From NCBI GenBank assembly GCA_029209985.1, contig JARGNZ010000005.1:28672-92671 (forward strand): 64,000 nt of DNA, read 5' to 3'. The translations under genes were made by a program, and so were the position numbers. The notes beneath the pieces were generated by a model, which worked only from the letters and a program-made list of their open reading frames with translations, was not told where the DNA came from and ran no database searches. The DNA is from Parvibaculaceae bacterium (lineage in GTDB: Bacteria > Pseudomonadota > Alphaproteobacteria > Parvibaculales > Parvibaculaceae). Shown one piece after another: positions 1-64,000 of the stretch (position 1 is the stretch's first letter; every line of letters starts with the position of its first letter).

Positions 1-515
1 TTTTTCCAACCGTTTTTGTTTTGGCCTTTGGCATTGGCGGCGTGCTTTTTTGTGTTGTGCTTTTTGGCATTGTTGGGCTTAGTCGCGTTATTTTTCCAAC
101 CTTTGCCATTTTTCCAATTCTTGGATTTGTGGTTCTTGTTGGTGACATGGTTTTTGGCGTTGTTTTTGCCATTGTTCTTGCGGACGTTTTTATTGTTCCA
201 CGTTTTGGTGCGGTTGTGCGCTTTCAGGTTTTTGGGGCCTTTATTTTTCTGGGCCTTGTTTTGCTTTTTATTGTTCACTGCCTTCTTTTTAGGAGCAGCA
301 TTGTTTCTTTTGGCCTTTTGTTTGGCGTTGTGCTTTTTCTGCTGTTTTTGGGCTTTATGATTTTGCTGCGCTTTGCCCTGTTGGCTTTGCGAATTGTTGG
401 CATTGGGGTTGGGGGAATTGTGTTTCGCATTTGCCGCTGAGATCACCATCGGATTGAAGGTAAGGCTGGCGACTAAAACAGCGACACTAAACTTCTTCGT
501 GGTGTCTATGAACAT
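1..515 (-). CDS. Lys/Asn-rich exported protein, RcnB-like N-terminus (partial, runs off left edge)
   Basis: Reading the minus strand from an ATG at 515 gives 171 codons without a stop up to the window edge, so the gene is 3'-truncated. A Shine-Dalgarno GAGGAGA lies a few bases before the ATG. Residues 1-30 form a signal peptide: basic start MFIDTTKK, hydrophobic core, then an A-x-A site ending in SAANA. Everything after it is low complexity, dominated by Lys, Asn, Gln, Ala and His with repeated WKN/NGK motifs. Alphaproteobacterial RcnB-family periplasmic proteins often carry such a Lys/Asn/His-rich stretch before the short RcnB domain, so that is my best guess, but the diagnostic C-terminal domain is outside the window. 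The long hydrophobic frames on the plus strand (16-440) are antisense shadows of these AAA/AAC codons. Confidence 0.72.
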   Translation of the reverse strand, partial: MFIDTTKKFSVAVLVASLTFNPMVISAANAKHNSPNPNANNSQSQQGKAQQNHKAQKQQKKHNAKQKAKRNNAAPKKKAVNNKKQNKAQKNKGPKNLKAHNRTKTWNNKNVRKNNGKNNAKNHVTNKNHKSKNWKNGKGWKNNATKPNNAKKHNTKKHAANAKGQNKNGWK

Positions 516-820
516 CTGCGTTCTCCTCTGCTGCTCGAAGGGGGGGTGTCGAGCGGTCTACGCATTTCAGTCTATTTAAGATGAATGCAAGCTGAGCGCG
601 TTTGTCAGGTTTTGTTGTACTTGATTGGGCATCTGGTGGGGTTGATGATTTATGGCTCTATCTCTGGGTATTTTTGAAAAATGATATGTCCTTTCTTTTT
701 CTTTGAACGGACGAATTTAGACGGATCGTGTGTTTTCTGTGTGTGTGGAAGTTGTTTCTGTAGACGGTCGGGGGCGAAATGACATAATTCTGTGCGCTAG
801 ATGACTTATTAGAGTGCGTT
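516..820. other. intergenic region between divergent genes
   Basis: About 305 bases separate the divergent exported-protein gene and acyltransferase gene. It should carry both promoters. It holds a G-run near 541-547 and AT-rich stretches around 675-705. I see no convincing ORF, operator palindrome or RNA structure in it. Confidence 0.5.
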
Positions 821-1639
821 ATGGAAAAAACAATTTTTACGTATGCGTCTCAGGATGATGGTGTGGTGCGCCAGATGCTTATTCGCAGTGTTGAGGTGTT
901 GACGGGGCGGCGTTATTTGGAACGGCTTTATACAGAGTATCGATCTCACCCTGCGCCGCGCCCTGAGTTTTTTGATGCGGCCGTGCGTACGTTAGGTTTG
1001 CAGCTTAGCCTTGATCCGGCGGCGTTGAAGGTCATTCCTCAGGAGGGGCCTGTGGTGTTGGTGGCTAACCATCCTTACGGTGTGTTGGACGGCATTGTGA
1101 TGTGTCACCTTATTTCCAAAATACGCCCTGACTTCCGTGTCTTAGCTAATTCTGTTTTGTGGAAAGCAGAAGAAATGCAGCGCTGCCTCTTGCCGATTGA
1201 TTTTTCTGCGAGCAAAGAGGCTTTGCGGACAAATGTACGTTCTCGCCAAGAAGCCCGGCGATTTTTGGCGCAGGGGGGTGCTGTTGTTGTGTTCCCAGCG
1301 GGGGCTGTTTCCACGACCCCCTCATTGTTTTCTGCTTGGGCACAAGACCAACGATGGGGCACGTTTACTGCTCAATTAGTGCACCGGGCGCAGGCACCAG
1401 TGGTGCCGTTTTATTTTGAGGGTCAGAATAGCGCGTTGTTTCAATGGGCAAGCCATTTACATGAGGCGCTGCGCTTGTCGTTGTTGTTTCGAGAGGTGAA
1501 AGAGCGGATGGGGACACGGCTTGGGGTGCAGGTGGGCCACTTGCTGCCTTATGAGGAACTCGCAACCTGGGGGGCACCGCAGGAGATGATGGACCGCCTG
1601 CGCGCGCATACCTATCACCTTGGGCACGCCCGCCCTTAG
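821..1639 (+). CDS. lysophospholipid acyltransferase family protein
   Basis: This 272-residue protein looks like a glycerolipid acyltransferase of the PlsC/LPLAT superfamily, which transfers acyl groups from acyl-CoA or acyl-ACP to a lysolipid or similar acceptor at the membrane. The key motif is NHPYGVLDG (about residues 88-96), the HPxGxxDG variant used by hemolysin-like acyltransferases instead of the strict HX4D. A second motif, FPAGAVS (about 159-165), takes the place of FPEGTR. There is no clear membrane segment or signal peptide. It faces znuA tail to tail with a 4-base overlap at the stop codons. The natural acceptor cannot be told from sequence. Confidence 0.8.
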   Translation: MEKTIFTYASQDDGVVRQMLIRSVEVLTGRRYLERLYTEYRSHPAPRPEFFDAAVRTLGLQLSLDPAALKVIPQEGPVVLVANHPYGVLDGIVMCHLISKIRPDFRVLANSVLWKAEEMQRCLLPIDFSASKEALRTNVRSRQEARRFLAQGGAVVVFPAGAVSTTPSLFSAWAQDQRWGTFTAQLVHRAQAPVVPFYFEGQNSALFQWASHLHEALRLSLLFREVKERMGTRLGVQVGHLLPYEELATWGAPQEMMDRLRAHTYHLGHARP

Positions 1640-2622
1640 GAGCGGGGGGACGTGGCCGCAAGCGGTGATAAGCAGTCTTGCATGGAGGCGCCCATCTTTT
1701 CCAACAAATCTGGGAAGAAGTTTTCAGCCCCTTCGAGGTTTGCGCCGAGGGGGTCTAATTGGTCAAATATGGCGGGTGTGCCGACAAAATATTTACGCGT
1801 GGTTTGCTGATCAAACTCAGGTTCTAAGAAGACGCAGAATTTTGGCAGGGCAAGGGCTTTTGCGCGCAAGGTGGCCAAGGCTTTTGGGCCGATGCTGAGG
1901 TCTGGGCGTAAGTTGACAATGTCTTGGGCGTGCAGTCCGTAGCGATGCTCAAAATATTGATAGGCGCTGTGGAATGTGAAGTAGGGGCGGTTGTGGAGGG
2001 GGGCCAATTGTTTGGATAGGCGCGTGTCTACTTTTACCAACTTCTCGATGAGGTTTTGAGCGTTCTGCGTATATAGGGCGGCTCTGGATGGATCGAGGGC
2101 TGAAAACGTCTCGGCCATTGTGCGGGTGATCGCGATGGCGTTATCTGCATCCAGCCAAATATGGGGATCGATGGCCTCTATGTGCTCGGCAATGTCGATT
2201 TGATCTGCTTGATGGTCGTGGTGGTCTTGGGCTGGTAGTACCGTGAGGCCGGGGGTGTCAAGTAAGCGGACATGAACGGCTTGTGAGGCGATGTTTTTAA
2301 GGGGGCGTTCTAAAAAGGCTTCGAGTTCTTCGCCAATCCAAAACACCACTTGGGCTTCACTGAGGTGGCGGGCATCAGACGGGCGCATGACGTAATCGTG
2401 GGGCGATTGGTTGGGGCGTACCAAAAGGCGGGGGGTGCCTGCGCCCTGCATCACAGATGCGGCCAAGCCATAGACCGGCGCAATAGATGCCATCACCTTT
2501 AGGTGCGGGGAGGAGGGCTGGGAGGTTGCGTGGGCTGTCTTTGTGAGGAGGACAAAAAGAGCGAGGGCAACGGTCAACGAGGCGAGATTGGCGAATACTT
2601 TTAGGGGGAACATGTGGGGCAT
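1636..2622 (-). CDS. znuA: zinc ABC transporter substrate-binding protein ZnuA
   Basis: This is the periplasmic zinc-binding protein of a ZnuABC-type importer (328 residues, cluster A-I solute-binding family). It has an N-terminal signal peptide (hydrophobic segment about residues 10-31 ending in AHA). A metal-binding His is visible in the SPHDY motif, followed by the short acidic/His loop DHHDHQ typical of ZnuA, then DPHIWLD, FHSAYQYFEHRYG and a late acidic motif EPEFDQQ. Two in-frame ATGs (2622 and 2613) are possible; 2622 has a GGA at a reasonable distance. The permease and ATPase genes are not adjacent, so this is an orphan znuA. A Zur-type operator lies 27 bases upstream, which strongly supports zinc-repressed expression. 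Confidence 0.93.
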   Translation of the reverse strand: MPHMFPLKVFANLASLTVALALFVLLTKTAHATSQPSSPHLKVMASIAPVYGLAASVMQGAGTPRLLVRPNQSPHDYVMRPSDARHLSEAQVVFWIGEELEAFLERPLKNIASQAVHVRLLDTPGLTVLPAQDHHDHQADQIDIAEHIEAIDPHIWLDADNAIAITRTMAETFSALDPSRAALYTQNAQNLIEKLVKVDTRLSKQLAPLHNRPYFTFHSAYQYFEHRYGLHAQDIVNLRPDLSIGPKALATLRAKALALPKFCVFLEPEFDQQTTRKYFVGTPAIFDQLDPLGANLEGAENFFPDLLEKMGASMQDCLSPLAATSPRS

Positions 2623-2645
2623 TTGACATCCAAAGCTGAGGGAGG

Positions 2646-2664
2646 GCTGTTATATTATAACTTT
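2646..2664. promoter_or_regulatory. Zur operator upstream of znuA
   Basis: GTTATATTATAAC at 2649-2661 is a perfect GTTATA-N-TATAAC palindrome. It matches the core of the known proteobacterial Zur box (TGTTATANTATAACA), including the preceding T. It sits 27 bases before the znuA start, where a repressor would block transcription. Inference: znuA is repressed when zinc is plentiful. Confidence 0.82.
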
Positions 2665-2858
2665 ATAGGGAGCGCAAATGCTGACGTGGTATTTTCATCA
2701 TGCAGTGAGTGATTTAGTTCATGTAATGGCTTAAATAAGGGACTTCATTACTTGGCGTTAAGACATGTTGGCTAGAATAAGCCCCTTATTCAATTGAATG
2801 AGAAGAGCTTGGGTACTTTGGCACCCGCTTCTAATCGCTTAAAGACGGGACCCTTCGC

Positions 2859-4088
2859 GTGAAACCGCACGTTGTATTTGTGGATGAGGACCTAACGGTG
2901 CTGGATCGACTGCGTCAGCAGTTGATGCCGCAAGCCGATGCGTGGGGCATGATCTTTGCGCCCGGCGCTGAGGATGCGCTGATGGTGCTTGAAGACAAGC
3001 CAATTGATGTGGTTGTGAGCCGAAGCACAATTTCTGGCATGGGGGGGGTGCGCTTGTTGGAGCGGGTCCGCACCCTGCAGCCCCGGGCAAGCCGTATTTT
3101 GATGGGCGGCAGCGACCTTAAAGATCAAGTGATGTCTGTTGTGGGGCCTGTGCACCAAGTTATTGACGGCTCTGATATTGATTCCATTACAGATTGCCTC
3201 GATCGACTGTTGCGGATGCAGGCGACGTTGGACCGTCCCAAATTGCGCACATTGGTGAGCGGTGTTGAAACGCTCCCTAGCCCGTCTGATGCTTATTATA
3301 ACCTGATCGACATGTTGGACCGCGACGATGCGAGTGCGAAGGAAGTGGGGGAACTGGTGTCGCAGGAAATGGCGATGTCGGCACAACTTCTCAAGCTCAC
3401 CAACTCTGCCATGTTTTCTTTGCCAACGCCTGTGACCAATGCGGCGCATGCGGTGCAAGTGTTGGGCTTTGACGTGGTGCGCCGTGTGGCTTTGCTTGCG
3501 GGAGTGTTTGAGCTGTTTGAGGGTACCGCTGAGGTGCAGGCCAATATCGCGCGGCTGGGGCAAAACAGCTTAGGCATTGGCCAATTGTGTGGCGCTATTG
3601 CACGCATGGAGAATTTGCCGAGCGATGTTGTGGCGCAAGCTGAGTGTTCTGGCCTGATGGCCCATCTTGGAATGTTGTTATTGCTCTCTGAATATGGGGG
3701 GCAATATTTGGAGACGTTGAAGCTGATCGACGATGAAGGGGTGAGCATCATTGAGGCTGAGCGGATGGCTTATGGGGCCTCACACGCTGAAATTGGCGCG
3801 TACTTGTTGGGGCTGTGGGGATTCTCAACGCCAATTGTGGAGGCCGTGGCTTTTCATCATGAACCTCAGCTTCTACAGGGCAAGACCTTGAGTGCCAGCG
3901 GGGTGCTTCATGCGGCACAGTTTTTGGCCACACCGCGTGCGGTGAAGACAGGCTCTAGCCAAGAGATTGCGGCGATGCTCAATGAGGGGGTTAATGTTCC
4001 CTACTTTGAAGGGCTTGGCCTGACGCACCGCCTGATTGCATGGCGCCAAAAAGCCGATGAGATGCGCACGGCTGGTAAGTTGAGCTGA
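2859..4088 (+). CDS. HDOD domain protein with degenerate receiver domain
   Basis: A 409-residue two-domain protein. Residues 1-125 follow a CheY-like receiver fold (start MKPHVVFVDEDLTVLD), with the acidic pair D9-E10/D11 kept, but the phosphoacceptor aspartate at the end of strand 3 is replaced: the sequence reads VVVSRSTISGMGG where VVVSDxxMPGMDG is expected. Residues about 130-330 are an HDOD domain (motifs SAQLLKLTNSAMFS and VLGFDVVRRVAL), a phosphodiesterase-like fold that lacks the HD metal site and usually acts as a signalling scaffold. The start is GTG. It is probably a phosphorylation-independent regulator, perhaps of c-di-GMP or motility pathways. No partner gene is adjacent. Confidence 0.85.
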   Translation: MKPHVVFVDEDLTVLDRLRQQLMPQADAWGMIFAPGAEDALMVLEDKPIDVVVSRSTISGMGGVRLLERVRTLQPRASRILMGGSDLKDQVMSVVGPVHQVIDGSDIDSITDCLDRLLRMQATLDRPKLRTLVSGVETLPSPSDAYYNLIDMLDRDDASAKEVGELVSQEMAMSAQLLKLTNSAMFSLPTPVTNAAHAVQVLGFDVVRRVALLAGVFELFEGTAEVQANIARLGQNSLGIGQLCGAIARMENLPSDVVAQAECSGLMAHLGMLLLLSEYGGQYLETLKLIDDEGVSIIEAERMAYGASHAEIGAYLLGLWGFSTPIVEAVAFHHEPQLLQGKTLSASGVLHAAQFLATPRAVKTGSSQEIAAMLNEGVNVPYFEGLGLTHRLIAWRQKADEMRTAGKLS

Positions 4089-4180
4089 GGCGCAGTGACT
4101 TCGTACTGTTTCCTATTTTCTTTTCAGGCGCGAGTATTGCGAAAGACATAAAACGCTGCTACCGGTTGATGAGTACTTTC

Positions 4181-4216
4181 GTGAGCAGCGTGAGCGGCGT
4201 GAGTGGCGTGAGTAGA
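4181..4216 (+). repeat. four tandem 9-base repeats (GTGAGYRGC)
   Basis: Units gtgagcagc, gtgagcggc, gtgagtggc and gtgagtaga follow one another at 4181-4216 in the intergenic region before the cysteine-cluster gene. They look like a small degenerate minisatellite. No function is evident. Confidence 0.75.
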
Positions 4217-4276
4217 TTGTCTTGGAGTTAACTGACCGAGACTGGATGATTGATATTTGGCGACTGGACTGGCTAC

Positions 4277-5014
4277 ATGGGCGCGAAGAAAAAACACTAC
4301 GAGAAGATCTATAAAGACTTCACGGCAGACATTTCTAAGACATTCGATTGTGGTCGATTTTGTGCCCCGCTGAACGGTGGGGAACCTGTTTGCTGCGATC
4401 ATGGACACGCGATTCCAGCCGCCTCGCCGCCTGAGTGGAAGGTGATGAAAAAGCGCACCGATATGTGGAGCCGTCACAGACCTGTTGATGACCCGCAAGC
4501 CATGGAAGAAGTGCGCGAGATTGAAGAGACATGTCGCGCCATCGTGTGTAAGGGCGCGCGTCATTGTGAACGTGACAATCGATTGATGGCGTGTCGGTCT
4601 TTTCCATTTTTTCCCTATATGACAAAGCAAGGCGATGTTGTCGGCTTGGCTTTCTATTGGGGGTTTGCAGACCGCTGTTGGGTGATGTCCAACTTGCATA
4701 TTGTGGAAAAGAAATACGCCAAACAATTTACCGCTGCTTATGAAATGTTGATTTTTGCGGATGAAGGCGAAAAGCTTGCTTTCATGGAGCAGTCGGCGAC
4801 GATGCGGCGGATTTATTCCCGCAAGAAAGAACCCATTCCGCTGATTGGGCGCAAGGGCGAGTTTTTGCAAGTGTTGCCAAAATCGGGCGGTAAAATTGTG
4901 CCTGCTGACCCTGCTGACTATCCTAAATTCGGTCCTTATGTTTCTGAGAAAGCCTATGAAGCGGCTGTGGCTGAGGCTATGGAAATTTATGGTCCGGGAG
5001 AGCCTTGGGATTGA
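4277..5014 (+). CDS. YkgJ-like cysteine-cluster protein
   Basis: A cytosolic protein of about 245 residues with many conserved-looking cysteines: C25, C29, C39 and C40 (pattern CGRFC...CC) in the N-terminal part and a second group ETCRAIVC, HCERD and MACRSFP near residues 90-115. This spacing resembles the YkgJ-type cysteine-cluster family (zinc or iron-sulfur binding, function unknown). The C-terminal half has a Lys/Glu-rich region and no recognisable domain. I start it at the ATG at 4277 because the longer reading begins with TTG at 4250; neither has a strong Shine-Dalgarno. Its real function is unknown. Confidence 0.68.
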   Translation: MGAKKKHYEKIYKDFTADISKTFDCGRFCAPLNGGEPVCCDHGHAIPAASPPEWKVMKKRTDMWSRHRPVDDPQAMEEVREIEETCRAIVCKGARHCERDNRLMACRSFPFFPYMTKQGDVVGLAFYWGFADRCWVMSNLHIVEKKYAKQFTAAYEMLIFADEGEKLAFMEQSATMRRIYSRKKEPIPLIGRKGEFLQVLPKSGGKIVPADPADYPKFGPYVSEKAYEAAVAEAMEIYGPGEPWD

Positions 5015-5228
5015 AGACCGGCTGAGAGTGAAGCCGGGGGGAGACTGAAGATAGGTTCAGAGGGGGCGTTTGCCCTTTTGTGGGCTGTCCTCTTCGTAAA
5101 ACACCAAAAAAAGTTGAAAATGCCAAGAAAACACACGGTAATCGCTTGGCGTTTGTCGCGTTTCGATGTGTAATCCGGCAAAACGCGCTTTAGGCGCAAT
5201 TACAAGAATCGATACGAGGGAGTGCTTC

Positions 5229-6989
5229 ATGAGTGAAACTGCGTCTGGGCTAGAATGGCCTGTAATGTCTATGGCTGATGCCGATGCCTTTATTACGGCC
5301 CCTGGCACCCCACTCGAAACAGAAGAGATGGTTATTCGCGGCACGAAGATGCGGGTTTGGAAAGAAGCTCCGTCTTCTTTGCGGGCTTTGCTAGAGATTA
5401 GCCGTGGGCATGGCGACCATGTTGCGGTTGTCTATGAAGGCGAACGGATTACCTATACAGACCAGCATAAGGCCATTGCTAAATTGGCGCATGAGTTGGT
5501 GACAACATATGGCATTAAAAAAGGCGACCGCATTGGTTTGGTGATGCGGAACTACCCTGAGTGGCCGATTGTTTTTTGGGCGGCGACATGCGTTGGCGCG
5601 ATCCTTGTGCCGTTGAATGCTTGGTGGACAGGTGCTGAACTCGAATATGGTTTGAATGATAGTGGCTGTCGTTTGGCTTTTATTGATACGGCTCGGGCGA
5701 TCAGCTTGGCTGAGCACGCGGATAACCTGACAACCATTGAGCACATGGTTGTGGTGCGCGGCAATGAAGACCTTTCTCCGCATTTGGTACGTTGGGAAAA
5801 CTTGGTGGCGGCACCGGGGACTTATAGCGAGTTGCCGGACATTGATGTGCCTGAGTGTGACATTGAGGCAGATGATGATGCCACGATTTTCTATACATCG
5901 GGTACAACGGGTAAGCCTAAGGGCGCGCTGGGGACACACCGCAATATTTTGAGCAATGTGCTGGGTTTGATGTCTATTGGTGCGCGCGCGATGATGCGCC
6001 GAGGTGAAATGCCAACACCGCCTGATCCAGATGCGCCTAAAACAGGTATGCTTCTGTCTGTGCCATTGTTCCATGCGACTGGTTGCCATGCGATTTTGAT
6101 GGGCACGACCCTTCAAGGCAACAAATTGGTGATCATGCATAAGTGGGACGCGCTGCGGGCGATGGAGCTTATTCAAGATGAAAAGCTTGCAAGCTTTGGC
6201 GGTGTGCCAGCCATGGTTTGGCAAGTGCTTGAGCATCCACGGTTCAAAGAGTTTGATCTTTCTTCTGTGGAAAGCATTGGTTACGGCGGCGCGCCAAGTG
6301 CGCCGGAGCTTGTGGCTCGGATTAAAGAAGAGTTTCCTGATGTGTCCTCTGCCAATGGGTACGGCCTGACGGAAACGTCTGCGGCGATCAGCCAGAACTC
6401 TGCGGAAGACTATGTTAATCGTCCTAACAGCGCGGGCGTGCCGACGGCTGTGACCGACGTGCGGGTTGTCGGTTCTGACGGCCAAGATTTGCCTGCTGGT
6501 GAAATTGGCGAACTTTGGGTACGTGGTCCCAATGTTGTTAAAGGCTATTGGAACAAACCAGAAGCAACTGAAGAAGCCTTCGGCGGTGGTTGGTTCCGTA
6601 CAGGTGATTTGGTGAAAGTGGATGAGGAAGGTTTCCTCTACATTTTGGACCGGGCGAAAGACATGCTCATCCGTGGCGGTGAAAACGTTTATTGCGTTGA
6701 AGTGGAAGATGCACTTTACAGCCATGAAGACGTGATGGATGCCGCTGTCGTTGGCATTCCACACAAGATTTTGGGTGAGGAAGTCGGCGCGGTTGTGCAA
6801 GTGGTCGAGGGGTCAACACTGACGGAAGAAGCCTTGCAGGCGCATGTGGGTGTGACACTCGCTGGCTTTAAGGTGCCCATCAATATTGAATTCCGCCATG
6901 AGCCTTTGCCGCGTAATGCGAACGGCAAGATTGTGAAGCGCGATTTGCGTGTTGAGTATCTGGCAAATATCGGACGCTCAGAAGCTTAA
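5229..6989 (+). CDS. acyl-CoA synthetase (AMP-forming, class I adenylate-forming enzyme)
   Basis: This 586-residue enzyme activates a carboxylic acid, most likely a medium- or long-chain fatty acid, to its acyl-CoA through an acyl-AMP intermediate. All family signatures are present: P-loop YTSGTTGKPKG, adenine-binding NGYGLTE, GWFRTGDL, hinge region AKDMLIRGGENVY, and the catalytic lysine motif NANGKIVKRDLR near the C-terminus. The ATG at 5229 is chosen because GAGGGAG precedes it at 5217-5223; an upstream in-frame ATG at 5166 lacks this. The gene stands alone and ends at a strong bidirectional terminator. The exact chain length of the substrate cannot be read from the sequence. Confidence 0.9.
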   Translation: MSETASGLEWPVMSMADADAFITAPGTPLETEEMVIRGTKMRVWKEAPSSLRALLEISRGHGDHVAVVYEGERITYTDQHKAIAKLAHELVTTYGIKKGDRIGLVMRNYPEWPIVFWAATCVGAILVPLNAWWTGAELEYGLNDSGCRLAFIDTARAISLAEHADNLTTIEHMVVVRGNEDLSPHLVRWENLVAAPGTYSELPDIDVPECDIEADDDATIFYTSGTTGKPKGALGTHRNILSNVLGLMSIGARAMMRRGEMPTPPDPDAPKTGMLLSVPLFHATGCHAILMGTTLQGNKLVIMHKWDALRAMELIQDEKLASFGGVPAMVWQVLEHPRFKEFDLSSVESIGYGGAPSAPELVARIKEEFPDVSSANGYGLTETSAAISQNSAEDYVNRPNSAGVPTAVTDVRVVGSDGQDLPAGEIGELWVRGPNVVKGYWNKPEATEEAFGGGWFRTGDLVKVDEEGFLYILDRAKDMLIRGGENVYCVEVEDALYSHEDVMDAAVVGIPHKILGEEVGAVVQVVEGSTLTEEALQAHVGVTLAGFKVPINIEFRHEPLPRNANGKIVKRDLRVEYLANIGRSEA

Positions 6990-7008
6990 AGATCTCGATG
7001 ATTTCATG

Positions 7009-7041
7009 AAAAGGCCCCGCCAAATTGGTGGGGCCTTTTTA
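7009..7041. terminator. bidirectional terminator between acyl-CoA synthetase and potA
   Basis: A near-perfect inverted repeat, AAAAGGCCCC...GGGGCCTTTTT, with an inner CCAAATTGG, lies between two convergent stop codons. It has T-runs in both directions. Confidence 0.9.
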
Positions 7042-7055
7042 GTTTATGCGTCGGC

Positions 7056-8153
7056 TCAGTCTCCGAGCGCCAGGGCGTCATCTGCGTTGAAGCTGATCCA
7101 TACTTTTGTGCCATGCTCAAAGGTTGAGGCGCGGATGCGGGTGTCGTTGGACACTTCGGCCATGATGCGTGTGCCGGCAACGTCTACGAAGACATTTGAA
7201 AAGCCGCCGTAGTAGGCGATGTCGGTTACGGTGCCTTGAGCGACTAAATGATCTGGTGTGGTTGGTTTCTCAAGGTCGATGTTGACCTTTTCTGGGCGAA
7301 TGGCGAGGGAAACAGGCCCAAGCGTTTCTCCCCAAATTTCCATCGTGCCGAAGGGGGCAACTGTGGCGAGCACTTTTTCTTTTGTTGGGCAGGGCGCTGC
7401 GGTGCCGTCGAAAAGATTGATTTGCCCAATGAAGTCAGCGACGAAGCGGCTGTTTGGGTCTTCATAGAGTTCTTCTGGGCTTGCAATTTGGCGTACAGTG
7501 CCGCCTTCCATAACCGCGATGCGATTGGCCATAGAGAGTGCTTCTGCTTGGTCGTGGGTAACAATGACAAAGGTAATGCCAACAGTTTTTTGTAGCCGGA
7601 CCAGCTCCATTTGCATGGCTTCGCGTAATTTTGCATCGAGGGCGGATAGGGGCTCGTCGAGCAATAAAACTTTCGGGCGTTTTACGAGGGCGCGGGCAAG
7701 GGCAACCCGTTGACGTTGACCGCCTGAGAGTTCGTCGGGCATACGGGTGCCTAAATGGCCAAGCTGAACCAACTCTAAGGCTTCTTTGACGCGCTCTTGA
7801 ATTTCTTTCTTTTTGATGCCGTCGACTTTGAGGCCGTAGCCCACATTGTCTGCGACGGTCATATGCGGAAACACTGCGTAGGATTGAAACACCATGTTGA
7901 CGCAGCGGGCATTGGGCTGCACGTCTGCCATGTCGTCCCCATCAATGGTGATGATGCCTTCGTTGGGGATTTCAAAGCCAGCTAACATGCGCAGTAAAGT
8001 GGTCTTGCCGCAGCCGGAAGGGCCTAGGAGGGCAAAGAACTCTCCTTGTTGTACTTCTAGGGAGACATTTTTGACGGCTTGAACATTGCCTGGATAGGTT
8101 TTGCTGACTTGGTCAATTTTGATGATGGGCTCTGATGGCGTTTGAGAGGTCAT
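7056..8153 (-). CDS. potA: polyamine ABC transporter ATP-binding protein (PotA/PotG type)
   Basis: The ATPase subunit of a spermidine/putrescine importer (365 residues). Walker A is GPSGCGKT (44-51), the Q-loop lies in VFQSYAVFPHMTV, the ABC signature is LSGGQRQ, Walker B is VLLLDEPLSALD, and the H-loop is in IVTHDQAEA. The last 110 residues form the TOBE regulatory domain with the usual LAIRPEKV motif, as expected for the PotA/MalK class. It is the last gene of the binding protein-permease-permease-ATPase operon and overlaps the preceding permease gene by 4 bases. Confidence 0.94.
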   Translation of the reverse strand: MTSQTPSEPIIKIDQVSKTYPGNVQAVKNVSLEVQQGEFFALLGPSGCGKTTLLRMLAGFEIPNEGIITIDGDDMADVQPNARCVNMVFQSYAVFPHMTVADNVGYGLKVDGIKKKEIQERVKEALELVQLGHLGTRMPDELSGGQRQRVALARALVKRPKVLLLDEPLSALDAKLREAMQMELVRLQKTVGITFVIVTHDQAEALSMANRIAVMEGGTVRQIASPEELYEDPNSRFVADFIGQINLFDGTAAPCPTKEKVLATVAPFGTMEIWGETLGPVSLAIRPEKVNIDLEKPTTPDHLVAQGTVTDIAYYGGFSNVFVDVAGTRIMAEVSNDTRIRASTFEHGTKVWISFNADDALALGD

Positions 8154-9016
8154 ACGATCGGAAGCTCCTTGTCCCGGTTCTGAAGCCTAAGGGCTAGCGC
8201 GGTGAGGATGAGTGTGAGGCCAATAAGAACCGTTGAGGCGGCGTTTACTTCCGGTGTGACGGAGAAACGCACCATAGAATAAATTTTCACAGGGAATGTC
8301 AGGGTGTTCGGCCCGGAAGTAAAGAAGGTGATGACAAAATCATCGAGGGAAAGCGTAAAGCTGAGCAGGGCGCCTGCAATCAACCCCGGCTTCATGTGGG
8401 GAACGATGATGTCTTTGAAGACCTGAAACTCTGAGGCCCCTAAATCTTGGGCGCTTTCGCTGAGTTCGGTATTAAATGTTTCTAGGCGCGCGCGAATGAC
8501 AATGGCGGCAAATGGAAACGAAAAGGCGATGTGGGCGATGGTGATGGCCGACAGGTTGAACGGATAGGTAAGGTCTGTTGGCCAGTTCACGCGGGCAAAG
8601 AAAGCCATCATGGCAACACCCATACATATTTCGGGAATGACGATGGGCAGTGCCATGCCGCCTTCATAGGCCGCTTTGAAAGGAAACTTAAAGCGCCACA
8701 TGACGTAGGCCGAGAGCGCCCCCAGAATAACGGCAAAAATGGTGGTGATGAGCGCGATGGTAAGCGAATTACCAAATGCAATCATGAGGCTATCGTTGGC
8801 CCATGCCTTTTCATAGTACTTCCACGTGAAGCCGCGCCATACAATGTTGCGTCGGCTGTCGTTGAAGCTGAACGCGATCAAGTTAGCGATTGGGGCGTAG
8901 AGAAAGAAAAGCGTGCCAAGGACCGTTAAGCGCAACCAAAGTTTGCGGTAATAATCTAGCGGGCCTGCTGGATTGGTTGGGGTGTTGCGTTTGAACGGGT
9001 TTTTCATCCAACTCAT
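8150..9016 (-). CDS. potC: polyamine ABC transporter permease (PotC/PotI type)
   Basis: One of two inner-membrane permeases of the polyamine importer (288 residues). It has a cytoplasmic N-terminus, a first membrane segment around residues 30-50 and about six transmembrane helices in all, with the permease EAA-type loop in ESAQDLGASEFQVFKDIIVPHMKPG. The motif DDFVITFFTSGP late in the protein is characteristic of the PotC/PotI branch. It overlaps both neighbours by 4 bases, so translation is probably coupled. Confidence 0.93.
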   Translation of the reverse strand: MSWMKNPFKRNTPTNPAGPLDYYRKLWLRLTVLGTLFFLYAPIANLIAFSFNDSRRNIVWRGFTWKYYEKAWANDSLMIAFGNSLTIALITTIFAVILGALSAYVMWRFKFPFKAAYEGGMALPIVIPEICMGVAMMAFFARVNWPTDLTYPFNLSAITIAHIAFSFPFAAIVIRARLETFNTELSESAQDLGASEFQVFKDIIVPHMKPGLIAGALLSFTLSLDDFVITFFTSGPNTLTFPVKIYSMVRFSVTPEVNAASTVLIGLTLILTALALRLQNRDKELPIV

Positions 9017-9951
9017 GTGATTTTCCCTCCTCGGCCTTCACGTTTAGCAAGGACAGCGCGTAAGGCCAATCCGAAGAAAGTGACGTACATGAGGATGAAG
9101 CTCAACGCGGCCCCAAATGGCCAATCATTGGCAGACTTAAACTGGCGCTCAATAACGTTGGCGATCATTTGACTATCTGTGCCGCCTAAAAGGTCTGGGG
9201 TGAGGTATGACCCCATGGCCGGAATAAAGGTGATGATGATGCCTGAGGCGATGCCGGGCAAGGCTAAGGGAATGATGATGGAGCGGAAGGTCCGCACGTG
9301 GCCTGCCCCGAGATCAAAACTTGCTTCCATGTAAGAGCGGTCAAGGCGGTCTAACGCTGCATATAGGGGCAGCACCATGAAGGGTAGGTGGACGTAGACG
9401 AGGCCGATGAGGACGGCGGTGTTGTTATAGAGCATCCCCAGAGGTTCAAAATCTGCACCTAATAAATTGTAAGAGCCCAACCCGATGAGGGTGAGGAAGC
9501 TGTTTGCATGGTCCCATAACCATTCCAGACCAAAGTTGACTTGGCCTCGGGTACGCAGAACTGCGATCAACGCATAGGTGCGGATCAGCAGGTTGGTCCA
9601 GAAGGGGAGGATGATGAGGAGGAGAAGCCAAAGGCGAGCTTTGGGCGGAGCAAAAACAATGGCAATGGCCACGGGAAAGGCGACGATGAGACAGATCAGG
9701 GTGGTGAGAAAGGCCATCCAAAGAGATTTGGCGAAGATGCCAAGGTACAGCGGATCAAGGGCGCGGCTGTATTGTTTTAATGTCCACGAGATGTTGATGC
9801 CGGTGATGCCTTCTTTCTCCCCAAAGCTAAAGAGCCACAGGAGAGAGAGGGGAATGAGAAAGAACACCACAAGCCAAAATGTTGGTGCGGTAAAGGCAGC
9901 CCAGAATGCAGAACGATGATGGCGCCAACTGTCCATAGTGTTCCTGTCCAT
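9013..9951 (-). CDS. potB: polyamine ABC transporter permease (PotB/PotH type)
   Basis: The other membrane permease of the importer (312 residues), with about six membrane helices. Its EAA-type loop reads EASFDLGAGHVRTFRSIIIP, and the segment ending in GSYLTPDLLGG is typical of PotB/PotH. It follows the binding-protein gene after an 88-base gap that contains a strong hairpin, so it is probably expressed at a lower level than the binding protein by partial readthrough. Confidence 0.93.
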   Translation of the reverse strand: MDRNTMDSWRHHRSAFWAAFTAPTFWLVVFFLIPLSLLWLFSFGEKEGITGINISWTLKQYSRALDPLYLGIFAKSLWMAFLTTLICLIVAFPVAIAIVFAPPKARLWLLLLIILPFWTNLLIRTYALIAVLRTRGQVNFGLEWLWDHANSFLTLIGLGSYNLLGADFEPLGMLYNNTAVLIGLVYVHLPFMVLPLYAALDRLDRSYMEASFDLGAGHVRTFRSIIIPLALPGIASGIIITFIPAMGSYLTPDLLGGTDSQMIANVIERQFKSANDWPFGAALSFILMYVTFFGLALRAVLAKREGRGGKIT

Positions 9952-10000
9952 TGAGAATGATATCGGTGCGTGGTCGTGCAGGCCTAAAGTGTGGGCCTAA

Positions 10001-10031
10001 AAAAGGCGGGTAACATATGTTACCCGCCTTT
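10001..10031 (-). terminator. intra-operon terminator/attenuator hairpin
   Basis: AAAGGCGGGTAACA and its exact complement TGTTACCCGCCTTT form a perfect 30-base palindrome (10002-10031). On the minus strand it is followed by a run of T. It lies between the binding-protein gene and the permease genes, where such hairpins commonly let the binding protein be made in excess. Confidence 0.85.
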
Positions 10032-10039
10032 GGCTTTTG

Positions 10040-11134
10040 TTATGCTGCAAAGATGCGGGTGCAGGCTTCTTCTTTCTTGGCGGTATCTTCTTCGCCTAGA
10101 TAGTTTGAAGCTTCTGTATTCGCCAAATCTGCTTCAGGCGGGAAAATCGCGGGGTTGGTGCGATAGCCTTCCTCAGCTGTTTCGGCGGCAACTTTGTTTG
10201 GTGTTGCATATTCGATGAATTCAGCCAGCGGCACGTTCACTTTTGGGTCGTGAATGAAGTTGATGAATGCGTGCGCATTTTCTGGATGTGGGGCCCCTTT
10301 TGGAATGGCAAGCGTATCCTCCCAAACAAGGCTTCCTTCTTTAGGTACAACATAACCAATGTCGTCATCTTCAGACATCAGCTGTGCAATGTCGCCGTTC
10401 CATTCCATCACGATATCCACTTCGCCGGAGGCCAAAAGGTCTTGGCCGTTATCGTCGTGGAAAGACTTGATGTTTGGCTTTTGCTTGATGAGCAAAGCGG
10501 TTGCCGCTGCAAGGGCTTCGTCGCTGGCGTCATTGACGGAATAACCGAGATATTTCATCGCGATTTGTAGCAGCGTGTTGCATTCAGCCATCAATGCAAT
10601 TTTGCCTTTGTACATGTCTGAATCGTATAGAACATCCCAGCTGGTTGGGACTTCTTTTACTTTCGACTTGCGGTAGCCAATGCCGATGGTGCCCCACATG
10701 TAAGGCAGGGAGAATTTACGCTCAGGGTCAAAGGCTGGGTTCATAAACCGTGGATAGAGGTTTTTGATGTTTGGCACTTTGGCGTGATCGATTTCTTCCA
10801 ACATATCGGCTGCAATCATGCGTGCGACGTAGTCGTTGGATGGCACGATGATGTCGTAGCCGGGATTGCCTTCGCGCAATTTGGCGAACAGCTCATCATT
10901 GTCGGCGAACAGATCCATTTTGACTTCAATGCCGGTAGCTGCTTTGAAATCTTCGAGGGTGGTTTCCCCAATATAGGTGTCCCAGTTGTAGAGGTTTAGT
11001 TTTGCCTCTTCTTCTGCGGATGCCAGGCTTGGCATGGCGGTTACGCTGATGCCAACCGCTGCTGCCCCTTGAACAAATTGACGACGTGATAGGGCATCGA
11101 GCAATCCGCCCATCCCTCTTTTGCTTTTACGCAT
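10040..11134 (-). CDS. potF: polyamine ABC transporter substrate-binding protein (PotD/PotF type), Tat-exported
   Basis: The periplasmic spermidine/putrescine-binding protein (364 residues). The ATG at 11134 is preceded by GGAGAC at proper distance; an upstream start at 11179 is unlikely. The N-terminus carries a twin-arginine signal, LSRRQFVQGAA, followed by a hydrophobic stretch and an A-S-A cleavage site, so export by the Tat system is likely. The mature protein starts with the family hallmark NLYNWDTYIGE, then FADNDELFAKL and YDIIVPSNDYVARM. It is first in the transporter operon. PotF (putrescine) and PotD (spermidine) cannot be separated with certainty here. Confidence 0.92.
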   Translation of the reverse strand: MRKSKRGMGGLLDALSRRQFVQGAAAVGISVTAMPSLASAEEEAKLNLYNWDTYIGETTLEDFKAATGIEVKMDLFADNDELFAKLREGNPGYDIIVPSNDYVARMIAADMLEEIDHAKVPNIKNLYPRFMNPAFDPERKFSLPYMWGTIGIGYRKSKVKEVPTSWDVLYDSDMYKGKIALMAECNTLLQIAMKYLGYSVNDASDEALAAATALLIKQKPNIKSFHDDNGQDLLASGEVDIVMEWNGDIAQLMSEDDDIGYVVPKEGSLVWEDTLAIPKGAPHPENAHAFINFIHDPKVNVPLAEFIEYATPNKVAAETAEEGYRTNPAIFPPEADLANTEASNYLGEEDTAKKEEACTRIFAA

Positions 11135-11716
11135 ATCTAAGTCTCCGATCTGAAAGTTATCCCCCAATGCCCCTCCCATTCACCACTTATGATCGGGGTC
11201 TCTTTAGGAGTTTTCCCTCGATTGGACGATGGTGCAAGCAGAACACGCATGGAGTGTTTAGAATTATTGACGAAACAGGCTTCATTTAGGTTTTGAAGCA
11301 TAAAGCATGGCGCAGGATTTTTGGAGCGAAATGGACGGGTGCAGGCATTTTGTGCAGATGGGGCAATGCATGACCTTTTTTAGGCATGGGGGCGGTACAT
11401 AAGCCTGTATGATTTTCGTAAGTATGGGCTTCATTTCCGAACGGATGGGCCAGTTTTTGAGGGCAGGCGCCTGAGTATTTTCTAGGCATTTTGGCTCTCG
11501 CCGCCCCCTTGCGCCCGTCCTTTGGGTGTCTTTTGTATTGTTGCACCGAAGTGACGCTCGTTTTCTTTCTGAGGGAGGGCGCTGCAGTGCTCGTGGCAAA
11601 TATTGACGACTTTGAGAAACCACTTTAGCATAAACTTCGTATTGCGCTACGTGTCCGACCGGTATTGCACTGCAGTTCTAAAATGTTCTGATGTAACTGG
11701 TTGGAAGTACTTATTC
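11135..11716. other. long intergenic region between divergent polyamine operon and sigma factor gene
   Basis: About 580 bases with no supportable gene. Two overlapping minus-strand frames (about 11282-11623) are open, but their composition looks random and they lack a ribosome binding site. The promoters of both divergent operons must be here. I found no good Fur, Zur or ECF promoter match. Confidence 0.5.
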
Positions 11717-12244
11717 ATGGGCACGCGTGCGACCGACGGTAAGAAAGACCTGTATTGGACTTATATCCATAAATGGCCTCTTCTTCGTGACTTCCTTAAA
11801 AGACGTGTAGGGTCTCATGACCTTGCGGAGGACGCTCTGCAAGAAGCATGGTTTCGTCTCGCGCTCATGGACCCGGCGGCGCAACCTATTCGCGACCCTC
11901 AAGCTTATATTTTGCGCGTGGCGGGTAATATTGCGATTGATATGATCCGCAAAGAAAGCCGCCATAAAGAAGCGTGCATCAGTGATGATGAGATGCTGGC
12001 GACTGTTGCTGATACGGCTCCGTCGCCTGAAAATTATGTGATTGACCGGGACCAATTACTTCAATTGGCTGTGGCTTTGGCTGAGCTTCCCAGACCTGCG
12101 CGGGCAGCTCTGCTGTTGCAGAGATGTGACGGCCTGTCACATCGCCGTATTTCAGAAAAGCTGGGTGTTTCCGAAAGCATGGTCGCTAAATATTTAGCCC
12201 AAGCTCTGCGCCATTGTCGTGACCATTTCCGGCGGATTGGATGA
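11717..12244 (+). CDS. FecI-type ECF sigma factor
   Basis: A 175-residue extracytoplasmic-function sigma factor. Region 2 is visible in DLAEDALQEAWFRL and IRDPQAYILRVAGNIAIDMIRKE, and region 4 in ALAELPRPARAALLL...GLSHRRISEKLGVSESMVAKYLAQALRHC, the pattern of FecI-like sigma factors. I start at the ATG at 11717, with GGAAG about 10 bases upstream. It is followed by a FecR-type anti-sigma gene and a TonB receptor with an STN domain, so it most likely drives transcription of the receptor when the receptor binds its ligand outside the cell. Confidence 0.9.
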   Translation: MGTRATDGKKDLYWTYIHKWPLLRDFLKRRVGSHDLAEDALQEAWFRLALMDPAAQPIRDPQAYILRVAGNIAIDMIRKESRHKEACISDDEMLATVADTAPSPENYVIDRDQLLQLAVALAELPRPARAALLLQRCDGLSHRRISEKLGVSESMVAKYLAQALRHCRDHFRRIG

Positions 12245-12324
12245 AACTGTGCGTGTTTTTATCGAGGGCATCGGGCCAAGTTTCGGCCCTTCTAATTCTC
12301 TGGGTATGAGGGGGATCGTTGGGT

Positions 12325-13269
12325 ATGAAGTCAAACGAAGATCAAATGAACGTTGATATTGAGTTGAGCAATGCGGCAATTGATTGGCTTGTGAAGCTCA
12401 ATTCCGGGGCGGCGTCGGCAGAGGATCTTGCTAATTTTGAGCAATGGCGGTTTCAAAGCTCTGAGCATGAAAAAGCAGCACTAGAGGCTGAAGCCATTTG
12501 GTATGGGGTTGGGCTTGCGGGTAAGAAACTGCGTGAGGATACCCGTAAAAAGATCACCCGTCGGGCTTTGCTCGGCGGCGGAATTGTTGCGCTGGGTGGT
12601 TTGGGTTTGACCCAATATAAAGACATCAATACGCAGCTTGCCGCAGACTATAAGACTGGTATTGGCGAGCAGCGCCAGCTTACCCTTGAGGATGGTTCTA
12701 CGGTTCTTTTGAATGCGGATAGCGCTATTTCTATCGATTATACGCCAACCCGTCGCGGCATTACTTTGTTGAAGGGGCAAGCGCATTTCACAGTCTCTCC
12801 TGCTGCACATAGGCCTTTCATTGTGGAGGCTGAGGGGGGGCAGGCGCGGGCAATTGGCACTGTTTTTGATGTGGCGATTGGTGCGGAGCAGGTTGCTGTT
12901 ACGGTCATTGAAGGGCGTGTGGGGGTGTCGACATCAACTGTAAACTCTCGCGGCGTTGAAATCGGATCGGATGAACAGGCGCATTACGCACACCGGATGC
13001 CTGCCTTAGAGGTGAAGGCGGTGGATGCTGCTCTTGTGACAGCATGGAGGCGGGGCAAGTTGATTTTTAATCAACGTCCTTTGAGTGACGTTGTCTTTGA
13101 AATTGAACGTTATTTACCGGGTAAAATTTTTATCGCTCGGGCACATATGCGGTTGCTGAAAGTGACGGGAGTGTTTGATCTCTCAGAGCCGGCTAGTGTT
13201 TTGCAAATCGTAGAGGAAACGCTGCCGGTCCGTGTGGCGGCAATGCCCTTTGTCACTGTTATCTACTGA
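12325..13269 (+). CDS. FecR-type anti-sigma/signal transducer
   Basis: A 314-residue inner-membrane protein that receives the signal from the outer-membrane receptor and controls the sigma factor. Residues 12-55 form the cytoplasmic sigma-binding DUF4880 region (AIDWLVKLNSGAAS...FEQWR). A single membrane segment (about 77-95, ALLGGGIVALGGLGL) is preceded by a twin-arginine pair in TRRALLGGG; some FecR/PupR proteins are known Tat substrates. The periplasmic FecR domain follows (LEDGSTVLLNADSAISIDY, AIGTVFDV), with a C-terminal STN-like part. The start is ATG 12325, which is favoured over TTG at 12319. It follows the sigma gene by 80 bases. Confidence 0.9.
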   Translation: MKSNEDQMNVDIELSNAAIDWLVKLNSGAASAEDLANFEQWRFQSSEHEKAALEAEAIWYGVGLAGKKLREDTRKKITRRALLGGGIVALGGLGLTQYKDINTQLAADYKTGIGEQRQLTLEDGSTVLLNADSAISIDYTPTRRGITLLKGQAHFTVSPAAHRPFIVEAEGGQARAIGTVFDVAIGAEQVAVTVIEGRVGVSTSTVNSRGVEIGSDEQAHYAHRMPALEVKAVDAALVTAWRRGKLIFNQRPLSDVVFEIERYLPGKIFIARAHMRLLKVTGVFDLSEPASVLQIVEETLPVRVAAMPFVTVIY

Positions 13270-13443
13270 TTTTGGACGCGCACTTATGTGATGTTTTGTT
13301 TCTTTTTTGTGGGATGGAAATTTATTTTTAATTTCTACTGCAAGATTGTGCGGTTCATTTCGTCCTTGTTAGTGAAGGCAGTAAATATTGTGAACCGACC
13401 TATGCCTGTCTTCTTAAAGTCAAACAGGGATAGGTAGTTAGTA

Positions 13444-16179
13444 ATGTGTAAGGGTGCAGACAGTGGGGCACTAACCCAAAAATTCAGATGGCGCAGATCT
13501 CCAAGCGGCATGACAATGGGTGTGTTGTTTTTAACGGTCGTTTTGGGGGTAAGCTTTTGCGGGCCTGCCGGTGCTCAGCCTGTTGTGGAGCCGCCAGAAG
13601 CTTCACAACAGGATGGAACGCAGCTGGGTGCAAATGCGAAGAGAGTTTTATTTGATATCCCCCCTCAGCCGCTGGGAACGTCTTTGACGTATTTTGCGGA
13701 CCGAGCGGGTGTTGAGTTGTTGTTTCCCTCGGAGCTTGTGGTGGGAAAAACGTCTGGAGGGCTGTCGGGGTCTTTCACGCGTGAGCAAGCGCTGAACAGA
13801 TTGCTAGGGGGAACTGGGCTTGTCTATCGCTTTACGTCATCTCATACGGTGACCATTTCAAAGCCTGGCCATGAAAGCTCGGTTGAGGGCGCTGAGTCGC
13901 TTGATATGATTGTTGTTGTTGCGCCGGATACTTCATCTGGGCCGGGCTATATGGGCACGCCGGATTGGGTTTATGAGGAGCCTGCTGCGGTGAGCGTGAT
14001 TTCTAGCGAGGCCCTCGAAAGAATGCCTGTGCGGAATACGGCAGATCTTTTTGAAGGTGTTTCTGGGGTGCACACAGCGAATAATCCGCAAAACCCCGCT
14101 GTGAATGTCAGTATGCGGGGGCTTATTGATCATAACCGGGTTGCCTCGATGATTGATGGGGCGCGGCAGAATTTTCAGCGGGAGGCTCATGGCACCACTG
14201 ATTATGTTTTTGTTGACCCGGCCATGCTGCGGACGGTTGAAATTGAAAAGTCTAACACCTCAGGTGTTGGGAGTGCGGGATCCCTTGGTGGATCGGTAAA
14301 TTTTCGTACTCTTGGTGCTGACGATATTATTGCGCCCGGCGAAACGTTTGGGAGTGAACTGAATCTTACCTCTGGCGATAATGCGTATTATTTCACCGGT
14401 TCTGGATCAGTTGCAGCAGAGCTGAGTGACCGTGTTTCTGTTTTGGCGGTGTTGAGCAGTCGAAAGCGGGGAGATTACAAAATTGGTGAAAATGGGTCGA
14501 TTGAACGCGATAATATCACTGTTAATGTCGCAGATGGTGTCGATCATACGTCCCTTAAATCATATTCAACGCTTTTGAAGGTGGAAGCGAAGGCAGCGGA
14601 TCACATTGATTTGGAAGCCAGTTGGTTGCATTTCTCCAGTGATTTTTGGTATGGGAATGGATATTACATTAACAATGATAAATTCGACAATGATACCGTA
14701 ACGGGGAAAATTCATTGGCACCCTAATGATCCGATGATTAACTTGAAGGGGACGGTTTGGTATAATAGCACCTACGGGGACCAGTTCCGCCCGCAGGGTC
14801 AAGGCGGAAGAAGTTACGGTGATTATGCGGTGCAATACGGCATGGATTCTACCGGTCTGTCGCTCGATAATACAAGCGAATTTGAATTGCCATGGGCAAA
14901 CCTTAGTCTGAATTACGGCTTTGAGGGCTTTGTGGATGAAACGGATGTCACTTCGCAGTCGCTCTTGAAAGACGCAAGCGGGAGTGGCATTCCAGCAGAT
15001 CAGCAAGAGCTGCAGAACCGATGGTTCTCAGGCTACAACCCAGTGGGGCGACGGGATGTTTTGAGTGGATTTGCCTCGGCAAATTTTGCGCATGAAGACT
15101 GGCTGACTGTTTCTGCGGGCCTGCGGTATGATTATTATGAGCTTGAAGGTGTCGCTAATATTGTGACGGGCACTGAAAGTAGGTACACCGTTGCGGAAGT
15201 GTGTAATCCTGGAACACCCCTGCCGCCAGAGATTTGGGCTATTATCTTTCCGGGGGTTCCTTATCCCGCCGACGACGTATGTGGTCCTGACCCGTATCCG
15301 GTAACAGGCCCAACCTATATTCAATATGAAAATGTTGAGGTTAAATCCAGTGGGGGGCGGCTGTTGCCGACGGCGATGCTTTCGATTAAGCCTTTTGATT
15401 GGCTGCAACCCTTCGTTAAATATTCGGAAGGGTATCGGCCGCCAACGCTTTCTGAGGCTGTTATGGGTGGCACGCATGTGGGCGGGGGGGCTAATTTTTA
15501 TCCAAACCCGAATCTGAAGCCTGAGCATACGAGGACATGGGAAATCGGTGCTAATATCGTTACTGACGACCTTTGGGCGTCTGGGGACCATCTTCGTTTT
15601 AAAGGTGTTTTCTTCGATCGCACGTTCAAAAACCGTATTATTCTGGCGACCATTCCTGTGACGCATTCCTACACGGGCCCAGTTGGGGGGTATCAAAGCC
15701 CTGCAAGTGGGATTGGTGACTTTGTTACAGGTGCCATTGTAACAGAGGGCGATGGATATACGAATGTTGAGGGCGTTTCTAAGACATGGGGTGTGGAGTT
15801 TGAAGCGGGCTATGATATGGGCGTTGCCTATATTGGTGGGGCCTACACGCATATGGAGCCCGATACTTTATCTGTGCTGGTGACGCCGCCCAAAACAAAA
15901 GTCTCAGTAGATGGAGGCGTGCGTTTGTTTGATAAAAAGTTAGTTATTGGCGGGCGTTTGGGATACTCCAGCGAAGATATTCGGCTTTATAAGGCACGCT
16001 ATAGACAGCCTGCTTATACAAAGTATGATCTATACGGATCATATAGCTTTAGTGAAAAGGCATCCTTGAGCTTTGCGGTCGATAATCTGACGGACATTGC
16101 TTATGTGCCTCCGCTCGGTGGGGAGCTTTACCCAGCGCCGGGGCGGACGGTAACGGCAACCCTTAGGCTTAAGTTTTGA
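13444..16179 (+). CDS. TonB-dependent receptor with STN signalling domain, probably heme/hemoprotein type
   Basis: A 911-residue outer-membrane receptor. After a signal peptide (about residues 22-42, ending in GPAGAQ) comes an STN domain at about 60-140 (FDIPPQPLGTSLTYFADRAG, then SGSFTREQALNRLLGGTGL), the part that talks to FecR. A TonB-box-like DMIVVVAP follows at about 155, then the plug (residues about 175-300, with NVSMRGL and GSLGGSVNF) and a 22-strand barrel ending in aromatic-containing LRLKF. The barrel contains YRPPTLSEAV and NPNLKPEHTRTWEIG, resembling the FRAP/NPNL motifs of heme and hemoglobin receptors such as HasR/HutA. The ligand is an inference; another iron carrier is possible. 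It ends at a good terminator. Confidence 0.88.
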   Translation: MCKGADSGALTQKFRWRRSPSGMTMGVLFLTVVLGVSFCGPAGAQPVVEPPEASQQDGTQLGANAKRVLFDIPPQPLGTSLTYFADRAGVELLFPSELVVGKTSGGLSGSFTREQALNRLLGGTGLVYRFTSSHTVTISKPGHESSVEGAESLDMIVVVAPDTSSGPGYMGTPDWVYEEPAAVSVISSEALERMPVRNTADLFEGVSGVHTANNPQNPAVNVSMRGLIDHNRVASMIDGARQNFQREAHGTTDYVFVDPAMLRTVEIEKSNTSGVGSAGSLGGSVNFRTLGADDIIAPGETFGSELNLTSGDNAYYFTGSGSVAAELSDRVSVLAVLSSRKRGDYKIGENGSIERDNITVNVADGVDHTSLKSYSTLLKVEAKAADHIDLEASWLHFSSDFWYGNGYYINNDKFDNDTVTGKIHWHPNDPMINLKGTVWYNSTYGDQFRPQGQGGRSYGDYAVQYGMDSTGLSLDNTSEFELPWANLSLNYGFEGFVDETDVTSQSLLKDASGSGIPADQQELQNRWFSGYNPVGRRDVLSGFASANFAHEDWLTVSAGLRYDYYELEGVANIVTGTESRYTVAEVCNPGTPLPPEIWAIIFPGVPYPADDVCGPDPYPVTGPTYIQYENVEVKSSGGRLLPTAMLSIKPFDWLQPFVKYSEGYRPPTLSEAVMGGTHVGGGANFYPNPNLKPEHTRTWEIGANIVTDDLWASGDHLRFKGVFFDRTFKNRIILATIPVTHSYTGPVGGYQSPASGIGDFVTGAIVTEGDGYTNVEGVSKTWGVEFEAGYDMGVAYIGGAYTHMEPDTLSVLVTPPKTKVSVDGGVRLFDKKLVIGGRLGYSSEDIRLYKARYRQPAYTKYDLYGSYSFSEKASLSFAVDNLTDIAYVPPLGGELYPAPGRTVTATLRLKF

Positions 16180-16209
16180 GGCGTAGGTGAAGGTTAAGCT
16201 ATGCCAGGT

Positions 16210-16258
16210 TTGGCGTTACTGGGTTGGGTAAAACCACCAGTGACGCCAATTTTGTTTT
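16210..16258 (+). terminator. terminator of the TonB receptor gene
   Basis: TTGGCGTTACTGG at 16210-16222 pairs with CCAGTGACGCCAA at 16237-16249 with one T-G pair, followed by TTTTGTTTT. Confidence 0.88.
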
Positions 16259-16341
16259 AAGCGACCTTAAAGGCTTGGAGGGGGCGGGGTAGTCGGATAC
16301 AACCCGTTATCAATTCAAGTCTTTCGTGTTTGGAGCATCGG

Positions 16342-17205
16342 GTGAATTATCGTCATATATATCACGCAGGTAATTTTGCAGATGTGCTGAAGCATTCTGT
16401 TTTGGCGCTGTGTATTGACTATCTCCAGCGTAAAGAAAAACCCTTTTGTGTGCTCGATACGCACGCGGGCCTTGGGGCTTATGATTTGAGCCAAGACGAG
16501 GCCCAGCGGACGGGTGAGTTTCATGATGGGATTGCGCGCATTCTGGCGGACCCACATGCCCCTGAAGTTTTGGCGCCTTATTTGGATATTGTGCGGCGCA
16601 TGAACCAAGGCATGATTGGGGAGGCGGGGGCTGTGCGTCACTATCCGGGCTCTCCTTGGGTGGCGCGGCAAATGTTGCGGGACGATGATCGGTTGATTGG
16701 GTGTGAACTGCATCCAGATGATTATGATGTTTTGGCTGATAACTTTGCGCGCGATAAGCAAAGCGCGATGTTTCATCAGGATGCCTATCAGGGATTGCGG
16801 GCGCATTTGCCCCCCCGTGAACGGCGTGGGCTGGTGCTGATCGACCCTCCTTTTGAGGTGCGCGATGAATTTGGACAAATTTTGCGGGGGCTGGTGCAGG
16901 CGTTTAAGCGGTTTGCGCAGGGCACTTATTTGATTTGGTATCCGATTAAGGACCGCCAAACAGTGGAAGCCTTTTGGGCTGCGTTAGATGAGACCGTGGC
17001 GTGTGAGGCGCTGCAGGTGGAGCTTTATGTGAAACCACTGGGTGAGGAAGGGTTGCCGGGCACTGGCTTGGCCATTCTGAACCCGCCTTATGTGCTGACA
17101 GATCAATTGGGGCCTTTGATGCCTTATTTGGCTGAAAAGCTGGCGATTGTGGGCTCAGGAGACTTTCGGTTGAAAAAACACGACCTTCATGGCGCCCGCG
17201 ATTGA
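16342..17205 (+). CDS. rlmJ: 23S rRNA (adenine2030-N6)-methyltransferase RlmJ
   Basis: A 287-residue RNA methyltransferase that modifies A2030 of 23S rRNA with SAM. The N-terminus reads NYRHIYHAGNFADVLKH, a family hallmark; the SAM motif region is VLDTHAGLGAYDL, and the catalytic motif is DPPF (in VLIDPPFEVRDEF). The GTG at 16342 is chosen because GGAG lies 6 bases before it and it gives the usual N-terminus of the family (E. coli RlmJ is 280 residues). It stands alone between terminators. Confidence 0.94.
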   Translation: MNYRHIYHAGNFADVLKHSVLALCIDYLQRKEKPFCVLDTHAGLGAYDLSQDEAQRTGEFHDGIARILADPHAPEVLAPYLDIVRRMNQGMIGEAGAVRHYPGSPWVARQMLRDDDRLIGCELHPDDYDVLADNFARDKQSAMFHQDAYQGLRAHLPPRERRGLVLIDPPFEVRDEFGQILRGLVQAFKRFAQGTYLIWYPIKDRQTVEAFWAALDETVACEALQVELYVKPLGEEGLPGTGLAILNPPYVLTDQLGPLMPYLAEKLAIVGSGDFRLKKHDLHGARD

Positions 17206-17225
17206 TTCAGTGATTGATTTTTAGT

Positions 17226-17267
17226 TGACAATGATTCTCAATAATGCTGAATTAATAATCATTCTTA
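17226..17267. promoter_or_regulatory. two tandem Fur-type boxes upstream of the DUF2061 gene
   Basis: TGACAATgATTCTCA (17226-17240) and TAATAATcATTCTTA (17253-17267) each match 12 of 14 positions of the 7-1-7 Fur consensus TGATAAT-N-ATTATCA. Their centres are 27 bases apart and they end 18 bases before the ATG. This suggests iron-dependent (or manganese-dependent, Mur-type) repression of the following gene. Confidence 0.72.
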
Positions 17268-17285
17268 TTTGCATTTGAGGCTCTC

Positions 17286-17513
17286 ATGCGCGATTTACTC
17301 AAAACACTCTCATTTGCGGTACTGCACTTTTGCGTTGGCTTTGCCGTTACTTATTTCCTGACAGGCTCGGTGAGTGTGGCGCTGGGCGTTGCGTTGATCG
17401 AACCGTCCATCAATACGGTGGTTTTCTACTTCCATGAGTTGGCATGGAAACAGGATAAGAAATTCAATTTCAAAGAGATGCTCTCTTTAACCGGCTTTGC
17501 GCACGCGCATTAG
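17286..17513 (+). CDS. DUF2061 small membrane protein, probably iron-regulated
   Basis: A 75-residue inner-membrane protein of the DUF2061 family. Two membrane segments are visible (about residues 8-28 and 30-50), the second ending in the family motif EPSINTVVFYFHELAWK. The C-terminus is polar and ends in two histidines within AHAH. The function of the family is not established. Two Fur-type boxes directly upstream imply that it is made under iron limitation, which hints at a role in metal or oxidative stress, but that is inference. Confidence 0.85.
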   Translation: MRDLLKTLSFAVLHFCVGFAVTYFLTGSVSVALGVALIEPSINTVVFYFHELAWKQDKKFNFKEMLSLTGFAHAH

Positions 17514-17545
17514 GGGCTATTTCCGCTGAGGTATTTCTAGAGAGA

Positions 17546-18184
17546 TTATTTCCAGGCCCAAACGGGTTGCTCAAAGTGGGCGACCCGGGTTTGGTTTCCC
17601 CTGACAGCGGTTTCTAAAAACTGGTAGAGCAGGGCCGCTGTCGGTGCATGAATTTGATGCTCTAAGAGGTGGATGCGCAACACGGGGCGCGGGCTTTCTT
17701 CAATTTCCATCACTGTCACAAGGTCTTCTCGGTGGGCTTGGCTGAGGGGAATATAGTGTAGAGACGCGACCTCTTGCGGGCTGGCAACGGGCGTGAGTGT
17801 GCGCTTGGGCCAAAAGACAAAAGGCGTGATGCGATAGCCCGACCGGGTTGCATAGCTATCTAGCTGTCCCAGACATTCGTCGGCGCGTAACGCCAACCCC
17901 ACTTCCTCATGACTTTCCCGCATGGCCGTTTGTTGCAGGGTTTCGCCTGCATCTTGACGCCCTCCTGGCAAAGCCCATTGGCCCTTATGGGTGTTCAGGG
18001 TGGTTGCCCGTCTGGTGAGCAAAAGGCTTGCTGTGTGCGGTGTCTCTGGGTCTGGCAAAACAATCAGCGCAACAGCGGCTTGGCGGGTGATCTTTTGTTC
18101 CTGAGAGGGGGCTGTGTCTATTATATTAAATTCAGAAATGTGCCGTGCCATTAGATCTCGGTTTTCTTCGCTAAATTCTGTCAT
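17546..18184 (-). CDS. Nudix hydrolase, CoA pyrophosphatase-like
   Basis: A 212-residue Nudix hydrolase. The Nudix box is complete: GGRQDAGETLQQTAMRESHEEVGL fits GX5EX7REUXEEXGU. The preceding LLLTRRATTLNTHKGQWALPGG and overall length match the NudL/YeaB group that hydrolyses coenzyme A and its derivatives to 4'-phosphopantetheine and adenosine 3',5'-bisphosphate. It is a single cytosolic gene, convergent with the DUF2061 gene. Substrate assignment is by family resemblance. Confidence 0.87.
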   Translation of the reverse strand: MTEFSEENRDLMARHISEFNIIDTAPSQEQKITRQAAVALIVLPDPETPHTASLLLTRRATTLNTHKGQWALPGGRQDAGETLQQTAMRESHEEVGLALRADECLGQLDSYATRSGYRITPFVFWPKRTLTPVASPQEVASLHYIPLSQAHREDLVTVMEIEESPRPVLRIHLLEHQIHAPTAALLYQFLETAVRGNQTRVAHFEQPVWAWK

Positions 18185-18365
18185 TTTGCGATCTTTTCTC
18201 TTTGTCTGGGGAGGGGGCTCACGGCTCTTTTGTTTAATATTATAGACCCTTGGTGGGCGGGATGCAAATTCCCCTCTTGTGCGATTTGGTGGGGTGCCTA
18301 GGCTTTAGGGGGTCAGAAACAGTCGCGACCACACGCGGGTATGTGACTCCTACTAGGAGGTGAGA

Positions 18366-19484
18366 ATGCTGATTGGCGTCCCAAAGGAAATTAAGGTGCA
18401 TGAATATCGCGTGGGGATGACCCCGGCGAGTGTGCGCGAAGCTGTGCATCATGGACACCAAGTTGTGGTGCAAAAAGACGCGGGTTCTGCCATTGGTCTG
18501 CATGATGCGCAATATGTGCAAGCCGGTGCGACCATCGTGGAAAGTGCGGACGAGATATTTTCTGCTGCTGATATGATTGTGAAAGTGAAGGAGCCGCAGT
18601 TGGGCGAATGTGCGATGTTGCGGGAGGGGCAAATTCTTTTCACCTATTTGCATTTGGCTCCTGATCCCCAACAGGCTGAAGCTTTGCTCGCCTCTGGATG
18701 TGTTGCGATTGCTTATGAAACGGTGACAGATGTACGCGGGGGACTGCCTTTGCTTGCGCCCATGAGTGAAGTGGCGGGCCGGATGTCGATTCAGGCCGGG
18801 GCACATTGCTTGGAAATGGAGCAGGGGGGACGCGGACAATTGTTGGGCGGTGTGCCCGGTGTGCCTGCGGCTAAAGTTGTGGTGTTGGGGGGCGGGGTGG
18901 CGGGCACCAATGCCGCACGCATGGCGATGGGGCTTGAGGCGCATGTCACGGTTATTGATATGAATTTGCACCGGCTCTATGAACTTGATATGCAATTTGG
19001 CCCGAAGTTGAATACGATTTTTGCCACTGTCGACTCTATTGAAGAGCATGTGCTTGAGGCCGATTTGGTGATCGGGGCGGTGTTGGTGCCGGGTGCGGCG
19101 GCTCCCAAACTTGTGACCAAAGAGATGGTCGCGTCCATGAAACGTGGTTCTGTGTTGGTGGATATTTCCATTGATCAAGGGGGGTGCTTTGAAACGTCGA
19201 AAGCGACAACCCATGAAGACCCGACATATGCAGTGGATGAGGTTGTGCATTACTGCGTGGCTAATATGCCGGGGGCTGTTGCGCGGACCTCAACATTTGC
19301 TCTCAATAATGCGACCTTACCTTTTGCCTTAGCGATTGCGGACAAAGGATATAAGGCGGCACTTTTGGAAAATCCCTATTTGTTGGCAGGGCTGAATGTG
19401 CATAAGGGGCAATTGACCTATCAGGCGGTGGCCGATGCTTTGGGTATTGATGCCTATGATGCGTTTGATCTTTTATCCGTGTAG
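18366..19484 (+). CDS. ald: alanine dehydrogenase
   Basis: NAD-dependent L-alanine dehydrogenase (372 residues), catalysing the reversible oxidative deamination of L-alanine to pyruvate and ammonia. It starts with the signature MLIGVPKEIK; the catalytic residues K75 (in KVKEP) and H96 (in YLHLA) are at the standard positions. The NAD-binding motif VVVLGGGVAGTNAARMA lies at about 170. A strong TAGGAGG precedes ATG 18366. It stands alone. It may help in nitrogen and carbon balance when amino acids serve as carbon source. Confidence 0.96.
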   Translation: MLIGVPKEIKVHEYRVGMTPASVREAVHHGHQVVVQKDAGSAIGLHDAQYVQAGATIVESADEIFSAADMIVKVKEPQLGECAMLREGQILFTYLHLAPDPQQAEALLASGCVAIAYETVTDVRGGLPLLAPMSEVAGRMSIQAGAHCLEMEQGGRGQLLGGVPGVPAAKVVVLGGGVAGTNAARMAMGLEAHVTVIDMNLHRLYELDMQFGPKLNTIFATVDSIEEHVLEADLVIGAVLVPGAAAPKLVTKEMVASMKRGSVLVDISIDQGGCFETSKATTHEDPTYAVDEVVHYCVANMPGAVARTSTFALNNATLPFALAIADKGYKAALLENPYLLAGLNVHKGQLTYQAVADALGIDAYDAFDLLSV

Positions 19485-19703
19485 GCACTTTTAGGGTTTG
19501 TGCGGGCTTTTAAGTCTGTCCGTTGTCTGAGGACTTGATGCTGTTTTTGGCGCCTATTGTGATATTGTTATTAATGATTTAGTTTTAAGTTTGATCCGTT
19601 AAAGGGATGGCTGGTTGCTCCAGCTCTCTTGTGTCCAGCCCCGTGTATCAGCGGATGTGACGACGCATCTACTCTATACATGGCCTAATCATGAGGTGAT
19701 GTT

Positions 19704-20507
19704 ATGGACTATCTCAAGATCAGTACGGCTGTGCTTACTCAATATGCAGCCCGTGTGTTTCCGTTTTTTGTTTCTTTGTGTGCGTTTTTTCAGGGGTGCT
19801 TTTGCAGGCCCCTTTTTGTCGTGCGGCAATGGAACTTTTCAAAGCTTGATGGGCGCACGGTGGTGTCGGTGGCGGCGGGGTTGGGCTTTGGTCTGACTTT
19901 CGGGCTATGGGGGCATAGTGTGAGCGAGGCGGTTTGGGCAAAGCAATGGTCACCACCGGTACCAAGTGCGGGACTTTTATTTGCTAGCTTGGATGATGAG
20001 GCATTTGAGGGACGTGCGTCGCCCTCCTCTTTAGGGCGTGGGGCGGAAGGGTTTGTTATTCGGGGTGAGATTACGTCTTCGCTTGCGGCCCATGTTGAGG
20101 CGCTTCCGGCTTCTCGTTTGCGATTTGTGGAATTGGATTCGGTGGGCGGAGATGTGTCTGCGGCGATTTCGATCGCGCGGCGTATTCGCTCTGTTGGGGG
20201 GCACACTTATATCGGGCCGCGTGGCAAATGCTTTAGTTCTTGCGGTGTTGTTTTCCAAGGAGGTGTGCGGCGAACGGCTGCACCGGATTCTCTTTTTCTG
20301 CTGCATTACGCGCGGCAAGAGTCTGCCGATCCGATGTTTTCCCTCCGAAGCAGTGTGTGGGGAACGGTGGCGTTGATTGAAACCATGATCGACCTTGGAG
20401 CTGACCCTGCGCTTTATGATCAGATACCGGGCATGGGTGATTGGTTGCTGACGGCGGGCCAAGCGGAGCGTATTGGGATGGTACAATACGTAGAAGCACT
20501 CCGCTAA
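19704..20507 (+). CDS. membrane-anchored ClpP-like (COG3904-type) protein
   Basis: A 267-residue protein with a probable membrane segment at about residues 50-72 and a periplasmic or cytoplasmic ClpP/crotonase-like domain behind it. The pattern ELDSVGGDVSAAISIARRIR (about 143-162), then CFSSCGVVFQGGVRR (176-190) and LFLLHYA (198-203), follows the serine-peptidase-like COG3904 family: a nucleophile-like serine in the CxSxC segment (S178 or S179) and a histidine at H201. The two cysteines (C176 and C180) flank the serine. Proteolytic activity has not been shown for most of this family. Start ATG 19704 follows GAGGTGAT. Confidence 0.75.
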   Translation: MDYLKISTAVLTQYAARVFPFFVSLCAFFQGCFCRPLFVVRQWNFSKLDGRTVVSVAAGLGFGLTFGLWGHSVSEAVWAKQWSPPVPSAGLLFASLDDEAFEGRASPSSLGRGAEGFVIRGEITSSLAAHVEALPASRLRFVELDSVGGDVSAAISIARRIRSVGGHTYIGPRGKCFSSCGVVFQGGVRRTAAPDSLFLLHYARQESADPMFSLRSSVWGTVALIETMIDLGADPALYDQIPGMGDWLLTAGQAERIGMVQYVEALR

Positions 20508-20623
20508 TTGGCAGTTTAATGCGGTATTCTGTCTCAAATTTAATTTTTCTCCTCTAGCATTTTTCTTAAAGGCCAGTATGCTGAAATAAGGTAATGTAAA
20601 TTTACTATTCGGGAGGAGTGGTC

Positions 20624-22036
20624 ATGAAAAAACTAAAAACAACCCCAGAAAATTCTTTCAGTGCGCTGCGATTGGCAGCTGGCCTTGCGGTAAGTGTCGG
20701 AGTCAGCTTGGCTGGCTTGGCCACCGTGCAGGCGCAAGTGCCGGAGACAGTTGCCGCGCGTTTGGGTGCTGACTTAACCCCAGTGGGGGCTGAAAAAGCA
20801 GGTAATGCCGATGGTACGATCCCTGCGTGGACAGGCGGCTTGTCTGCGCCACCAGCCGGATTGGGCTATCAACGTGGGCAGCACTACAAGGATCCGTTCA
20901 AAAGCGATCCTGTGCTCTTTACCATTACGGGGCAGAATTTGGGCGAGCACAGCGATAAGCTGACTGAAGGCCAGAAGAGCATGCTGTCGACGTATCCGAG
21001 CTACAAGATGAATGTCTATAAAAGTCGTCGCACGTGTGCGTTGCCAAACAAGACATATCAACAATTGCGGCGCAATGCGACGATTGGAACCTTGGCCCCA
21101 GATGGGAATGGTATTGAGGGCGCTGTATTGGCAAGTCCTTTCCCTATCCCCAACAGTCCGTTGGAAATTGTGTGGAACCATTCGCTGCGCTACCGGGCTT
21201 ATAAAATTGCTGCAAATACGGTGAATGCTGTGCCAACGCGGGGGGGTGATTACACGCCTATCGTTGCGGCGGTGGATACGATTATTGCGTATTCCAACCC
21301 AAGTGTGCAGCGGACTGAAGAGTTGGATAATACCTCTGTTTATATTTTGATTCACACAACGGCTCCCGCCCGTGCGGCAGGCAGTGTGACGCTGGTGCAT
21401 GAGACGTTGAACCAGATCAAAGGTGTGCGGAAAGCGTGGCAATATAGCCCGGGCACACGCCGGGTTCGTCGGGCGCCTAATATTTCTTATGACAATCCGG
21501 GCACCAACACGGACGGGCTGTCTACCTCCGATAGCTTCGATATGTATAACGGGGCGCCGGATCGGTATGACTGGAGCGTCAACGGTAAGTTTGAAAAATA
21601 CATCCCGTACAACAGCTATAAAATTGGTGGGTCAGACCTTGAGTATGATGACATCATCAAACCGCTTCACCCGAACCAAGACTTGTTGCGTTATGAGTTG
21701 CACCGGATTTGGCAAATTGAAGCTAATTTGAAAGCGGGCGCGCGCCACCTTTATAGCCGCCGGGTGATGGGGCTGGATGAGGATAGCTGGGGCATTTCTA
21801 CGACCTCTCTTTATGACGGTCGTGGAGAGCTGTGGCGTTCGCAAGAGCGTTGGGCGATTACAGCCTATGACTTCCCGCTTTGCTCTGCGGTTGGTGGGGT
21901 TGTTTATGACCCGAATGCAGGCCGGTATTTGATTGCTGGATTGGTGAACCAAGAAGAAACCACCAATTATGATGCCCAAGAGCTTTCCATTGAGCGTTAT
22001 ACGCCGGGTGCGATGAAACGCATTAGTGGTCGGTAA
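20624..22036 (+). CDS. DUF1329 exported protein
   Basis: A 470-residue exported protein of the DUF1329 family, distantly related to LolA/LolB-type lipoprotein carriers and often found with DUF1302 outer-membrane proteins. A signal peptide covers residues 1-35 (hydrophobic stretch, ending in VQAQ). The mature start, ...RLGADLTPVGAEKAGNADGTIPAWTGGL, is the family hallmark; the late motif RRVRRAPNISYDNPGT and the Tyr/Trp-rich C-terminus also fit. GGGAGG precedes ATG 20624. No DUF1302 partner is adjacent, so it stands alone. Its role is unknown, possibly lipid or hydrophobic compound transport across the periplasm. Confidence 0.88.
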   Translation: MKKLKTTPENSFSALRLAAGLAVSVGVSLAGLATVQAQVPETVAARLGADLTPVGAEKAGNADGTIPAWTGGLSAPPAGLGYQRGQHYKDPFKSDPVLFTITGQNLGEHSDKLTEGQKSMLSTYPSYKMNVYKSRRTCALPNKTYQQLRRNATIGTLAPDGNGIEGAVLASPFPIPNSPLEIVWNHSLRYRAYKIAANTVNAVPTRGGDYTPIVAAVDTIIAYSNPSVQRTEELDNTSVYILIHTTAPARAAGSVTLVHETLNQIKGVRKAWQYSPGTRRVRRAPNISYDNPGTNTDGLSTSDSFDMYNGAPDRYDWSVNGKFEKYIPYNSYKIGGSDLEYDDIIKPLHPNQDLLRYELHRIWQIEANLKAGARHLYSRRVMGLDEDSWGISTTSLYDGRGELWRSQERWAITAYDFPLCSAVGGVVYDPNAGRYLIAGLVNQEETTNYDAQELSIERYTPGAMKRISGR

Positions 22037-22088
22037 AGCTGACGCTGTGCAGGGTTCTTAAGTGGACATTGCGTAAATGCACAATATT

Positions 22089-22133
22089 GCGGTGGTTTAG
22101 AGGGGCTTGTCCCTCCACACTCTAAACCACCGC
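22089..22133. repeat. 13-bp perfect inverted repeat downstream of the DUF1329 gene
   Basis: GCGGTGGTTTAGA at 22089-22101 is exactly complementary to TCTAAACCACCGC at 22121-22133, around a 19-base loop that can itself form a short GGGG/CCC stem. It lacks a T-tail and lies only 4 bases before the terminator, so it may be an mRNA 3'-end stabiliser or a processing site. Confidence 0.8.
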
Positions 22134-22137
22134 ATCT

Positions 22138-22167
22138 AAAGCCGGGCAGGAAACTGCTCGGCTTTTT
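22138..22167 (+). terminator. terminator of the DUF1329 gene
   Basis: AAAGCCGGGCAG and CTGCTCGGCTTTTT form a stem with a GAAA loop and a T-tail. Confidence 0.88.
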
Positions 22168-22259
22168 GTTGGCGGATCGTTAACGAATTAGTGTGAATTG
22201 TAGATATATCTTGGGAGCAGGGGTAGACGGGCATAGGCCTGTAACCGACAGGGTGAGAT

Positions 22260-22541
22260 ATGATGAAACACAGAAAAAGCGTACCTTTGATGGCTGGATT
22301 GGTTGCCTCTGCCGTTATGGGCATTGCGGCGATGGGCAATGAGAGTGCACGGGCTGGCGAAGACCAGACATTGAGCTCCTATGACCGCCAGAGCATGGAC
22401 TTGCTGTTTCAACAAGCCATGAGCACACCGGGTGGATTGACTGATGATGACATGCTGACCACGGGGTCTATTGGGCGTTCAAAAGTTGCCTCAGATAGCC
22501 AAACCAAACAGCGCCCACGGGATATGGACCTGAATAAATAG
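22260..22541 (+). CDS. small exported protein of unknown function
   Basis: A 93-residue protein with a signal peptide (basic MMKHRKS, hydrophobic stretch to about residue 26, A-R-A cleavage near 32). The mature part of about 60 residues is polar and rich in Asp, Ser and Gln, with no cysteine and no recognised motif. The adjacent ATGs at 22260 and 22263 follow GGGTGAG. I do not recognise the family. Confidence 0.6.
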   Translation: MMKHRKSVPLMAGLVASAVMGIAAMGNESARAGEDQTLSSYDRQSMDLLFQQAMSTPGGLTDDDMLTTGSIGRSKVASDSQTKQRPRDMDLNK

Positions 22542-22563
22542 GGTCTGCTTTGATGATAGGTGG

Positions 22564-23772
22564 CTACGGTGTGCCCGTTGCCGCCGCTATCACGTCTGCC
22601 ATATAGGTGATGAGTGGCTCGGGCGAGCCGTCGTAGGTCGCCCCTAACATCACCACAATCATATCTAAACTTGGGACGATCAACGTCACCTGACCACCGT
22701 AGCCCCGCGCCATAAAGGCATCGGTTGGGATGCGGTCGCTTAGGGCAGCTTTGCCTGTTTCGGGGTTGAGGGCATTGAGCCAAAAATGAGCGCCATACTG
22801 CCCGTCAGAGCCATCGGTAAGGGTTCGGGCGTGGTTTACCCACTGGTCGGGGAGTATCTTTTGACCATCCCACACACCGTTACGCAGATACAGCAAGCCA
22901 AAACGCGCCCAGTCTTGGGCTGTCATGTGGATGTAAGATGAGCCGATGAAGCTGCCAGAGCGGTCAAACTCGGGCACGGCATTGCGAATGCCAATGGGGG
23001 CAAGAAGGGCCTGCTCCATAAAGGCGTGAGAGGCTTGCGCGTTGCGGTCTGTGCTCAGGGTGCGCCGCATGATCCACCCCAAAATATTGCTGGTGCCGCT
23101 GGAATATGACCAATGGGTGCCCGGCGCATAGGTGATGGGGAGGGAGGCTGCGTAGCCGCCTGTATTGAGGCGGCCAATTCCAAAGAGCATGGGCAATGCG
23201 TGGGACTTTGTCGGGTCATCATAGACTTCCTCAAAAGCAAGACCGCTTTGCATACGTAAAAGATGATTGAGGGTTATCTCGGCGCGTAGGTCATTTGACG
23301 CCCGCTGCCAAATGTCGATGGGGGCGGGTTTGTTGAGGGCTAATTGTCCATCGCGCACGAGAATGCCCATAAGCGCATGGGTGACACTTTTGGCCATGGA
23401 CCATGAGGGAAACTGTGTTGTTGCGCTAAAGCCTTGTTTATACGCCTCCGCAATGATCTTGCCTTTTTGCACGACAAGCGTGGCGCGGACATTCTCTAGC
23501 CCTGCGTGTGGGGTGGGGCCGAGGGCCGTTTGGAGGGTTTGCTCTAGCTTGAGAGGGGTCGCACCGCGTGGCCATGTCTGGGTGGGCCACAGCACGTCGG
23601 CTGCTTGAGCGGGCAGAGCTGTGAGCGCAAGGGTGGGGATGGGGGCTGGTTCAGATTCAGCGTGAGCGGGCGTGAGGGCGCACGCGGTTGCCCAAGCCCC
23701 TAAGCTTAAAGTCATGCCTAAATAGAGAACTGACGACAGCTTTTTTCTTTTTGTGGATAGGTCCATGGACAC
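22564..23772 (-). CDS. beta-lactamase-fold serine hydrolase
   Basis: A 402-residue exported serine hydrolase of the beta-lactamase/class C esterase family. A signal peptide ends near residue 38 (AHAES). The active-site SxxK is S-M-A-K in WSMAKSVTHALMG; the second catalytic motif, usually YxN, is read here as YSSGTSN, and the C-terminal segment GYGGQVTLIVP replaces the KTG-like motif. This arrangement resembles 6-aminohexanoate-dimer hydrolase and esterase relatives rather than true beta-lactamases. The GTG at 23772 lies 7 bases after GGAG, which supports it over the ATG at 23766. Its natural substrate is unknown. It is divergent from a small gene at 23832. Confidence 0.85.
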   Translation of the reverse strand: MSMDLSTKRKKLSSVLYLGMTLSLGAWATACALTPAHAESEPAPIPTLALTALPAQAADVLWPTQTWPRGATPLKLEQTLQTALGPTPHAGLENVRATLVVQKGKIIAEAYKQGFSATTQFPSWSMAKSVTHALMGILVRDGQLALNKPAPIDIWQRASNDLRAEITLNHLLRMQSGLAFEEVYDDPTKSHALPMLFGIGRLNTGGYAASLPITYAPGTHWSYSSGTSNILGWIMRRTLSTDRNAQASHAFMEQALLAPIGIRNAVPEFDRSGSFIGSSYIHMTAQDWARFGLLYLRNGVWDGQKILPDQWVNHARTLTDGSDGQYGAHFWLNALNPETGKAALSDRIPTDAFMARGYGGQVTLIVPSLDMIVVMLGATYDGSPEPLITYMADVIAAATGTP

Positions 23773-23831
23773 AGGCAGGCTCCGTAGGTCATCTTAGGAA
23801 GTGATTTGACTGGAGAGTAAGGGGGATCGCT

Positions 23832-24158
23832 GTGAACTTCAAATTTGTGGTGGCAGCAACCATTTTGGTTGTGGCGATGATGCTGATTTATCAAACCGTT
23901 GAGGAGAAAGTGGACGCGGCCTTTATTGTGGCTAATGCGGTGGCGAAAACGGCATGCACTTGTGTGTTTGTGGCGCAGCGCCCCTTGGAGGCGTGCCGAC
24001 AAGATGACCCGCCCGGATTTTCGATCGCTCGGGCCTGGGTGGTTGAACCGGCGGCAAGTGATGTGGCGGCTGAATTGCCGGGTGTTTCTACCTCTGTGAT
24101 GTGGGCGGTGCGGGGACGGGCTTTTTATCGCCCTGACTTGGGGTGCCAATTGGAATGA
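23832..24158 (+). CDS. small exported or anchored protein of unknown function
   Basis: A 108-residue protein with an N-terminal hydrophobic segment (residues 3-20, a membrane anchor or signal). The rest has four cysteines in CTC, EAC and LGC contexts and the pattern ...VFVAQRPLEACRQDD... ending ...AFYRPDLGCQLE. I think this resembles the N-terminal region that precedes the catalytic domain in some serine hydrolases (VFVSGR...YRPGLGC), here as a stand-alone protein; this is from memory of the pattern, not from a search. GTG 23832 has GGGGG about 7 bases before it. It diverges from the serine hydrolase gene. Confidence 0.65.
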   Translation: MNFKFVVAATILVVAMMLIYQTVEEKVDAAFIVANAVAKTACTCVFVAQRPLEACRQDDPPGFSIARAWVVEPAASDVAAELPGVSTSVMWAVRGRAFYRPDLGCQLE

Positions 24159-24424
24159 AATGGGTGAAATTCGGGACAAATTGCGCGGTTTTTCTAGAAA
24201 AATGCATAAAAAACAACGCGAGAGCCGATTCTTTCACTGATTCCGTATTTTGCCCGTGGACGTGGGGCAGCTTTGATTGTATAACGCCCGCCAATCTTGA
24301 TGGTTCTTCTTTGGGAAGAATCTGCTGAGAACTGAATTTGAAATCCTACAGGTTTCGGGCTTATGTGATGGCGCTGCATTTTGCGCCCGTCTGCAAGCGT
24401 CCGCCTTAGACAGAGAGCAAGAAT

Positions 24425-24610
24425 ATGGCTGTTCCAAAGAAGAAAGTTACCCGGTCTAAGCGTGGCATGCGTCGCTCTACTGATGCGTTGAAGCAGCCGA
24501 CCTACATCGAAAACCCAGAAAGCGGTGAACTTCACCGCCCGCACCACGTTGACCTTAAATCTGGTCTATATCGTGGTCGCCAAGTCTTGGAAGCAAAAGA
24601 CGACCTCTAG
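24425..24610 (+). CDS. rpmF: 50S ribosomal protein L32
   Basis: Ribosomal protein L32 of the large subunit (61 residues). The start [18 protein letters not shown] is unmistakable. The usual bacterial zinc-ribbon cysteines are absent, so this is the C-minus form. It is monocistronic and ends at a strong terminator. Confidence 0.97.
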
Positions 24611-24632
24611 GGCTTCGTTCTTATAGAATTCT

Positions 24633-24662
24633 AAAAGGCGCTGATTTTTCAGCGCCTTTTTG
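24633..24662 (+). terminator. rpmF terminator
   Basis: AAAAGGCGCTGA pairs with TCAGCGCCTTTTT, with a T-rich loop and a T-tail. Confidence 0.9.
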
Positions 24663-24913
24663 TTTGGGGTGCCGCATTAGGGTCTGATGCCTGCTCTAGG
24701 GCATAAACCCTTCATTTGTGCCAATTCAGCACAGGTTCATGCTGCTGCCGCATTCTAATCTTAACGTTGATTAAGTTTTTGGGTCGTTCTGCCAGAACCT
24801 CGTGCTACGTTTTGTCGTAGACCGATGGGGACAGGGGGTGCGTTTTGAGCGGGCCTAGAGTTGGTCGTATTCGTTTTGCCCGGTAACGGGCATTCAGACA
24901 GTAAGGGGAAATC

Positions 24914-25306
24914 ATGCTTGGTTCTGTGCCATTGATGGCTGTAATTATCATTATCTACAATGTGCTGGTGTATGTGACAGGAGTGGAATTGTCTTCTGTT
25001 GTGATGTCTTTCACGTTGATTTCGGGTGAAGAATGGTCCGTGCATACGAGCGACTTGCTGCTTTTGGGCGGCCTTATTTTGTTGTTCTTTGAAATTGTGC
25101 GCGCAACAAGTTCTTCAACGTCGTCTATCATCAATCATGGTCTTTCCATGTTGGTTTTTGTCGCGGCTTTGATTGAGTTCATCGTCTTGGCCCCGTTTGG
25201 CAATACGACGTTCTTCTTGCTGACATGCTTTGCGCTGTTTGATGTGCTTGCAGGGTTCATCATTACCATTGTCACTGCGCGTCGCGATTTTGCGGTTGGG
25301 GACTAA
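24914..25306 (+). CDS. small inner-membrane protein of unknown function
   Basis: A 130-residue protein with four hydrophobic segments (about residues 6-27, 46-64, 76-95 and 98-120) and a short polar loop SGEEWSVHTSD between the first and second. The region ahead (about 250 bases after rpmF) has no other gene. A Shine-Dalgarno AAGGGG precedes the ATG. I do not recognise a functional family. It ends just before a terminator shared with the convergent pabC. Confidence 0.72.
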   Translation: MLGSVPLMAVIIIIYNVLVYVTGVELSSVVMSFTLISGEEWSVHTSDLLLLGGLILLFFEIVRATSSSTSSIINHGLSMLVFVAALIEFIVLAPFGNTTFFLLTCFALFDVLAGFIITIVTARRDFAVGD

Positions 25307-25335
25307 CCCTCTCTTAATGCAGATGAATGTTTTGA

Positions 25336-25363
25336 AGGCGGAGCTTAGGCTCCGCCTTTTTCT
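25336..25363 (+). terminator. terminator of the small membrane protein gene
   Basis: AAGGCGGAGC and GCTCCGCC form a perfect stem with a TTAG loop, followed by TTTTTC on the plus strand. Confidence 0.88.
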
Positions 25364-25365
25364 TT

Positions 25366-26223
25366 TTATGGGTTTTGGGTCTTGCGTTGGGCGGCGAGGA
25401 GTGCGTCGTAGGCTTGCTGCAGAGCGGCTTGTGCTGGGGGGCTTTGCAGAGGGCGGCCTTCTAGTTCTGACAGGGTTTGTAGGCCGACAAGGGAGTTGGT
25501 CGAAAAGGCCCCGGAAATCGTTGCAAGCTGGGTTTGGGGGATGGCTTCCTCACGGACGATCACATTTAGGGTGCGGGCTAAGTCTAAAACTTTTGCACGG
25601 GTGATGCCGGGCAGGATGCCTGCGCTGAGCGGCGGGGTGACGAGATGCGTGCCCCCCATCCAGCAAAAGAGGTTGCCAACGCTGGTACAGGCGAGTTCAT
25701 CCTTGGTGTTGAGAAAAACTGCGTCTTCCACGTTTTTTGTGGTGGCTTCTTGTTTGGCAAAAATCGCGTCTTGGTAACTGAGCATTTTGAGCGCGGATAG
25801 CGGCGAGCGGTCATTGCGGCGCGGGGTGGCGATGATCGCGCGGGCGTGACGGGGTGGGGTTGGGCTGGGGGCGAGACTGATGAGGCAGGTGGGCTGGGCG
25901 TTGAGGGGCGGGAGGATGCCTCTGGGGCCGGGGCCACGGGTCAAGGTGATGCGGGCAGCACTGCGTGATTGGTCGTGCAGCTCATTGATCTGTACGAGTT
26001 GGGCGATGGCGTGCGTGAGTGTTTCTAGGGAAGGGCAAGAGGGAAAGCTAAGCCGTTGGGTGCTGGCAAGCAATCGGGCGTGATGCTCTGCTAAAAATAC
26101 TGGCGTGCCCTGTTGAATGAGCAAGGTTTCAAAAACCCCGTCCCCCAGCAAGAACCCTCTGTCGGTGGGGTCGATGCGCGCGCTGGTGGGGTCACAGATG
26201 TCGCCGTTGAGCCAAATTTCCAT
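25366..26223 (-). CDS. pabC: aminodeoxychorismate lyase (PabC, class IV aminotransferase fold)
   Basis: A PLP enzyme of 285 residues in the D-amino acid/branched-chain aminotransferase fold (class IV). Next to pabA and pabB, the most likely reaction is 4-amino-4-deoxychorismate to p-aminobenzoate and pyruvate, for folate synthesis. The first 35 residues carry the family pattern DRGFLLGDGVFETLL; the PLP lysine lies in SALKMLSYQDAIFAKQEA, and the late motif GILPGITRAKVLDLA binds the cofactor phosphate. It directly follows pabA (1-base gap). A branched-chain or D-amino acid transaminase is less likely because of the neighbours. Confidence 0.88.
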   Translation of the reverse strand: MEIWLNGDICDPTSARIDPTDRGFLLGDGVFETLLIQQGTPVFLAEHHARLLASTQRLSFPSCPSLETLTHAIAQLVQINELHDQSRSAARITLTRGPGPRGILPPLNAQPTCLISLAPSPTPPRHARAIIATPRRNDRSPLSALKMLSYQDAIFAKQEATTKNVEDAVFLNTKDELACTSVGNLFCWMGGTHLVTPPLSAGILPGITRAKVLDLARTLNVIVREEAIPQTQLATISGAFSTNSLVGLQTLSELEGRPLQSPPAQAALQQAYDALLAAQRKTQNP

Positions 26224-26224
26224 A

Positions 26225-26842
26225 TCAGTTGCTCTCCGGCGTTAAGTTGAGCGGGGCATGTGTAGGGGAAAGTCCGGCAATGCGGGTTAGAAAGTTATTG
26301 AGAAGATGGTGTCCTGTGGGGGTTAAAATAGATTCCGGGTGAAACTGTGTACCCACAATGGGCAGGGTTTCGTGGGTCAATCCCATCAACTCCCGATCAT
26401 CTTGCGCCCATGCGGTGGCTTTGAGCGGGCCGCCGGGGGCAAGGTCGGCAACAAGGGCATGATACCGGGCGGCTGGAAAGGGATTTGTCAGCCCTTCAAA
26501 TAAAGCATGGCCATTATGTTCAACCTCTGATGACTTGCCGTGGCGTGGATGGCCTGCGCGGCGCACGGTGGCGCCATAGGCTTGGGCAATGGTTTGATGG
26601 CCCAAGCAGATGCCCAGAATGGGGAAGTGAGGTCCCAGCTCGCGCACCACATCAAGGCAGATGCCCGCGTCATTGGGGGTGCAGGGACCGGGTGAGAGAA
26701 TGATGGCGTGCGGATTGAGGTCTTGAATTTGAGCCAAGGTGATGGCGTCGTTGCGTACCACTTGGCGGTCATAGCCCAACTCCCCCACATAGCGGGCGAG
26801 GTTAAATACGAAGCTGTCGTAATTATCGATCAGAAGGATCAT
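26225..26842 (-). CDS. pabA: aminodeoxychorismate/anthranilate synthase component II (glutamine amidotransferase)
   Basis: A 205-residue class I glutamine amidotransferase that supplies ammonia to PabB (and possibly to TrpE). The catalytic cysteine sits in GICLGHQ, with the His-Glu pair in FHPES; the N-terminus MILLIDNYDSF and LSPGPCTPNDAG are typical. Its start overlaps the pabB stop by 4 bases (ATGA), so translation is probably coupled. Confidence 0.93.
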   Translation of the reverse strand: MILLIDNYDSFVFNLARYVGELGYDRQVVRNDAITLAQIQDLNPHAIILSPGPCTPNDAGICLDVVRELGPHFPILGICLGHQTIAQAYGATVRRAGHPRHGKSSEVEHNGHALFEGLTNPFPAARYHALVADLAPGGPLKATAWAQDDRELMGLTHETLPIVGTQFHPESILTPTGHHLLNNFLTRIAGLSPTHAPLNLTPESN

Positions 26843-28383
26843 TTTTGTTTCTCCTGAGGGGAGAAAACAGCCGGGGTTGATGCGTGAGACACGGGAGGGG
26901 TGGGTGATTGTCCCCGCACCGCACGGATCATGGCGGCGGCTTTGGCAGTTGTTTCATCGTATTCTTCGTCTGGTTTTGAATCTGCGACGATGCCCCCGCC
27001 TGCATGAAATAGAATACGGCGATCTTTTACCGTCATTGTACGGATGAGTATGTTGGTATCCATGGTGCCATCAAACCCTACGTAGCCTAAGCTGCCGCAA
27101 TAGGGGCCACGGGTGTAAGGCTCCAGCTCTGCAATGATTTCCATGGCGCGGATTTTTGGGGCACCGGTAATAGAGCCGCCGGGAAAACAGGTGCTGAGCA
27201 GATCAAGGGCATGGGTGTCCCCGCGCAGTTGGCCGGTAATTGTGGACACTAAATGATGCACGGTGGCGAAATGTTCCAGCTTGCATAAGTCCGGCACTTT
27301 GAGCGATCCATCTTGACAGGTGCGCGACAGGTCGTTGCGCAGAAGATCAACGATCATCACGTTTTCGGCGGTGTCTTTTTGCGAGTTGCGCAGGGCCTCG
27401 CCAAGGCGGGCATCTTCTGGCGGAGTTGCCCCGCGTGGGCGGGTGCCTTTGATGGGTTTTGTTTCAACCGCTCCTTCTATGCATTTGAGAAATCGTTCAG
27501 GTGACGAAGAGAGCAGGCTGGCCGCGCCAAAATTGAAAAACCCGGCAAAGGGCGCGGGGGAGTGGGCGCAGAGGCGACGATAGAGCAGGAAGGCATCTTC
27601 ATCGGCCTGTAGCTCGGCTTCAAACCGGCGGGACAGATTTGCCTGAAAAATGTCCCCGGCAAAAATATAGTCGATGACTTTGGCAACGGCTGTTTGATAG
27701 GCGCTGCGACTGACTGGGGAGCGCACGGCAGCAGCGTCGCGGGGAGAGGCGGGCCAGTTTAAGGGAGGCAGAGAAGGGTTGAGGGTGAGGCGTGCTCGCC
27801 ATTTGGCCGCACGGGCTTGGGCGCGTACGGCGCGCGGCGCGGTGCTGGTTTCGGGGGCACCTGTTGAGATGAGAAAACATCTGCGCGCGTGGTGGTTAAA
27901 CGCGAGCACCACATCATAAAGACCTAAGGCGTAGGTGGGCAATTGGGTGTCGTCAACAAGCTGGGGGGCGCTGGGGGAGCCGGGGCTTGGCAATGTCTCA
28001 AAGGCGTGGGCAAGGTCATATCCCCATAGGCCCGCGATGCCGCCTGTGAAGGGAGGCGGGGGGCTGTCTGCTTCTGCCATGGCATCGTCTAGCCAATGGG
28101 CAGGTAGGGCGTTGTCGTGTAGCCATTGGTGCAGCTGGGGGAAGGGGTTTTTCTGGGACTGCGGGTGCTGGTCGTTCGGCCCGGTCAGCGTGTCGAAGGG
28201 ATCGGTTGCAATGAAACTCCATTGAGAATCACTTGTGGTGGTTGCCTCTGTGGTGTGTGACGTGCTGTCGAGTAAAAGCGCAAATGGCTCGTGGGCTACT
28301 GGCGCAAAGACGCCATGAGGGGCGCGGTAGGGAACTTCCTCCACGATCTGGCCGGTTTCCAAAATTTTTTGGAACATGCTCAT
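26839..28383 (-). CDS. pabB: aminodeoxychorismate synthase component I (PabB)
   Basis: A 514-residue chorismate-using enzyme (anthranilate/PABA synthase I family) that aminates chorismate at C4 for folate synthesis. The C-terminal catalytic part is clear: YIFAGDIFQANLSRRF (about 255-270), SPERFLKC, IKGTRPRGATPPEDARL, and the last motifs ATVHHLVSTITGQL, FPGGSITGAPKIRAMEII and GPYCGSLGYVGFDG. The PIKGT lysine motif is the one used by PabB for its covalent intermediate, which separates it from TrpE. I start at ATG 28383, preceded by GAG; a longer TTG start at 28446 is possible. Confidence 0.92.
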   Translation of the reverse strand: MSMFQKILETGQIVEEVPYRAPHGVFAPVAHEPFALLLDSTSHTTEATTTSDSQWSFIATDPFDTLTGPNDQHPQSQKNPFPQLHQWLHDNALPAHWLDDAMAEADSPPPPFTGGIAGLWGYDLAHAFETLPSPGSPSAPQLVDDTQLPTYALGLYDVVLAFNHHARRCFLISTGAPETSTAPRAVRAQARAAKWRARLTLNPSLPPLNWPASPRDAAAVRSPVSRSAYQTAVAKVIDYIFAGDIFQANLSRRFEAELQADEDAFLLYRRLCAHSPAPFAGFFNFGAASLLSSSPERFLKCIEGAVETKPIKGTRPRGATPPEDARLGEALRNSQKDTAENVMIVDLLRNDLSRTCQDGSLKVPDLCKLEHFATVHHLVSTITGQLRGDTHALDLLSTCFPGGSITGAPKIRAMEIIAELEPYTRGPYCGSLGYVGFDGTMDTNILIRTMTVKDRRILFHAGGGIVADSKPDEEYDETTAKAAAMIRAVRGQSPTPPVSHASTPAVFSPQEKQK

Positions 28384-28473
28384 GTTGATCTCACGCGCGC
28401 CTCTGGTTTGTTTCCCTGTTGTAGGGAGAGGGGACGAGGGCTTCAAGAGGGAATGGTTGGTTTGGTTTGTGTT

Positions 28474-29592
28474 TTACAAAGGGCTTTGTGGGACCTCGGT
28501 TTGATCGTCTGCGTGGCATTTGCACGGACGCTCTTGCATCCGCGCGGTTTTACTTTTGGGTTTGCCTCCGGCCCCTGACGGCCACAGGCGTTCTGGCGCG
28601 AGGCTGGCTTGATTCTCCGTCAAAACTGGGGTGGTTGGCTTTTGGGCCGCGAGGAACGGCAAAAGGGCTTCTTGGATCAAGTGAGGGGCGGCATAGGTGA
28701 TGGCATGGACTTGGTTGGGCCATGTGATGAGCTGCATTTGCGGGAGGAGCGCTTTCATCTCAACCGCCGTGGCGGGATCGCATGTGGCGTCTTCTTCTCC
28801 CCATAAGGTGAGCACTGGCAGGTCGGTTTCGCCGATGGCTTTATATTGGGCACGGGTGTCGCGGACCGGATAATGACGGGCGGTGGACAGCAAGGCACGG
28901 CCATAGCCGCTGTAACGCGATTGGCGCTCAAATTGTTCTGAGAAAGATTTTGGATCTGGGCCGGGAAGGGCTGTTTGGGCGGATACCGTGCGCAATGTAT
29001 TGAGCCCGACAAAGCGCATGACGGCTTCACCGAGAACCGGGGTGCTCAAGACTTTTTCTAAGGTGCTGGGCGGCGTGGGAATGCCTGCGGGTGCAATGAG
29101 TGTCAGGGAGGCGACTTGATCGGGATGGCGGGTTGCAAAGGTGGCGGTGATCGGTCCGCCCATGGAGTAGCCGACGAGGTGCACCGGGTCGGTTAAATCT
29201 AACTTTGTGAGCAGTTCTGTGAGAAGGGTGTCTGTGCGTTCAGCGGTGTAGGGGCCTTCTGGGCGGTCGGAAAGGCCGCGTCCAAAATTATCAAATGCTA
29301 AGACCTGAAACCCTGCTTTGGTGAGGGGGGCGATATAAGCATCCCACACTAAGGAGGGTGTTGAAAACCCGTGCACGAGCACGACGGTTGGCGCTGTTGT
29401 GTCGCCTTCTAAGCGATAGTGGACTGTGCCTTCTGATAATTCAGCAAAGCGGTGTGCATGGTTTTCATTTTGAAGTCGCGCACGTTCTTGGGCATCAAGA
29501 ACAGGCATTTGGGAGCCTAAATAGATGTACCACCCGGCCCCTAACACGATGAGGAGGGCGAGACAGAGGCTGAGGTATTTGACGAATTTCAT
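28474..29592 (-). CDS. alpha/beta hydrolase, membrane-anchored
   Basis: A 372-residue alpha/beta hydrolase with an N-terminal membrane anchor or signal peptide (residues 5-25). The oxyanion motif is VLVHGFSTPS, the nucleophile elbow is GYSMGG, and the probable acid and base are the Asp of GEEDATCD and the His of NQVHAITYA. A polar tail of about 55 residues beyond the core, with two late cysteines (PCKC), is unusual. It precedes pabB by 90 bases on the same strand and could be cotranscribed, but nothing links its chemistry to folate. AGGAAACCTC precedes the ATG. Confidence 0.83.
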   Translation of the reverse strand: MKFVKYLSLCLALLIVLGAGWYIYLGSQMPVLDAQERARLQNENHAHRFAELSEGTVHYRLEGDTTAPTVVLVHGFSTPSLVWDAYIAPLTKAGFQVLAFDNFGRGLSDRPEGPYTAERTDTLLTELLTKLDLTDPVHLVGYSMGGPITATFATRHPDQVASLTLIAPAGIPTPPSTLEKVLSTPVLGEAVMRFVGLNTLRTVSAQTALPGPDPKSFSEQFERQSRYSGYGRALLSTARHYPVRDTRAQYKAIGETDLPVLTLWGEEDATCDPATAVEMKALLPQMQLITWPNQVHAITYAAPHLIQEALLPFLAAQKPTTPVLTENQASLAPERLWPSGAGGKPKSKTARMQERPCKCHADDQTEVPQSPL

Positions 29593-29786
29593 GAGGTTTC
29601 CTGCACTTGGCTTGAGCGGCTTTATTCAGGCTATAGGGTTGCGGCGGGGAGCGCAAAACGTAATTCGACGGCTGGAACGGGCTTGCTATGATACGCTTTC
29701 ATTCTACGATAATTTGCTGTTATATTCCCGGCGCGCGCCGGGGTCATCCTTTGAGCGTGTGGTAATGCGTATTGAAGGATGCAGTC

Positions 29787-30896
29787 GTGAAGCAAGAGTT
29801 TGAACCACGCCGGGTGATGGCCTCTCTGGAACAGTTGGCGTCGTTGGACAGTATGGAAGGGATCACCCAAGCGGAGGTGAGCCCGCCGACCCCTTTCTTT
29901 GAACGCTTTATTGGCGGCAAGCTGATCTATGCGGTGTATCCTGGTGTACTGGTGGCGTTGACGATCGCGCTGGCCTCTACGTGGCTATCTGAAGAATATA
30001 ATGCGCCGGTGATGTTGTTCGCGCTGTTGTTTGGCATGTCTTTTCACTTTCTATCGGAAGAAGGGCGTTGTGTTGCGGGGATCGAATTTGCGGCCCGGAA
30101 TGTTTTGCGCTTTGGCGTGGCCTTGCTGGGTGCCCGTATCACGATTGGGCAGATTGCTGACTTGGGTGTTGGCCCGGTTGTGATGGTGCTCGGCGGCGTT
30201 GCGACCACCATTGCTTTTGGGTGGGGCTTGTCGCGGGTGCTCAACCTTAAATCTACTTTCGGGGTGTTGTCGGGGGGCGCTGTGGCTATTTGCGGCGCGT
30301 CGGCGGCGTTGGCCATTGCCTCGGTGCTGCCTCGTTCCGATAAAGCAGAACGCGATACGATTTTGACAGTGGTGGCGGTGACGGCCTTATCGACGCTGGC
30401 TATGGTTCTTTATCCTGCCTTTGTGACGGCGCTCGGCTTGAGCTACGGGGATGCGGGGATCTTTTTGGGGGGCACAATTCACGATGTCGCACAGGTGATC
30501 GGGGCAGGCTATATGGTGTCGGAAGAGACAGGGGATGTCTCGACCATCATCAAGCTGCTGCGGGTGGCGACCTTGGTGCCGGTTGTGCTGATGATCGCGC
30601 TTGTGGTCTCGCGTATGAGTTCGCAAAAAAGTGCCGGGCGTCCACCTTTTCCCCTCTTTTTGCTGGGGTTTGCAGCGCTTGTGTCGGTGAACAGCACGGG
30701 GGTTGTACCGTCTGAGATTTTGGACGTTCTGGTGACGGTGTCGCGGTGGTGCTTGGTTACGTCCATTGCTGCCTTGGGGATGAAGACCTCGTTTAAGGCG
30801 TTGTTGCAAGTGGGCTGGCGTCCCGTGGGGTTGATTGTTGGGGAAACCGTTTGGATTGCGCTCTTTGTGCTCGCTGCGATTTTCTTTGTCTTGTAA
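29787..30896 (+). CDS. YeiH family (UPF0324) putative sulfate exporter
   Basis: A 369-residue integral membrane protein with about ten helices after a 55-residue polar N-terminus. Signature segments are LFGMSFHFLSEEGRCVAGIEFAARNVLRFGVALLGARI and GGAVAICGASAALAIASVLP, plus GGTIHDVAQVIGAGYM. This is the UPF0324/YeiH family, annotated as putative sulfate exporter; transport has been suggested but not firmly established. I use GTG 29787 because AAGGA lies 7 bases before it; a TTG at 29772 is the alternative. Confidence 0.88.
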   Translation: MKQEFEPRRVMASLEQLASLDSMEGITQAEVSPPTPFFERFIGGKLIYAVYPGVLVALTIALASTWLSEEYNAPVMLFALLFGMSFHFLSEEGRCVAGIEFAARNVLRFGVALLGARITIGQIADLGVGPVVMVLGGVATTIAFGWGLSRVLNLKSTFGVLSGGAVAICGASAALAIASVLPRSDKAERDTILTVVAVTALSTLAMVLYPAFVTALGLSYGDAGIFLGGTIHDVAQVIGAGYMVSEETGDVSTIIKLLRVATLVPVVLMIALVVSRMSSQKSAGRPPFPLFLLGFAALVSVNSTGVVPSEILDVLVTVSRWCLVTSIAALGMKTSFKALLQVGWRPVGLIVGETVWIALFVLAAIFFVL

Positions 30897-30949
30897 GGGG
30901 CGCTTGTGATTTGAGCGACACGCGATAGTCTTGGTAAAAAGGGATGGCT

Positions 30950-31348
30950 ATGGCGTTATTTTTTGATCGGCGTTGGTTTGACAGCAGGCTGGAAGAGCTT
31001 GGGTTGGCGCGTGACATTGTGGCTGGGGCATTGCAGCTTTCTCAGGTTCAAGTCGAGGAAGTTTGGAAGGACCAGCGCGAATTGTCTGAGGCGCAGGTGT
31101 CTACTTTGGCGCACCTTCTCAATGTGACGGTTGAAGAGATTGCGCATCACGCGGGCATTTCAACGCCTATACCCACGTCTATATCAGCGCCTATATCCCG
31201 GTCTATATCAACTGGGCATCCTGTAGGGGATGGGCGCGAAATGCAGCAGATGCTTGGGCTGCTGTCTCAAATGAATGATCGAATGACACGGCTAGAAGAA
31301 GAGGTTGTTAGCCTCCGCAAGCTGATGCAGGGAGTAAAAGATGCGTGA
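30950..31348 (+). CDS. helix-turn-helix-like small protein with coiled coil
   Basis: A 132-residue protein. Residues 1-65 look like a Cro/XRE-type helical domain (ALQLSQVQVEEVWKDQRELSEAQVSTLAHLLNVTVEEIAHHAG). The linker at about 70-90 reads as repeats of PIxxSISx, encoded by four tandem 12-base units. The C-terminus (about 100-130) is a coiled coil (LLSQMNDRMTRLEEEVVSLRKLM). ATG 30950 follows AAAGGG. It overlaps the start of the gamma-glutamyltransferase gene by 8 bases and so is probably cotranscribed with it. A DNA-binding role is inferred. Confidence 0.7.
   Translation: MALFFDRRWFDSRLEELGLARDIVAGALQLSQVQVEEVWKDQRELSEAQVSTLAHLLNVTVEEIAHHAGISTPIPTSISAPISRSISTGHPVGDGREMQQMLGLLSQMNDRMTRLEEEVVSLRKLMQGVKDA
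31165..31212 (+). repeat. four tandem 12-base repeats within a coding region
   Basis: Units gcctatacccac, gtctatatcagc, gcctatatcccg and gtctatatcaac follow each other and encode a PIxTSISA-like linker in the small HTH-like protein. Expansion or contraction of the unit would keep the reading frame. Confidence 0.8.
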
Positions 31349-32930
31349 TTTACATTTGCCGGGGCGCTCCCCGGTCTATGCGGCCAATGGTATGTGTGCG
31401 ACCTCTCATCCCTTAGCGGCGCAGGCGGCTGTGGCGTGCCTGCAGGCGGGCGGCAATGCGATGGATGCGGCATTGGTTGCAAGCGCTGTTTTGTGCGTTG
31501 TGGAACCCTATAACACTGGCGTTGGCGGGGATTGTTTTGCGCTGGTTTCGCCTGCGGGGGGCGGCGATGTTGTGGGCTTGAACGGGTCTGGCCGCACGCC
31601 CATGGGGGCCTCTAAAGAATGGTATATGGAGCGCGGCATCTCCGGCATTGGCCTGAGCGATGTGCACTCTGTCACGATACCGGGGGCGGTGGATGCATGG
31701 GTGCGCTTGCAGGAAGATTACGCGACTTGGTCGCTGGCAGATATTTTGGCCCCTGCCATTCAATATGCTGAAGAGGGCTTTCCTGTTAGTCCGCGCGTGA
31801 GTGTGGACTGGGGGCTGTTGGAAGGTCATTTAGCCCATGATGCTGATGCGGTGCGGACATTTATGCCCGGCGGCAGAGCGCCCCGGCTGGGGCAAAAGGT
31901 GCGATTGCCTGCCTTGGCGCATACGCTGCGGTTGATTGGCCTGAAGGGGCGGGCTGGGTTTTATGAAGGGGAAGTGGCCCAAGACCTTGTTGATAAATTG
32001 CAAGCCAAAGGCGGGCTTCATACGCTGGATGATTTTGCGGCAACCGCGTGTGACTATGTGACGCCCATTCGGACGAATTACCGGGGCAAAGATGTGTTGG
32101 AAATTCCGCCAAATGGGCAGGGTATTACAGCTTTGGTGATGCTCAATATTTTGCAGGAATTTGATTTGGGCGCGCTTGATCCTTTGGGGGCCGAACGGTT
32201 TCATTTGGAAATGGAAGCGGCCCGCATGGCGTATGATATGCGTGATCGATATGTGGCAGACCCCGCAAAAGCAGATGTGCCTGTTGCTGATTTATTGGCG
32301 CGGCGTACGGCGCAAGAGCTGGCAGGTCGGATTGACCCTCATAAAGCATTGGAGAATGTCACCGCGTCGCGCGACCCGCTGCACCGAGACACAGTATATT
32401 TGAGTGTTGTGGACAAGGACCGAATGTCTGTGTCCTTTATCAACTCGCTCTACTTTGGGTTTGGTTCTGGCATTGTGGGGGCCAAAAGTGGCGTCGCTCT
32501 TCAAAACCGAGGGGCTGGGTTTGTGGTTGAGGACGGCCATCCTAATTGCATTGATGCGGGCAAGCGCCCTTTGCATACGATTATTCCGGCGATGATGTTA
32601 GAGAACGGCAAGCCGGTTCTTTCTTTTGGGGTGATGGGCGGTGCTTATCAGGCCGTGGGACATGGGCATGTTGTGAGCAATATGGTGGATTACGGCATGG
32701 ATATTCAGGAAGCCTTGGACTGTCCACGGGCCTTTCATGCTGGTGCACAAATTGAGGTGGAGCGTGGGTTGAGCCCGCAAACCCTTGAGGGGTTAAGCGC
32801 GCGAGGGCACAAGGTATCTGAAGCTGTGTTGCCGCACGGTGGGGGGCAAGGCATTGTGATTGATGAGGCTGAAGGGGTGCTGATTGGCGGATCTGACCCG
32901 CGCAAAGACGGGGCGGCCATTGGCTATTGA
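31341..32930 (+). CDS. gamma-glutamyltransferase family protein
   Basis: A 529-residue Ntn-hydrolase of the gamma-glutamyltransferase family, normally a proenzyme that cuts itself before a threonine and then cleaves gamma-glutamyl bonds such as in glutathione. The expected nucleophile is T351 in HRDTVYLSVVDKD. The large-subunit start HPLAAQAAVACLQAGGNAMDAALVASAVLCVVEPYNTGVGGDCFAL is typical. No signal peptide is visible, unlike the secreted E. coli enzyme, so it may be cytosolic, closer to YwrD-type or acylase relatives; substrate is therefore uncertain. It sits in a probable operon with the small HTH-like gene. Confidence 0.9.
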   Translation: MRDLHLPGRSPVYAANGMCATSHPLAAQAAVACLQAGGNAMDAALVASAVLCVVEPYNTGVGGDCFALVSPAGGGDVVGLNGSGRTPMGASKEWYMERGISGIGLSDVHSVTIPGAVDAWVRLQEDYATWSLADILAPAIQYAEEGFPVSPRVSVDWGLLEGHLAHDADAVRTFMPGGRAPRLGQKVRLPALAHTLRLIGLKGRAGFYEGEVAQDLVDKLQAKGGLHTLDDFAATACDYVTPIRTNYRGKDVLEIPPNGQGITALVMLNILQEFDLGALDPLGAERFHLEMEAARMAYDMRDRYVADPAKADVPVADLLARRTAQELAGRIDPHKALENVTASRDPLHRDTVYLSVVDKDRMSVSFINSLYFGFGSGIVGAKSGVALQNRGAGFVVEDGHPNCIDAGKRPLHTIIPAMMLENGKPVLSFGVMGGAYQAVGHGHVVSNMVDYGMDIQEALDCPRAFHAGAQIEVERGLSPQTLEGLSARGHKVSEAVLPHGGGQGIVIDEAEGVLIGGSDPRKDGAAIGY

Positions 32931-32936
32931 GCAGGC

Positions 32937-33281
32937 TTAAAGTTTACGCTCTGAGATATGACCCAATTGGCTGTAGATCAAATCTAGGCTGTCTCTATAG
33001 GCGTTTTCGGCCCGTGCCCGCTGGCGCATGATGGCTTCATTCAGAGCTGCGTGTGACTGATTGGTGTGGGCTGGATTGTCTTGTAATTGCTGGCCCACGT
33101 ATTGTGCGACAAATTGGGTTGAGTGATTTTTTGGCGCTTCCTCGCGGGGGACACGGTGGGTGTTTACCTGAGGTTTTGACGCAGCTTTCCCCTCAGTTGT
33201 ACCCTTATGGGACAAACCTTTCTTAAACTGAGGCAGTTTTCGTGGCAAAGCTGCTCGGGTTATGGGCGTAATACGTGTCAT
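32937..33281 (-). CDS. hypothetical protein
   Basis: A 114-residue protein with a basic, disordered-looking first half (many Lys, Arg, Pro, Gln) and a more regular helical second half (FVAQYVGQQLQ, then NEAIMRQRARAENAYRDSLDLIYSQLG). There is no signal peptide or cysteine motif. It is downstream of phaR on the same strand and convergent with the gamma-glutamyltransferase gene 6 bases away. The helical second half looks protein-like, so I believe it is real, but I do not recognise the family. Confidence 0.6.
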   Translation of the reverse strand: MTRITPITRAALPRKLPQFKKGLSHKGTTEGKAASKPQVNTHRVPREEAPKNHSTQFVAQYVGQQLQDNPAHTNQSHAALNEAIMRQRARAENAYRDSLDLIYSQLGHISERKL

Positions 33282-33419
33282 GCCCGTTAACGAGCAATTA
33301 ACACGCCAGCTCGGCCTGTGCTGTAATGGAACAGCTTGAGCGCAGAACTAAGAGAAGCCTTAATTCCTCTTTACTCCTTGCGCCAATAGATGTGCTGGGC
33401 CGGATGAGATGCTAGGGTC

Positions 33420-34070
33420 TCAATCGTCTTTTTTGGCCAATTTATCGAGCTGTTTTTGCATGGCGGATAATTGATCGCGCATCAAGGTGAGATCATTGTC
33501 GTCCGCAGGTGCCGGGGTGGGGTTGGCGCTTGGCGCTGGCTTGGGCTGTGGTTCTGGGGGGGCGGTGCTACCGGGGTTTGCGCCTTTTGGTCCACCCATG
33601 GCCCCGAAAGGGGAAAACATCCGCATGGCTTCTTCAAACATTGAAAAATTGCGGCGGATTTGATCTTCAAACATGTTGATGCGTTCTGAGCCACCAAATG
33701 CGCTTGAGACTTTCTCGCGCATTTTCCCCTGTTGTTGGGAAAAGGCGTCCATGCTGAGATCGAGGTAGGAGGGGACGAAGGACTGAAGGCTGTCGCCGTA
33801 ATAGGTGATGAGCTGCCGTAGGAAATTAATGGGCAGAAGGTTCTGTCCCTTGTTTTCAAGCTCAAAAATAATTTGGGTGAGAACCGAGCGTGTGATGTCG
33901 TCGCCTGATTTGGCGTCGGTTACGACAAAATTCTGTCCGTCACGTACCATCTGTGCAAGGTCTTCCAGCGTTACATACGAGCTGGTCGCTGTATTATAAA
34001 GCCGTCTGTTTGCATACTTTTTGATGGCAACGACATCTTCGTCTGTCTGTTGCTCTTCGTTATTTGTCAA
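33420..34070 (-). CDS. phaR: polyhydroxyalkanoate synthesis repressor PhaR
   Basis: The DNA-binding repressor of polyhydroxyalkanoate granule genes, which also senses PHA. The N-terminal domain reads IKKYANRRLYNTATSSYVTLEDLAQMVRDGQNFVV, followed by DITRSVLTQIIFE and two PHB_acc-like segments (LRQLITYYGDSLQSFVPSYLDLSMDAF). The C-terminal 60 residues are Pro/Ala-rich, ending in a coiled coil. No ATG lies before the conserved domain; I take the TTG at 34070, with GGAG about 10 bases ahead, over the TTG at 34154. No phaP or phaC gene is adjacent, so it acts at a distance. Confidence 0.9.
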   Translation of the reverse strand: MTNNEEQQTDEDVVAIKKYANRRLYNTATSSYVTLEDLAQMVRDGQNFVVTDAKSGDDITRSVLTQIIFELENKGQNLLPINFLRQLITYYGDSLQSFVPSYLDLSMDAFSQQQGKMREKVSSAFGGSERINMFEDQIRRNFSMFEEAMRMFSPFGAMGGPKGANPGSTAPPEPQPKPAPSANPTPAPADDNDLTLMRDQLSAMQKQLDKLAKKDD

Positions 34071-34279
34071 GGTGGTGCCACTCCGCCTAGTGTCGGTTAC
34101 AATTTGTATCGGTTGTATGTTTATGGTGTCGATAGTTGCGCGTGTGTACCGCAATGCGCAAGTCTTTTTGTGCGTTGCGGAAAAATGATTATGGAAAAAT
34201 CAGAAATCACGCGTTTTGTAGTGGTATTTTACTACTTATTGGCGAAAAGGCAGGGCTTCTGACCAAAGGAGGGGGCCCT

Positions 34280-34939
34280 TTAACTTCGGTCACGGCTGCC
34301 TTGCTTTGCATGCAGTGCATCATATTCATCGGCACGATGAGGTTTTGGCTTGCCCGGCCACACCCATTGCCCGGTTGGCCCCACATCGACATGCACAAAG
34401 GGGCGCTTGGTGGGGTAAAAACCACAGCCGCCTCGGTTTAGTTTTTGGGCAATCCGGTAGAGCTCTTCGGGGTCATGAAAATTCTGGGTTAAGTCCATCG
34501 CCATGCCGCGCATATGGAAGCTGGCTTCGTCCACGCCTTCGGATTGAGAGGCCAATTTGGCATTGGTCTTGGGGGTGCGGTATCCCGACATCGTATAGAG
34601 GGGATTTTTTGATCGGGAGTGTTGGTCCATCTCCCAGAGCAGGTCCAGCAATTCAGGGTGCATGGCGGTTGCTTTTTGCGCGCGTAAATCGCGCATGAAC
34701 CAGTTGATCCGTTTGAGGGCTGCCGGGATATAGGCCCCATCTGCCCAATAGGTAATGGTGAGCTTGGAGCCTGAGTTTAAGCTCTGCATGCGCAAGGTGC
34801 GTTTGTAGGGGGCGTCAGCATAGACAATTGCGGGAGTGGCCAAAGCGGTTGTCAGGGCAGCGCCACCGGTGAGCAAAAGTTTTCGCCGTGCAAGAGTAAG
34901 CGGCTTTTGGTCTGGCTTTGGATTTTTGGGCGTACTCAT
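34280..34939 (-). CDS. DUF882/YcbK-type peptidase M15-like protein, Tat signal
   Basis: A 219-residue exported protein of the DUF882 (YcbK, peptidase M15A-like) family, related to zinc D-Ala-D-Ala peptidases that trim peptidoglycan. The metal-binding motifs are visible as SFHMRGMAMDL (HxxGxxxD) and FVHVDVGP. The N-terminus has a twin-arginine signal (LARRKLLLTGGAAL), as in many members of this family. ATG 34939 is chosen because AAGGA precedes it and the preceding 47 residues of the longer reading are not conserved-looking. It is downstream of a polysaccharide deacetylase, which suggests a cell-wall cluster. Confidence 0.86.
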   Translation of the reverse strand: MSTPKNPKPDQKPLTLARRKLLLTGGAALTTALATPAIVYADAPYKRTLRMQSLNSGSKLTITYWADGAYIPAALKRINWFMRDLRAQKATAMHPELLDLLWEMDQHSRSKNPLYTMSGYRTPKTNAKLASQSEGVDEASFHMRGMAMDLTQNFHDPEELYRIAQKLNRGGCGFYPTKRPFVHVDVGPTGQWVWPGKPKPHRADEYDALHAKQGSRDRS

Positions 34940-35060
34940 GGCATGTCCTTGGCGCGCTTTTAGAATGATTGTGCCTGAGTGTAGCGGCCAAAAGCGTGGG
35001 CGTCCAAGTAACGCTTTTGTTTCAGTTAACGCCTGCCCGGTTTTTAGAGCTTTCAGAGTT

Positions 35061-35921
35061 TTAAGGCGTTGGTGTTGCAACCATTTTTATCTTGGTGAGC
35101 GGCTTGGGTTGCATGTGGGCGGCTGTGTATCCCCTGCTTTTGAGGGCGCTCAAGATGCGGGGCAGAGCTTTGGCCGTGTTCACTTTTGTATCATGCATGA
35201 TGATGATGCCTTTACCCGCTGCAGCCACATTTGCCAATGTGCGTTTGAGAATGAGGTCCGGTGAGATCCCACGCCAATCATCAGAGCCGAGTTCGCACGA
35301 CAGGACCGCGATGTTTTGTTTGGCGAGCCACTTGGTGAGCGGGGCGCTGTCATTTAAGCCGGGAAAACGGAAAAAGGGCGCTAAGCTGATGTGATCGAGG
35401 CTGGGGTCTTTGCGCAAGGCGGCGGTGATGGATTTCATCCCGCGCGAAATTTGAGTGCGGGCGTTGGTGGTGCTTAACCGTCGTAGATTATTGGGGTGGG
35501 ACCAAGAGTGGTGGGCAATGGTGTGACCACGCCGAGCTGCTTCTTGCACCAGCTCGGGGTAGCGGTCTGCCCGTAAACCGGTGAAGAAAAAGGTCGCCTT
35601 GAGGCAGTGTTGATCGAGGGTATTGAGAATGCTCAACGTGCCTTTTGGGTCTGGTCCATCGTCAAAAGTGAACACCAATTCTTTGGCTTTAATGTCGACG
35701 GTTTTTGTGTATTGCAAGGTGCCGTACGAGCCGCCTCCCTTTGTGTCCACGTGCACAATTCTGGCTGGGCCCATTTGATTGGGAATGGGCGCGCATTTGT
35801 TTTGCACAGGGGGTGTGTTCTGCGCAGGACTTGGGGGGATTTGGTTTTCGGCCTGTGCGGAAACGGGTGTCAGCGTGATGGCCAATAGAAAAGCGCTTAC
35901 CGTGGCAAACGACGCCCTCAT
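35061..35921 (-). CDS. polysaccharide deacetylase (NodB-like, carbohydrate esterase 4)
   Basis: A 286-residue exported deacetylase. A signal peptide ends near residue 25 (SAQAE). The NodB domain has the expected motifs in order: TFDDGPD (catalytic Asp and metal Asp), HSWSHPN (metal His pair), FFRFPG, the DDW motif in ELGSDDW, and IIIMHDT (catalytic His). It should remove acetyl groups from N-acetylglucosamine-containing polymers such as peptidoglycan. ATG 35921 overlaps the stop of the cupin gene by 4 bases, which supports it over TTG 35936. Confidence 0.9.
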   Translation of the reverse strand: MRASFATVSAFLLAITLTPVSAQAENQIPPSPAQNTPPVQNKCAPIPNQMGPARIVHVDTKGGGSYGTLQYTKTVDIKAKELVFTFDDGPDPKGTLSILNTLDQHCLKATFFFTGLRADRYPELVQEAARRGHTIAHHSWSHPNNLRRLSTTNARTQISRGMKSITAALRKDPSLDHISLAPFFRFPGLNDSAPLTKWLAKQNIAVLSCELGSDDWRGISPDLILKRTLANVAAAGKGIIIMHDTKVNTAKALPRILSALKSRGYTAAHMQPKPLTKIKMVATPTP

Positions 35922-36343
35922 GATGTTGGCTCCCAATTGTCTGGAGCCATTTCAAATCCGTCAAACTCAAAGCCGGGAGCAACGGTGCATCCAACTAATG
36001 TCCAGGCCCCTGTTGGGCGTGCGGACTGCCAAGCAGATTTGGGCACAATCACCTGTGGCGTGTGATCGGCAAAGATATCGTTGCTGAGGAGATAATCGCG
36101 GGTGCTCTCGCCATCATTAGAGACACGTAGGCGCAGGGGCGCCCCTGCGTACCAATGCCATGTTTCGACAGCATCCACGCGATGCCAATGAGAGGCTTCG
36201 CCTTCTTTTAGCAGGTAGTAAATGGCGGTCGAATGTGCCCGTCCATTGATGCCATTTGAATCGCGGTATGTCTCTCGAAAATGCCCGCCTTCTGGATGGG
36301 GTGCTAAGCCCAGTCGTGCAATGATCTCTTCAGCGCTTTTCAC
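35918..36343 (-). CDS. cupin DUF985 family protein
   Basis: A 141-residue cytosolic protein of the DUF985 cupin family. The barrel motifs are LAPHPEGGHFRETYRDS at the start, STAIYYLL, SHWHRVDAVETWHWYAGAPL, with metal-type histidines, and a final GFEFDGFEMA segment. Cupins of this group have no firmly known reaction. It is first in a coupled pair with the deacetylase (ATGA overlap). Confidence 0.88.
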   Translation of the reverse strand: MKSAEEIIARLGLAPHPEGGHFRETYRDSNGINGRAHSTAIYYLLKEGEASHWHRVDAVETWHWYAGAPLRLRVSNDGESTRDYLLSNDIFADHTPQVIVPKSAWQSARPTGAWTLVGCTVAPGFEFDGFEMAPDNWEPTS

Positions 36344-36559
36344 AATCTACCCCCCTGTAGATAAATCTAGCGGCATTCGTCTCCTGCCAATTCGCGCCGG
36401 AGTTTACTCCATTTGTAAAATAGGGCTAATACTTTTGGTTGATATGTGTACGAAAGCATCGACATGTTGGCAAACATGACACATAGGTCCCAGTGGGGCG
36501 CCCTTGGGGGCTCCTCTGGCCCATTGGATGTGCTTGTGCACGCAGGGAGCGGGCTATCG

Positions 36560-37342
36560 TTAGAAGTTGTCTTTGAGCTGACGTGTTTTGGTGAAGACGT
36601 CGAGCAGGCTGGCCCCTTGTTTGCCGATTGTGCTTTGCAAGTTTTCGCTGTCTGGACGCAGAAAGGGATTGGTCGCTTTTTCCACGCCAATGCTGGTGGG
36701 CACGGTTGGCAAGCCTTGTTTGCGCAGGTCTGCAATTTCAGCCACGCGGGCCACAAGCTCTGTGTTGCCCGGTTCAACGGAGAGAGCGAAATTGGCGTTG
36801 GCCTGGGTGTATTCGTGGGCGCAATAGACGGTGGTGTCATCGGGCAAGGCTTTGAGCTTTTGCAGGGAGGTCCACATTTGCTCTGGGGTGCCCTCAAAAA
36901 TGCGGCCACAGCCAAGAGCGAAAAGGGCGTCGCCCACAAAAGCAATATGTGCATCGGGAATATAGAAGGCTATGTGCCCTAAGGTGTGACCGCCTACGCC
37001 GAGAACGTGGACTTCATGAGCGCCAAATTTGAAGGTGTCTTTGTCGCCCATCGGCTGATCTAAGGCGGGAATTTTATCGGCTTCCTCTTTGGGGCCAATA
37101 ATAATCGCGCCAGTTTGTGTTTTCAGCTCTTCGTTGCCCCCTGCATGGTCATAGTGATGGTGGGTGTTGAAGATGTGGGTCAGGGTCCAGCCCTTTTCAC
37201 GCAAGGCATTTTGGATTTTGCTGACTTCGGGCGTGTCGATGGCGGCGGTGAGGCCAGAAACAGGGTCGTGTAGGAGATAGCCATAATTATCCGATAGGCA
37301 ATCGAATTGATGAACTTCGAGCGGGGACGATGTGTCGGACAT
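36560..37342 (-). CDS. gloB: hydroxyacylglutathione hydrolase (glyoxalase II)
   Basis: A 260-residue metallo-beta-lactamase-fold hydrolase that converts S-lactoylglutathione to lactate and glutathione, the second step of methylglyoxal detoxification. The binuclear site motif THHHYDH covers residues 60-66; further ligands are in GHTLGH, FVGDALFALGCGR and CAHEYT. The late segment PTVPTSIGVEKATNPFLR is typical of glyoxalase II. It is divergent from a methyltransferase gene, a pairing common in alphaproteobacteria. Confidence 0.95.
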   Translation of the reverse strand: MSDTSSPLEVHQFDCLSDNYGYLLHDPVSGLTAAIDTPEVSKIQNALREKGWTLTHIFNTHHHYDHAGGNEELKTQTGAIIIGPKEEADKIPALDQPMGDKDTFKFGAHEVHVLGVGGHTLGHIAFYIPDAHIAFVGDALFALGCGRIFEGTPEQMWTSLQKLKALPDDTTVYCAHEYTQANANFALSVEPGNTELVARVAEIADLRKQGLPTVPTSIGVEKATNPFLRPDSENLQSTIGKQGASLLDVFTKTRQLKDNF

Positions 37343-37520
37343 GTGCTTTCTCCGTTTGGGGTCGGTTGAGTCTATCTGGCTTCATATGAGATGTTAGCCG
37401 GCCCTTGAGAGGGCTTGTTCATATTTGCTCTATATGGTGAGCGGCGTAGTATTGTAAAGGACAGCGGCTCGGTCTCTACTAGGGAAGCTTGGGCAGGCTA
37501 TCGTTTTGATCTTAACATGG

Positions 37521-38294
37521 ATGCGTGACCAAATGGATGTCATTGATCTGCGAGACTTTTATGGACGGTCGTTGGGCAAAATTGCGCAGCGTGTTGTGCG
37601 TGCGCGGATTGCTGAGTTTTGGCCGTCCGTGCAGGGCTTGCGGGTGGCGGGCCTTGGGTATGCGACGCCGTATTTGCGTCCATTTTTGGGGGATGCTGAG
37701 CGGGTGATTGCGTTGATGCCTGCGCCGCAGGGCGTGCATCATTGGCCGTATGACCAACGCTCGTTGGTTAGCTTAGTGCATGAAGATCAACTGCCGCTCG
37801 CCGATGAAAGCATTGATCGGATGCTGCTCGTGCATGCGGTGGAAGACAGTGAATCCCTGCGCGCGATGTTGCGTCAGGTTTGGCGTGTGATGGCTCCGGG
37901 GGGGCGGGTGCTTATTGTTGCACCGAACCGGGTGGGCATTTGGGCGCGTCGCGAGACAACGCCATTTGCGCATGGAAGACCTTACAGTCGTACTCAGCTT
38001 ACCAGTGTGTTGCGCGATGCTATGTTTTCTCCGACCGATTGGCGGTCTGCTTTATACATGCCGCCTTTTGAATGGCGGCCCTTTATGCGGACGGCGGGCA
38101 CATGGGAGAAGGCTGGCCAAATGTTGGGACAACGATTTGCGGGCGTGATTTTGGTGGAAGCGGTGAAACAAATTTACGCTGCGCCGCCGCAGCTGCCAGA
38201 GGGACACCTTGTGCGGGCGCGGGAAGCCGTGCGCGGATTGGTGCCGAAAACCCAACGGCAAAATTCTCGCACTCATTCCGCCCCTGCCGATTGA
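37521..38294 (+). CDS. SAM-dependent methyltransferase (type 11)
   Basis: A 257-residue class I methyltransferase-like protein. The glycine-rich SAM region reads VAGLGYATPYL (about 43-53); the acidic tip is weaker. Further blocks are LPLADESIDRMLLVHAVEDSE (motif II-like) and VWRVMAPGGRVLIVAPNR. The C-terminal part is rich in Arg and Pro. It begins with ATG 37521 or ATG 37533; both lack a strong Shine-Dalgarno. It is divergent from gloB. Its substrate is unknown. Confidence 0.82.
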   Translation: MRDQMDVIDLRDFYGRSLGKIAQRVVRARIAEFWPSVQGLRVAGLGYATPYLRPFLGDAERVIALMPAPQGVHHWPYDQRSLVSLVHEDQLPLADESIDRMLLVHAVEDSESLRAMLRQVWRVMAPGGRVLIVAPNRVGIWARRETTPFAHGRPYSRTQLTSVLRDAMFSPTDWRSALYMPPFEWRPFMRTAGTWEKAGQMLGQRFAGVILVEAVKQIYAAPPQLPEGHLVRAREAVRGLVPKTQRQNSRTHSAPAD

Positions 38295-38483
38295 CCTTGT
38301 TTTTGGGCTGCACCTTTCCTATTCAATCGTCATATTGCCCGCTAATTAGGCAGGTTTGGGACGTTTTCCAATTCATTTAACAAGAAGTCGGAAAGAAGCT
38401 TGTGTCTGTGCGCATTGGCGGTAAAGGTGGTCGCACCAACGGTGGCTGGTGTGCGGAGCAACCTAAAAGAAGAGGTATTCTAA

Positions 38484-38828
38484 ATGAAGATGATTGTAGC
38501 AGTCGTAAAACCATCAGTGACAGAAACCGTTATGGACGCGCTTGCGGAAATTGGTGTGTCTGGGATGACTGTCTCTGAAGTGCGTGGCCATGGACGCCAG
38601 AAGGGCCAAACGGAAATTTACCGGGGAGCTGAATATAACGTCAATTTGGTGCCCAAGGTACGTTTTGAAATTGCGGTGGATGATGATGTGGTGGCTCAAG
38701 TGGTCGACACCATCAGCAAGTCTGCAAAGACCGGTAAAATTGGAGACGGCAAGATCTTTGTGATGGATCTACAATCAGCCATGCGTATTCGTACCGGTGA
38801 AACAGATTCGGAAGCGGTTGCGGGATAA
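38484..38828 (+). CDS. P-II family nitrogen regulatory protein
   Basis: A 114-residue PII signal protein (GlnB/GlnK type), a trimer that senses 2-oxoglutarate and ATP/ADP and is uridylylated. The start MKMIVAVVKP, the T-loop GHGRQKGQTEIYRGAEY with the uridylylation tyrosine in RGAEYNVN, and the later TGKIGDGKIFV (ATP-binding) are conserved. No glnA or amtB gene follows; the next gene is on the opposite strand. AGAGG precedes the ATG. GlnB versus GlnK cannot be settled here. Confidence 0.93.
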   Translation: MKMIVAVVKPSVTETVMDALAEIGVSGMTVSEVRGHGRQKGQTEIYRGAEYNVNLVPKVRFEIAVDDDVVAQVVDTISKSAKTGKIGDGKIFVMDLQSAMRIRTGETDSEAVAG

Positions 38829-38910
38829 CGGCTTCTCAGAAAATATCAGTTTCAATAATAAGGGCGTACCCTCTCGGGAGCGTCCTTTGCTTTTGCTGGC
38901 TGGGCTGGGT

Positions 38911-38938
38911 CTTTAGGCTTTAGGCTTTAGCTTTTAGC
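38911..38938. repeat. short direct repeats at the metW 3' end
   Basis: CTTTAGG, CTTTAGG and CTTTAG are adjacent, followed by CTTTTAG. The metW stop codon lies inside the array. Repeat slippage here could alter the last residues of MetW. Confidence 0.75.
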
Positions 38939-39574
38939 TGGGCTTGCCACCGGATCGCGCGAGACGAGAAAGACGGCTTGCTCTGCAAATAGGTTGGCGC
39001 GGCGGCCGGGCACTTCAACCCGCCAGTCTTGATCCCCAGACAACATGCGTGTTTGCTCAATGTACAAATCAAGTTCATTACAGAGAGCTGTGAAGTCGAG
39101 CACGGTGCATAAGTGAATGTTGGGCGTGTTGTACCACTGATAATCCAATGTATGGGTGACGGGCATGCGGCCGTGAATGGCGAGCTGCCAACGGATGCGC
39201 CAATGGCCAAAATTGGGGAAGGAGATGATAATGCGGCGTCCGATGCGCTGCATTTGAGCGAGGACTTCGCGCGGATTATGTGTTGCCTGAATGGTTTGAC
39301 TGAGGATGACATAATCGAATGCATCGTCGGGGTAGTCTTCTAGGTCCTCATCGGCGTCGCCTTGCACAACAGACAGGCCGCGTGTCACGCAGGCATTCAC
39401 CCCGCGTTGAGACAGTTCAATGCCGCGCCCATCTACTTGCTTTTCGGTGGTGAGAAGATGCAATAAATCCCCTTCACCGCACCCGATGTCTAAAACACGG
39501 CTGCCCGGTTCCACAAGGTCTGCAATGACAAGCAGGTCAATACGAGCTTGAGCTTCAGGCGTGTTCTGGCTCAT
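38927..39574 (-). CDS. metW: methionine biosynthesis protein MetW
   Basis: A 215-residue class I SAM-binding fold protein; MetW partners with MetX in acylating homoserine for methionine synthesis. The motifs [15 protein letters not shown] and [20 protein letters not shown] are typical, as is [16 protein letters not shown]. The start overlaps the metX stop by 4 bases, so the pair is coupled. It ends inside a short tandem repeat. Confidence 0.95.
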
Positions 39575-40749
39575 GACATCAAGCCTCTTTGTTGGGCAGC
39601 CGACGAGAGGAAGCCAGTGAGTGTGGCAATCATTTCAGGCTCATCTAGGAAAAAGGCGTCGTGGCCTTTGTCGGTTTCAACTTCTACAAAGCTGACGTTG
39701 CCTGCGGCGGCATTGAGGGCCTTGACAATTTCTTTGCTGTAAGCGGTTGGATAGTGCCAATCGCTTGTGAACGATACAATGCAGAAGCGAGTTTTGACGT
39801 TCATGAAGGCCTTGGCCAGAACATCATCATGGTCGCGGGCGAGATCAAAATAATCTGTCGCGCGGGTGATATAGAGATATGAATTGGCATCAAAGCGGTC
39901 CACAAAGCTAGAGCCTTGATAGCGCAGGTAGCTTTCGATTTGGAAGTCTGCCCCAAAGCCATAGGAAAGGTTTTCGGAATCTTGCAGGTTCCGATCGAAC
40001 TTTCTAAACAGGGCGGCTTCGGAAAGATAGGTGATGTGGGCGGCCATGCGAGCCACAGCTAAGCCTTTGTCGGGGCCCGTGCCATGGGCATAATAATCAC
40101 CATCTCTCCATTCCGGGTCTGCCATAACAGCTTGGCGACCGACTTCATGGAAGGCGATGTTTTGCGCAGAGTGACGCGGGGCTGTGGCCAAGGGAATGGC
40201 GCTGAAAACCCGCTCTGGATAGTCCACGGCCCATTGCAGGGCTTGCATGCCACCCATTGAGCCGCCAATGACACAAAAGAGGCTTTCGATGCCTAGTCGG
40301 TCAATCAATTTGGTTTGGGCGCGCACCATGTCTGCAATGGTGATGACGGGGAAGCTCATGCCGTAGGGCTTGCCGGTTTCTGGATTTTCGTCCTGAGGGC
40401 CGGTTGAGCCATGGCAGCCACCGATGACATTGGTGCAGATGACAAAGAAACGGTTCGTATCAATGGTTTTTCCTGGCCCAATGAGAGCTGCCCACCAGCC
40501 TGCCTTTTTGCTTGCGGGGTTTGGGCTGGCGGCATGTTGGTCGCCGGTCAGCGCGTGGCAAACCAGAATGACATTTGATTTGTCTGCGTTGAGGGTGCCA
40601 TACGTATTATAGCCGATGGTGAAGGGGGATAAGACCACCCCAGAATCAAGCGTCAGCGGTTCCTCAGCGCCAAAGGTGGCGCTTTTGGCTTGGTGGTTAA
40701 TGTCGGCGGGGGCGTCGTTGGTCACATTGGTATTTTGTGTGTCGCTCAT
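39571..40749 (-). CDS. metX: homoserine O-acetyltransferase
   Basis: A 392-residue alpha/beta-hydrolase-fold transferase that makes O-acetyl-L-homoserine (or O-succinyl, depending on the residue set) from homoserine. Motifs: [12 protein letters not shown]-like [15 protein letters not shown], the nucleophile [13 protein letters not shown], and the catalytic Asp/His in TSDWHYP and GHDAFFLDE. The ATG at 40749 begins MSDTQNTN; the frame stays open upstream to a TTG at 40941, but that part does not fit the family. It is first of the metXW pair. Acyl donor is not decided by what I can see. Confidence 0.94.
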
Positions 40750-41142
40750 ATCGCTTCGCTTTATTTTCTTAATTTGGAGCGCGGGCTCACAAACATGAGT
40801 GTGTCGTCCATACCAATTTTGATCGCTGTTGGTGAGGCTTTGTCGTATTTGGGCCTTGCAGATCGGGCATTCAAGATTGTTATACAGGCGTTGAGGTTCT
40901 ATTTCCTTCAAATTCTTTGGAAATAGCGTCTCTCCTGACAATGCAGGCGGGATGCACCCTATTTGGATGCTTAGCTAGGGTGGCAGGCCCATAAATGTCA
41001 ATTGGTTTTGGGATTTAGGGGTGTATTTCGGGGTTTTCTTTGATTTTGGTGGGGGCGTTGCGTATGAATACAGGCTCGTGCCATTGCCTTTGGGGAGATT
41101 GTGCCTTTGGGGTAGGTCGTATGAGGATTTGGGAAGCTACCT
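40750..41142. other. divergent regulatory region and structured metX leader
   Basis: About 390 bases between metX and the chorismate mutase gene. Upstream of metX there are two perfect stems: CTATTTCC (40899-40906) with GGAAATAG (40919-40926), and CACCCTA (40955-40961) with TAGGGTG (40976-40982). A TTGACA sequence reads toward metX at 40996-41001. I compared it with SAM-II, a known alphaproteobacterial metX riboswitch, and did not find its conserved GCUAAA core in the right place. Promoters for both directions must be here. Confidence 0.55.
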
Positions 41143-42048
41143 ATGACTGCGTCAACAACAAATTCGCCTCAAGCGGACGCCAAACGCCCCAAAGCGGATG
41201 GTCAGAAAACTCTGGATGAGGTGCGCCTCGAAATCGACTCGATCGATGATGCGATGCATGACTTGTTGATGCGCCGGGCAGACCTTGCAGCTGAAGTGGC
41301 CGCCGCCAAAGCGCGTGATGCCCAAGCTGAAGGGGCTGGTGGTTTTATTCCTTTTCGTCCTAAACGTGAGATTGAATTGCTGCGGCGGTTGGCTGGGCGC
41401 AATCAAGGGGCGTTGGCGCTTGGTGTTGTGTCGCGTATTTGGCGCGAGATTGTTGCTTTCATGAGCCAAATCCAAGGACCTTTCCGCGCCATTATGTGGG
41501 CGGGGGGCGGCATGCCGTTTTGGGAGCTGACCCGCAACGGCTATGGCTCCACGGTGCCGGTGATGCAGGTGGAGGGGTGCGACGACATTATTGATGTGTG
41601 CGCGCAGGACCCTTGTGCGGTGGGTGTGTTGCCTTGGCCAACCCTCACAACTGGTACGGTGACTGGTATGGGGGAGACGCCATGGTGGTTGACCCTTTCC
41701 CAATCAACCGGGGTGCGGGTGGTGATGGCGCTTCCGGTGATGTCTGACACGGGGGTGCCTGAGGCGCTGAGCGTGGCGCAGGCAGAGTTTGAAGCAACAG
41801 ACGCTGACACGAGCCTGTTGGTGATTAAAGGGTGCGAGGGCCATGCGGGCTGCACGGCCTTGAGCGCCCATGGACTGAGCGCACAGGTGATTGATGAAAC
41901 CGACGGCGCTGCGTTGCTGATGGTTGAAGGATATGTGGTTTGCGGTGATGCGCGTCTACTGGCTGCGGCATCTGATGATGTGTTTGAAGCAATTATACCG
42001 ATTGGGGGCTATGCCCACCAAGTGCGTGTGACGGGAGAGCGGGTATGA
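41143..42048 (+). CDS. chorismate mutase with C-terminal extra domain
   Basis: A 301-residue protein. Residues about 23-115 are an AroQ-type chorismate mutase (TLDEVRLEIDSIDDAMHDLLMRRADLAAEVAAAK, then RPKREIELLRRL, and ...VVSRIWREIVAFM). It converts chorismate to prephenate. The remaining 185 residues have a Rossmann-like alternating pattern resembling the prephenate dehydratase or periplasmic-binding fold, but the dehydratase TRF motif is not seen. It starts the operon with hisC and tyrC, with a 4-base overlap into hisC. The C-terminal domain may be regulatory. Confidence 0.85.
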   Translation: MTASTTNSPQADAKRPKADGQKTLDEVRLEIDSIDDAMHDLLMRRADLAAEVAAAKARDAQAEGAGGFIPFRPKREIELLRRLAGRNQGALALGVVSRIWREIVAFMSQIQGPFRAIMWAGGGMPFWELTRNGYGSTVPVMQVEGCDDIIDVCAQDPCAVGVLPWPTLTTGTVTGMGETPWWLTLSQSTGVRVVMALPVMSDTGVPEALSVAQAEFEATDADTSLLVIKGCEGHAGCTALSAHGLSAQVIDETDGAALLMVEGYVVCGDARLLAAASDDVFEAIIPIGGYAHQVRVTGERV

Positions 42049-43142
42049 GTAAGGTTATTCCAGTAGACGGTGTTTTGGATATTCAACCTTATGTGCCGGG
42101 TCGTGAAAAAGTGGATGGGGTGCGTAAGCTCGTTAAACTCTCTGCCAATGAAACGCCGCTAGGCCCCAGCCCGAAAGCCATTGAAGCTTATATGAGTGTT
42201 GCCGATCAATTGCACCGCTACCCAGAAGGCAGCGCGTTGGAATTGCGCCAAACCATTGGGCAGCACTACGGTTTGAACCCGGACAACCTTGTGTGCGGGG
42301 CGGGCTCTGATGAGCTGTTGCACTTGCTGGCGCAATGTTATGTCGGGGCAGGCGATGAAGTTATTTACACGGAACATGCGTTTTTGGTTTACCCGATTGT
42401 GACCAAGGCAGCGGGCGGCGTGTGCGTGACGGTGGCCGAAGACAATTTGACAGCGAATGTGGATGCCATTTTGGCCGCGCAAACAGAGCGTACAAAACTT
42501 GTGTTTGTGGCAAATCCAAATAATCCAACGGGCACCTATTTGGCGATGAGCGACATGCGCCGATTGCGTGAGGGGTTGCGCGATGATGTGTTGCTGGTTG
42601 TGGATGCGGCTTATGCAGAATATGTGCGCAAGAATGATTATGAAGCCGGCATTGAGCTGGTCGCTACCCATGACAATGTGGTGATGACCCGGACCTTTTC
42701 CAAAGTTTACGGCCTGCCTGCTTTGCGGTTGGGCTGGGCTTATTGTCCGGCTGAGGTGGCGGATGTGTTGAACCGGGTCCGGGGGCCTTTTAACGTCAAT
42801 GTCCCGGCGATGCGGGCGGGGATTGCGGCCATTCAAGACCAAAGCTTTTTGGATAAAGCTGTCGCGCATAATGATGAATGGCTGGGCTGGCTGACCGATG
42901 AGATCAATAAGCTGGGGCTGGAAGCTTTGCCGAGCGTTGCAAACTTTTTGCTGATTAAATTTCCCGATGAGGCAGGTAAAACAGCGGCTGATGCGGATGC
43001 ATTTTTAGCGTCGCACGGACTGATCTTGCGGGCGGTGAAAGCCTACGGTTTGCCGCGTTGTTTGCGCCTGACAGTTGGTTTGGAAGAAGACAATAAGGCG
43101 GTCGTTGAGACATTGCGTGCCTTTGTGGAGGGGTGGCCATGA
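42045..43142 (+). CDS. hisC: histidinol-phosphate/aromatic aminotransferase
   Basis: A 365-residue class I/II PLP aminotransferase of the HisC family. The start KLSANETPLGPSPKAIEAY, the PLP-lysine motif TFSKVYGLPALRLGW, and NPNNPTGTYL are clear. Between chorismate mutase and prephenate dehydrogenase genes it probably transaminates prephenate or aromatic keto acids, and possibly histidinol phosphate as well. It overlaps both neighbours by 4 bases. Confidence 0.9.
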   Translation: MSKVIPVDGVLDIQPYVPGREKVDGVRKLVKLSANETPLGPSPKAIEAYMSVADQLHRYPEGSALELRQTIGQHYGLNPDNLVCGAGSDELLHLLAQCYVGAGDEVIYTEHAFLVYPIVTKAAGGVCVTVAEDNLTANVDAILAAQTERTKLVFVANPNNPTGTYLAMSDMRRLREGLRDDVLLVVDAAYAEYVRKNDYEAGIELVATHDNVVMTRTFSKVYGLPALRLGWAYCPAEVADVLNRVRGPFNVNVPAMRAGIAAIQDQSFLDKAVAHNDEWLGWLTDEINKLGLEALPSVANFLLIKFPDEAGKTAADADAFLASHGLILRAVKAYGLPRCLRLTVGLEEDNKAVVETLRAFVEGWP

Positions 43143-44095
43143 GCGTTGCGACAGGCACACTTGTTTATGAAAAGGTTGCGCTGATTGGACTTGGACTGAT
43201 TGGGTCATCCATTGGTCACGGCATTAAGCGGGCAGGACTGGCTAAAACTGTGAGCGGCTTTGCGCGCTCCGCAGAAACACGGGCACGGGCGCTTGAAATC
43301 GGTTTTGTTGATAGTGTGCATGACACGGCTAAAGAAGCGGTGGTGGATGCGGACCTGATTATACTTTGTGTGCCGGTTGGTGCGCTGGGTAAGGTTGCCA
43401 GCGAAATTGAGCCGATGCTCAAAAAAGGGGCGACGATTACGGACGTGGGGTCTGTGAAGTCGGCTGTTGTGCGCGATGTGGGACCGTTTGTGCCGGAAGG
43501 GGTGCACTTTATTCCGGGGCATCCGCTTGCGGGCACTGAAGAGTCTGGACCTGATGCAGGCTTTGCGGAACTTTTTGACGAACGTTGGTGCATCTTGACG
43601 CCTGTTCCGGGTACGGACAAAAGTGCGGAGGCGCAGCTTGTTTCTTTCTGGGAAGGACTGGGATCCAAGGTTGATGTGATGGATGCGCAGCATCATGATG
43701 TTGTCTTGGCTGTGACCAGTCATGTACCTCATTTGATCGCTTACAATATTGTGGGGACAGCGACCGACTTAGAAGAAGTGACGCAGTCAGAGGTCGTTAA
43801 ATATTCGGCATCTGGGTTTCGCGATTTTACGCGGATTGCGGCTTCTGACCCGACAATGTGGCGCGATGTGTTTTTGAACAACAAAGAAGGCGTGTTAGAA
43901 GTTCTGGGACGCTTCTCAGAGGACTTGGCTGTCTTGCAAAGGGCCATTCGCTGGGGCGATGGGGATTTATTGTTTGACCTGTTTACGCGGACGCGGGCCG
44001 TGCGTCGTTCCATTATTGATGCGGGTCAAGAAACAGCCGCGCCTAACTTTGGACGCACCAAGCCTGACGGGGATGAAGAAGACGGTGAGGCTTAG
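43139..44095 (+). CDS. tyrC: prephenate/arogenate dehydrogenase
   Basis: A 318-residue NAD(P)-dependent dehydrogenase (TyrA family, cyclohexadienyl type) for tyrosine synthesis. The nucleotide motif VALIGLGLIGSSIG is near the start, HPLAGTEESGPDA holds catalytic residues, and SHVPHLIAY is the helical domain signature. ATG 43139 sits behind GGAGG and overlaps the hisC stop by 4 bases. It ends the operon. Whether it uses prephenate, arogenate or both is not decided. Confidence 0.92.
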   Translation: MSVATGTLVYEKVALIGLGLIGSSIGHGIKRAGLAKTVSGFARSAETRARALEIGFVDSVHDTAKEAVVDADLIILCVPVGALGKVASEIEPMLKKGATITDVGSVKSAVVRDVGPFVPEGVHFIPGHPLAGTEESGPDAGFAELFDERWCILTPVPGTDKSAEAQLVSFWEGLGSKVDVMDAQHHDVVLAVTSHVPHLIAYNIVGTATDLEEVTQSEVVKYSASGFRDFTRIAASDPTMWRDVFLNNKEGVLEVLGRFSEDLAVLQRAIRWGDGDLLFDLFTRTRAVRRSIIDAGQETAAPNFGRTKPDGDEEDGEA

Positions 44096-44112
44096 TCGAT
44101 TTTCCAAATGGT

Positions 44113-45192
44113 TTAGAAGAGTGGGCCTAGGCGTGCGATGGAGAGTGGGCCTAGAAATAAGACACCCTCTTTTAGAACGATCGGGATGCGGACGCGCCCT
44201 TCGGTTTCGCCCTGTAGGGTGGAGAGGGCCTGAAGCCCTGTAAACGCAAGGTTCGCCGTTTTGCGACCGACCACATCAGCGGCGACTAAGGCTTCCACCA
44301 GGGCATCTAAATTCCCAAGGGAGGCTTGGAGTTTTCCAGTTGGGCGCCCTTGTCCGTCAATGGCCAGCTCGCCTTTTGCTTTCATATCAATTGGCCCCCA
44401 GTTCAGAATAAGATCTGAAATGGCCAAGCTGCCACCCTCACGCAACCATTTTTCGACAGAAATTTTTCTACCGGTCATCATGTGAACGGGGACATTGCGC
44501 AGGCGGCTTTGCATGCGTAGCAGTTGAATTTCATCGCCGGGCCAAAGGTCCACTTTGGATTGGGTCCACCGAAGGTTTTTCCCTTGGATGGCCATATCAA
44601 ACGGGTAGGTGGTGGCGTTTGGGTTTTCTGCCACAACCGATGGGGCAGGATGGCCGTGGAGTTGCAAACGCTCGGCAGACCATTGCTCGATGACTTGGCC
44701 TTGTTCATCAAAGTGATCGGATTGCGCCCCTGTGACATCGATTGCTAAACGCCCCATTGGGCCGCTCTCATAAACGTGGCTTGCCCAAAAGCCCTCGGTT
44801 GTCAGGGTCATCGCATGGGGGGCGGGGGCCCCTTTGGGTGTGTAGGTGACGAGGTGAGGACCTGTGATGTCGAGAATGATATGTTTTAGATTGTAGGGCT
44901 GCACCGTGGCGCGCAAGGCTTCACTGCGCCATGCCCAATTTGTTTTGGACCGGGTATCGGCCAGCTCCGGCTTGGTTAGAGTGGTGACAAAGCGATAGGG
45001 AAAATCGCTGAATGAGATTTCTTCCCATTGTGCTATGAGGCCGCGCTCGGCTTCTTTGGTTTGCCACTTCGTGAGGGCGGTTTCAGCTTGGGTTGCGAGG
45101 CCCTGCCAGAATATCCAATACAGAAAAATAGCAAGGGCGAGCAGTAAGGTCGGAAGCGCAATTTTTAAGTGGGAGCTTTTCAAAAACTTCAT
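44113..45192 (-). CDS. DUF2125 membrane-anchored protein
   Basis: A 359-residue protein with an N-terminal membrane anchor (residues about 11-28, ALPTLLLALAIFLYWIFW) and a large periplasmic part with alternating beta patterns, including FPYRF, typical of DUF2125. It is convergent with tyrC, which it commonly neighbours in alphaproteobacteria. ATG 45192 is used because the 33 residues before it in the longer frame look unrelated. Function unknown. Confidence 0.83.
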   Translation of the reverse strand: MKFLKSSHLKIALPTLLLALAIFLYWIFWQGLATQAETALTKWQTKEAERGLIAQWEEISFSDFPYRFVTTLTKPELADTRSKTNWAWRSEALRATVQPYNLKHIILDITGPHLVTYTPKGAPAPHAMTLTTEGFWASHVYESGPMGRLAIDVTGAQSDHFDEQGQVIEQWSAERLQLHGHPAPSVVAENPNATTYPFDMAIQGKNLRWTQSKVDLWPGDEIQLLRMQSRLRNVPVHMMTGRKISVEKWLREGGSLAISDLILNWGPIDMKAKGELAIDGQGRPTGKLQASLGNLDALVEALVAADVVGRKTANLAFTGLQALSTLQGETEGRVRIPIVLKEGVLFLGPLSIARLGPLF

Positions 45193-45317
45193 GGGCTTGC
45201 ATCCGATGGCTTGGCGACTGACGCGGCTGGGGCCAGTTTGCTTTATGGAAAATCTTACTTCTTTAGGCGTCGAGTGCAAAATCTTGTACACTCTTTAGGT
45301 AACGAATGAGGCTTATC

Positions 45318-45878
45318 ATGCAGGATTTATGGGTGTTTGGATATGGGTCATTGATGTGGCGACCCGGCTTTTCATACGAAAGGTGTGAGCCTGCCCGCTT
45401 GTATGGGTTCCACCGTGCCTTTTGTGTCTACTCCCATGTGCATAGGGGGACGCCTGAACAACCTGGACTTGTATTCGGCTTGGACAATGGCGGGGCATGT
45501 CGTGGGTTGGCGTTCAAAGTTGCTGGGTCGCAGGCGGAAGAGGTGCGACATTATTTGCGAGAACGTGAGCAGGTGACATTGGTGTATCAAGAAGATACAC
45601 GCCCCATTCATTTGCTCAATAGCGAGGCCCGGGTTGAGGGCCTGTGTTTTACAGTGGACCGAACACATCAGCAATATGCGGGGAAACTGCCCTTCGAGAC
45701 GCAAGTCAATTTGATTGCGGAAGGGGTGGGGCAATCGGGGCATAACCCGGACTATTTATCGCAAACAGTTGAGCACTTGCGCGACATTGGTGTGCAGGAC
45801 CATGGACTTGAGAAGCTCTGGGAGGCGGTTGCTGAAAAATTGGGCCGTTCTGCTAAGTCAGCTTTGGTTCAAATGTGA
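45318..45878 (+). CDS. gamma-glutamylcyclotransferase (ChaC-like)
   Basis: A 186-residue enzyme of the ChaC branch, which cleaves glutathione to 5-oxoproline and Cys-Gly in other bacteria and eukaryotes. The motif VFGYGSLMWRPGF near the start and GFHRAFCVYS are clear, as are RGLAFKV and YLREREQ, which carries the catalytic glutamate. GAGG lies 6 bases before ATG 45318. It converges with the AlkX-like gene with a 10-base overlap of the 3' ends. Confidence 0.9.
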   Translation: MQDLWVFGYGSLMWRPGFSYERCEPARLYGFHRAFCVYSHVHRGTPEQPGLVFGLDNGGACRGLAFKVAGSQAEEVRHYLREREQVTLVYQEDTRPIHLLNSEARVEGLCFTVDRTHQQYAGKLPFETQVNLIAEGVGQSGHNPDYLSQTVEHLRDIGVQDHGLEKLWEAVAEKLGRSAKSALVQM

Positions 45879-47032
45879 ATAATGTTTTTTGCCCCAAGGA
45901 ATTTGGCAAGACGTGCGAGTTCTTGTTCAAAGGCTTTTGTGCGGGCTGGGGTTTGGCGAATGCCTTTTTCCCACCAGACGCCTTTCATTTGTAAGGTATT
46001 GGTTTTGCGATCCATCTTCAGGTCGGTGCGCCCGGTGAATTTTGTGCCTTCTAAGATTGGTAAGACATAGTAGCCGTATTGCCGTTTCTTCTCTGGGACG
46101 AATATTTCAATTTTATAGTCGAAATTGAAAAGGCGTTTGAGGCGATCCCGATCACGAATAAGGGGATCGAAGGGACTTAGGAAACGCAACTTGTTGGTTG
46201 GTTTCGGCACTTGCTCAAGGCGGTCGGCGAGGTCAGCAAAGGCGATGGCTTGATGGGGGGCGGTTTTGTCGGCACTGGCAATTTCGACGTCTATGAGGTC
46301 AGTGCGATTGGCCTCGATCCATTTGGATACGGCTGCGGGCTTGTAGCTTTGCCAAAAGGCGGCAATCTCGCGGGCGTTGGCGACGCCCAAGCGGGTGAGT
46401 GCTTGGCGGCATTTCCAATCGAATGTTTCAGCTTTTGTGGGTTTGGCTGTGCGGAGGTCTTCTGGGATGATGCCTTTGCTCAAGGCATATGCTTTTTGAA
46501 AACCTTGACGGTGGCTGATGACAAATTCGCCGGTGCGCCACAAATATTCTAAGGCGGTTTTTGAGGGCGCCCAACCCCACCATGCGCCTTCGCCTTTGTC
46601 ATCAAAATCGCGTGTCATGAGTGCGCCTTCTTTTTTGACGCGGGCACGCACTTGCGCAATTATTTTGTCCCCCTCTGGGCCGAGCCGCTTTTCCCAACGC
46701 TCTGAGCGGTTTTGTTTGGCATCGTCAAAACGGTGACGCCAATGAGGATAAAACTGAGTTGGGATGAGACATGCGTCATGGGTCCAATGTTCAAACAAGC
46801 TGCGGTCTGCTTCATGCAGGGCGGTGAGTTGATCGGGATGGTATTTATCCGCGCGGCTCCACAAAATCATGTGGTGAGCCCGCTCGATGGTACGGATGGA
46901 ATCAAGTTGGACATAGCCGAGTTGCACAATCAGATCATGCAAGTCTTGATTGGAGAGGGGGGCTTTAAGCGGTCGGGTGAGGGCTTGTTGATGCAGCCAG
47001 AGTTTTCTGGCGGTTTGATTGTCTAGCTGCAT
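45869..47032 (-). CDS. AlkX/YcaQ-type DNA glycosylase (winged-helix HTH_42)
   Basis: A 387-residue protein of the AlkZ/AlkX (HTH_42) family, made of tandem winged helices, that excises bulky or crosslinked alkylated bases. Residues 42-44 in LGYVQLDSI read Q-L-D, the QxD catalytic motif of the AlkX/YcaQ branch (E. coli YcaQ unhooks interstrand crosslinks), not the QxQ of AlkZ. Later motifs: HMILWSRADKY, WGWAPSKTALEYL and LSPFDPLIRDRDRL. ATG 47032 is preceded by AGGA at 6 bases. It lies 37 bases downstream of nrdJ and may be cotranscribed with it. Confidence 0.88.
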   Translation of the reverse strand: MQLDNQTARKLWLHQQALTRPLKAPLSNQDLHDLIVQLGYVQLDSIRTIERAHHMILWSRADKYHPDQLTALHEADRSLFEHWTHDACLIPTQFYPHWRHRFDDAKQNRSERWEKRLGPEGDKIIAQVRARVKKEGALMTRDFDDKGEGAWWGWAPSKTALEYLWRTGEFVISHRQGFQKAYALSKGIIPEDLRTAKPTKAETFDWKCRQALTRLGVANAREIAAFWQSYKPAAVSKWIEANRTDLIDVEIASADKTAPHQAIAFADLADRLEQVPKPTNKLRFLSPFDPLIRDRDRLKRLFNFDYKIEIFVPEKKRQYGYYVLPILEGTKFTGRTDLKMDRKTNTLQMKGVWWEKGIRQTPARTKAFEQELARLAKFLGAKNIIHI

Positions 47033-47069
47033 CTGATGTCCTGCATGATGAAGGGAAGGTTTGGTTGCA

Positions 47070-49418
47070 TTAGCCGCAGCGTGAATACCCACATGACGTG
47101 CAGCTGTCGCAGCCTTCTTGACGCATCAATGTGCGCTCACCGCATCGTGGGCATGATGCCATGGGTGGGCCGCTTTGATCTCCTACCGCTTTTTTCTCGG
47201 CTTGGGCTTTATTCTCAGGTTCATGGCTTTCTTTTGTATCGACAAGGAAGCCAATGTCGCGCATGTGTTGTTCTATAAACCCGCCAATCGCCGCGAGTAG
47301 GCTTGGGATGTATTTGCCTTCCATCCATGCGCCCCCGCGTGGGTCGAAAACAGCTTTGAGTTCTTCCACCACAAAGGTGACATCTCCCCCGCGTCTAAAG
47401 ACAGCGGAAATCATACGCGTGAGGGCAACAGTCCACGCGTAATGCTCCATATTTTTGGAGTTGATGAAAATCTCAAAAGGTCGTCTGCGCCCGTCCTGCA
47501 CAATATCATTGAGGGTGATGTAGATGGCGTGGTCGCTTTCAGGCCATTTTAATTTGTAGGTATAGCCGGGCAGAATGTCATCGCGTTGCAATGGCTCGGC
47601 CATATACACCACGCTATTATTTTCTGGATAGGGCGTGCTTGTTGTTAGATGAAGCTTGTCTTCATTTTGTTGTGCGTTTTTAGGTTCTTCGTTCTCAGAC
47701 TTTTCTGGGGTTACTGTCAGCACGGAACCACGTACATCGCTTGGGCGGTAGGTGGTGCAGCCTTTAAGATTTTTGGTCCATGCTTGTTCGTAGATGTCTT
47801 TGAAGTCTTCAAAGGAAATGTCTTCTGGGCAATTGATGGTTTTGGAAATGGAACTATCAATATGTTCTTGCACCGCAGCTTGAACGGCAATGTGGTCTGA
47901 GGGGCTGAGACTTTGAGCCGTGACAAAATAGTCGGGCAGGGCGGCCTCTGCACCATGGATCTGGCGGAACGTGGCCAGTGCATGATCCACGACTTCTTCT
48001 TCGGCGCGGGTGCCATCGGGTAGCAATACTTTGCGGGTGTACTTCAACGCAAAGACGGGTTCGATGCCGCTGGAGACATTGCCCGCAAATAGTGAAATGG
48101 TGCCGGTTGGGGCAATGGAGGTGAGCAGCGCATTGCGGATGCCTTGTTTGGCGATGCGCTCGCGCAAATCATTGCTCAGCCCTTGAATGGTTTCGCCTGC
48201 GAGATAGGCTTGGGCATCGAAAAGAGGAAAGGCCCCTTTTTCTTCGGCCAAATCGATAGAGGCGCTGTAGGCTGCATGTTCGAGCACGCCCATCCAGTGA
48301 TGGATTTGGGTAATGCTTTCAGGGCTACCGTATGTGAGGCCGCACATGATCAGCGCATCGGCCAGTCCGGTGACGCCTAAACCAATGCGCCGTTTGGCGT
48401 GTGCTTCTTGGCGTTGTTGTTCTAACGGGAAGCGGGAAACATCCACCACATTATCCATCATGCGAACAGCAGTGGCGACCAGCTCTTTTAGGGAGTTGTC
48501 ATCGATGTGGGCATTTTCTGTGAATGGCTCTTTAATTAAGCGGGCAAGATTGATGGAGCCTAACAAACACGCGCCGTAGGGCGGTAAGGGTTGTTCGCCG
48601 CATGGGTTGGTGGCTTGAATGCTTTCACAATAGGCGAGGTTGTTGCGCCGATTGATGCGGTCGATGAAAATGACGCCCGGTTCTGCGTAGGCAAAAGTGG
48701 AGGCGGTGATTTTATCCCATAGGGCGCGTGCTTTGAGCGTGCGATAGGTGGTGCCATTGAAGATCAATTGCCAATCAGCATCCGCATGTACTGCGTCCAT
48801 AAAGGGATCGGTGATGAGGACGGAGAGATTGAAATTTGTTAATCGGCCCGCTTCTCGTTTGGCATCGATGAAGTCTTCAATGTCGGGGTGGTCGCAGCGC
48901 ATGGTGGCCATCATGGCCCCGCGCCGGGCACCTGCGGACATAACGGTGCGGCACATGGCATCCCATACATCCATGAAGCTTAAAGGCCCAGAGGCATCTG
49001 CGCCTACGCCCACCACGGGTGCGCCTTTGGGGCGAATGGTGGAGAAGTCATATCCGATTCCTCCCCCTTGTTGCATGGTGAGAGCGGCTTCTTTTAGGCC
49101 GCTGAAAATGGCACTCATATCGTCGTCGATGGTGCCCATCACAAAACAATTGAAAAGCGTTACGTCTCGTTTTGTCCCAGCACCAGCGATGATGCGCCCG
49201 GCAGGTAGGAATTTATAGTCGCTCAGGGCGTCGTAAAAACGCTCTTCCCAATGGCTGATTTTGTCTGTTGGCTCGCAGGCGGCTAAAGCGTGGGAGATGC
49301 GTTTCCAAGTGTCTTCCACTGTGTTGTCATGAGGGGTGCCATCCGCTTTTTTGAAGCGGTATTTCATATCCCAAATTTGCTCACTGATGGCTGGGAGACT
49401 GGCGGGCAACTTGCTCAT
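47070..49418 (-). CDS. nrdJ: adenosylcobalamin-dependent ribonucleoside-diphosphate reductase
   Basis: A 782-residue class II ribonucleotide reductase, which reduces ribonucleotides using adenosylcobalamin and works with or without oxygen. Radical-site residues are in the standard contexts: C91 in LFNCFVM, and N271, C273 and E275 in TNPCGEQ. The extra C-terminal part (about 560-782) ends with a zinc-ribbon-like pair of CxxC motifs (CPRCG and CTSCG) plus a final CG. The gene ends 37 bases ahead of the AlkX-like gene. Use of this enzyme implies B12 supply. There is no full cobalamin riboswitch in the 120-base upstream gap. Confidence 0.96.
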   Translation of the reverse strand: MSKLPASLPAISEQIWDMKYRFKKADGTPHDNTVEDTWKRISHALAACEPTDKISHWEERFYDALSDYKFLPAGRIIAGAGTKRDVTLFNCFVMGTIDDDMSAIFSGLKEAALTMQQGGGIGYDFSTIRPKGAPVVGVGADASGPLSFMDVWDAMCRTVMSAGARRGAMMATMRCDHPDIEDFIDAKREAGRLTNFNLSVLITDPFMDAVHADADWQLIFNGTTYRTLKARALWDKITASTFAYAEPGVIFIDRINRRNNLAYCESIQATNPCGEQPLPPYGACLLGSINLARLIKEPFTENAHIDDNSLKELVATAVRMMDNVVDVSRFPLEQQRQEAHAKRRIGLGVTGLADALIMCGLTYGSPESITQIHHWMGVLEHAAYSASIDLAEEKGAFPLFDAQAYLAGETIQGLSNDLRERIAKQGIRNALLTSIAPTGTISLFAGNVSSGIEPVFALKYTRKVLLPDGTRAEEEVVDHALATFRQIHGAEAALPDYFVTAQSLSPSDHIAVQAAVQEHIDSSISKTINCPEDISFEDFKDIYEQAWTKNLKGCTTYRPSDVRGSVLTVTPEKSENEEPKNAQQNEDKLHLTTSTPYPENNSVVYMAEPLQRDDILPGYTYKLKWPESDHAIYITLNDIVQDGRRRPFEIFINSKNMEHYAWTVALTRMISAVFRRGGDVTFVVEELKAVFDPRGGAWMEGKYIPSLLAAIGGFIEQHMRDIGFLVDTKESHEPENKAQAEKKAVGDQSGPPMASCPRCGERTLMRQEGCDSCTSCGYSRCG

Positions 49419-49457
49419 AACGGGGGGCTTTCAACTGGTGATTCATACTTATTGGGC

Positions 49458-49495
49458 ATAAAAATGCCCCTCTAAGCTAGGCGCGTAAAGGGGCA
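49458..49495 (-). terminator. terminator downstream of plsC
   Basis: TGCCCCT (49465-49471) and AGGGGCA (49489-49495) form a stem; on the minus strand it is followed by TTTTTATGCCC. It separates plsC from nrdJ. Confidence 0.78.
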
Positions 49496-49538
49496 AGAGT
49501 CAATTAAATGTTCTCTATAAGTTCTGTTTTGGCGGAAC

Positions 49539-50327
49539 CTATGAGGCGGTGCTTTGAGACGGTTTTGCCAGTTTTTCAGGCAATCCCTCTGGCACCACAT
49601 CTGCGGGGAGCGTTTCGAGTGCTTCGCGCATCAAGTTGTCTGTGGCCGTATTCATTTGGCTGTCGAGTTGGGCAATAAAATCGCGTCGTTTTAAGCCGGG
49701 TTCGATGGCGGGGAGAAACTCGATGATGATTTTTCCCGCGTGATGATCGAGGGACCGGCGCGGCCAATAGAGACCTGAATTAACGGCGGCTGGAATGCAC
49801 GGCACTTTAAGGTGATTGTAGATGGCGGCGACGCCGGGCTTGAGCTCTTCATGCTCGCCGGGGGCGATGCGGGTGCCTTCTGGAAAAATGATGATGGGGC
49901 GGTTGTCAGCCAATGCTTCTTTTGCGGCATTGAACATTTTGCGCAATGCGGCTGAACCTGCCTCGCGGTCCACGGGGATCATGCGTGCTTTTGCAGAGTA
50001 CCAGCCATAATAAGGAATAGAGAGCAGTTCCTTTTTCATCACAAGGGCTGGGTCTTTTGTGATGGCATTGAAAACCAAGGTGTCCCACATTGATTGGTGT
50101 TTGCAGGCGATGAGGCACGCCCCTTCTGGCAGGTTTTCTAGACCGCGAATTTCATAGCTGGTGCCAGAAACGACGCGGAGAAGCCAGAGCGTTCCTTTTG
50201 ACCACGTTTGCATGATTGCGACAGTACACCGGCGCGGCAGGGCATAAACGGGTGTCATGGCGATGCTGTAAATCGCGCTGAGCATGTAGAAAAGCAAATT
50301 GAATATGGCAGAGCGGAAAGACAACAT
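49539..50327 (-). CDS. plsC: 1-acyl-sn-glycerol-3-phosphate acyltransferase (PlsC type)
   Basis: A 262-residue lysophosphatidic acid acyltransferase, the second acylation step of phospholipid synthesis. The catalytic HX4D is KHQSMWDT, the glycerophosphate-binding motif FPEGTR is present, and a hydrophobic N-terminus anchors it in the inner membrane. ATG 50327 follows GGAAG. It ends the cluster ftsE-ftsX-DUF218-plsC, common in this class. Confidence 0.92.
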   Translation of the reverse strand: MLSFRSAIFNLLFYMLSAIYSIAMTPVYALPRRCTVAIMQTWSKGTLWLLRVVSGTSYEIRGLENLPEGACLIACKHQSMWDTLVFNAITKDPALVMKKELLSIPYYGWYSAKARMIPVDREAGSAALRKMFNAAKEALADNRPIIIFPEGTRIAPGEHEELKPGVAAIYNHLKVPCIPAAVNSGLYWPRRSLDHHAGKIIIEFLPAIEPGLKRRDFIAQLDSQMNTATDNLMREALETLPADVVPEGLPEKLAKPSQSTAS

Positions 50328-50396
50328 GGTTTGGGCTTCCAATTGCGTTAAGTTTGGGCGTTGGCGCGCAAGCGGGTTGTTGCGCCATGGAGCGTG

Positions 50397-51044
50397 TTAA
50401 TTGGGTGTTTGCGCTGGAATTGGATAGTCCAACCATCGCAGACGTACAAGCGTTAGCAGATATTTTGTGTATTCTGCAATCAAGAGTCGTGCAGAACCGG
50501 GATATAGATACCATTGATCCAAGTGCACGCTGTCTTGATGCACGGGATATCTGTGTAACGTCAGATTGGGCATGGTGTACTGCAACTCTTGTGTTGCACG
50601 CGGTAAGTGGTAGGCGCTGGTCACGACGATGAGGGAGCGATAGCCGTTCTGACGCGCCCAAGCGGCTGTTTCAGTGGCATTGCCAATGGTATCACGGGCG
50701 ATTTGGCCAATATCGATGCAGCAATCAAACAGCGGGCTGTCTACGCGCTCTAGGCTGCGGATATCATCCAGAGAAACCCCCTTGTTGACGCCGGATATAA
50801 GCAGGCGTTTTCCTGATCCGGCAGCGAGGAGGCTGACGCTTTCTTGGATGCGCTTGGGGCCGCCGGTTAAGACGACAACGCCGTCTACTTGTGGCAGGGG
50901 GCTTGGGGCTGAACGGGGTATATTGGCGATAAACAGGGTGAGGCCGACGAGATAGACCACCGATAAAAATCCAAGCACGGCACACAGCACTGCTGCATGG
51001 ACTTTCCAGCGGCTTAGAAGTTTATGACGGATTGTGCGCTTCAC
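50397..51044 (-). CDS. DUF218 (YdcF/SanA-like) membrane protein
   Basis: A 215-residue protein with an N-terminal membrane segment (about residues 17-37) and a periplasmic DUF218 domain: VDGVVVLTGGPKRIQESVSLL, SGKRLLISGVN, NATETAAWARQNGYRSLIVVTSAYHLPRA. DUF218 proteins are tied to envelope and vancomycin sensitivity in enterics (SanA), but the reaction is unknown. The GTG at 51044 follows GGAG at 6 bases; a longer reading from 51263 overlaps ftsX and is unlikely. Confidence 0.87.
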   Translation of the reverse strand: MKRTIRHKLLSRWKVHAAVLCAVLGFLSVVYLVGLTLFIANIPRSAPSPLPQVDGVVVLTGGPKRIQESVSLLAAGSGKRLLISGVNKGVSLDDIRSLERVDSPLFDCCIDIGQIARDTIGNATETAAWARQNGYRSLIVVTSAYHLPRATQELQYTMPNLTLHRYPVHQDSVHLDQWYLYPGSARLLIAEYTKYLLTLVRLRWLDYPIPAQTPN

Positions 51045-51160
51045 CCAAAGCTCCCGCGTGGTTTGGTGGTGGCTTGATTCTAGATGAAGAATTTTAATTG
51101 TCTGCCAAAAACTGCTCTTCTTTGGCAGGGGGGTTGGTTTTGTAGAGGTTTTGGCGAATA

Positions 51161-52150
51161 TTAGACCATTTTGCCTAGGGTACGCAAAACCGTGACATGT
51201 GCCGTCGTGGTTACGGTTAAAAGCAGACTGACAGGCACACAGGCTAACCAGAGGTATTGCCACGGGGCAAGTGAGGGAATGGGCAATAATAGGTCAGATT
51301 GGGTGTTTTGCAGCGTGGAAAGAGCCAGAAAGGTGAGGGCTGCTGCACCAAACCCAAATATGCCGCCGCGCAGTCCCAGCCAGAGGAAATGGGTTTGGAT
51401 TTCTGTCGCGATGAACCTGTCGTGCGCCCCAATAAGGTGGAGCACTTCGACGACCCCGTGATTGGCAGAGAGGCCGGAGCGGGTGGCGAAAATGGCGATG
51501 GCGATGGTGGTGCCCGCGACAAGTGCTAAAATAGCAAATGCCAACCACTTTGCCGCTTGGGCGGTGGAGAGGAGTTGTTCCAGCCATTGGCGGTGGGTGT
51601 CGAGCACAATGCCGGGAGCCACGCTGTTTAGGCGGGCGGCCAATGCGGCTGTATCTAATTGGACTTCTGGTTCAAGCACCACATCGATCAACCGGGGCAA
51701 GGGCAAGTCTTGGGTGATGTTCCCTTCGCCCAGCCATGGCTCTAAAAGACCGGCGGTGTCTTTCCGGCTGAGTGCTGTAGCACTTTGTACGCCGACGGTA
51801 GAGTTTAGAACAGTTAAGGCGGCCTCTATTTGGTCTTCAACTGCGACGCCGGGTTGCGGTTTGATTTGTACGGTTAGGACACCTGTTAAATCTGAGGTCC
51901 ATGTATCGGTGGTGCGATTGACGATGAGGGCCGCGCCCAATGCGAGAGAGGCCAGAAAGCACATGGCGGATAAAACGATGACCAAGGTTGGGCCGGTGGT
52001 GCCCACGGATGGGATGATGCCGCTTTGCTGAACGAAGAGGCCGCGTAGGGCGGAGATGATTTGCCCACTGAGGCTTTTGGTGGCTTGTTCGCCAAACCCC
52101 TGCATGTGGATGTCGCTTTGAAGATCGGAAAGCTCGGATGGTTCAGCCAC
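51161..52150 (-). CDS. ftsX: cell division protein FtsX
   Basis: A 329-residue permease-like partner of FtsE that couples ATP hydrolysis to peptidoglycan hydrolase activation at the septum. It has a long cytoplasmic N-terminus, one membrane segment (about 50-80), a periplasmic domain (about 85-200, LTVQIKPQPGVAVEDQIEAALTVL), and three further helices in the last third, with HGVVEVLHLIGAHDRFIATE. It overlaps ftsE by 8 bases. Confidence 0.92.
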   Translation of the reverse strand: MAEPSELSDLQSDIHMQGFGEQATKSLSGQIISALRGLFVQQSGIIPSVGTTGPTLVIVLSAMCFLASLALGAALIVNRTTDTWTSDLTGVLTVQIKPQPGVAVEDQIEAALTVLNSTVGVQSATALSRKDTAGLLEPWLGEGNITQDLPLPRLIDVVLEPEVQLDTAALAARLNSVAPGIVLDTHRQWLEQLLSTAQAAKWLAFAILALVAGTTIAIAIFATRSGLSANHGVVEVLHLIGAHDRFIATEIQTHFLWLGLRGGIFGFGAAALTFLALSTLQNTQSDLLLPIPSLAPWQYLWLACVPVSLLLTVTTTAHVTVLRTLGKMV

Positions 52151-52802
52151 GATAGGTCAACTCCCCACTATTGATGATGAGTTCTGGCGCACCGGTTTGC
52201 TCAACCAAAGCGTGGTCGTGGGTCGCGATGAGAACAGAGGTGCCGAGTTTATTGAGTTCGACAAAGAGGCGGAGCAAGCGGCGGCCCATTTCAGGGTCCA
52301 CGTTACCGGTTGGCTCATCGGCGAGAAGCAGGTCTGGTTGTCCGACAACCGCGCGGGCGATGGCTGCCCGTTGCTTTTCCCCCCCGGACAAGGTGGGCGG
52401 CTTGGCGTTTAAGCGATCTCCAAGGCCTACCCAATCAAGTAGCTCACAGACGTCTTTACGGAAGTCTTCTTCCCGGCGGCCTGCAATTTTGAGAGGAAGG
52501 GCGACGTTCTCATAGGTTGTGAGGTGGTCAAGCATGCGGAATTCTTGAAACACCACGCCAATGCGTCGGCGTAAGGCAGGCAACGAATGGCGGTTGGTCG
52601 TGGCGATGTCTTGGTCAAACATTGAAATAAGCCCCCGCGATGGGCGGTGGGCAAGAAACATAAGTTTCAACAATGACGTTTTACCAGCACCTGATGGGCC
52701 GGTGAGGAAATGGAAGGAGCCGGGTTCGAGATGAAAGTTTACATCACGTAGGACTTCTGGCCCCATGCCATATCGCATTCCTACATTTTCAAAACGAACC
52801 AT
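52143..52802 (-). CDS. ftsE: cell division ATP-binding protein FtsE
   Basis: A 219-residue ABC ATPase working with FtsX. Walker A is GPSGAGKT (35-42), the Q-loop is in VFQEFRMLDHLT, the signature is LSGGEKQ, Walker B is LLLADEPTGNVD, and the H-loop is in IATHDHALV. It starts the ftsEX operon and is divergent from the zinc-ribbon gene. Confidence 0.95.
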   Translation of the reverse strand: MVRFENVGMRYGMGPEVLRDVNFHLEPGSFHFLTGPSGAGKTSLLKLMFLAHRPSRGLISMFDQDIATTNRHSLPALRRRIGVVFQEFRMLDHLTTYENVALPLKIAGRREEDFRKDVCELLDWVGLGDRLNAKPPTLSGGEKQRAAIARAVVGQPDLLLADEPTGNVDPEMGRRLLRLFVELNKLGTSVLIATHDHALVEQTGAPELIINSGELTYRG

Positions 52803-53011
52803 GTTTCCTCTTGTGTTACGTGCTTGAGTCCAAAGATTGGATGTGGTTTTAACTCACAATTAAGGTAGAAATTGTCTACTGTGCAGATGGAAAACGCGCA
52901 TACTTTTCAGCATTCTATTTGAAATGCTGAGGCGAGCTTGTCACTCAGGCTCGGACTATGCAAAGTCTTTCATTGGATACTTCAGACCGAATCGTATGAG
53001 ATCATAATCGC

Positions 53012-53869
53012 ATGATTATCACTTGCCCATCCTGTTCCGCACGTTACGACGTTGCCGCCGCTGGTTTTTCCCCAGCCGGGCGCAAAGTGCGTTGCGCTAA
53101 ATGCGGTGAAAGTTGGCATCAAGAACCAGAAGCCATTGCTGTGGATGACGACAGTGCGGACAAAGCTGCTGTTGTTGCTGAGGGGGCTTCCGGCTCTACT
53201 GAATCAGAAACACCCGAAACAGAATCGTTTGAGCCAGAAACTGCTGAGGTGGAGGCCGCTGCGTCTGAAGAGACCACGCCGCCGCCTGTGCAAGAGGAAG
53301 TTGACCTTGAAGGCGACATTGCTTTTGCAGAGCCGGAACCGGTTGTAGAACCTGCCCAAAAGACGCCGAAGAGAAAGACACCACAGAAAAAACCTGTGGC
53401 TGCACAACGCAGTGTGAGGCAGCAATTGGCTGTTGCTGCAGGTTGGACCTTGCTGGCTCTTTTTGTGGGGGGCACTGCTTATGGGTTTTCTTCCTATAAA
53501 ACAGATATTGTGCGCCTGTGGCCTGCGACGGCGACGCTTTATGCGGCGTTTAATGATCCGGTTGATTTGCGCGGCATGGAATTTCAGCAAGTTGCTTATA
53601 AACATGTCTATGAAGACGGGGTGCCGGTTCTGTCTATTTCCGGGCAAGTGGTCAATGTGAGCGATGCGCGTCTTTCTGTGCCGAAGGTGCGGGTGGGTTT
53701 GCGCGATGAGAATAAAAAAGAGCTTTATTATTGGACTTTTGGGTTGCCGGAAACGGCGTTGGAACCTGAGCAGAGTGCAGAGTTTGTCACGCGCTTGTCT
53801 GCGCCACCGGTTTCGGCAAAAGACCTTGAGATTACCTTTGTCACGCCTGAGCCATTGCCTCAAAGTTAA
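53012..53869 (+). CDS. MJ0042 zinc-ribbon membrane protein (DUF3426-like)
   Basis: A 285-residue protein. Residues 1-35 hold a zinc ribbon with two CxxC pairs (CPSC and CAKC). The next 100 residues are acidic and Pro/Glu-rich, followed by one membrane segment (about 146-165) and a periplasmic beta-rich domain with VLSISGQVVNVSDARLSVPKVRVGLRDENKKELYYW, as in DUF3426. Its role is unknown; the ribbon is cytosolic. It is divergent from ftsE and about 120 bases ahead of hpt. Confidence 0.85.
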   Translation: MIITCPSCSARYDVAAAGFSPAGRKVRCAKCGESWHQEPEAIAVDDDSADKAAVVAEGASGSTESETPETESFEPETAEVEAAASEETTPPPVQEEVDLEGDIAFAEPEPVVEPAQKTPKRKTPQKKPVAAQRSVRQQLAVAAGWTLLALFVGGTAYGFSSYKTDIVRLWPATATLYAAFNDPVDLRGMEFQQVAYKHVYEDGVPVLSISGQVVNVSDARLSVPKVRVGLRDENKKELYYWTFGLPETALEPEQSAEFVTRLSAPPVSAKDLEITFVTPEPLPQS

Positions 53870-53988
53870 AAACCTAAACGCTTAATTGTTTAAGGGCCTT
53901 ATGTTTGGTTTTCCGATGGCACTTCTTGGGTGTTGTTCTGCCCCCCTTCGAGTGATTTGGCCTGCCTTCAAAATTTCGAGGAAGTTGA

Positions 53989-54534
53989 ATGCCTGATACC
54001 GTCACCCCTGGCGATCCCCTACTTGAAGTGCTGTTTAGCGCGAAGGTTTTGGCTGAGCGTATTGTGGATCTGAGCCAAGAAATGGCCTCGGTTATTGGAC
54101 TAAGGCCCTTGGTTGTGCCGGTGCTGTCGGGCAGTTTTATTTTTGCCGCTGATTTGTTGCGGGCGTTGCATGGGGCGGGGTTGCGCCCGGATGTTGATTT
54201 TCTCTCCCTCTCTAGCTACGGCACGGGCACCCACTCTTCTGGATCGGTGAAGCTTGTGCGCGATATTGACGTGTCGGCGCAGGGGCGTTCGGTCGTGTTG
54301 GTGGATGATATTTTAGAATCAGGGCGCACATTGTCTTTTGCCAAGGACTTGATGATGTCGCATGGGGCGCATGAAGTGCATACGTGTGTGCTGCTCGATA
54401 AGCCTGAAAAACATGTGGTGCCGATCAAAGCTGATTTTGTGGGCTTTGAATGCCCGGATGCTTTTGTGGTGGGTTACGGCATGGACCTCGCGCATGGATA
54501 CCGAGAGTTGCCGTTTGTCGGGCAGTTGCTCTAG
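53989..54534 (+). CDS. hpt: hypoxanthine phosphoribosyltransferase
   Basis: A 181-residue type I phosphoribosyltransferase that salvages hypoxanthine (and possibly guanine) to IMP. The PRPP-binding motif is VVLVDDILESGRTL, and VVPVLSGSFIFAADLLR and DFVGFECPDAFVVGYGMD are typical. It may be cotranscribed with the zinc-ribbon gene. ATG 53989 follows a weak GAGGAAG. Confidence 0.93.
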   Translation: MPDTVTPGDPLLEVLFSAKVLAERIVDLSQEMASVIGLRPLVVPVLSGSFIFAADLLRALHGAGLRPDVDFLSLSSYGTGTHSSGSVKLVRDIDVSAQGRSVVLVDDILESGRTLSFAKDLMMSHGAHEVHTCVLLDKPEKHVVPIKADFVGFECPDAFVVGYGMDLAHGYRELPFVGQLL

Positions 54535-54554
54535 CGCGTGGTGCAGCCGTTCGG

Positions 54555-57170
54555 TTAAAACCGTTGCAGCAGGCGATCCAAATAATCTAATTCACTTTGT
54601 GGGCGCCCCAACTGGGCGGCCCTGCGGCGCAGCTCTTCCAAAATTTCTCGAGCTTGTTGGCGTTCGCCCTCGTCGGGAATATCACCTGAGCCTTCTTGGC
54701 CTTTGCCGCCGGATTTTTGTGAGCGTCCGAGAGGGTCTTTGTTGCGTTGATCCCCTCCTTGACCTTGGCCGGATTGTCCTTGCGCCATATCGCCCAAGCT
54801 TTCCATCAGTTGTTCAACCATGGCTTGACTGCCTGCCCGCATTTGTTCCAAGGCTTGGCCTTGTGATCTTGCAGCCTTGTCGGTGCGCCCGGTTTCTAAT
54901 TGCTCACCTGCTTGCTCCATGGATTTGCCAGCCTTTTTGAGCTGAGAGGGGATCTGTGCCCCGCCTTCTCCTAGAGACTTCATGGTTTCTTCTAGTTGTT
55001 CGTTGAGTGCCTCTTGAGCCGCCTTTAAGTCTTTAAGGGTTTCGAGGTCTTGCTTGCGCGGTGCTTGATTGGGCATGCCGGTCGCATTTTCATACATGTC
55101 ATGAGAAAGGTTAAACGTCTCCTCCATGAGCTGTTTTTGCTGTTCCATTAAGTCTTGGACCTCGTCCAACCCATCCGATAGGGCGGACTGTTGGGGTGTG
55201 GCTGCTGATTTTGGCCCTTGGGTCTGCATGTTCTCGAGCATGTTGTTGAGCTGTGAAAGCATGTCGCGGGCTTGGTCGCGAGCGCCTGTGCTGGCAAGAT
55301 CTTCAATGGTCTTGAGCATGTCCTCCAGATCACCCTGATTGATGCTGTTGTTATCCCCGCCGGGGGTGGCGATGTCTGTTTCGCTGGTGTCGGTGTCAGC
55401 AAGGGCGTCTAGGTAGCGAGAAAGGGCTTGTTTAAGCTCCTGCATCAATTTGGAAATTTCTTCGTCTGAGGCTCCTTCTGTCAACGCGCTCATCAAGGCT
55501 TCGCGGGCGTCTCGAAGTTCTTTTTCGGCCTGAGATAAATCTCCGTCTTCGAGGTAGAGGGCCATGGTCCAGAGCATGTCAGTGGCGCTGATTAATTCAG
55601 ACTGGAAGGTGCTGCTGTTGATGTCTGCATGGACAAGACGCCAATAGGCTGCGCGCATCCCTAAATAGATGGAGAGGTCTATTTCGCGTGTGTCTGGGAA
55701 AATGGAAAAGGATTCCAGAAAACCGGCTACTGAAAACCGGGCTTGGGGGTAGAGGGCCAAGCGGCGTCTTTGCTCTACGAATGCCCGTGCCAGAGGAACG
55801 GTAAAGGTACGTTCGGGCAAGGTGAGAGTTTGAGGGGTGGTGGTGGCCTGTTGGTCCGCCCCGTCATAGGCGCGTATTTCAATTGATACGGGAAGCCCTG
55901 CCCAAGGATGGTTCGTTAGGTCTTGGTAATGGGTTTTCTTCAGCTTGAGCGGAGGTGTGCGGGAAATTGGAATGTCGATATGTGGTGCCCCGATGAGGGG
56001 GGTGGTTGCTGTGTCGTTTTCGGGTGTTCGCTCGCTTGCTTCTTGAGTTTGGAAGAGGGCATTTTCGCTCAAGTGAACGGAAGGGTCGAGGCTGAAATCT
56101 ACGTCGATCGCGGCGATCCCAAAATCATCGGCTGCGGCAAAATCAAAACGCAGAGAGTTGCGCGGTGTTGCAGAAATGGGTGAGGTGAGCGTGAGTGTTG
56201 GGGGCACGTCAGGCAGGACGTTGAAAGTCCATGCGCCCAGGGTTTGACCGCTTTGGTGCACTTCAATGGTTTGACTGGTGGTGAGGGCCGTGCTCGCCTC
56301 ATATGTTGTTTGGGGTGATGTGGTGGGGGCGGGTTCCCGTATGTCTATGTCGGGGTCATTTGAGCCAGAAAAACTGGGCATTGCCCCGCCGCTGATGCGT
56401 ATTTCTAGCAAAGTTCCTTGCACAACGGTGAAGGTTTGCGGGTCGGTTGGTGATGTGGTTTGCGTCGTGTTTGGGGCGCGCGCGGCAGCCAGATATTTAG
56501 GGGCTTGGCGGGTATAGGGCGGTGGGGTCAGCCACGCATTGAGTTCGCCTTGGGTGCCACGCCATGCAAAGCCCGGCCATAGGCCCTCGCTGACACGCAG
56601 ATTGATTGTGGGACCGGCAAATACGGCTGCGGCGATGAGCGCCAACAGCAGGGCTGGGCGTAGGGCAAAGGGGTCCACATTCCCTTGTCTACTCGGATGG
56701 GGGAATGCCAGACGTAGTTTGGCTAATTGGCGGGCGCGCCAATTTTGTTGTGCGTGCCAGAGGGCGGTGTCTCCGCTTAATCCGACAGTATCCTCAAATT
56801 CGCTCAATGGACGGTGGGAAAGCCCCGCATTGTCTTCAAGGCGACGGCTGGCGGCATGGGTGCTTGGCCAAATCAGCGTGGCCCGCTGTTGATAGATCCC
56901 GAAACCAGAAAGACCCAAGGCAGCCATTAGCATGGCCCAGTGGAGAAGGACCGGGAGGGCACCCAGCACGCCGGTGAGAGCGCCCAGCAGATAGAGGCCG
57001 ATGAACATTGTGGGTGCCCATAACACATGCCACAGTTGCTCCCAAAAAAGGGCGAGCTTTGCAAAGCGAATGAGCATGTTGAGGCGGCGTGTTTCTGTGA
57101 GTGCTGATTGGGTGTTTGGCTCCCCAATGTCTTTTTGATTTGGCTTGGCCTGATCGGTGTTCACGCGCAC
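54555..57170 (-). CDS. DUF4175 (TIGR02302-type) membrane protein
   Basis: An 871-residue alphaproteobacterial protein. Near the N-terminus are three hydrophobic stretches (about residues 45-95), then a conserved segment with SRRLEDNAGLSHRPLSEFEDT, another membrane segment at about 175-190, a beta-rich middle, and a last third that is Gln/Glu/Lys-rich and likely coiled (DLMEQQKQLMEETFNLSHDMYENA, EQMRAGSQAMVEQLMESL). The C-terminus ends PQSELDYLDRLLQRF. Function unknown. GTG 57170 is chosen because GGAG lies 6 bases before it. It is convergent with hpt, with 20 bases between the stops. Confidence 0.87.
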   Translation of the reverse strand: MRVNTDQAKPNQKDIGEPNTQSALTETRRLNMLIRFAKLALFWEQLWHVLWAPTMFIGLYLLGALTGVLGALPVLLHWAMLMAALGLSGFGIYQQRATLIWPSTHAASRRLEDNAGLSHRPLSEFEDTVGLSGDTALWHAQQNWRARQLAKLRLAFPHPSRQGNVDPFALRPALLLALIAAAVFAGPTINLRVSEGLWPGFAWRGTQGELNAWLTPPPYTRQAPKYLAAARAPNTTQTTSPTDPQTFTVVQGTLLEIRISGGAMPSFSGSNDPDIDIREPAPTTSPQTTYEASTALTTSQTIEVHQSGQTLGAWTFNVLPDVPPTLTLTSPISATPRNSLRFDFAAADDFGIAAIDVDFSLDPSVHLSENALFQTQEASERTPENDTATTPLIGAPHIDIPISRTPPLKLKKTHYQDLTNHPWAGLPVSIEIRAYDGADQQATTTPQTLTLPERTFTVPLARAFVEQRRRLALYPQARFSVAGFLESFSIFPDTREIDLSIYLGMRAAYWRLVHADINSSTFQSELISATDMLWTMALYLEDGDLSQAEKELRDAREALMSALTEGASDEEISKLMQELKQALSRYLDALADTDTSETDIATPGGDNNSINQGDLEDMLKTIEDLASTGARDQARDMLSQLNNMLENMQTQGPKSAATPQQSALSDGLDEVQDLMEQQKQLMEETFNLSHDMYENATGMPNQAPRKQDLETLKDLKAAQEALNEQLEETMKSLGEGGAQIPSQLKKAGKSMEQAGEQLETGRTDKAARSQGQALEQMRAGSQAMVEQLMESLGDMAQGQSGQGQGGDQRNKDPLGRSQKSGGKGQEGSGDIPDEGERQQAREILEELRRRAAQLGRPQSELDYLDRLLQRF

Positions 57171-57365
57171 AGGTTTCTCCACCCACTTGTTATGTTTCTG
57201 ACGCTCAAACCGTCAGAATCTTTATATGAGCTAAACCGTACCACGCACAGCCGCAAGCGCACAGTCTCCGCATATGTTTGGCGCAGACTGCTTTATAGGA
57301 CGATCTTTGAAGGAGATCGGGGCGGTTTTGTGACGAAAGTTGCTGAAAAGGGATGCGGGGCGTTT

Positions 57366-58631
57366 TTACAGCCAGTCGGGAACCTTATCGAGGTCTAGGA
57401 TCGCATCGTAATCTGGGCGGGCGCGGATCACCGCATATTGGTCGCCGTTGACTAAGATCTCTGGAATGAGCGGGCGGGTGTTATAGGTGGACGCTAAGAC
57501 TGCGCCATATGCACCCGCTGACATCACGGCAATGAGGTCACCTGACGCGAGGTCGGGTAGGTCGCGCCCCTTGGCAAAATAGTCGCCGGTTTCGCACACA
57601 GGCCCCACAATGTCGTAGCGGTTGGTGGTGGCGTCTGGGGTGGCTTCTGATACGGGTAAAATATTGTGGTAGGCGTCATAGAGTGTTGGGCGAATGAGGT
57701 CATTCATGGCGCCATCCGTGATGAGGAATGATCGGTCATCCCCATGCTTGTTGTAAATCACTGATGCGATGAGAATACCTGCGTTGCCCGCAATCATTCG
57801 GCCCGGTTCAAAGATGAGCTGGCAGTCTAATTCGCCCACACAGTCGTTGACCATTTTGGCGTATTCATCGGGGTGCGGGGGAACGTCATTTGTGCCCAAA
57901 TAGGGGATGCCCAAGCCACCGCCCAAATCGAGGCGGGTAATGGGGTGGCCTTGATCGCGTAAAGTGCGCACCAATTCAGCCACGCGGTTGAAGGCAGCGC
58001 GGAACGGCTCAAGGTCTGTGAGTTGGCTGCCGATGTGCACATCAATGCCGCTGACCACAATGCCAGACAATGTGGCTGCATGGGCATAGACCGCTGGGGC
58101 GCGTTTCCATGAGATGCCGAATTTGTTTTCTGCTTTACCAGTCGAAATTTTCTCATGGGTTTTGGCGTCAACATCTGGGTTGACCCGAATGGCGATGGCA
58201 GCTTGTTTGTTCAGCCGTGTTGCCACTGCGGAAAGTTGGTCTAATTCCGGCTCAGATTCCACGTTGAATTGGTGGATGCCTGCGGTTAACGCGTCTTCCA
58301 TTTCGCGCACGGTTTTGCCCACACCAGAAAAGACAATGCGTTCGGGTGGAATGCCTGCACGTAGAGCGCGCCGAAGCTCCCCGCCTGAAACAACGTCGGC
58401 CCCGCACCCTAAGTTTGCTAATGTGCGCAATACTGCAATGTTGGAATTGGCTTTTACGGAATAGCAAATCAAAGTGTCGGTATTTTTGAAGGCTTGAGAA
58501 AAGACTTCATAATGGCGGGTGAGCGTGGCTGTTGAATAACAATAAAACGGCGTGCCGACCGCGTGTGCGATGTCAGTCAGGGAAACGTTTTCAGCGTGTA
58601 GAACGCCATTTTTGTAATTGAAATGGTGCAT
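57366..58631 (-). CDS. lysA: diaminopimelate decarboxylase
   Basis: A 421-residue PLP decarboxylase that makes L-lysine from meso-diaminopimelate, the last lysine step. The PLP lysine is K60 in CYSVKANSN; HIGSQ, GGGLGIPY, EPGRMI and GPVCETGD hold the other cofactor and active-site residues. It is last in the argH-lptM-lysA group. Confidence 0.96.
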   Translation of the reverse strand: MHHFNYKNGVLHAENVSLTDIAHAVGTPFYCYSTATLTRHYEVFSQAFKNTDTLICYSVKANSNIAVLRTLANLGCGADVVSGGELRRALRAGIPPERIVFSGVGKTVREMEDALTAGIHQFNVESEPELDQLSAVATRLNKQAAIAIRVNPDVDAKTHEKISTGKAENKFGISWKRAPAVYAHAATLSGIVVSGIDVHIGSQLTDLEPFRAAFNRVAELVRTLRDQGHPITRLDLGGGLGIPYLGTNDVPPHPDEYAKMVNDCVGELDCQLIFEPGRMIAGNAGILIASVIYNKHGDDRSFLITDGAMNDLIRPTLYDAYHNILPVSEATPDATTNRYDIVGPVCETGDYFAKGRDLPDLASGDLIAVMSAGAYGAVLASTYNTRPLIPEILVNGDQYAVIRARPDYDAILDLDKVPDWL

Positions 58632-58672
58632 GTGGTGTTAAATACCCTGATCGTATCGCGGGGATGGCCGTG

Positions 58673-58819
58673 TTAGTCGGTTGTGCTGTCATGTGCAGGG
58701 GGGGGCGCAAGGTCGCCTTTTTTGCCACATGCTGACAGACTGGTGCTGAGCGCGAGTGCGACAACCAAAGGAAGTGCAACGCGACGCAAACGGGCTTGTG
58801 TCTGTGATGACTTGTTCAT
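58673..58819 (-). CDS. lptM: LPS translocon maturation chaperone LptM (YifL-like lipoprotein)
   Basis: A 48-residue lipoprotein. The signal and lipobox end in LSACGKKGDLAPPP, the LptM hallmark; the Cys becomes acylated. LptM helps assemble the LptD translocon in E. coli. ATG 58819 follows AAGGA at 7 bases; a longer reading from 58918 is a shadow extension. It lies between argH and lysA, the classical context. Confidence 0.9.
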   Translation of the reverse strand: MNKSSQTQARLRRVALPLVVALALSTSLSACGKKGDLAPPPAHDSTTD

Positions 58820-58893
58820 CTCTAAATCCTTTGTTCTCGTGTCTAGGTAAGCTGTGTGCTTGTGCTTTATTGAGCCTAGTGAGCGACGTGTGC

Positions 58894-60276
58894 CTATTGC
58901 GCTAGACGTTCGCGCCATGCTTTCACAGAAGCACGCACATTGTTAGGGCTTGTGCCCCCAAAGCTTGTGCGCGATGCCACTGAATTGTCCACCCCTAGCA
59001 CAGAATAAATCGCGTCGGTGATGCCCGGCTCAACCGCTTGCATGTCCGCAAGGGTTAAATCAGACAAATCGCAGCCTTTTTTCTCGGCTTCAGCAACCAA
59101 GGTGCCGGTGATGTGGTGGGCTTGGCGGAAGGGAACTCCAAGCTCGCGCACGACCCAATCAGCCAAATCGGTGGCTGTGGAGAAATCTTGTGCCGCAGCG
59201 TGGCGCATATTCTCTTTGTTGACTTCGAGGCGGGACACCATTGCCGTCATCGCCGCGAGGCAGAGAGAAAGGCTGTCTAGGGCGTCAAAGGCTGTTTCTT
59301 TGTCTTCCTGCATGTCTTTTGAATAGGCTAAGGGTAGCCCTTTCATGACAACCAGCAGGGCGTTGAGGGCCCCGATGATGCGGCCTGTTTTGGCGCGGAC
59401 CAGCTCGGCGGCATCTGGATTTTTCTTTTGCGGCATGATGGATGAGCCGGTGGTGAGGCTGTCCGGCAATTTGATGAACTTAAAGCCAGCACTCATCCAA
59501 ATGACGATTTCTTCAGCCATGCGTGACAAGTGGATGGCTGTGATGGAGGCCGCACTCAAGGTCTCCAGCACAAAATCGCGGTCTGATACGCTGTCGAGAG
59601 AGTTGCGGGTGGGGCGATCAAAACCGAGCGCTTCTGCTGTCATTTCCCGGTCGATGGGGAAAGAGGTGCCAGCCAGCGCTGCAGCGCCCAGAGGGCACTC
59701 GTTGAGGCGGGCGCGGGCATCTTGGAACCGGCTTTTGTCGCGGGAGGCCATTTCTACGAATGCAAGGCAGTGGTGGCCATATGTGACAGGCTGTGCGGTT
59801 TGCAAATGGGTGTAGCCGGGCATGACGGTATCGGCGTTGTTTTCTGCCAAATTCAAGAGAGCGGAAATGAACCCCTCAAGTTGGGTATCGAGGTGGTCAA
59901 TCGTGTCGCGAATATAGAGCTTAAAGTCATTGGCCACTTGGTCGTTGCGTGAGCGCCCGGTGTGGAGGCGTCCGGCAGTGGGGCCGATGAGTTCTGCTAG
60001 GCGAGATTCCACGTTCATGTGAATATCTTCTAGAGCGCGGCTGAACGTAAAGTCTCCGGCTTCGATTTCACCTAGAACAGTGTCCAGCCCAACGAGAATT
60101 TGATCGGCATCTGTCGCAGAGATGATACCTTTTTTGGCCAACATCGTGCAATGTGCTTTGGACGCGCGAATGTCTTGAGTATAGAAGCGCTTGTCGAAAT
60201 CGATGGAGGCGTTTATTTCCTCCATGATCTGGTCCGGAGCTTCACCAAACCGGCCACCCCACATTTTGTTGCTCAT
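58894..60276 (-). CDS. argH: argininosuccinate lyase
   Basis: A 460-residue fumarase-superfamily enzyme that splits argininosuccinate into arginine and fumarate. The signature [12 protein letters not shown] is present, as are [11 protein letters not shown] and AQPVTYGHH. The ATG at 60276 gives [12 protein letters not shown], the standard start; GGAG precedes it, with an alternative ATG at 60279. It is divergent from the tlpA-type thioredoxin gene. Confidence 0.96.
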
Positions 60277-60328
60277 CATATTTCTCCGGATTGCCTGATT
60301 TGTGGGCTCGGAGGCCTGGAGGAAAACC

Positions 60329-60982
60329 ATGTCCACTCAAAAATCCACTCAAACGGGTAAATCCGCTCTGTTCATGGGTCTTGGTGTGGTGGTGGTCGCC
60401 CTATTGGCCGCGTTTCTTTATCTAGGAGAAGGGGATAGCAACGGCGGGGCCAAGTCGCAAGCGGGGAATCGCTCTGTTGCTGCTTTGAGTGCTGCCGCCC
60501 AAGGGACTGTGGCCAATTTTACCGTGGCGAAAAACCCCAAAACTGTGGCTGATATTGGTTTTGTGGATGGGGCAGGGGCCGCCAAAAAGTTGAGCAATTG
60601 GCGGGGACAGGTGGTTTTATTGAACGTTTGGGCGACGTGGTGTGGCCCGTGCCGCGAGGAAATGCCGGCCTTAGACCGTTTGCAGGCGCAGATGGGGGCC
60701 GAAGATTTTGAGGTGGTTGCCCTGAGTGTTGATCGGGGCGACATTGGCTTGCCACAAGGGTTTTATGAAGAAATCGGCGTTAAAGATCTCGGGCTTTATC
60801 ATGACGGAAGTGCCAAAGCAGGATCAAAATTGGGGGTTTTTGGAATGCCCACGACTTTGCTTTTGGGACGCCAAGGCCAGATTTTAGGGCGACTTGTGGG
60901 CCCGGCTGAATGGGATGAGGCGCACGCTCAGGCGCTGGTCCGGGCCGCCCTAGCGCTGCCTGCAGAGGCGGGGGCGCCCTAG
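60329..60982 (+). CDS. TlpA-type membrane-anchored thioredoxin
   Basis: A 217-residue protein with an N-terminal membrane anchor (residues 12-32) and a periplasmic thioredoxin-like domain. The redox motif WCGPC lies in [18 protein letters not shown]; the cis-proline region is in [12 protein letters not shown]. Such proteins reduce or oxidise disulfides outside the membrane, for instance in cytochrome assembly. GGAGG precedes ATG 60329. It is divergent from argH. Confidence 0.92.
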
Positions 60983-61013
60983 CGCAGTCGGTTTTGGTGC
61001 GACGGCTCTTTGA

Positions 61014-61529
61014 TTAGGACGCTCTTGGGGGAATATACAGATAGAGAGCGGTTAGAATTTGCTCTACGTCCCCAGAATTTTGTGTCAGAGGCAGGGAAAT
61101 CGCACGGATTTGGTGGTGTTGCCGTGAGGCATCAAAACGCGACCCTGTCCAGATGAGTGGTTTTTTCTTCTGCATGACTTTGTTCATGATCGTCAGCCAA
61201 CGCATTTGCGCTTTGTTGTATTCTAATGTCGTTTTAATGCCATTGGTGATGTTGGAGAGGCGTCGGCCCGTGCGATCTGGCCCGAGCCAATCAGACAGGT
61301 TTGTGCCAAATAACCGAATCAGGAAATCGTTTTCACCCGTGATTTCCAAGATTGTAATATCGGGCAGGTATTTCTTGAGATCTAGGGGGCTGATGTCGCT
61401 GCGAAGCGGCAGCGATGGGCTTTGCTTTCCGGTTGGCTCCATTTTCTGGCTTAGCGTGTACCAATAGTCCTTCAGTTCTTGGATTTCGGGTTGTTCTGGA
61501 ATTTCTGAAGGATAGGTAATGTCGTCCAT
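61014..61529 (-). CDS. PAS_5-type single-domain protein (first copy)
   Basis: A 171-residue protein consisting of one PAS_5-like domain (PF07310 type). After a short N-terminus (LKDYWYTLSQK) come the block LPLRSDISPLDLKKYLPDITILEI, then FLIRLFGTNLSDWLGPDRTGRRLSNI, and a C-terminal beta block RAISLPLTQNSGDVEQILTALYLY. No output domain, signal or membrane segment is seen. It resembles the next gene at 61708 across its whole length. Ligand and role are unknown. Confidence 0.82.
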   Translation of the reverse strand: MDDITYPSEIPEQPEIQELKDYWYTLSQKMEPTGKQSPSLPLRSDISPLDLKKYLPDITILEITGENDFLIRLFGTNLSDWLGPDRTGRRLSNITNGIKTTLEYNKAQMRWLTIMNKVMQKKKPLIWTGSRFDASRQHHQIRAISLPLTQNSGDVEQILTALYLYIPPRAS

Positions 61530-61707
61530 GGGGCCTCAATAACTAGCTCTATTTGTTTAGTCAAATTTATATATGTTGAGCGCTTAATAACTTTTATGTA
61601 ATTAAGTATTAAATATTCTGCATCGATGTTTAGTGGGAAGTCTAGTCAAAAAATACTTTAATAATTTCTATATATACTTGGGTTTGTTATTTGGTCATTC
61701 GCGGGAA

Positions 61708-62187
61708 CTAGCGCACGTACATTAATGCAAGCACTTGGGCGATTTTGCTGCTTCCATTCGTCAGGGGGAGGCAAATGCCTTTGAGGGTTTGATGGCGATA
61801 TCCTGTCCGCAGGCGAGGGGTTTCGAAGAAAACGGGCGCTGCCTCACGCACGGTTTTTGTCAGCACCTCTTGCCAAAGGTTAAGTGCATTTTCTTTGACG
61901 GCCTCTTCTGCAGATTTGCCCGTTAGATTGTCTTGTGTTCTGCCTGTGCGGTCCTCACCAAAGATTTCCATCAAGGCGGTTCCAAACAACCGCACTTCAA
62001 ATGCTTTCGTGTCGATGTGGACTTCAATCACCGCGAGATTTGGCAGGTGTCTTTTTACAGAAACCGGGGAAAAATCTCGCCGGTCTGGGACGCACTGGTC
62101 CTCACGTATGCTTTGCCAATAATCGTGAAGCTCGTTGATTTCTAAGAGGTCGGGTAGTTCGTTGAGGAAAGTTACTTTTATGGTCAT
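61708..62187 (-). CDS. PAS_5-type single-domain protein (second copy)
   Basis: A 159-residue paralogue of the neighbouring gene with the same order of blocks: LHDYWQSIREDQCVPDRRDFSPVSVKRHLPNLAVIEV, FEVRLFGTALMEIFGEDRTGRTQDNL, and GICLPLTNGSSKIAQVLALMYV. No output domain is present. The 180 bases between the two copies are AT-rich and probably hold a separate promoter. Confidence 0.82.
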   Translation of the reverse strand: MTIKVTFLNELPDLLEINELHDYWQSIREDQCVPDRRDFSPVSVKRHLPNLAVIEVHIDTKAFEVRLFGTALMEIFGEDRTGRTQDNLTGKSAEEAVKENALNLWQEVLTKTVREAAPVFFETPRLRTGYRHQTLKGICLPLTNGSSKIAQVLALMYVR

Positions 62188-62451
62188 GTCATTTTCTTGA
62201 AGGAGGAGTGCGACGTGCTTATATAGATACTAAAGACTAGACTTTAAGCATGACAAAGCGACGCAGTTCTCCTGTGATGGAATCAAAGTTGATCCGAAAT
62301 GGTGTAGGGATCAATATTGAAAGATGGTGAGGTTGGTGGTGGCGGGATATGGCTTGAGAAATGGCCGGGTCAATTTCTGTTGGCTTGATCAAGGCCTCTC
62401 TTGTGGGAGACGCTTGAGGGCCGCTGTTGAAATTGATGGGTTTTGGTCAAG

Positions 62452-63327
62452 CTATCGCGTGGGCACTGGAAGGTCGCCGCGATAATCGTAGAATCCGCGT
62501 TGGGTTTTGCGGCCAAGCCAGCCCGCTTCCACATATTTTACCAACAGGGGACAAGGGCGATATTTTGTGTCGGCGAGGCCGTCGTAAAGCACCTGCATGA
62601 TGGAAAGGCATGTGTCGAGGCCAATAAAGTCTGCCAATTGCAGAGGCCCCATTTTGTGATTCGCGCCTAAACGCATGGCTTTGTCGATGCTTTCCACAGA
62701 TCCGACCCCCTCATAGAGGGTGTAAACGGCTTCATTGATCATCGGCAGCAAAATCCGGTTCACAATAAAGGCGGGGAAGTCTTCTGCGGTGGCAACTTGT
62801 TTGCCTAAGCCAAGGGCCAAGGTTTCAATTGATTTGAAGGTTGCGTCATCGGTTGCAATCCCCCGGATCAATTCCACCAGCTCCATCACTGGAACGGGGT
62901 TCATGAAGTGCATGCCCATAAACTTTTCTGGGCGGTCCGTGATAGCGGCAAGGCGGGTAATGGAAATGGACGAGGTGTTGGTGCACAAAATTGTTTCTGC
63001 GGGGAGGTGGGGGCATAGTTCGCTAAAAATAGCCCGCTTTACGTCTTCGTTTTCCGTCGCAGATTCGATGACCATATTGGTTTCGGCCAGTTTTGCGTAA
63101 TCCATTGAGGGCGTTATGCGGTCGAGGGCTGCGTTGCGATCGGATTCTTGAATTTTTCCACTGGCCACTTGCCGGTTCATGTTGCCCATGATGGTGGCAA
63201 TGCCAGCTTCAGCGCGTTCCATAGAAATGTCATGTACAATTACGTCATATCCGTTGAGAGCGCAGACGTGTGCGATCCCACTACCCATTTGACCGGCGCC
63301 TATAACACCAATACGGCGAATTTCCAT
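62452..63327 (-). CDS. 3-hydroxybutyryl-CoA dehydrogenase
   Basis: A 291-residue NAD(P)-dependent short-chain 3-hydroxyacyl-CoA dehydrogenase. The Rossmann motif GVIGAGQMGSGIAHV is near the start; the catalytic His lies in GMHFMNPVPVMELVELI, and QVATAEDFPAFIVNRIL and GLDTCLSIMQVL are typical of PaaH/HbdA-type enzymes. It probably serves butyrate, fatty acid or PHA metabolism. It follows etfA on the same strand, after a terminator and a 267-base gap. Confidence 0.94.
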   Translation of the reverse strand: MEIRRIGVIGAGQMGSGIAHVCALNGYDVIVHDISMERAEAGIATIMGNMNRQVASGKIQESDRNAALDRITPSMDYAKLAETNMVIESATENEDVKRAIFSELCPHLPAETILCTNTSSISITRLAAITDRPEKFMGMHFMNPVPVMELVELIRGIATDDATFKSIETLALGLGKQVATAEDFPAFIVNRILLPMINEAVYTLYEGVGSVESIDKAMRLGANHKMGPLQLADFIGLDTCLSIMQVLYDGLADTKYRPCPLLVKYVEAGWLGRKTQRGFYDYRGDLPVPTR

Positions 63328-63529
63328 GACACTTCTCTCTTTTACTCAGGGCGATTTAATGGATTTAACGACAAACCCTTTAATTGAGCGCCTCTTACTT
63401 GTGAACTAACTGTACTCGTGAAACGACTGTGTACTTTTATGTGACTTTGTTTGAGCTCTTCTTATTGATTGATCGTTTCTATTAAGCAGTTTCAAGACCC
63501 TAGAGAGTTGGTATTGGCCTTGCCACAAG

Positions 63530-63562
63530 AAACGGCGCTACTGATATTCAGTAGCGCCGTTT
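63530..63562 (-). terminator. terminator of the etf operon
   Basis: AAACGGCGCTACTGA (63530-63544) and TCAGTAGCGCCGTTT (63548-63562) are perfectly complementary around a 3-base loop. It lies just past the etfA stop. Confidence 0.86.
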
Positions 63563-63594
63563 GAGTCTAGCGTAAGTGTATTGATTTGGCCAAG

Positions 63595-64000
63595 TTAAAG
63601 ACCAATTTTACCCAGTTCTTCTTCAAGCTCTGGCACCGCGTTAAATAGGTCGGCGACCAAGCCGAAATCGGCTACTTGGAAGATGGGGGCTTCTTCATCT
63701 TTATTGATGGCCACGATGACTTTTGAGTCCTTCATGCCCGCCAAGTGCTGAATGGCGCCGGAGATGCCAACTGCGATGTAAAGCTCAGGAGCGACAACCT
63801 TACCGGTTTGACCAATTTGGTAGTCGTTCGGTACGAAGCCAGCATCCACAGCGGCCCGTGAGGCGCCAACGCCAGCGCCCAGCTTGTCAGCGATTTTTTC
63901 CAACATTGGGAAGTTATCGCCAGACTGCATGCCGCGACCACCAGAGATGATGATTTTAGCTGATGCCAATTCCGGACGGTCTGATTTAGTCAGCTCTTCA
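63595..64000 (-). CDS. etfA: electron transfer flavoprotein alpha subunit (partial, 3' end)
   Basis: The last 135 codons of EtfA; the gene continues beyond the right edge. EtfA carries the FAD that passes electrons from acyl-CoA dehydrogenases to the quinone pool. The C-terminal FAD-binding domain shows [57 protein letters not shown], and [21 protein letters not shown], all standard. The frame is open through base 64000 ([11 protein letters not shown] before ASAKIII). An internal TTG at 63969 is not the true start. Confidence 0.95.

Follow-up and report, generated by a model that had tools for sequence, protein, structure and literature searches.

Candidate Fur-type boxes in front of a small DUF2061 membrane protein gene of a Parvibaculaceae bacterium

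Judged by the candidate sites in front of it, the DUF2061 gene at positions 17286..17513 (forward strand) of the window, the whole stretch of 64,000 nucleotides analysed here, is very probably under Fur control. The gene product is a protein of 75 amino acids with the C-terminal tail GFAHAH and belongs to the subfamily with an EP motif ('EPxxN', type A; proteins lacking the EP motif are referred to as type B). Its assignment to DUF2061 in the initial annotation was confirmed by a full-length match to Pfam PF09834 (E 5.9e-21, 75.1 bits with a gathering cut-off of 23.1, profile positions 1-52 of 52). Taken as a whole, the data lead us to favour, with moderate confidence, an Fe-Fur-repressed two-helix inner-membrane protein, which would take part in metal handling during iron shortage and under peroxide stress.

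The two boxes are located in an intergenic stretch of 80 bp (17206-17285), which separates the DUF2061 start from the end of an upstream gene for an RlmJ family rRNA methyltransferase (16330..17205, forward strand, start codon unsettled). Box 1 (TGACAATGATTCTCA, 17226..17240, forward strand) agrees with the Fur-type 7-1-7 consensus TGATAATNATTATCA in 12 of 14 positions and box 2 (TAATAATCATTCTTA, 17253..17267, forward strand) in 11 of 14, so that the 12/14 initially given for each box holds for the first and is one too high for the second. Box 1 differs by a single base from TGACAATCATTCTCA, a site found before a bfd-like gene elsewhere in the genome, and also by a single base from the corresponding site of the nearest relative. 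It overlaps TTGACA (17225..17230, forward strand), by its sequence a probable -35 element with an indistinct -10 partner, at a place where the consensus scan reported no promoter; a position over the -35 element is usual for a repressor. Four sites of at least 11/14 are found in the whole window, and the remaining two (3287 and 24942) lie inside open reading frames. When the 80-bp stretch was shuffled with its dinucleotides preserved, a site of at least 12/14 arose in 152 of 20,000 shuffles, and such a site together with a second, separate one of at least 11/14 in 3 of 20,000.

Downstream of the DUF2061 gene, a terminator-like stem-loop (17563..17587, forward strand, from a consensus scan only) and a convergent NUDIX hydrolase gene (17546..18184, reverse strand) are located, a layout which fits control of the DUF2061 gene alone by the two boxes. 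Parvibaculum and genus g3 likewise have DUF2061 next to this NUDIX gene and the AlaDh/PNT gene that follows it. An Rfam search of 16100-18400 gave no match. The gene would form a unit of its own under repression by Fe-loaded Fur, which would bind box 1 across the -35 element, aided by box 2; the latter might be a second Fur site, or might be shared with or have evolved from an Irr site. From the position of the motif and from the relatives described below, Fur would be expected to shut the promoter when iron is plentiful and to release it upon iron shortage. The window also harbors a surface-signalling iron/haem uptake set (11603-16179), which lies about 1 kb away on the upstream side of the DUF2061 gene. 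It consists of a FecI-like sigma factor (11603-12244), FecR (12319-13269) and an STN-domain TonB-dependent receptor for haem/haemoglobin (13444-16179; TIGR01785, 454 bits), all encoded on the forward strand. An open reading frame at 1636-2622 (reverse strand) resembles, by eye, the ZnuA-type metal-binding protein of an ABC importer.

Similar boxes are found upstream of many DUF2061 orthologues. A scan of genome contigs yielded 178 stretches encoding a relative, the best 80 of which were kept; they stem from Rhodobiaceae, Parvibaculum, Rhodospirillales and others, Shewanella, Gilvimarinus and Neisseria, covering Alpha-, Beta- and Gammaproteobacteria. A Fur box of at least 11/14 within 150 bp upstream was present in 49 of these 80, many of which are closely related to each other and do not represent 80 independent events, compared to 2 of 889 control upstreams, taken from other open reading frames at the same loci. 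Shuffles of the 80 orthologue upstreams contained such a box in 35 of 1580 cases. A lack of conservation, named initially as one part of the outcome that would speak against the proposal, was not observed. In an even sample of the phylum (199 genomes, 51 of them with DUF2061, including the window's own), 54 proteins were read, i.e. 62 matched rows minus the window's own and minus seven second domains of tandem proteins. Of the 42 type A genes in this set, 20 were preceded by a box of at least 11/14 and 22 were not; for type B genes, such a box was seen in 2 of 12 cases, and for controls in 1 of 193. In the window's own order, none of five type B genes had one. Fur-type boxes are thus carried mainly by the EPxxN subfamily, an observation new to this study. 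This split, with boxes frequent in EPxxN members and mostly absent from type B, shows which DUF2061 proteins should be studied with respect to iron.

Two further motifs were considered for the orthologues. The exact variant seen in Parvibaculum, TAAGAATAAGTCGCA, was rejected as a genome-wide motif, since it occurs at only one place within two mismatches in that genome. It fits an alpha-type consensus, TRAKAATNATTMKCA, which was found at 10 places in the same Parvibaculum genome versus none for the control; of the nine places other than DUF2061, four adjoin PNPOx/DUF2470, hemP or TonB-plug genes. This looser TRAKAATNATTMKCA was present in 71 of the 80 DUF2061 upstreams versus 0 of 889 controls, a result which is partly circular, as the consensus was written after the upstreams had been viewed. 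The RirA-type motif TGA-N9-TCA was uninformative, because Fur boxes contain it.

Published data on two relatives point in the same direction. The DUF2061 gene CC_0155 (CCNA_00154) of Caulobacter crescentus is given as 13.07-fold up with iron limitation and 5.99-fold up in a fur mutant (PMC3751524), and SO_4740, a DUF2061 gene of Shewanella oneidensis, is listed in a Fur regulon table with a motif weight of 10.8 (PMC12442407). Conservation of the boxes across genera and the expression of these two relatives together lend strong support to the iron link. The initial proposal of a candidate new player in iron homeostasis therefore stands as far as the Fur-type link to iron is concerned, but only in part as to its novelty, as Fur-dependent expression of a DUF2061 gene has been known from Caulobacter since 2013 (PMC3751524). 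No report of a function for iron-linked DUF2061 members was found in openly licensed PMC papers.

The genome itself encodes three proteins of the Fur family. The Fur homologue (L031) scores 136.8 bits with PF01475 and has Fur proteins as its best PDB relatives (E 7.6e-54), with scores under the cut-offs of NCBIfam's Fur equivalogs. The second protein exceeds the NCBIfam cut-off for IrrA, and the third, a Zur-like homologue, has Zur among its best PDB matches. With up to three mismatches, the Fur consensus was found at 113 sites in the whole genome versus 28 for the reversed control pattern. Of 18 sites with up to two mismatches, 15 were fetched with their surroundings. Among these are sites before TonB-dependent receptors (L036 and the overlapping L045/L046) and before the bfd-like ferredoxin (L038, slightly below the Pfam cut-off); others fall within coding regions or precede genes without visible iron link. 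The single perfect 14/14 box (L034) precedes a protein without Pfam match and the site L035 lies beside a TetR gene, which shows that a box can also stand at genes that are not recognisably linked to iron.

The regulation might involve a second regulator. Box 1 could be a Fur site and box 2 an Irr-type site, or a descendant of one, so that the gene would respond to both Fur and IrrA, the latter reporting iron/haem or peroxide status; we regard this as a serious possibility, though not as the preferred one. The Irr-type consensus is TTTAGAANNNTTCTAAA. It was matched in at least 12 of 14 positions in 8 of the 80 DUF2061 upstreams (best 80 of 178) versus 0 of 889 controls, and at three loci (L075, L083 and L084) the Irr-type site follows about 16 bp after the Fur box. 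The nearest relative (L049, protein 83% identical, among the best 80 of 178) reads ATTAGATTTATTCTAAC at the position of the second box, which is 11/14 Irr-like. Furthermore, IrrA is encoded in the genome, and the two best Irr-type sites of the genome precede dps and a peroxiredoxin gene. On the other hand, box 2 of the window is closer to Fur (11/14) than to the Irr-type motif (10/14, at 17252-17268), and in the window's own genome the motif with up to two mismatches was no commoner than its control (11 versus 13 sites). From their sequences, some Alphaproteobacteria add an Irr-type box to the Fur box upstream of DUF2061, which is likewise added by this study; for the window gene, control by Fur, with box 2 as a possible second Fur site, is retained. 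The sites before dps and the peroxiredoxin gene (L200 and L201, contig C3) are a perfect and a near-perfect copy of TTTAGAATNATTCTAAA located 5.4 kb apart, and possibly constitute an Irr/PerR-like peroxide regulon of this genome.

The DUF2061 product is predicted to form a two-helix hairpin. In the structure model (mean pLDDT 82.8, pTM 0.56), helices span residues 2-26 and 29-58, followed by a short third helix (62-68) of low confidence. A PDB fold search returned nine weak matches (best E 4.2), none of them usable, and a PDB sequence search with a 48-row profile returned none. Both ends carry positive charges, which suggests a cytosolic location for each. Tandem two-domain forms, found in seven genomes of the phylum sample, suggest a functional unit of two or more copies; in two tandem proteins (L169 and L174, from G059 and G158) the linker between the domains is rich in histidine. 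The product may thus be pictured as a 75-residue helical hairpin in the inner membrane, with both ends probably on the cytosolic side and assembled into a dimer or a larger complex.

Five residues (K6, H14, E39, P40 and W54) show no variation across the 119 unique domain sequences of type A, and T7 and H50 (98%), T26 and G27 (97%), N43 (93%) and E51 (92%) are nearly invariant. On an ideal 100-degree helix, K6, F10 and H14 share one face of their helix, and E39, N43, H50 and W54 one face of theirs. Of 115 unique type A proteins, 39 carry a [CH]x(0-2)[CH] pair in the C-terminal tail, compared to 10.8 on average and never more than 20 over 500 draws of control tails; the pair is absent from the other 76 type A tails, including most of those from Shewanella, and, by eye, from all of the 17 type B tails listed. 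This enrichment and the invariance of the polar helix residues are further additions of this study, as are the neighbours of some box-less type A genes given below. Our guess is that K6, H14, E39, N43, H50 and E51 would bind a divalent metal, most likely Fe(II), and that the His/Cys tails of many relatives would help in binding it. The protein might then import metal or pass it on under iron scarcity or upon peroxide damage to iron enzymes, the direction of transfer being part of this guess. A metal-handling role is a tentative assignment, and its connection with iron shortage and peroxide stress is drawn from the residues, the tails and the neighbouring genes.

Clustering of neighbour proteins revealed no operon partner conserved across unrelated taxa, and the recurrent neighbour clusters were rejected as partners, being local synteny, large families or spurious open reading frames. 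In three genomes, a type A gene without an 11/14 Fur box is located between katG and a divergent OxyR-like gene (246 bits, under the cut-off of 329). The DUF2061 genes at these loci (L132, L133 and L134, all from one genus) lie 65 to 93 bp before katG, and two of them have a FeoB_C match within 2 kb. At four loci in three genomes, a type A gene without an 11/14 box follows a gene for a DUF892 ferritin-like protein (one confirmed by Pfam, the others by eye). In three other genomes of one genus, dps is divergent from a type A gene that has a 12/14 box (one confirmed, two by eye). The katG, OxyR, dps and ferritin-like neighbours in some lineages suggest a role where iron shortage meets peroxide stress. 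No association of type A genes with FeoB_C was observed, which is present in 19 of 38 genomes with type A and in 82 of 160 without. A generalization to type A as a whole is speculative and in our estimation rather unlikely to hold in full: type A would be a widespread, so far unrecognised minimal membrane protein for metal handling, an oligomer of two-helix hairpins that would hold a His/Glu/Asn site within the membrane and, in many lineages, bind metal through its cytosolic tail as well. Its gene would be under Fur in many lineages and adjacent to OxyR/katG, dps or ferritin-like genes elsewhere, and the protein would provide the cytosol with Fe(II) or Mn(II) during iron shortage or under peroxide attack.

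Alternatively, the protein might be a small regulator or accessory subunit, which attaches to a larger membrane protein without carrying metal of its own; this deserves about as much credit as metal handling. It would be in line with the small size, the two long helices, the lack of any enzyme-like or transporter-like fold match and the standalone gene with varying neighbours. However, the charged and polar residues that stay invariant along one face of the helices, like the His/Cys tails, fit a ligand site, and a partner gene conserved nearby is missing. Should the metal-handling role prove true, a widely Fur-controlled gene would gain a testable job, also in the well-worked Caulobacter and Shewanella.

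Two other explanations are improbable. In the first, the Fur homologue would be a Mur-like regulator that senses manganese, which would place the gene in manganese homeostasis. Among solved structures, the Fur homologue is closest to 5fd5, a Fur/Mur protein of Rhizobium, and Alphaproteobacteria using Mur have IrrA as a second iron sensor, as is present here. However, similar boxes precede the bfd-like gene and TonB-dependent receptors, which are usual iron targets, and the Caulobacter relative CC_0155 is described as responding to iron. The search for manganese transporters, which covered Nramp, gave no match in the genome, and type A genes do not follow Nramp in the phylum sample (13 of 38 genomes with type A, 52 of 160 without), leaving the suggested role in manganese homeostasis without support. 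According to the other explanation, the family has its task in sulfate assimilation or elsewhere, and its iron control is incidental. It draws on the CysN-like GTPases of two genomes, which carry a fused type B DUF2061 domain (L181 and L184, the second DUF2061 match being below the Pfam cut-off), but these fusions are type B without EPxxN, and a box of at least 11/14 was found in only 2 of 17 type B genes. For type B itself, the fusions are a hint of a function in sulfate assimilation. That the boxes are chance sequence is hardly credible: the gap is 71% A+T and a single site of at least 11/14 arose in 1109 of 20,000 shuffles, but boxes of this quality are conserved before the orthologues at the rates given above (49/80 versus 2/889).

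Several known DUF2061 proteins can be compared with the Fur-controlled candidate of the window. PA3237 of Pseudomonas aeruginosa is reported to matter for calcium-dependent polymyxin B resistance and to be up under UV plus H2O2 (PMC12632274). It shares the Pfam family with the window protein, and the text on PA3237 in that paper makes no link to Fur. The CysN-DUF2061 fusions resemble the window protein in their C-terminal Pfam DUF2061 domain and differ from it in the absence of EPxxN and of a histidine at position 14; neither fusion gene has a box. The Shewanella orthologues differ in that their upstreams mostly contain one box cluster and their tails mostly lack the His pairs, whereas SO_4740, as listed, is a DUF2061 gene with a high-weight Fur motif, and boxes of up to 14/14 were found here before Shewanella orthologues. 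CC_0155 of Caulobacter, known from its expression, resembles the window gene at the level of the DUF2061 family, and in the published data it is derepressed by both iron limitation and loss of Fur, as would be expected of the window gene.
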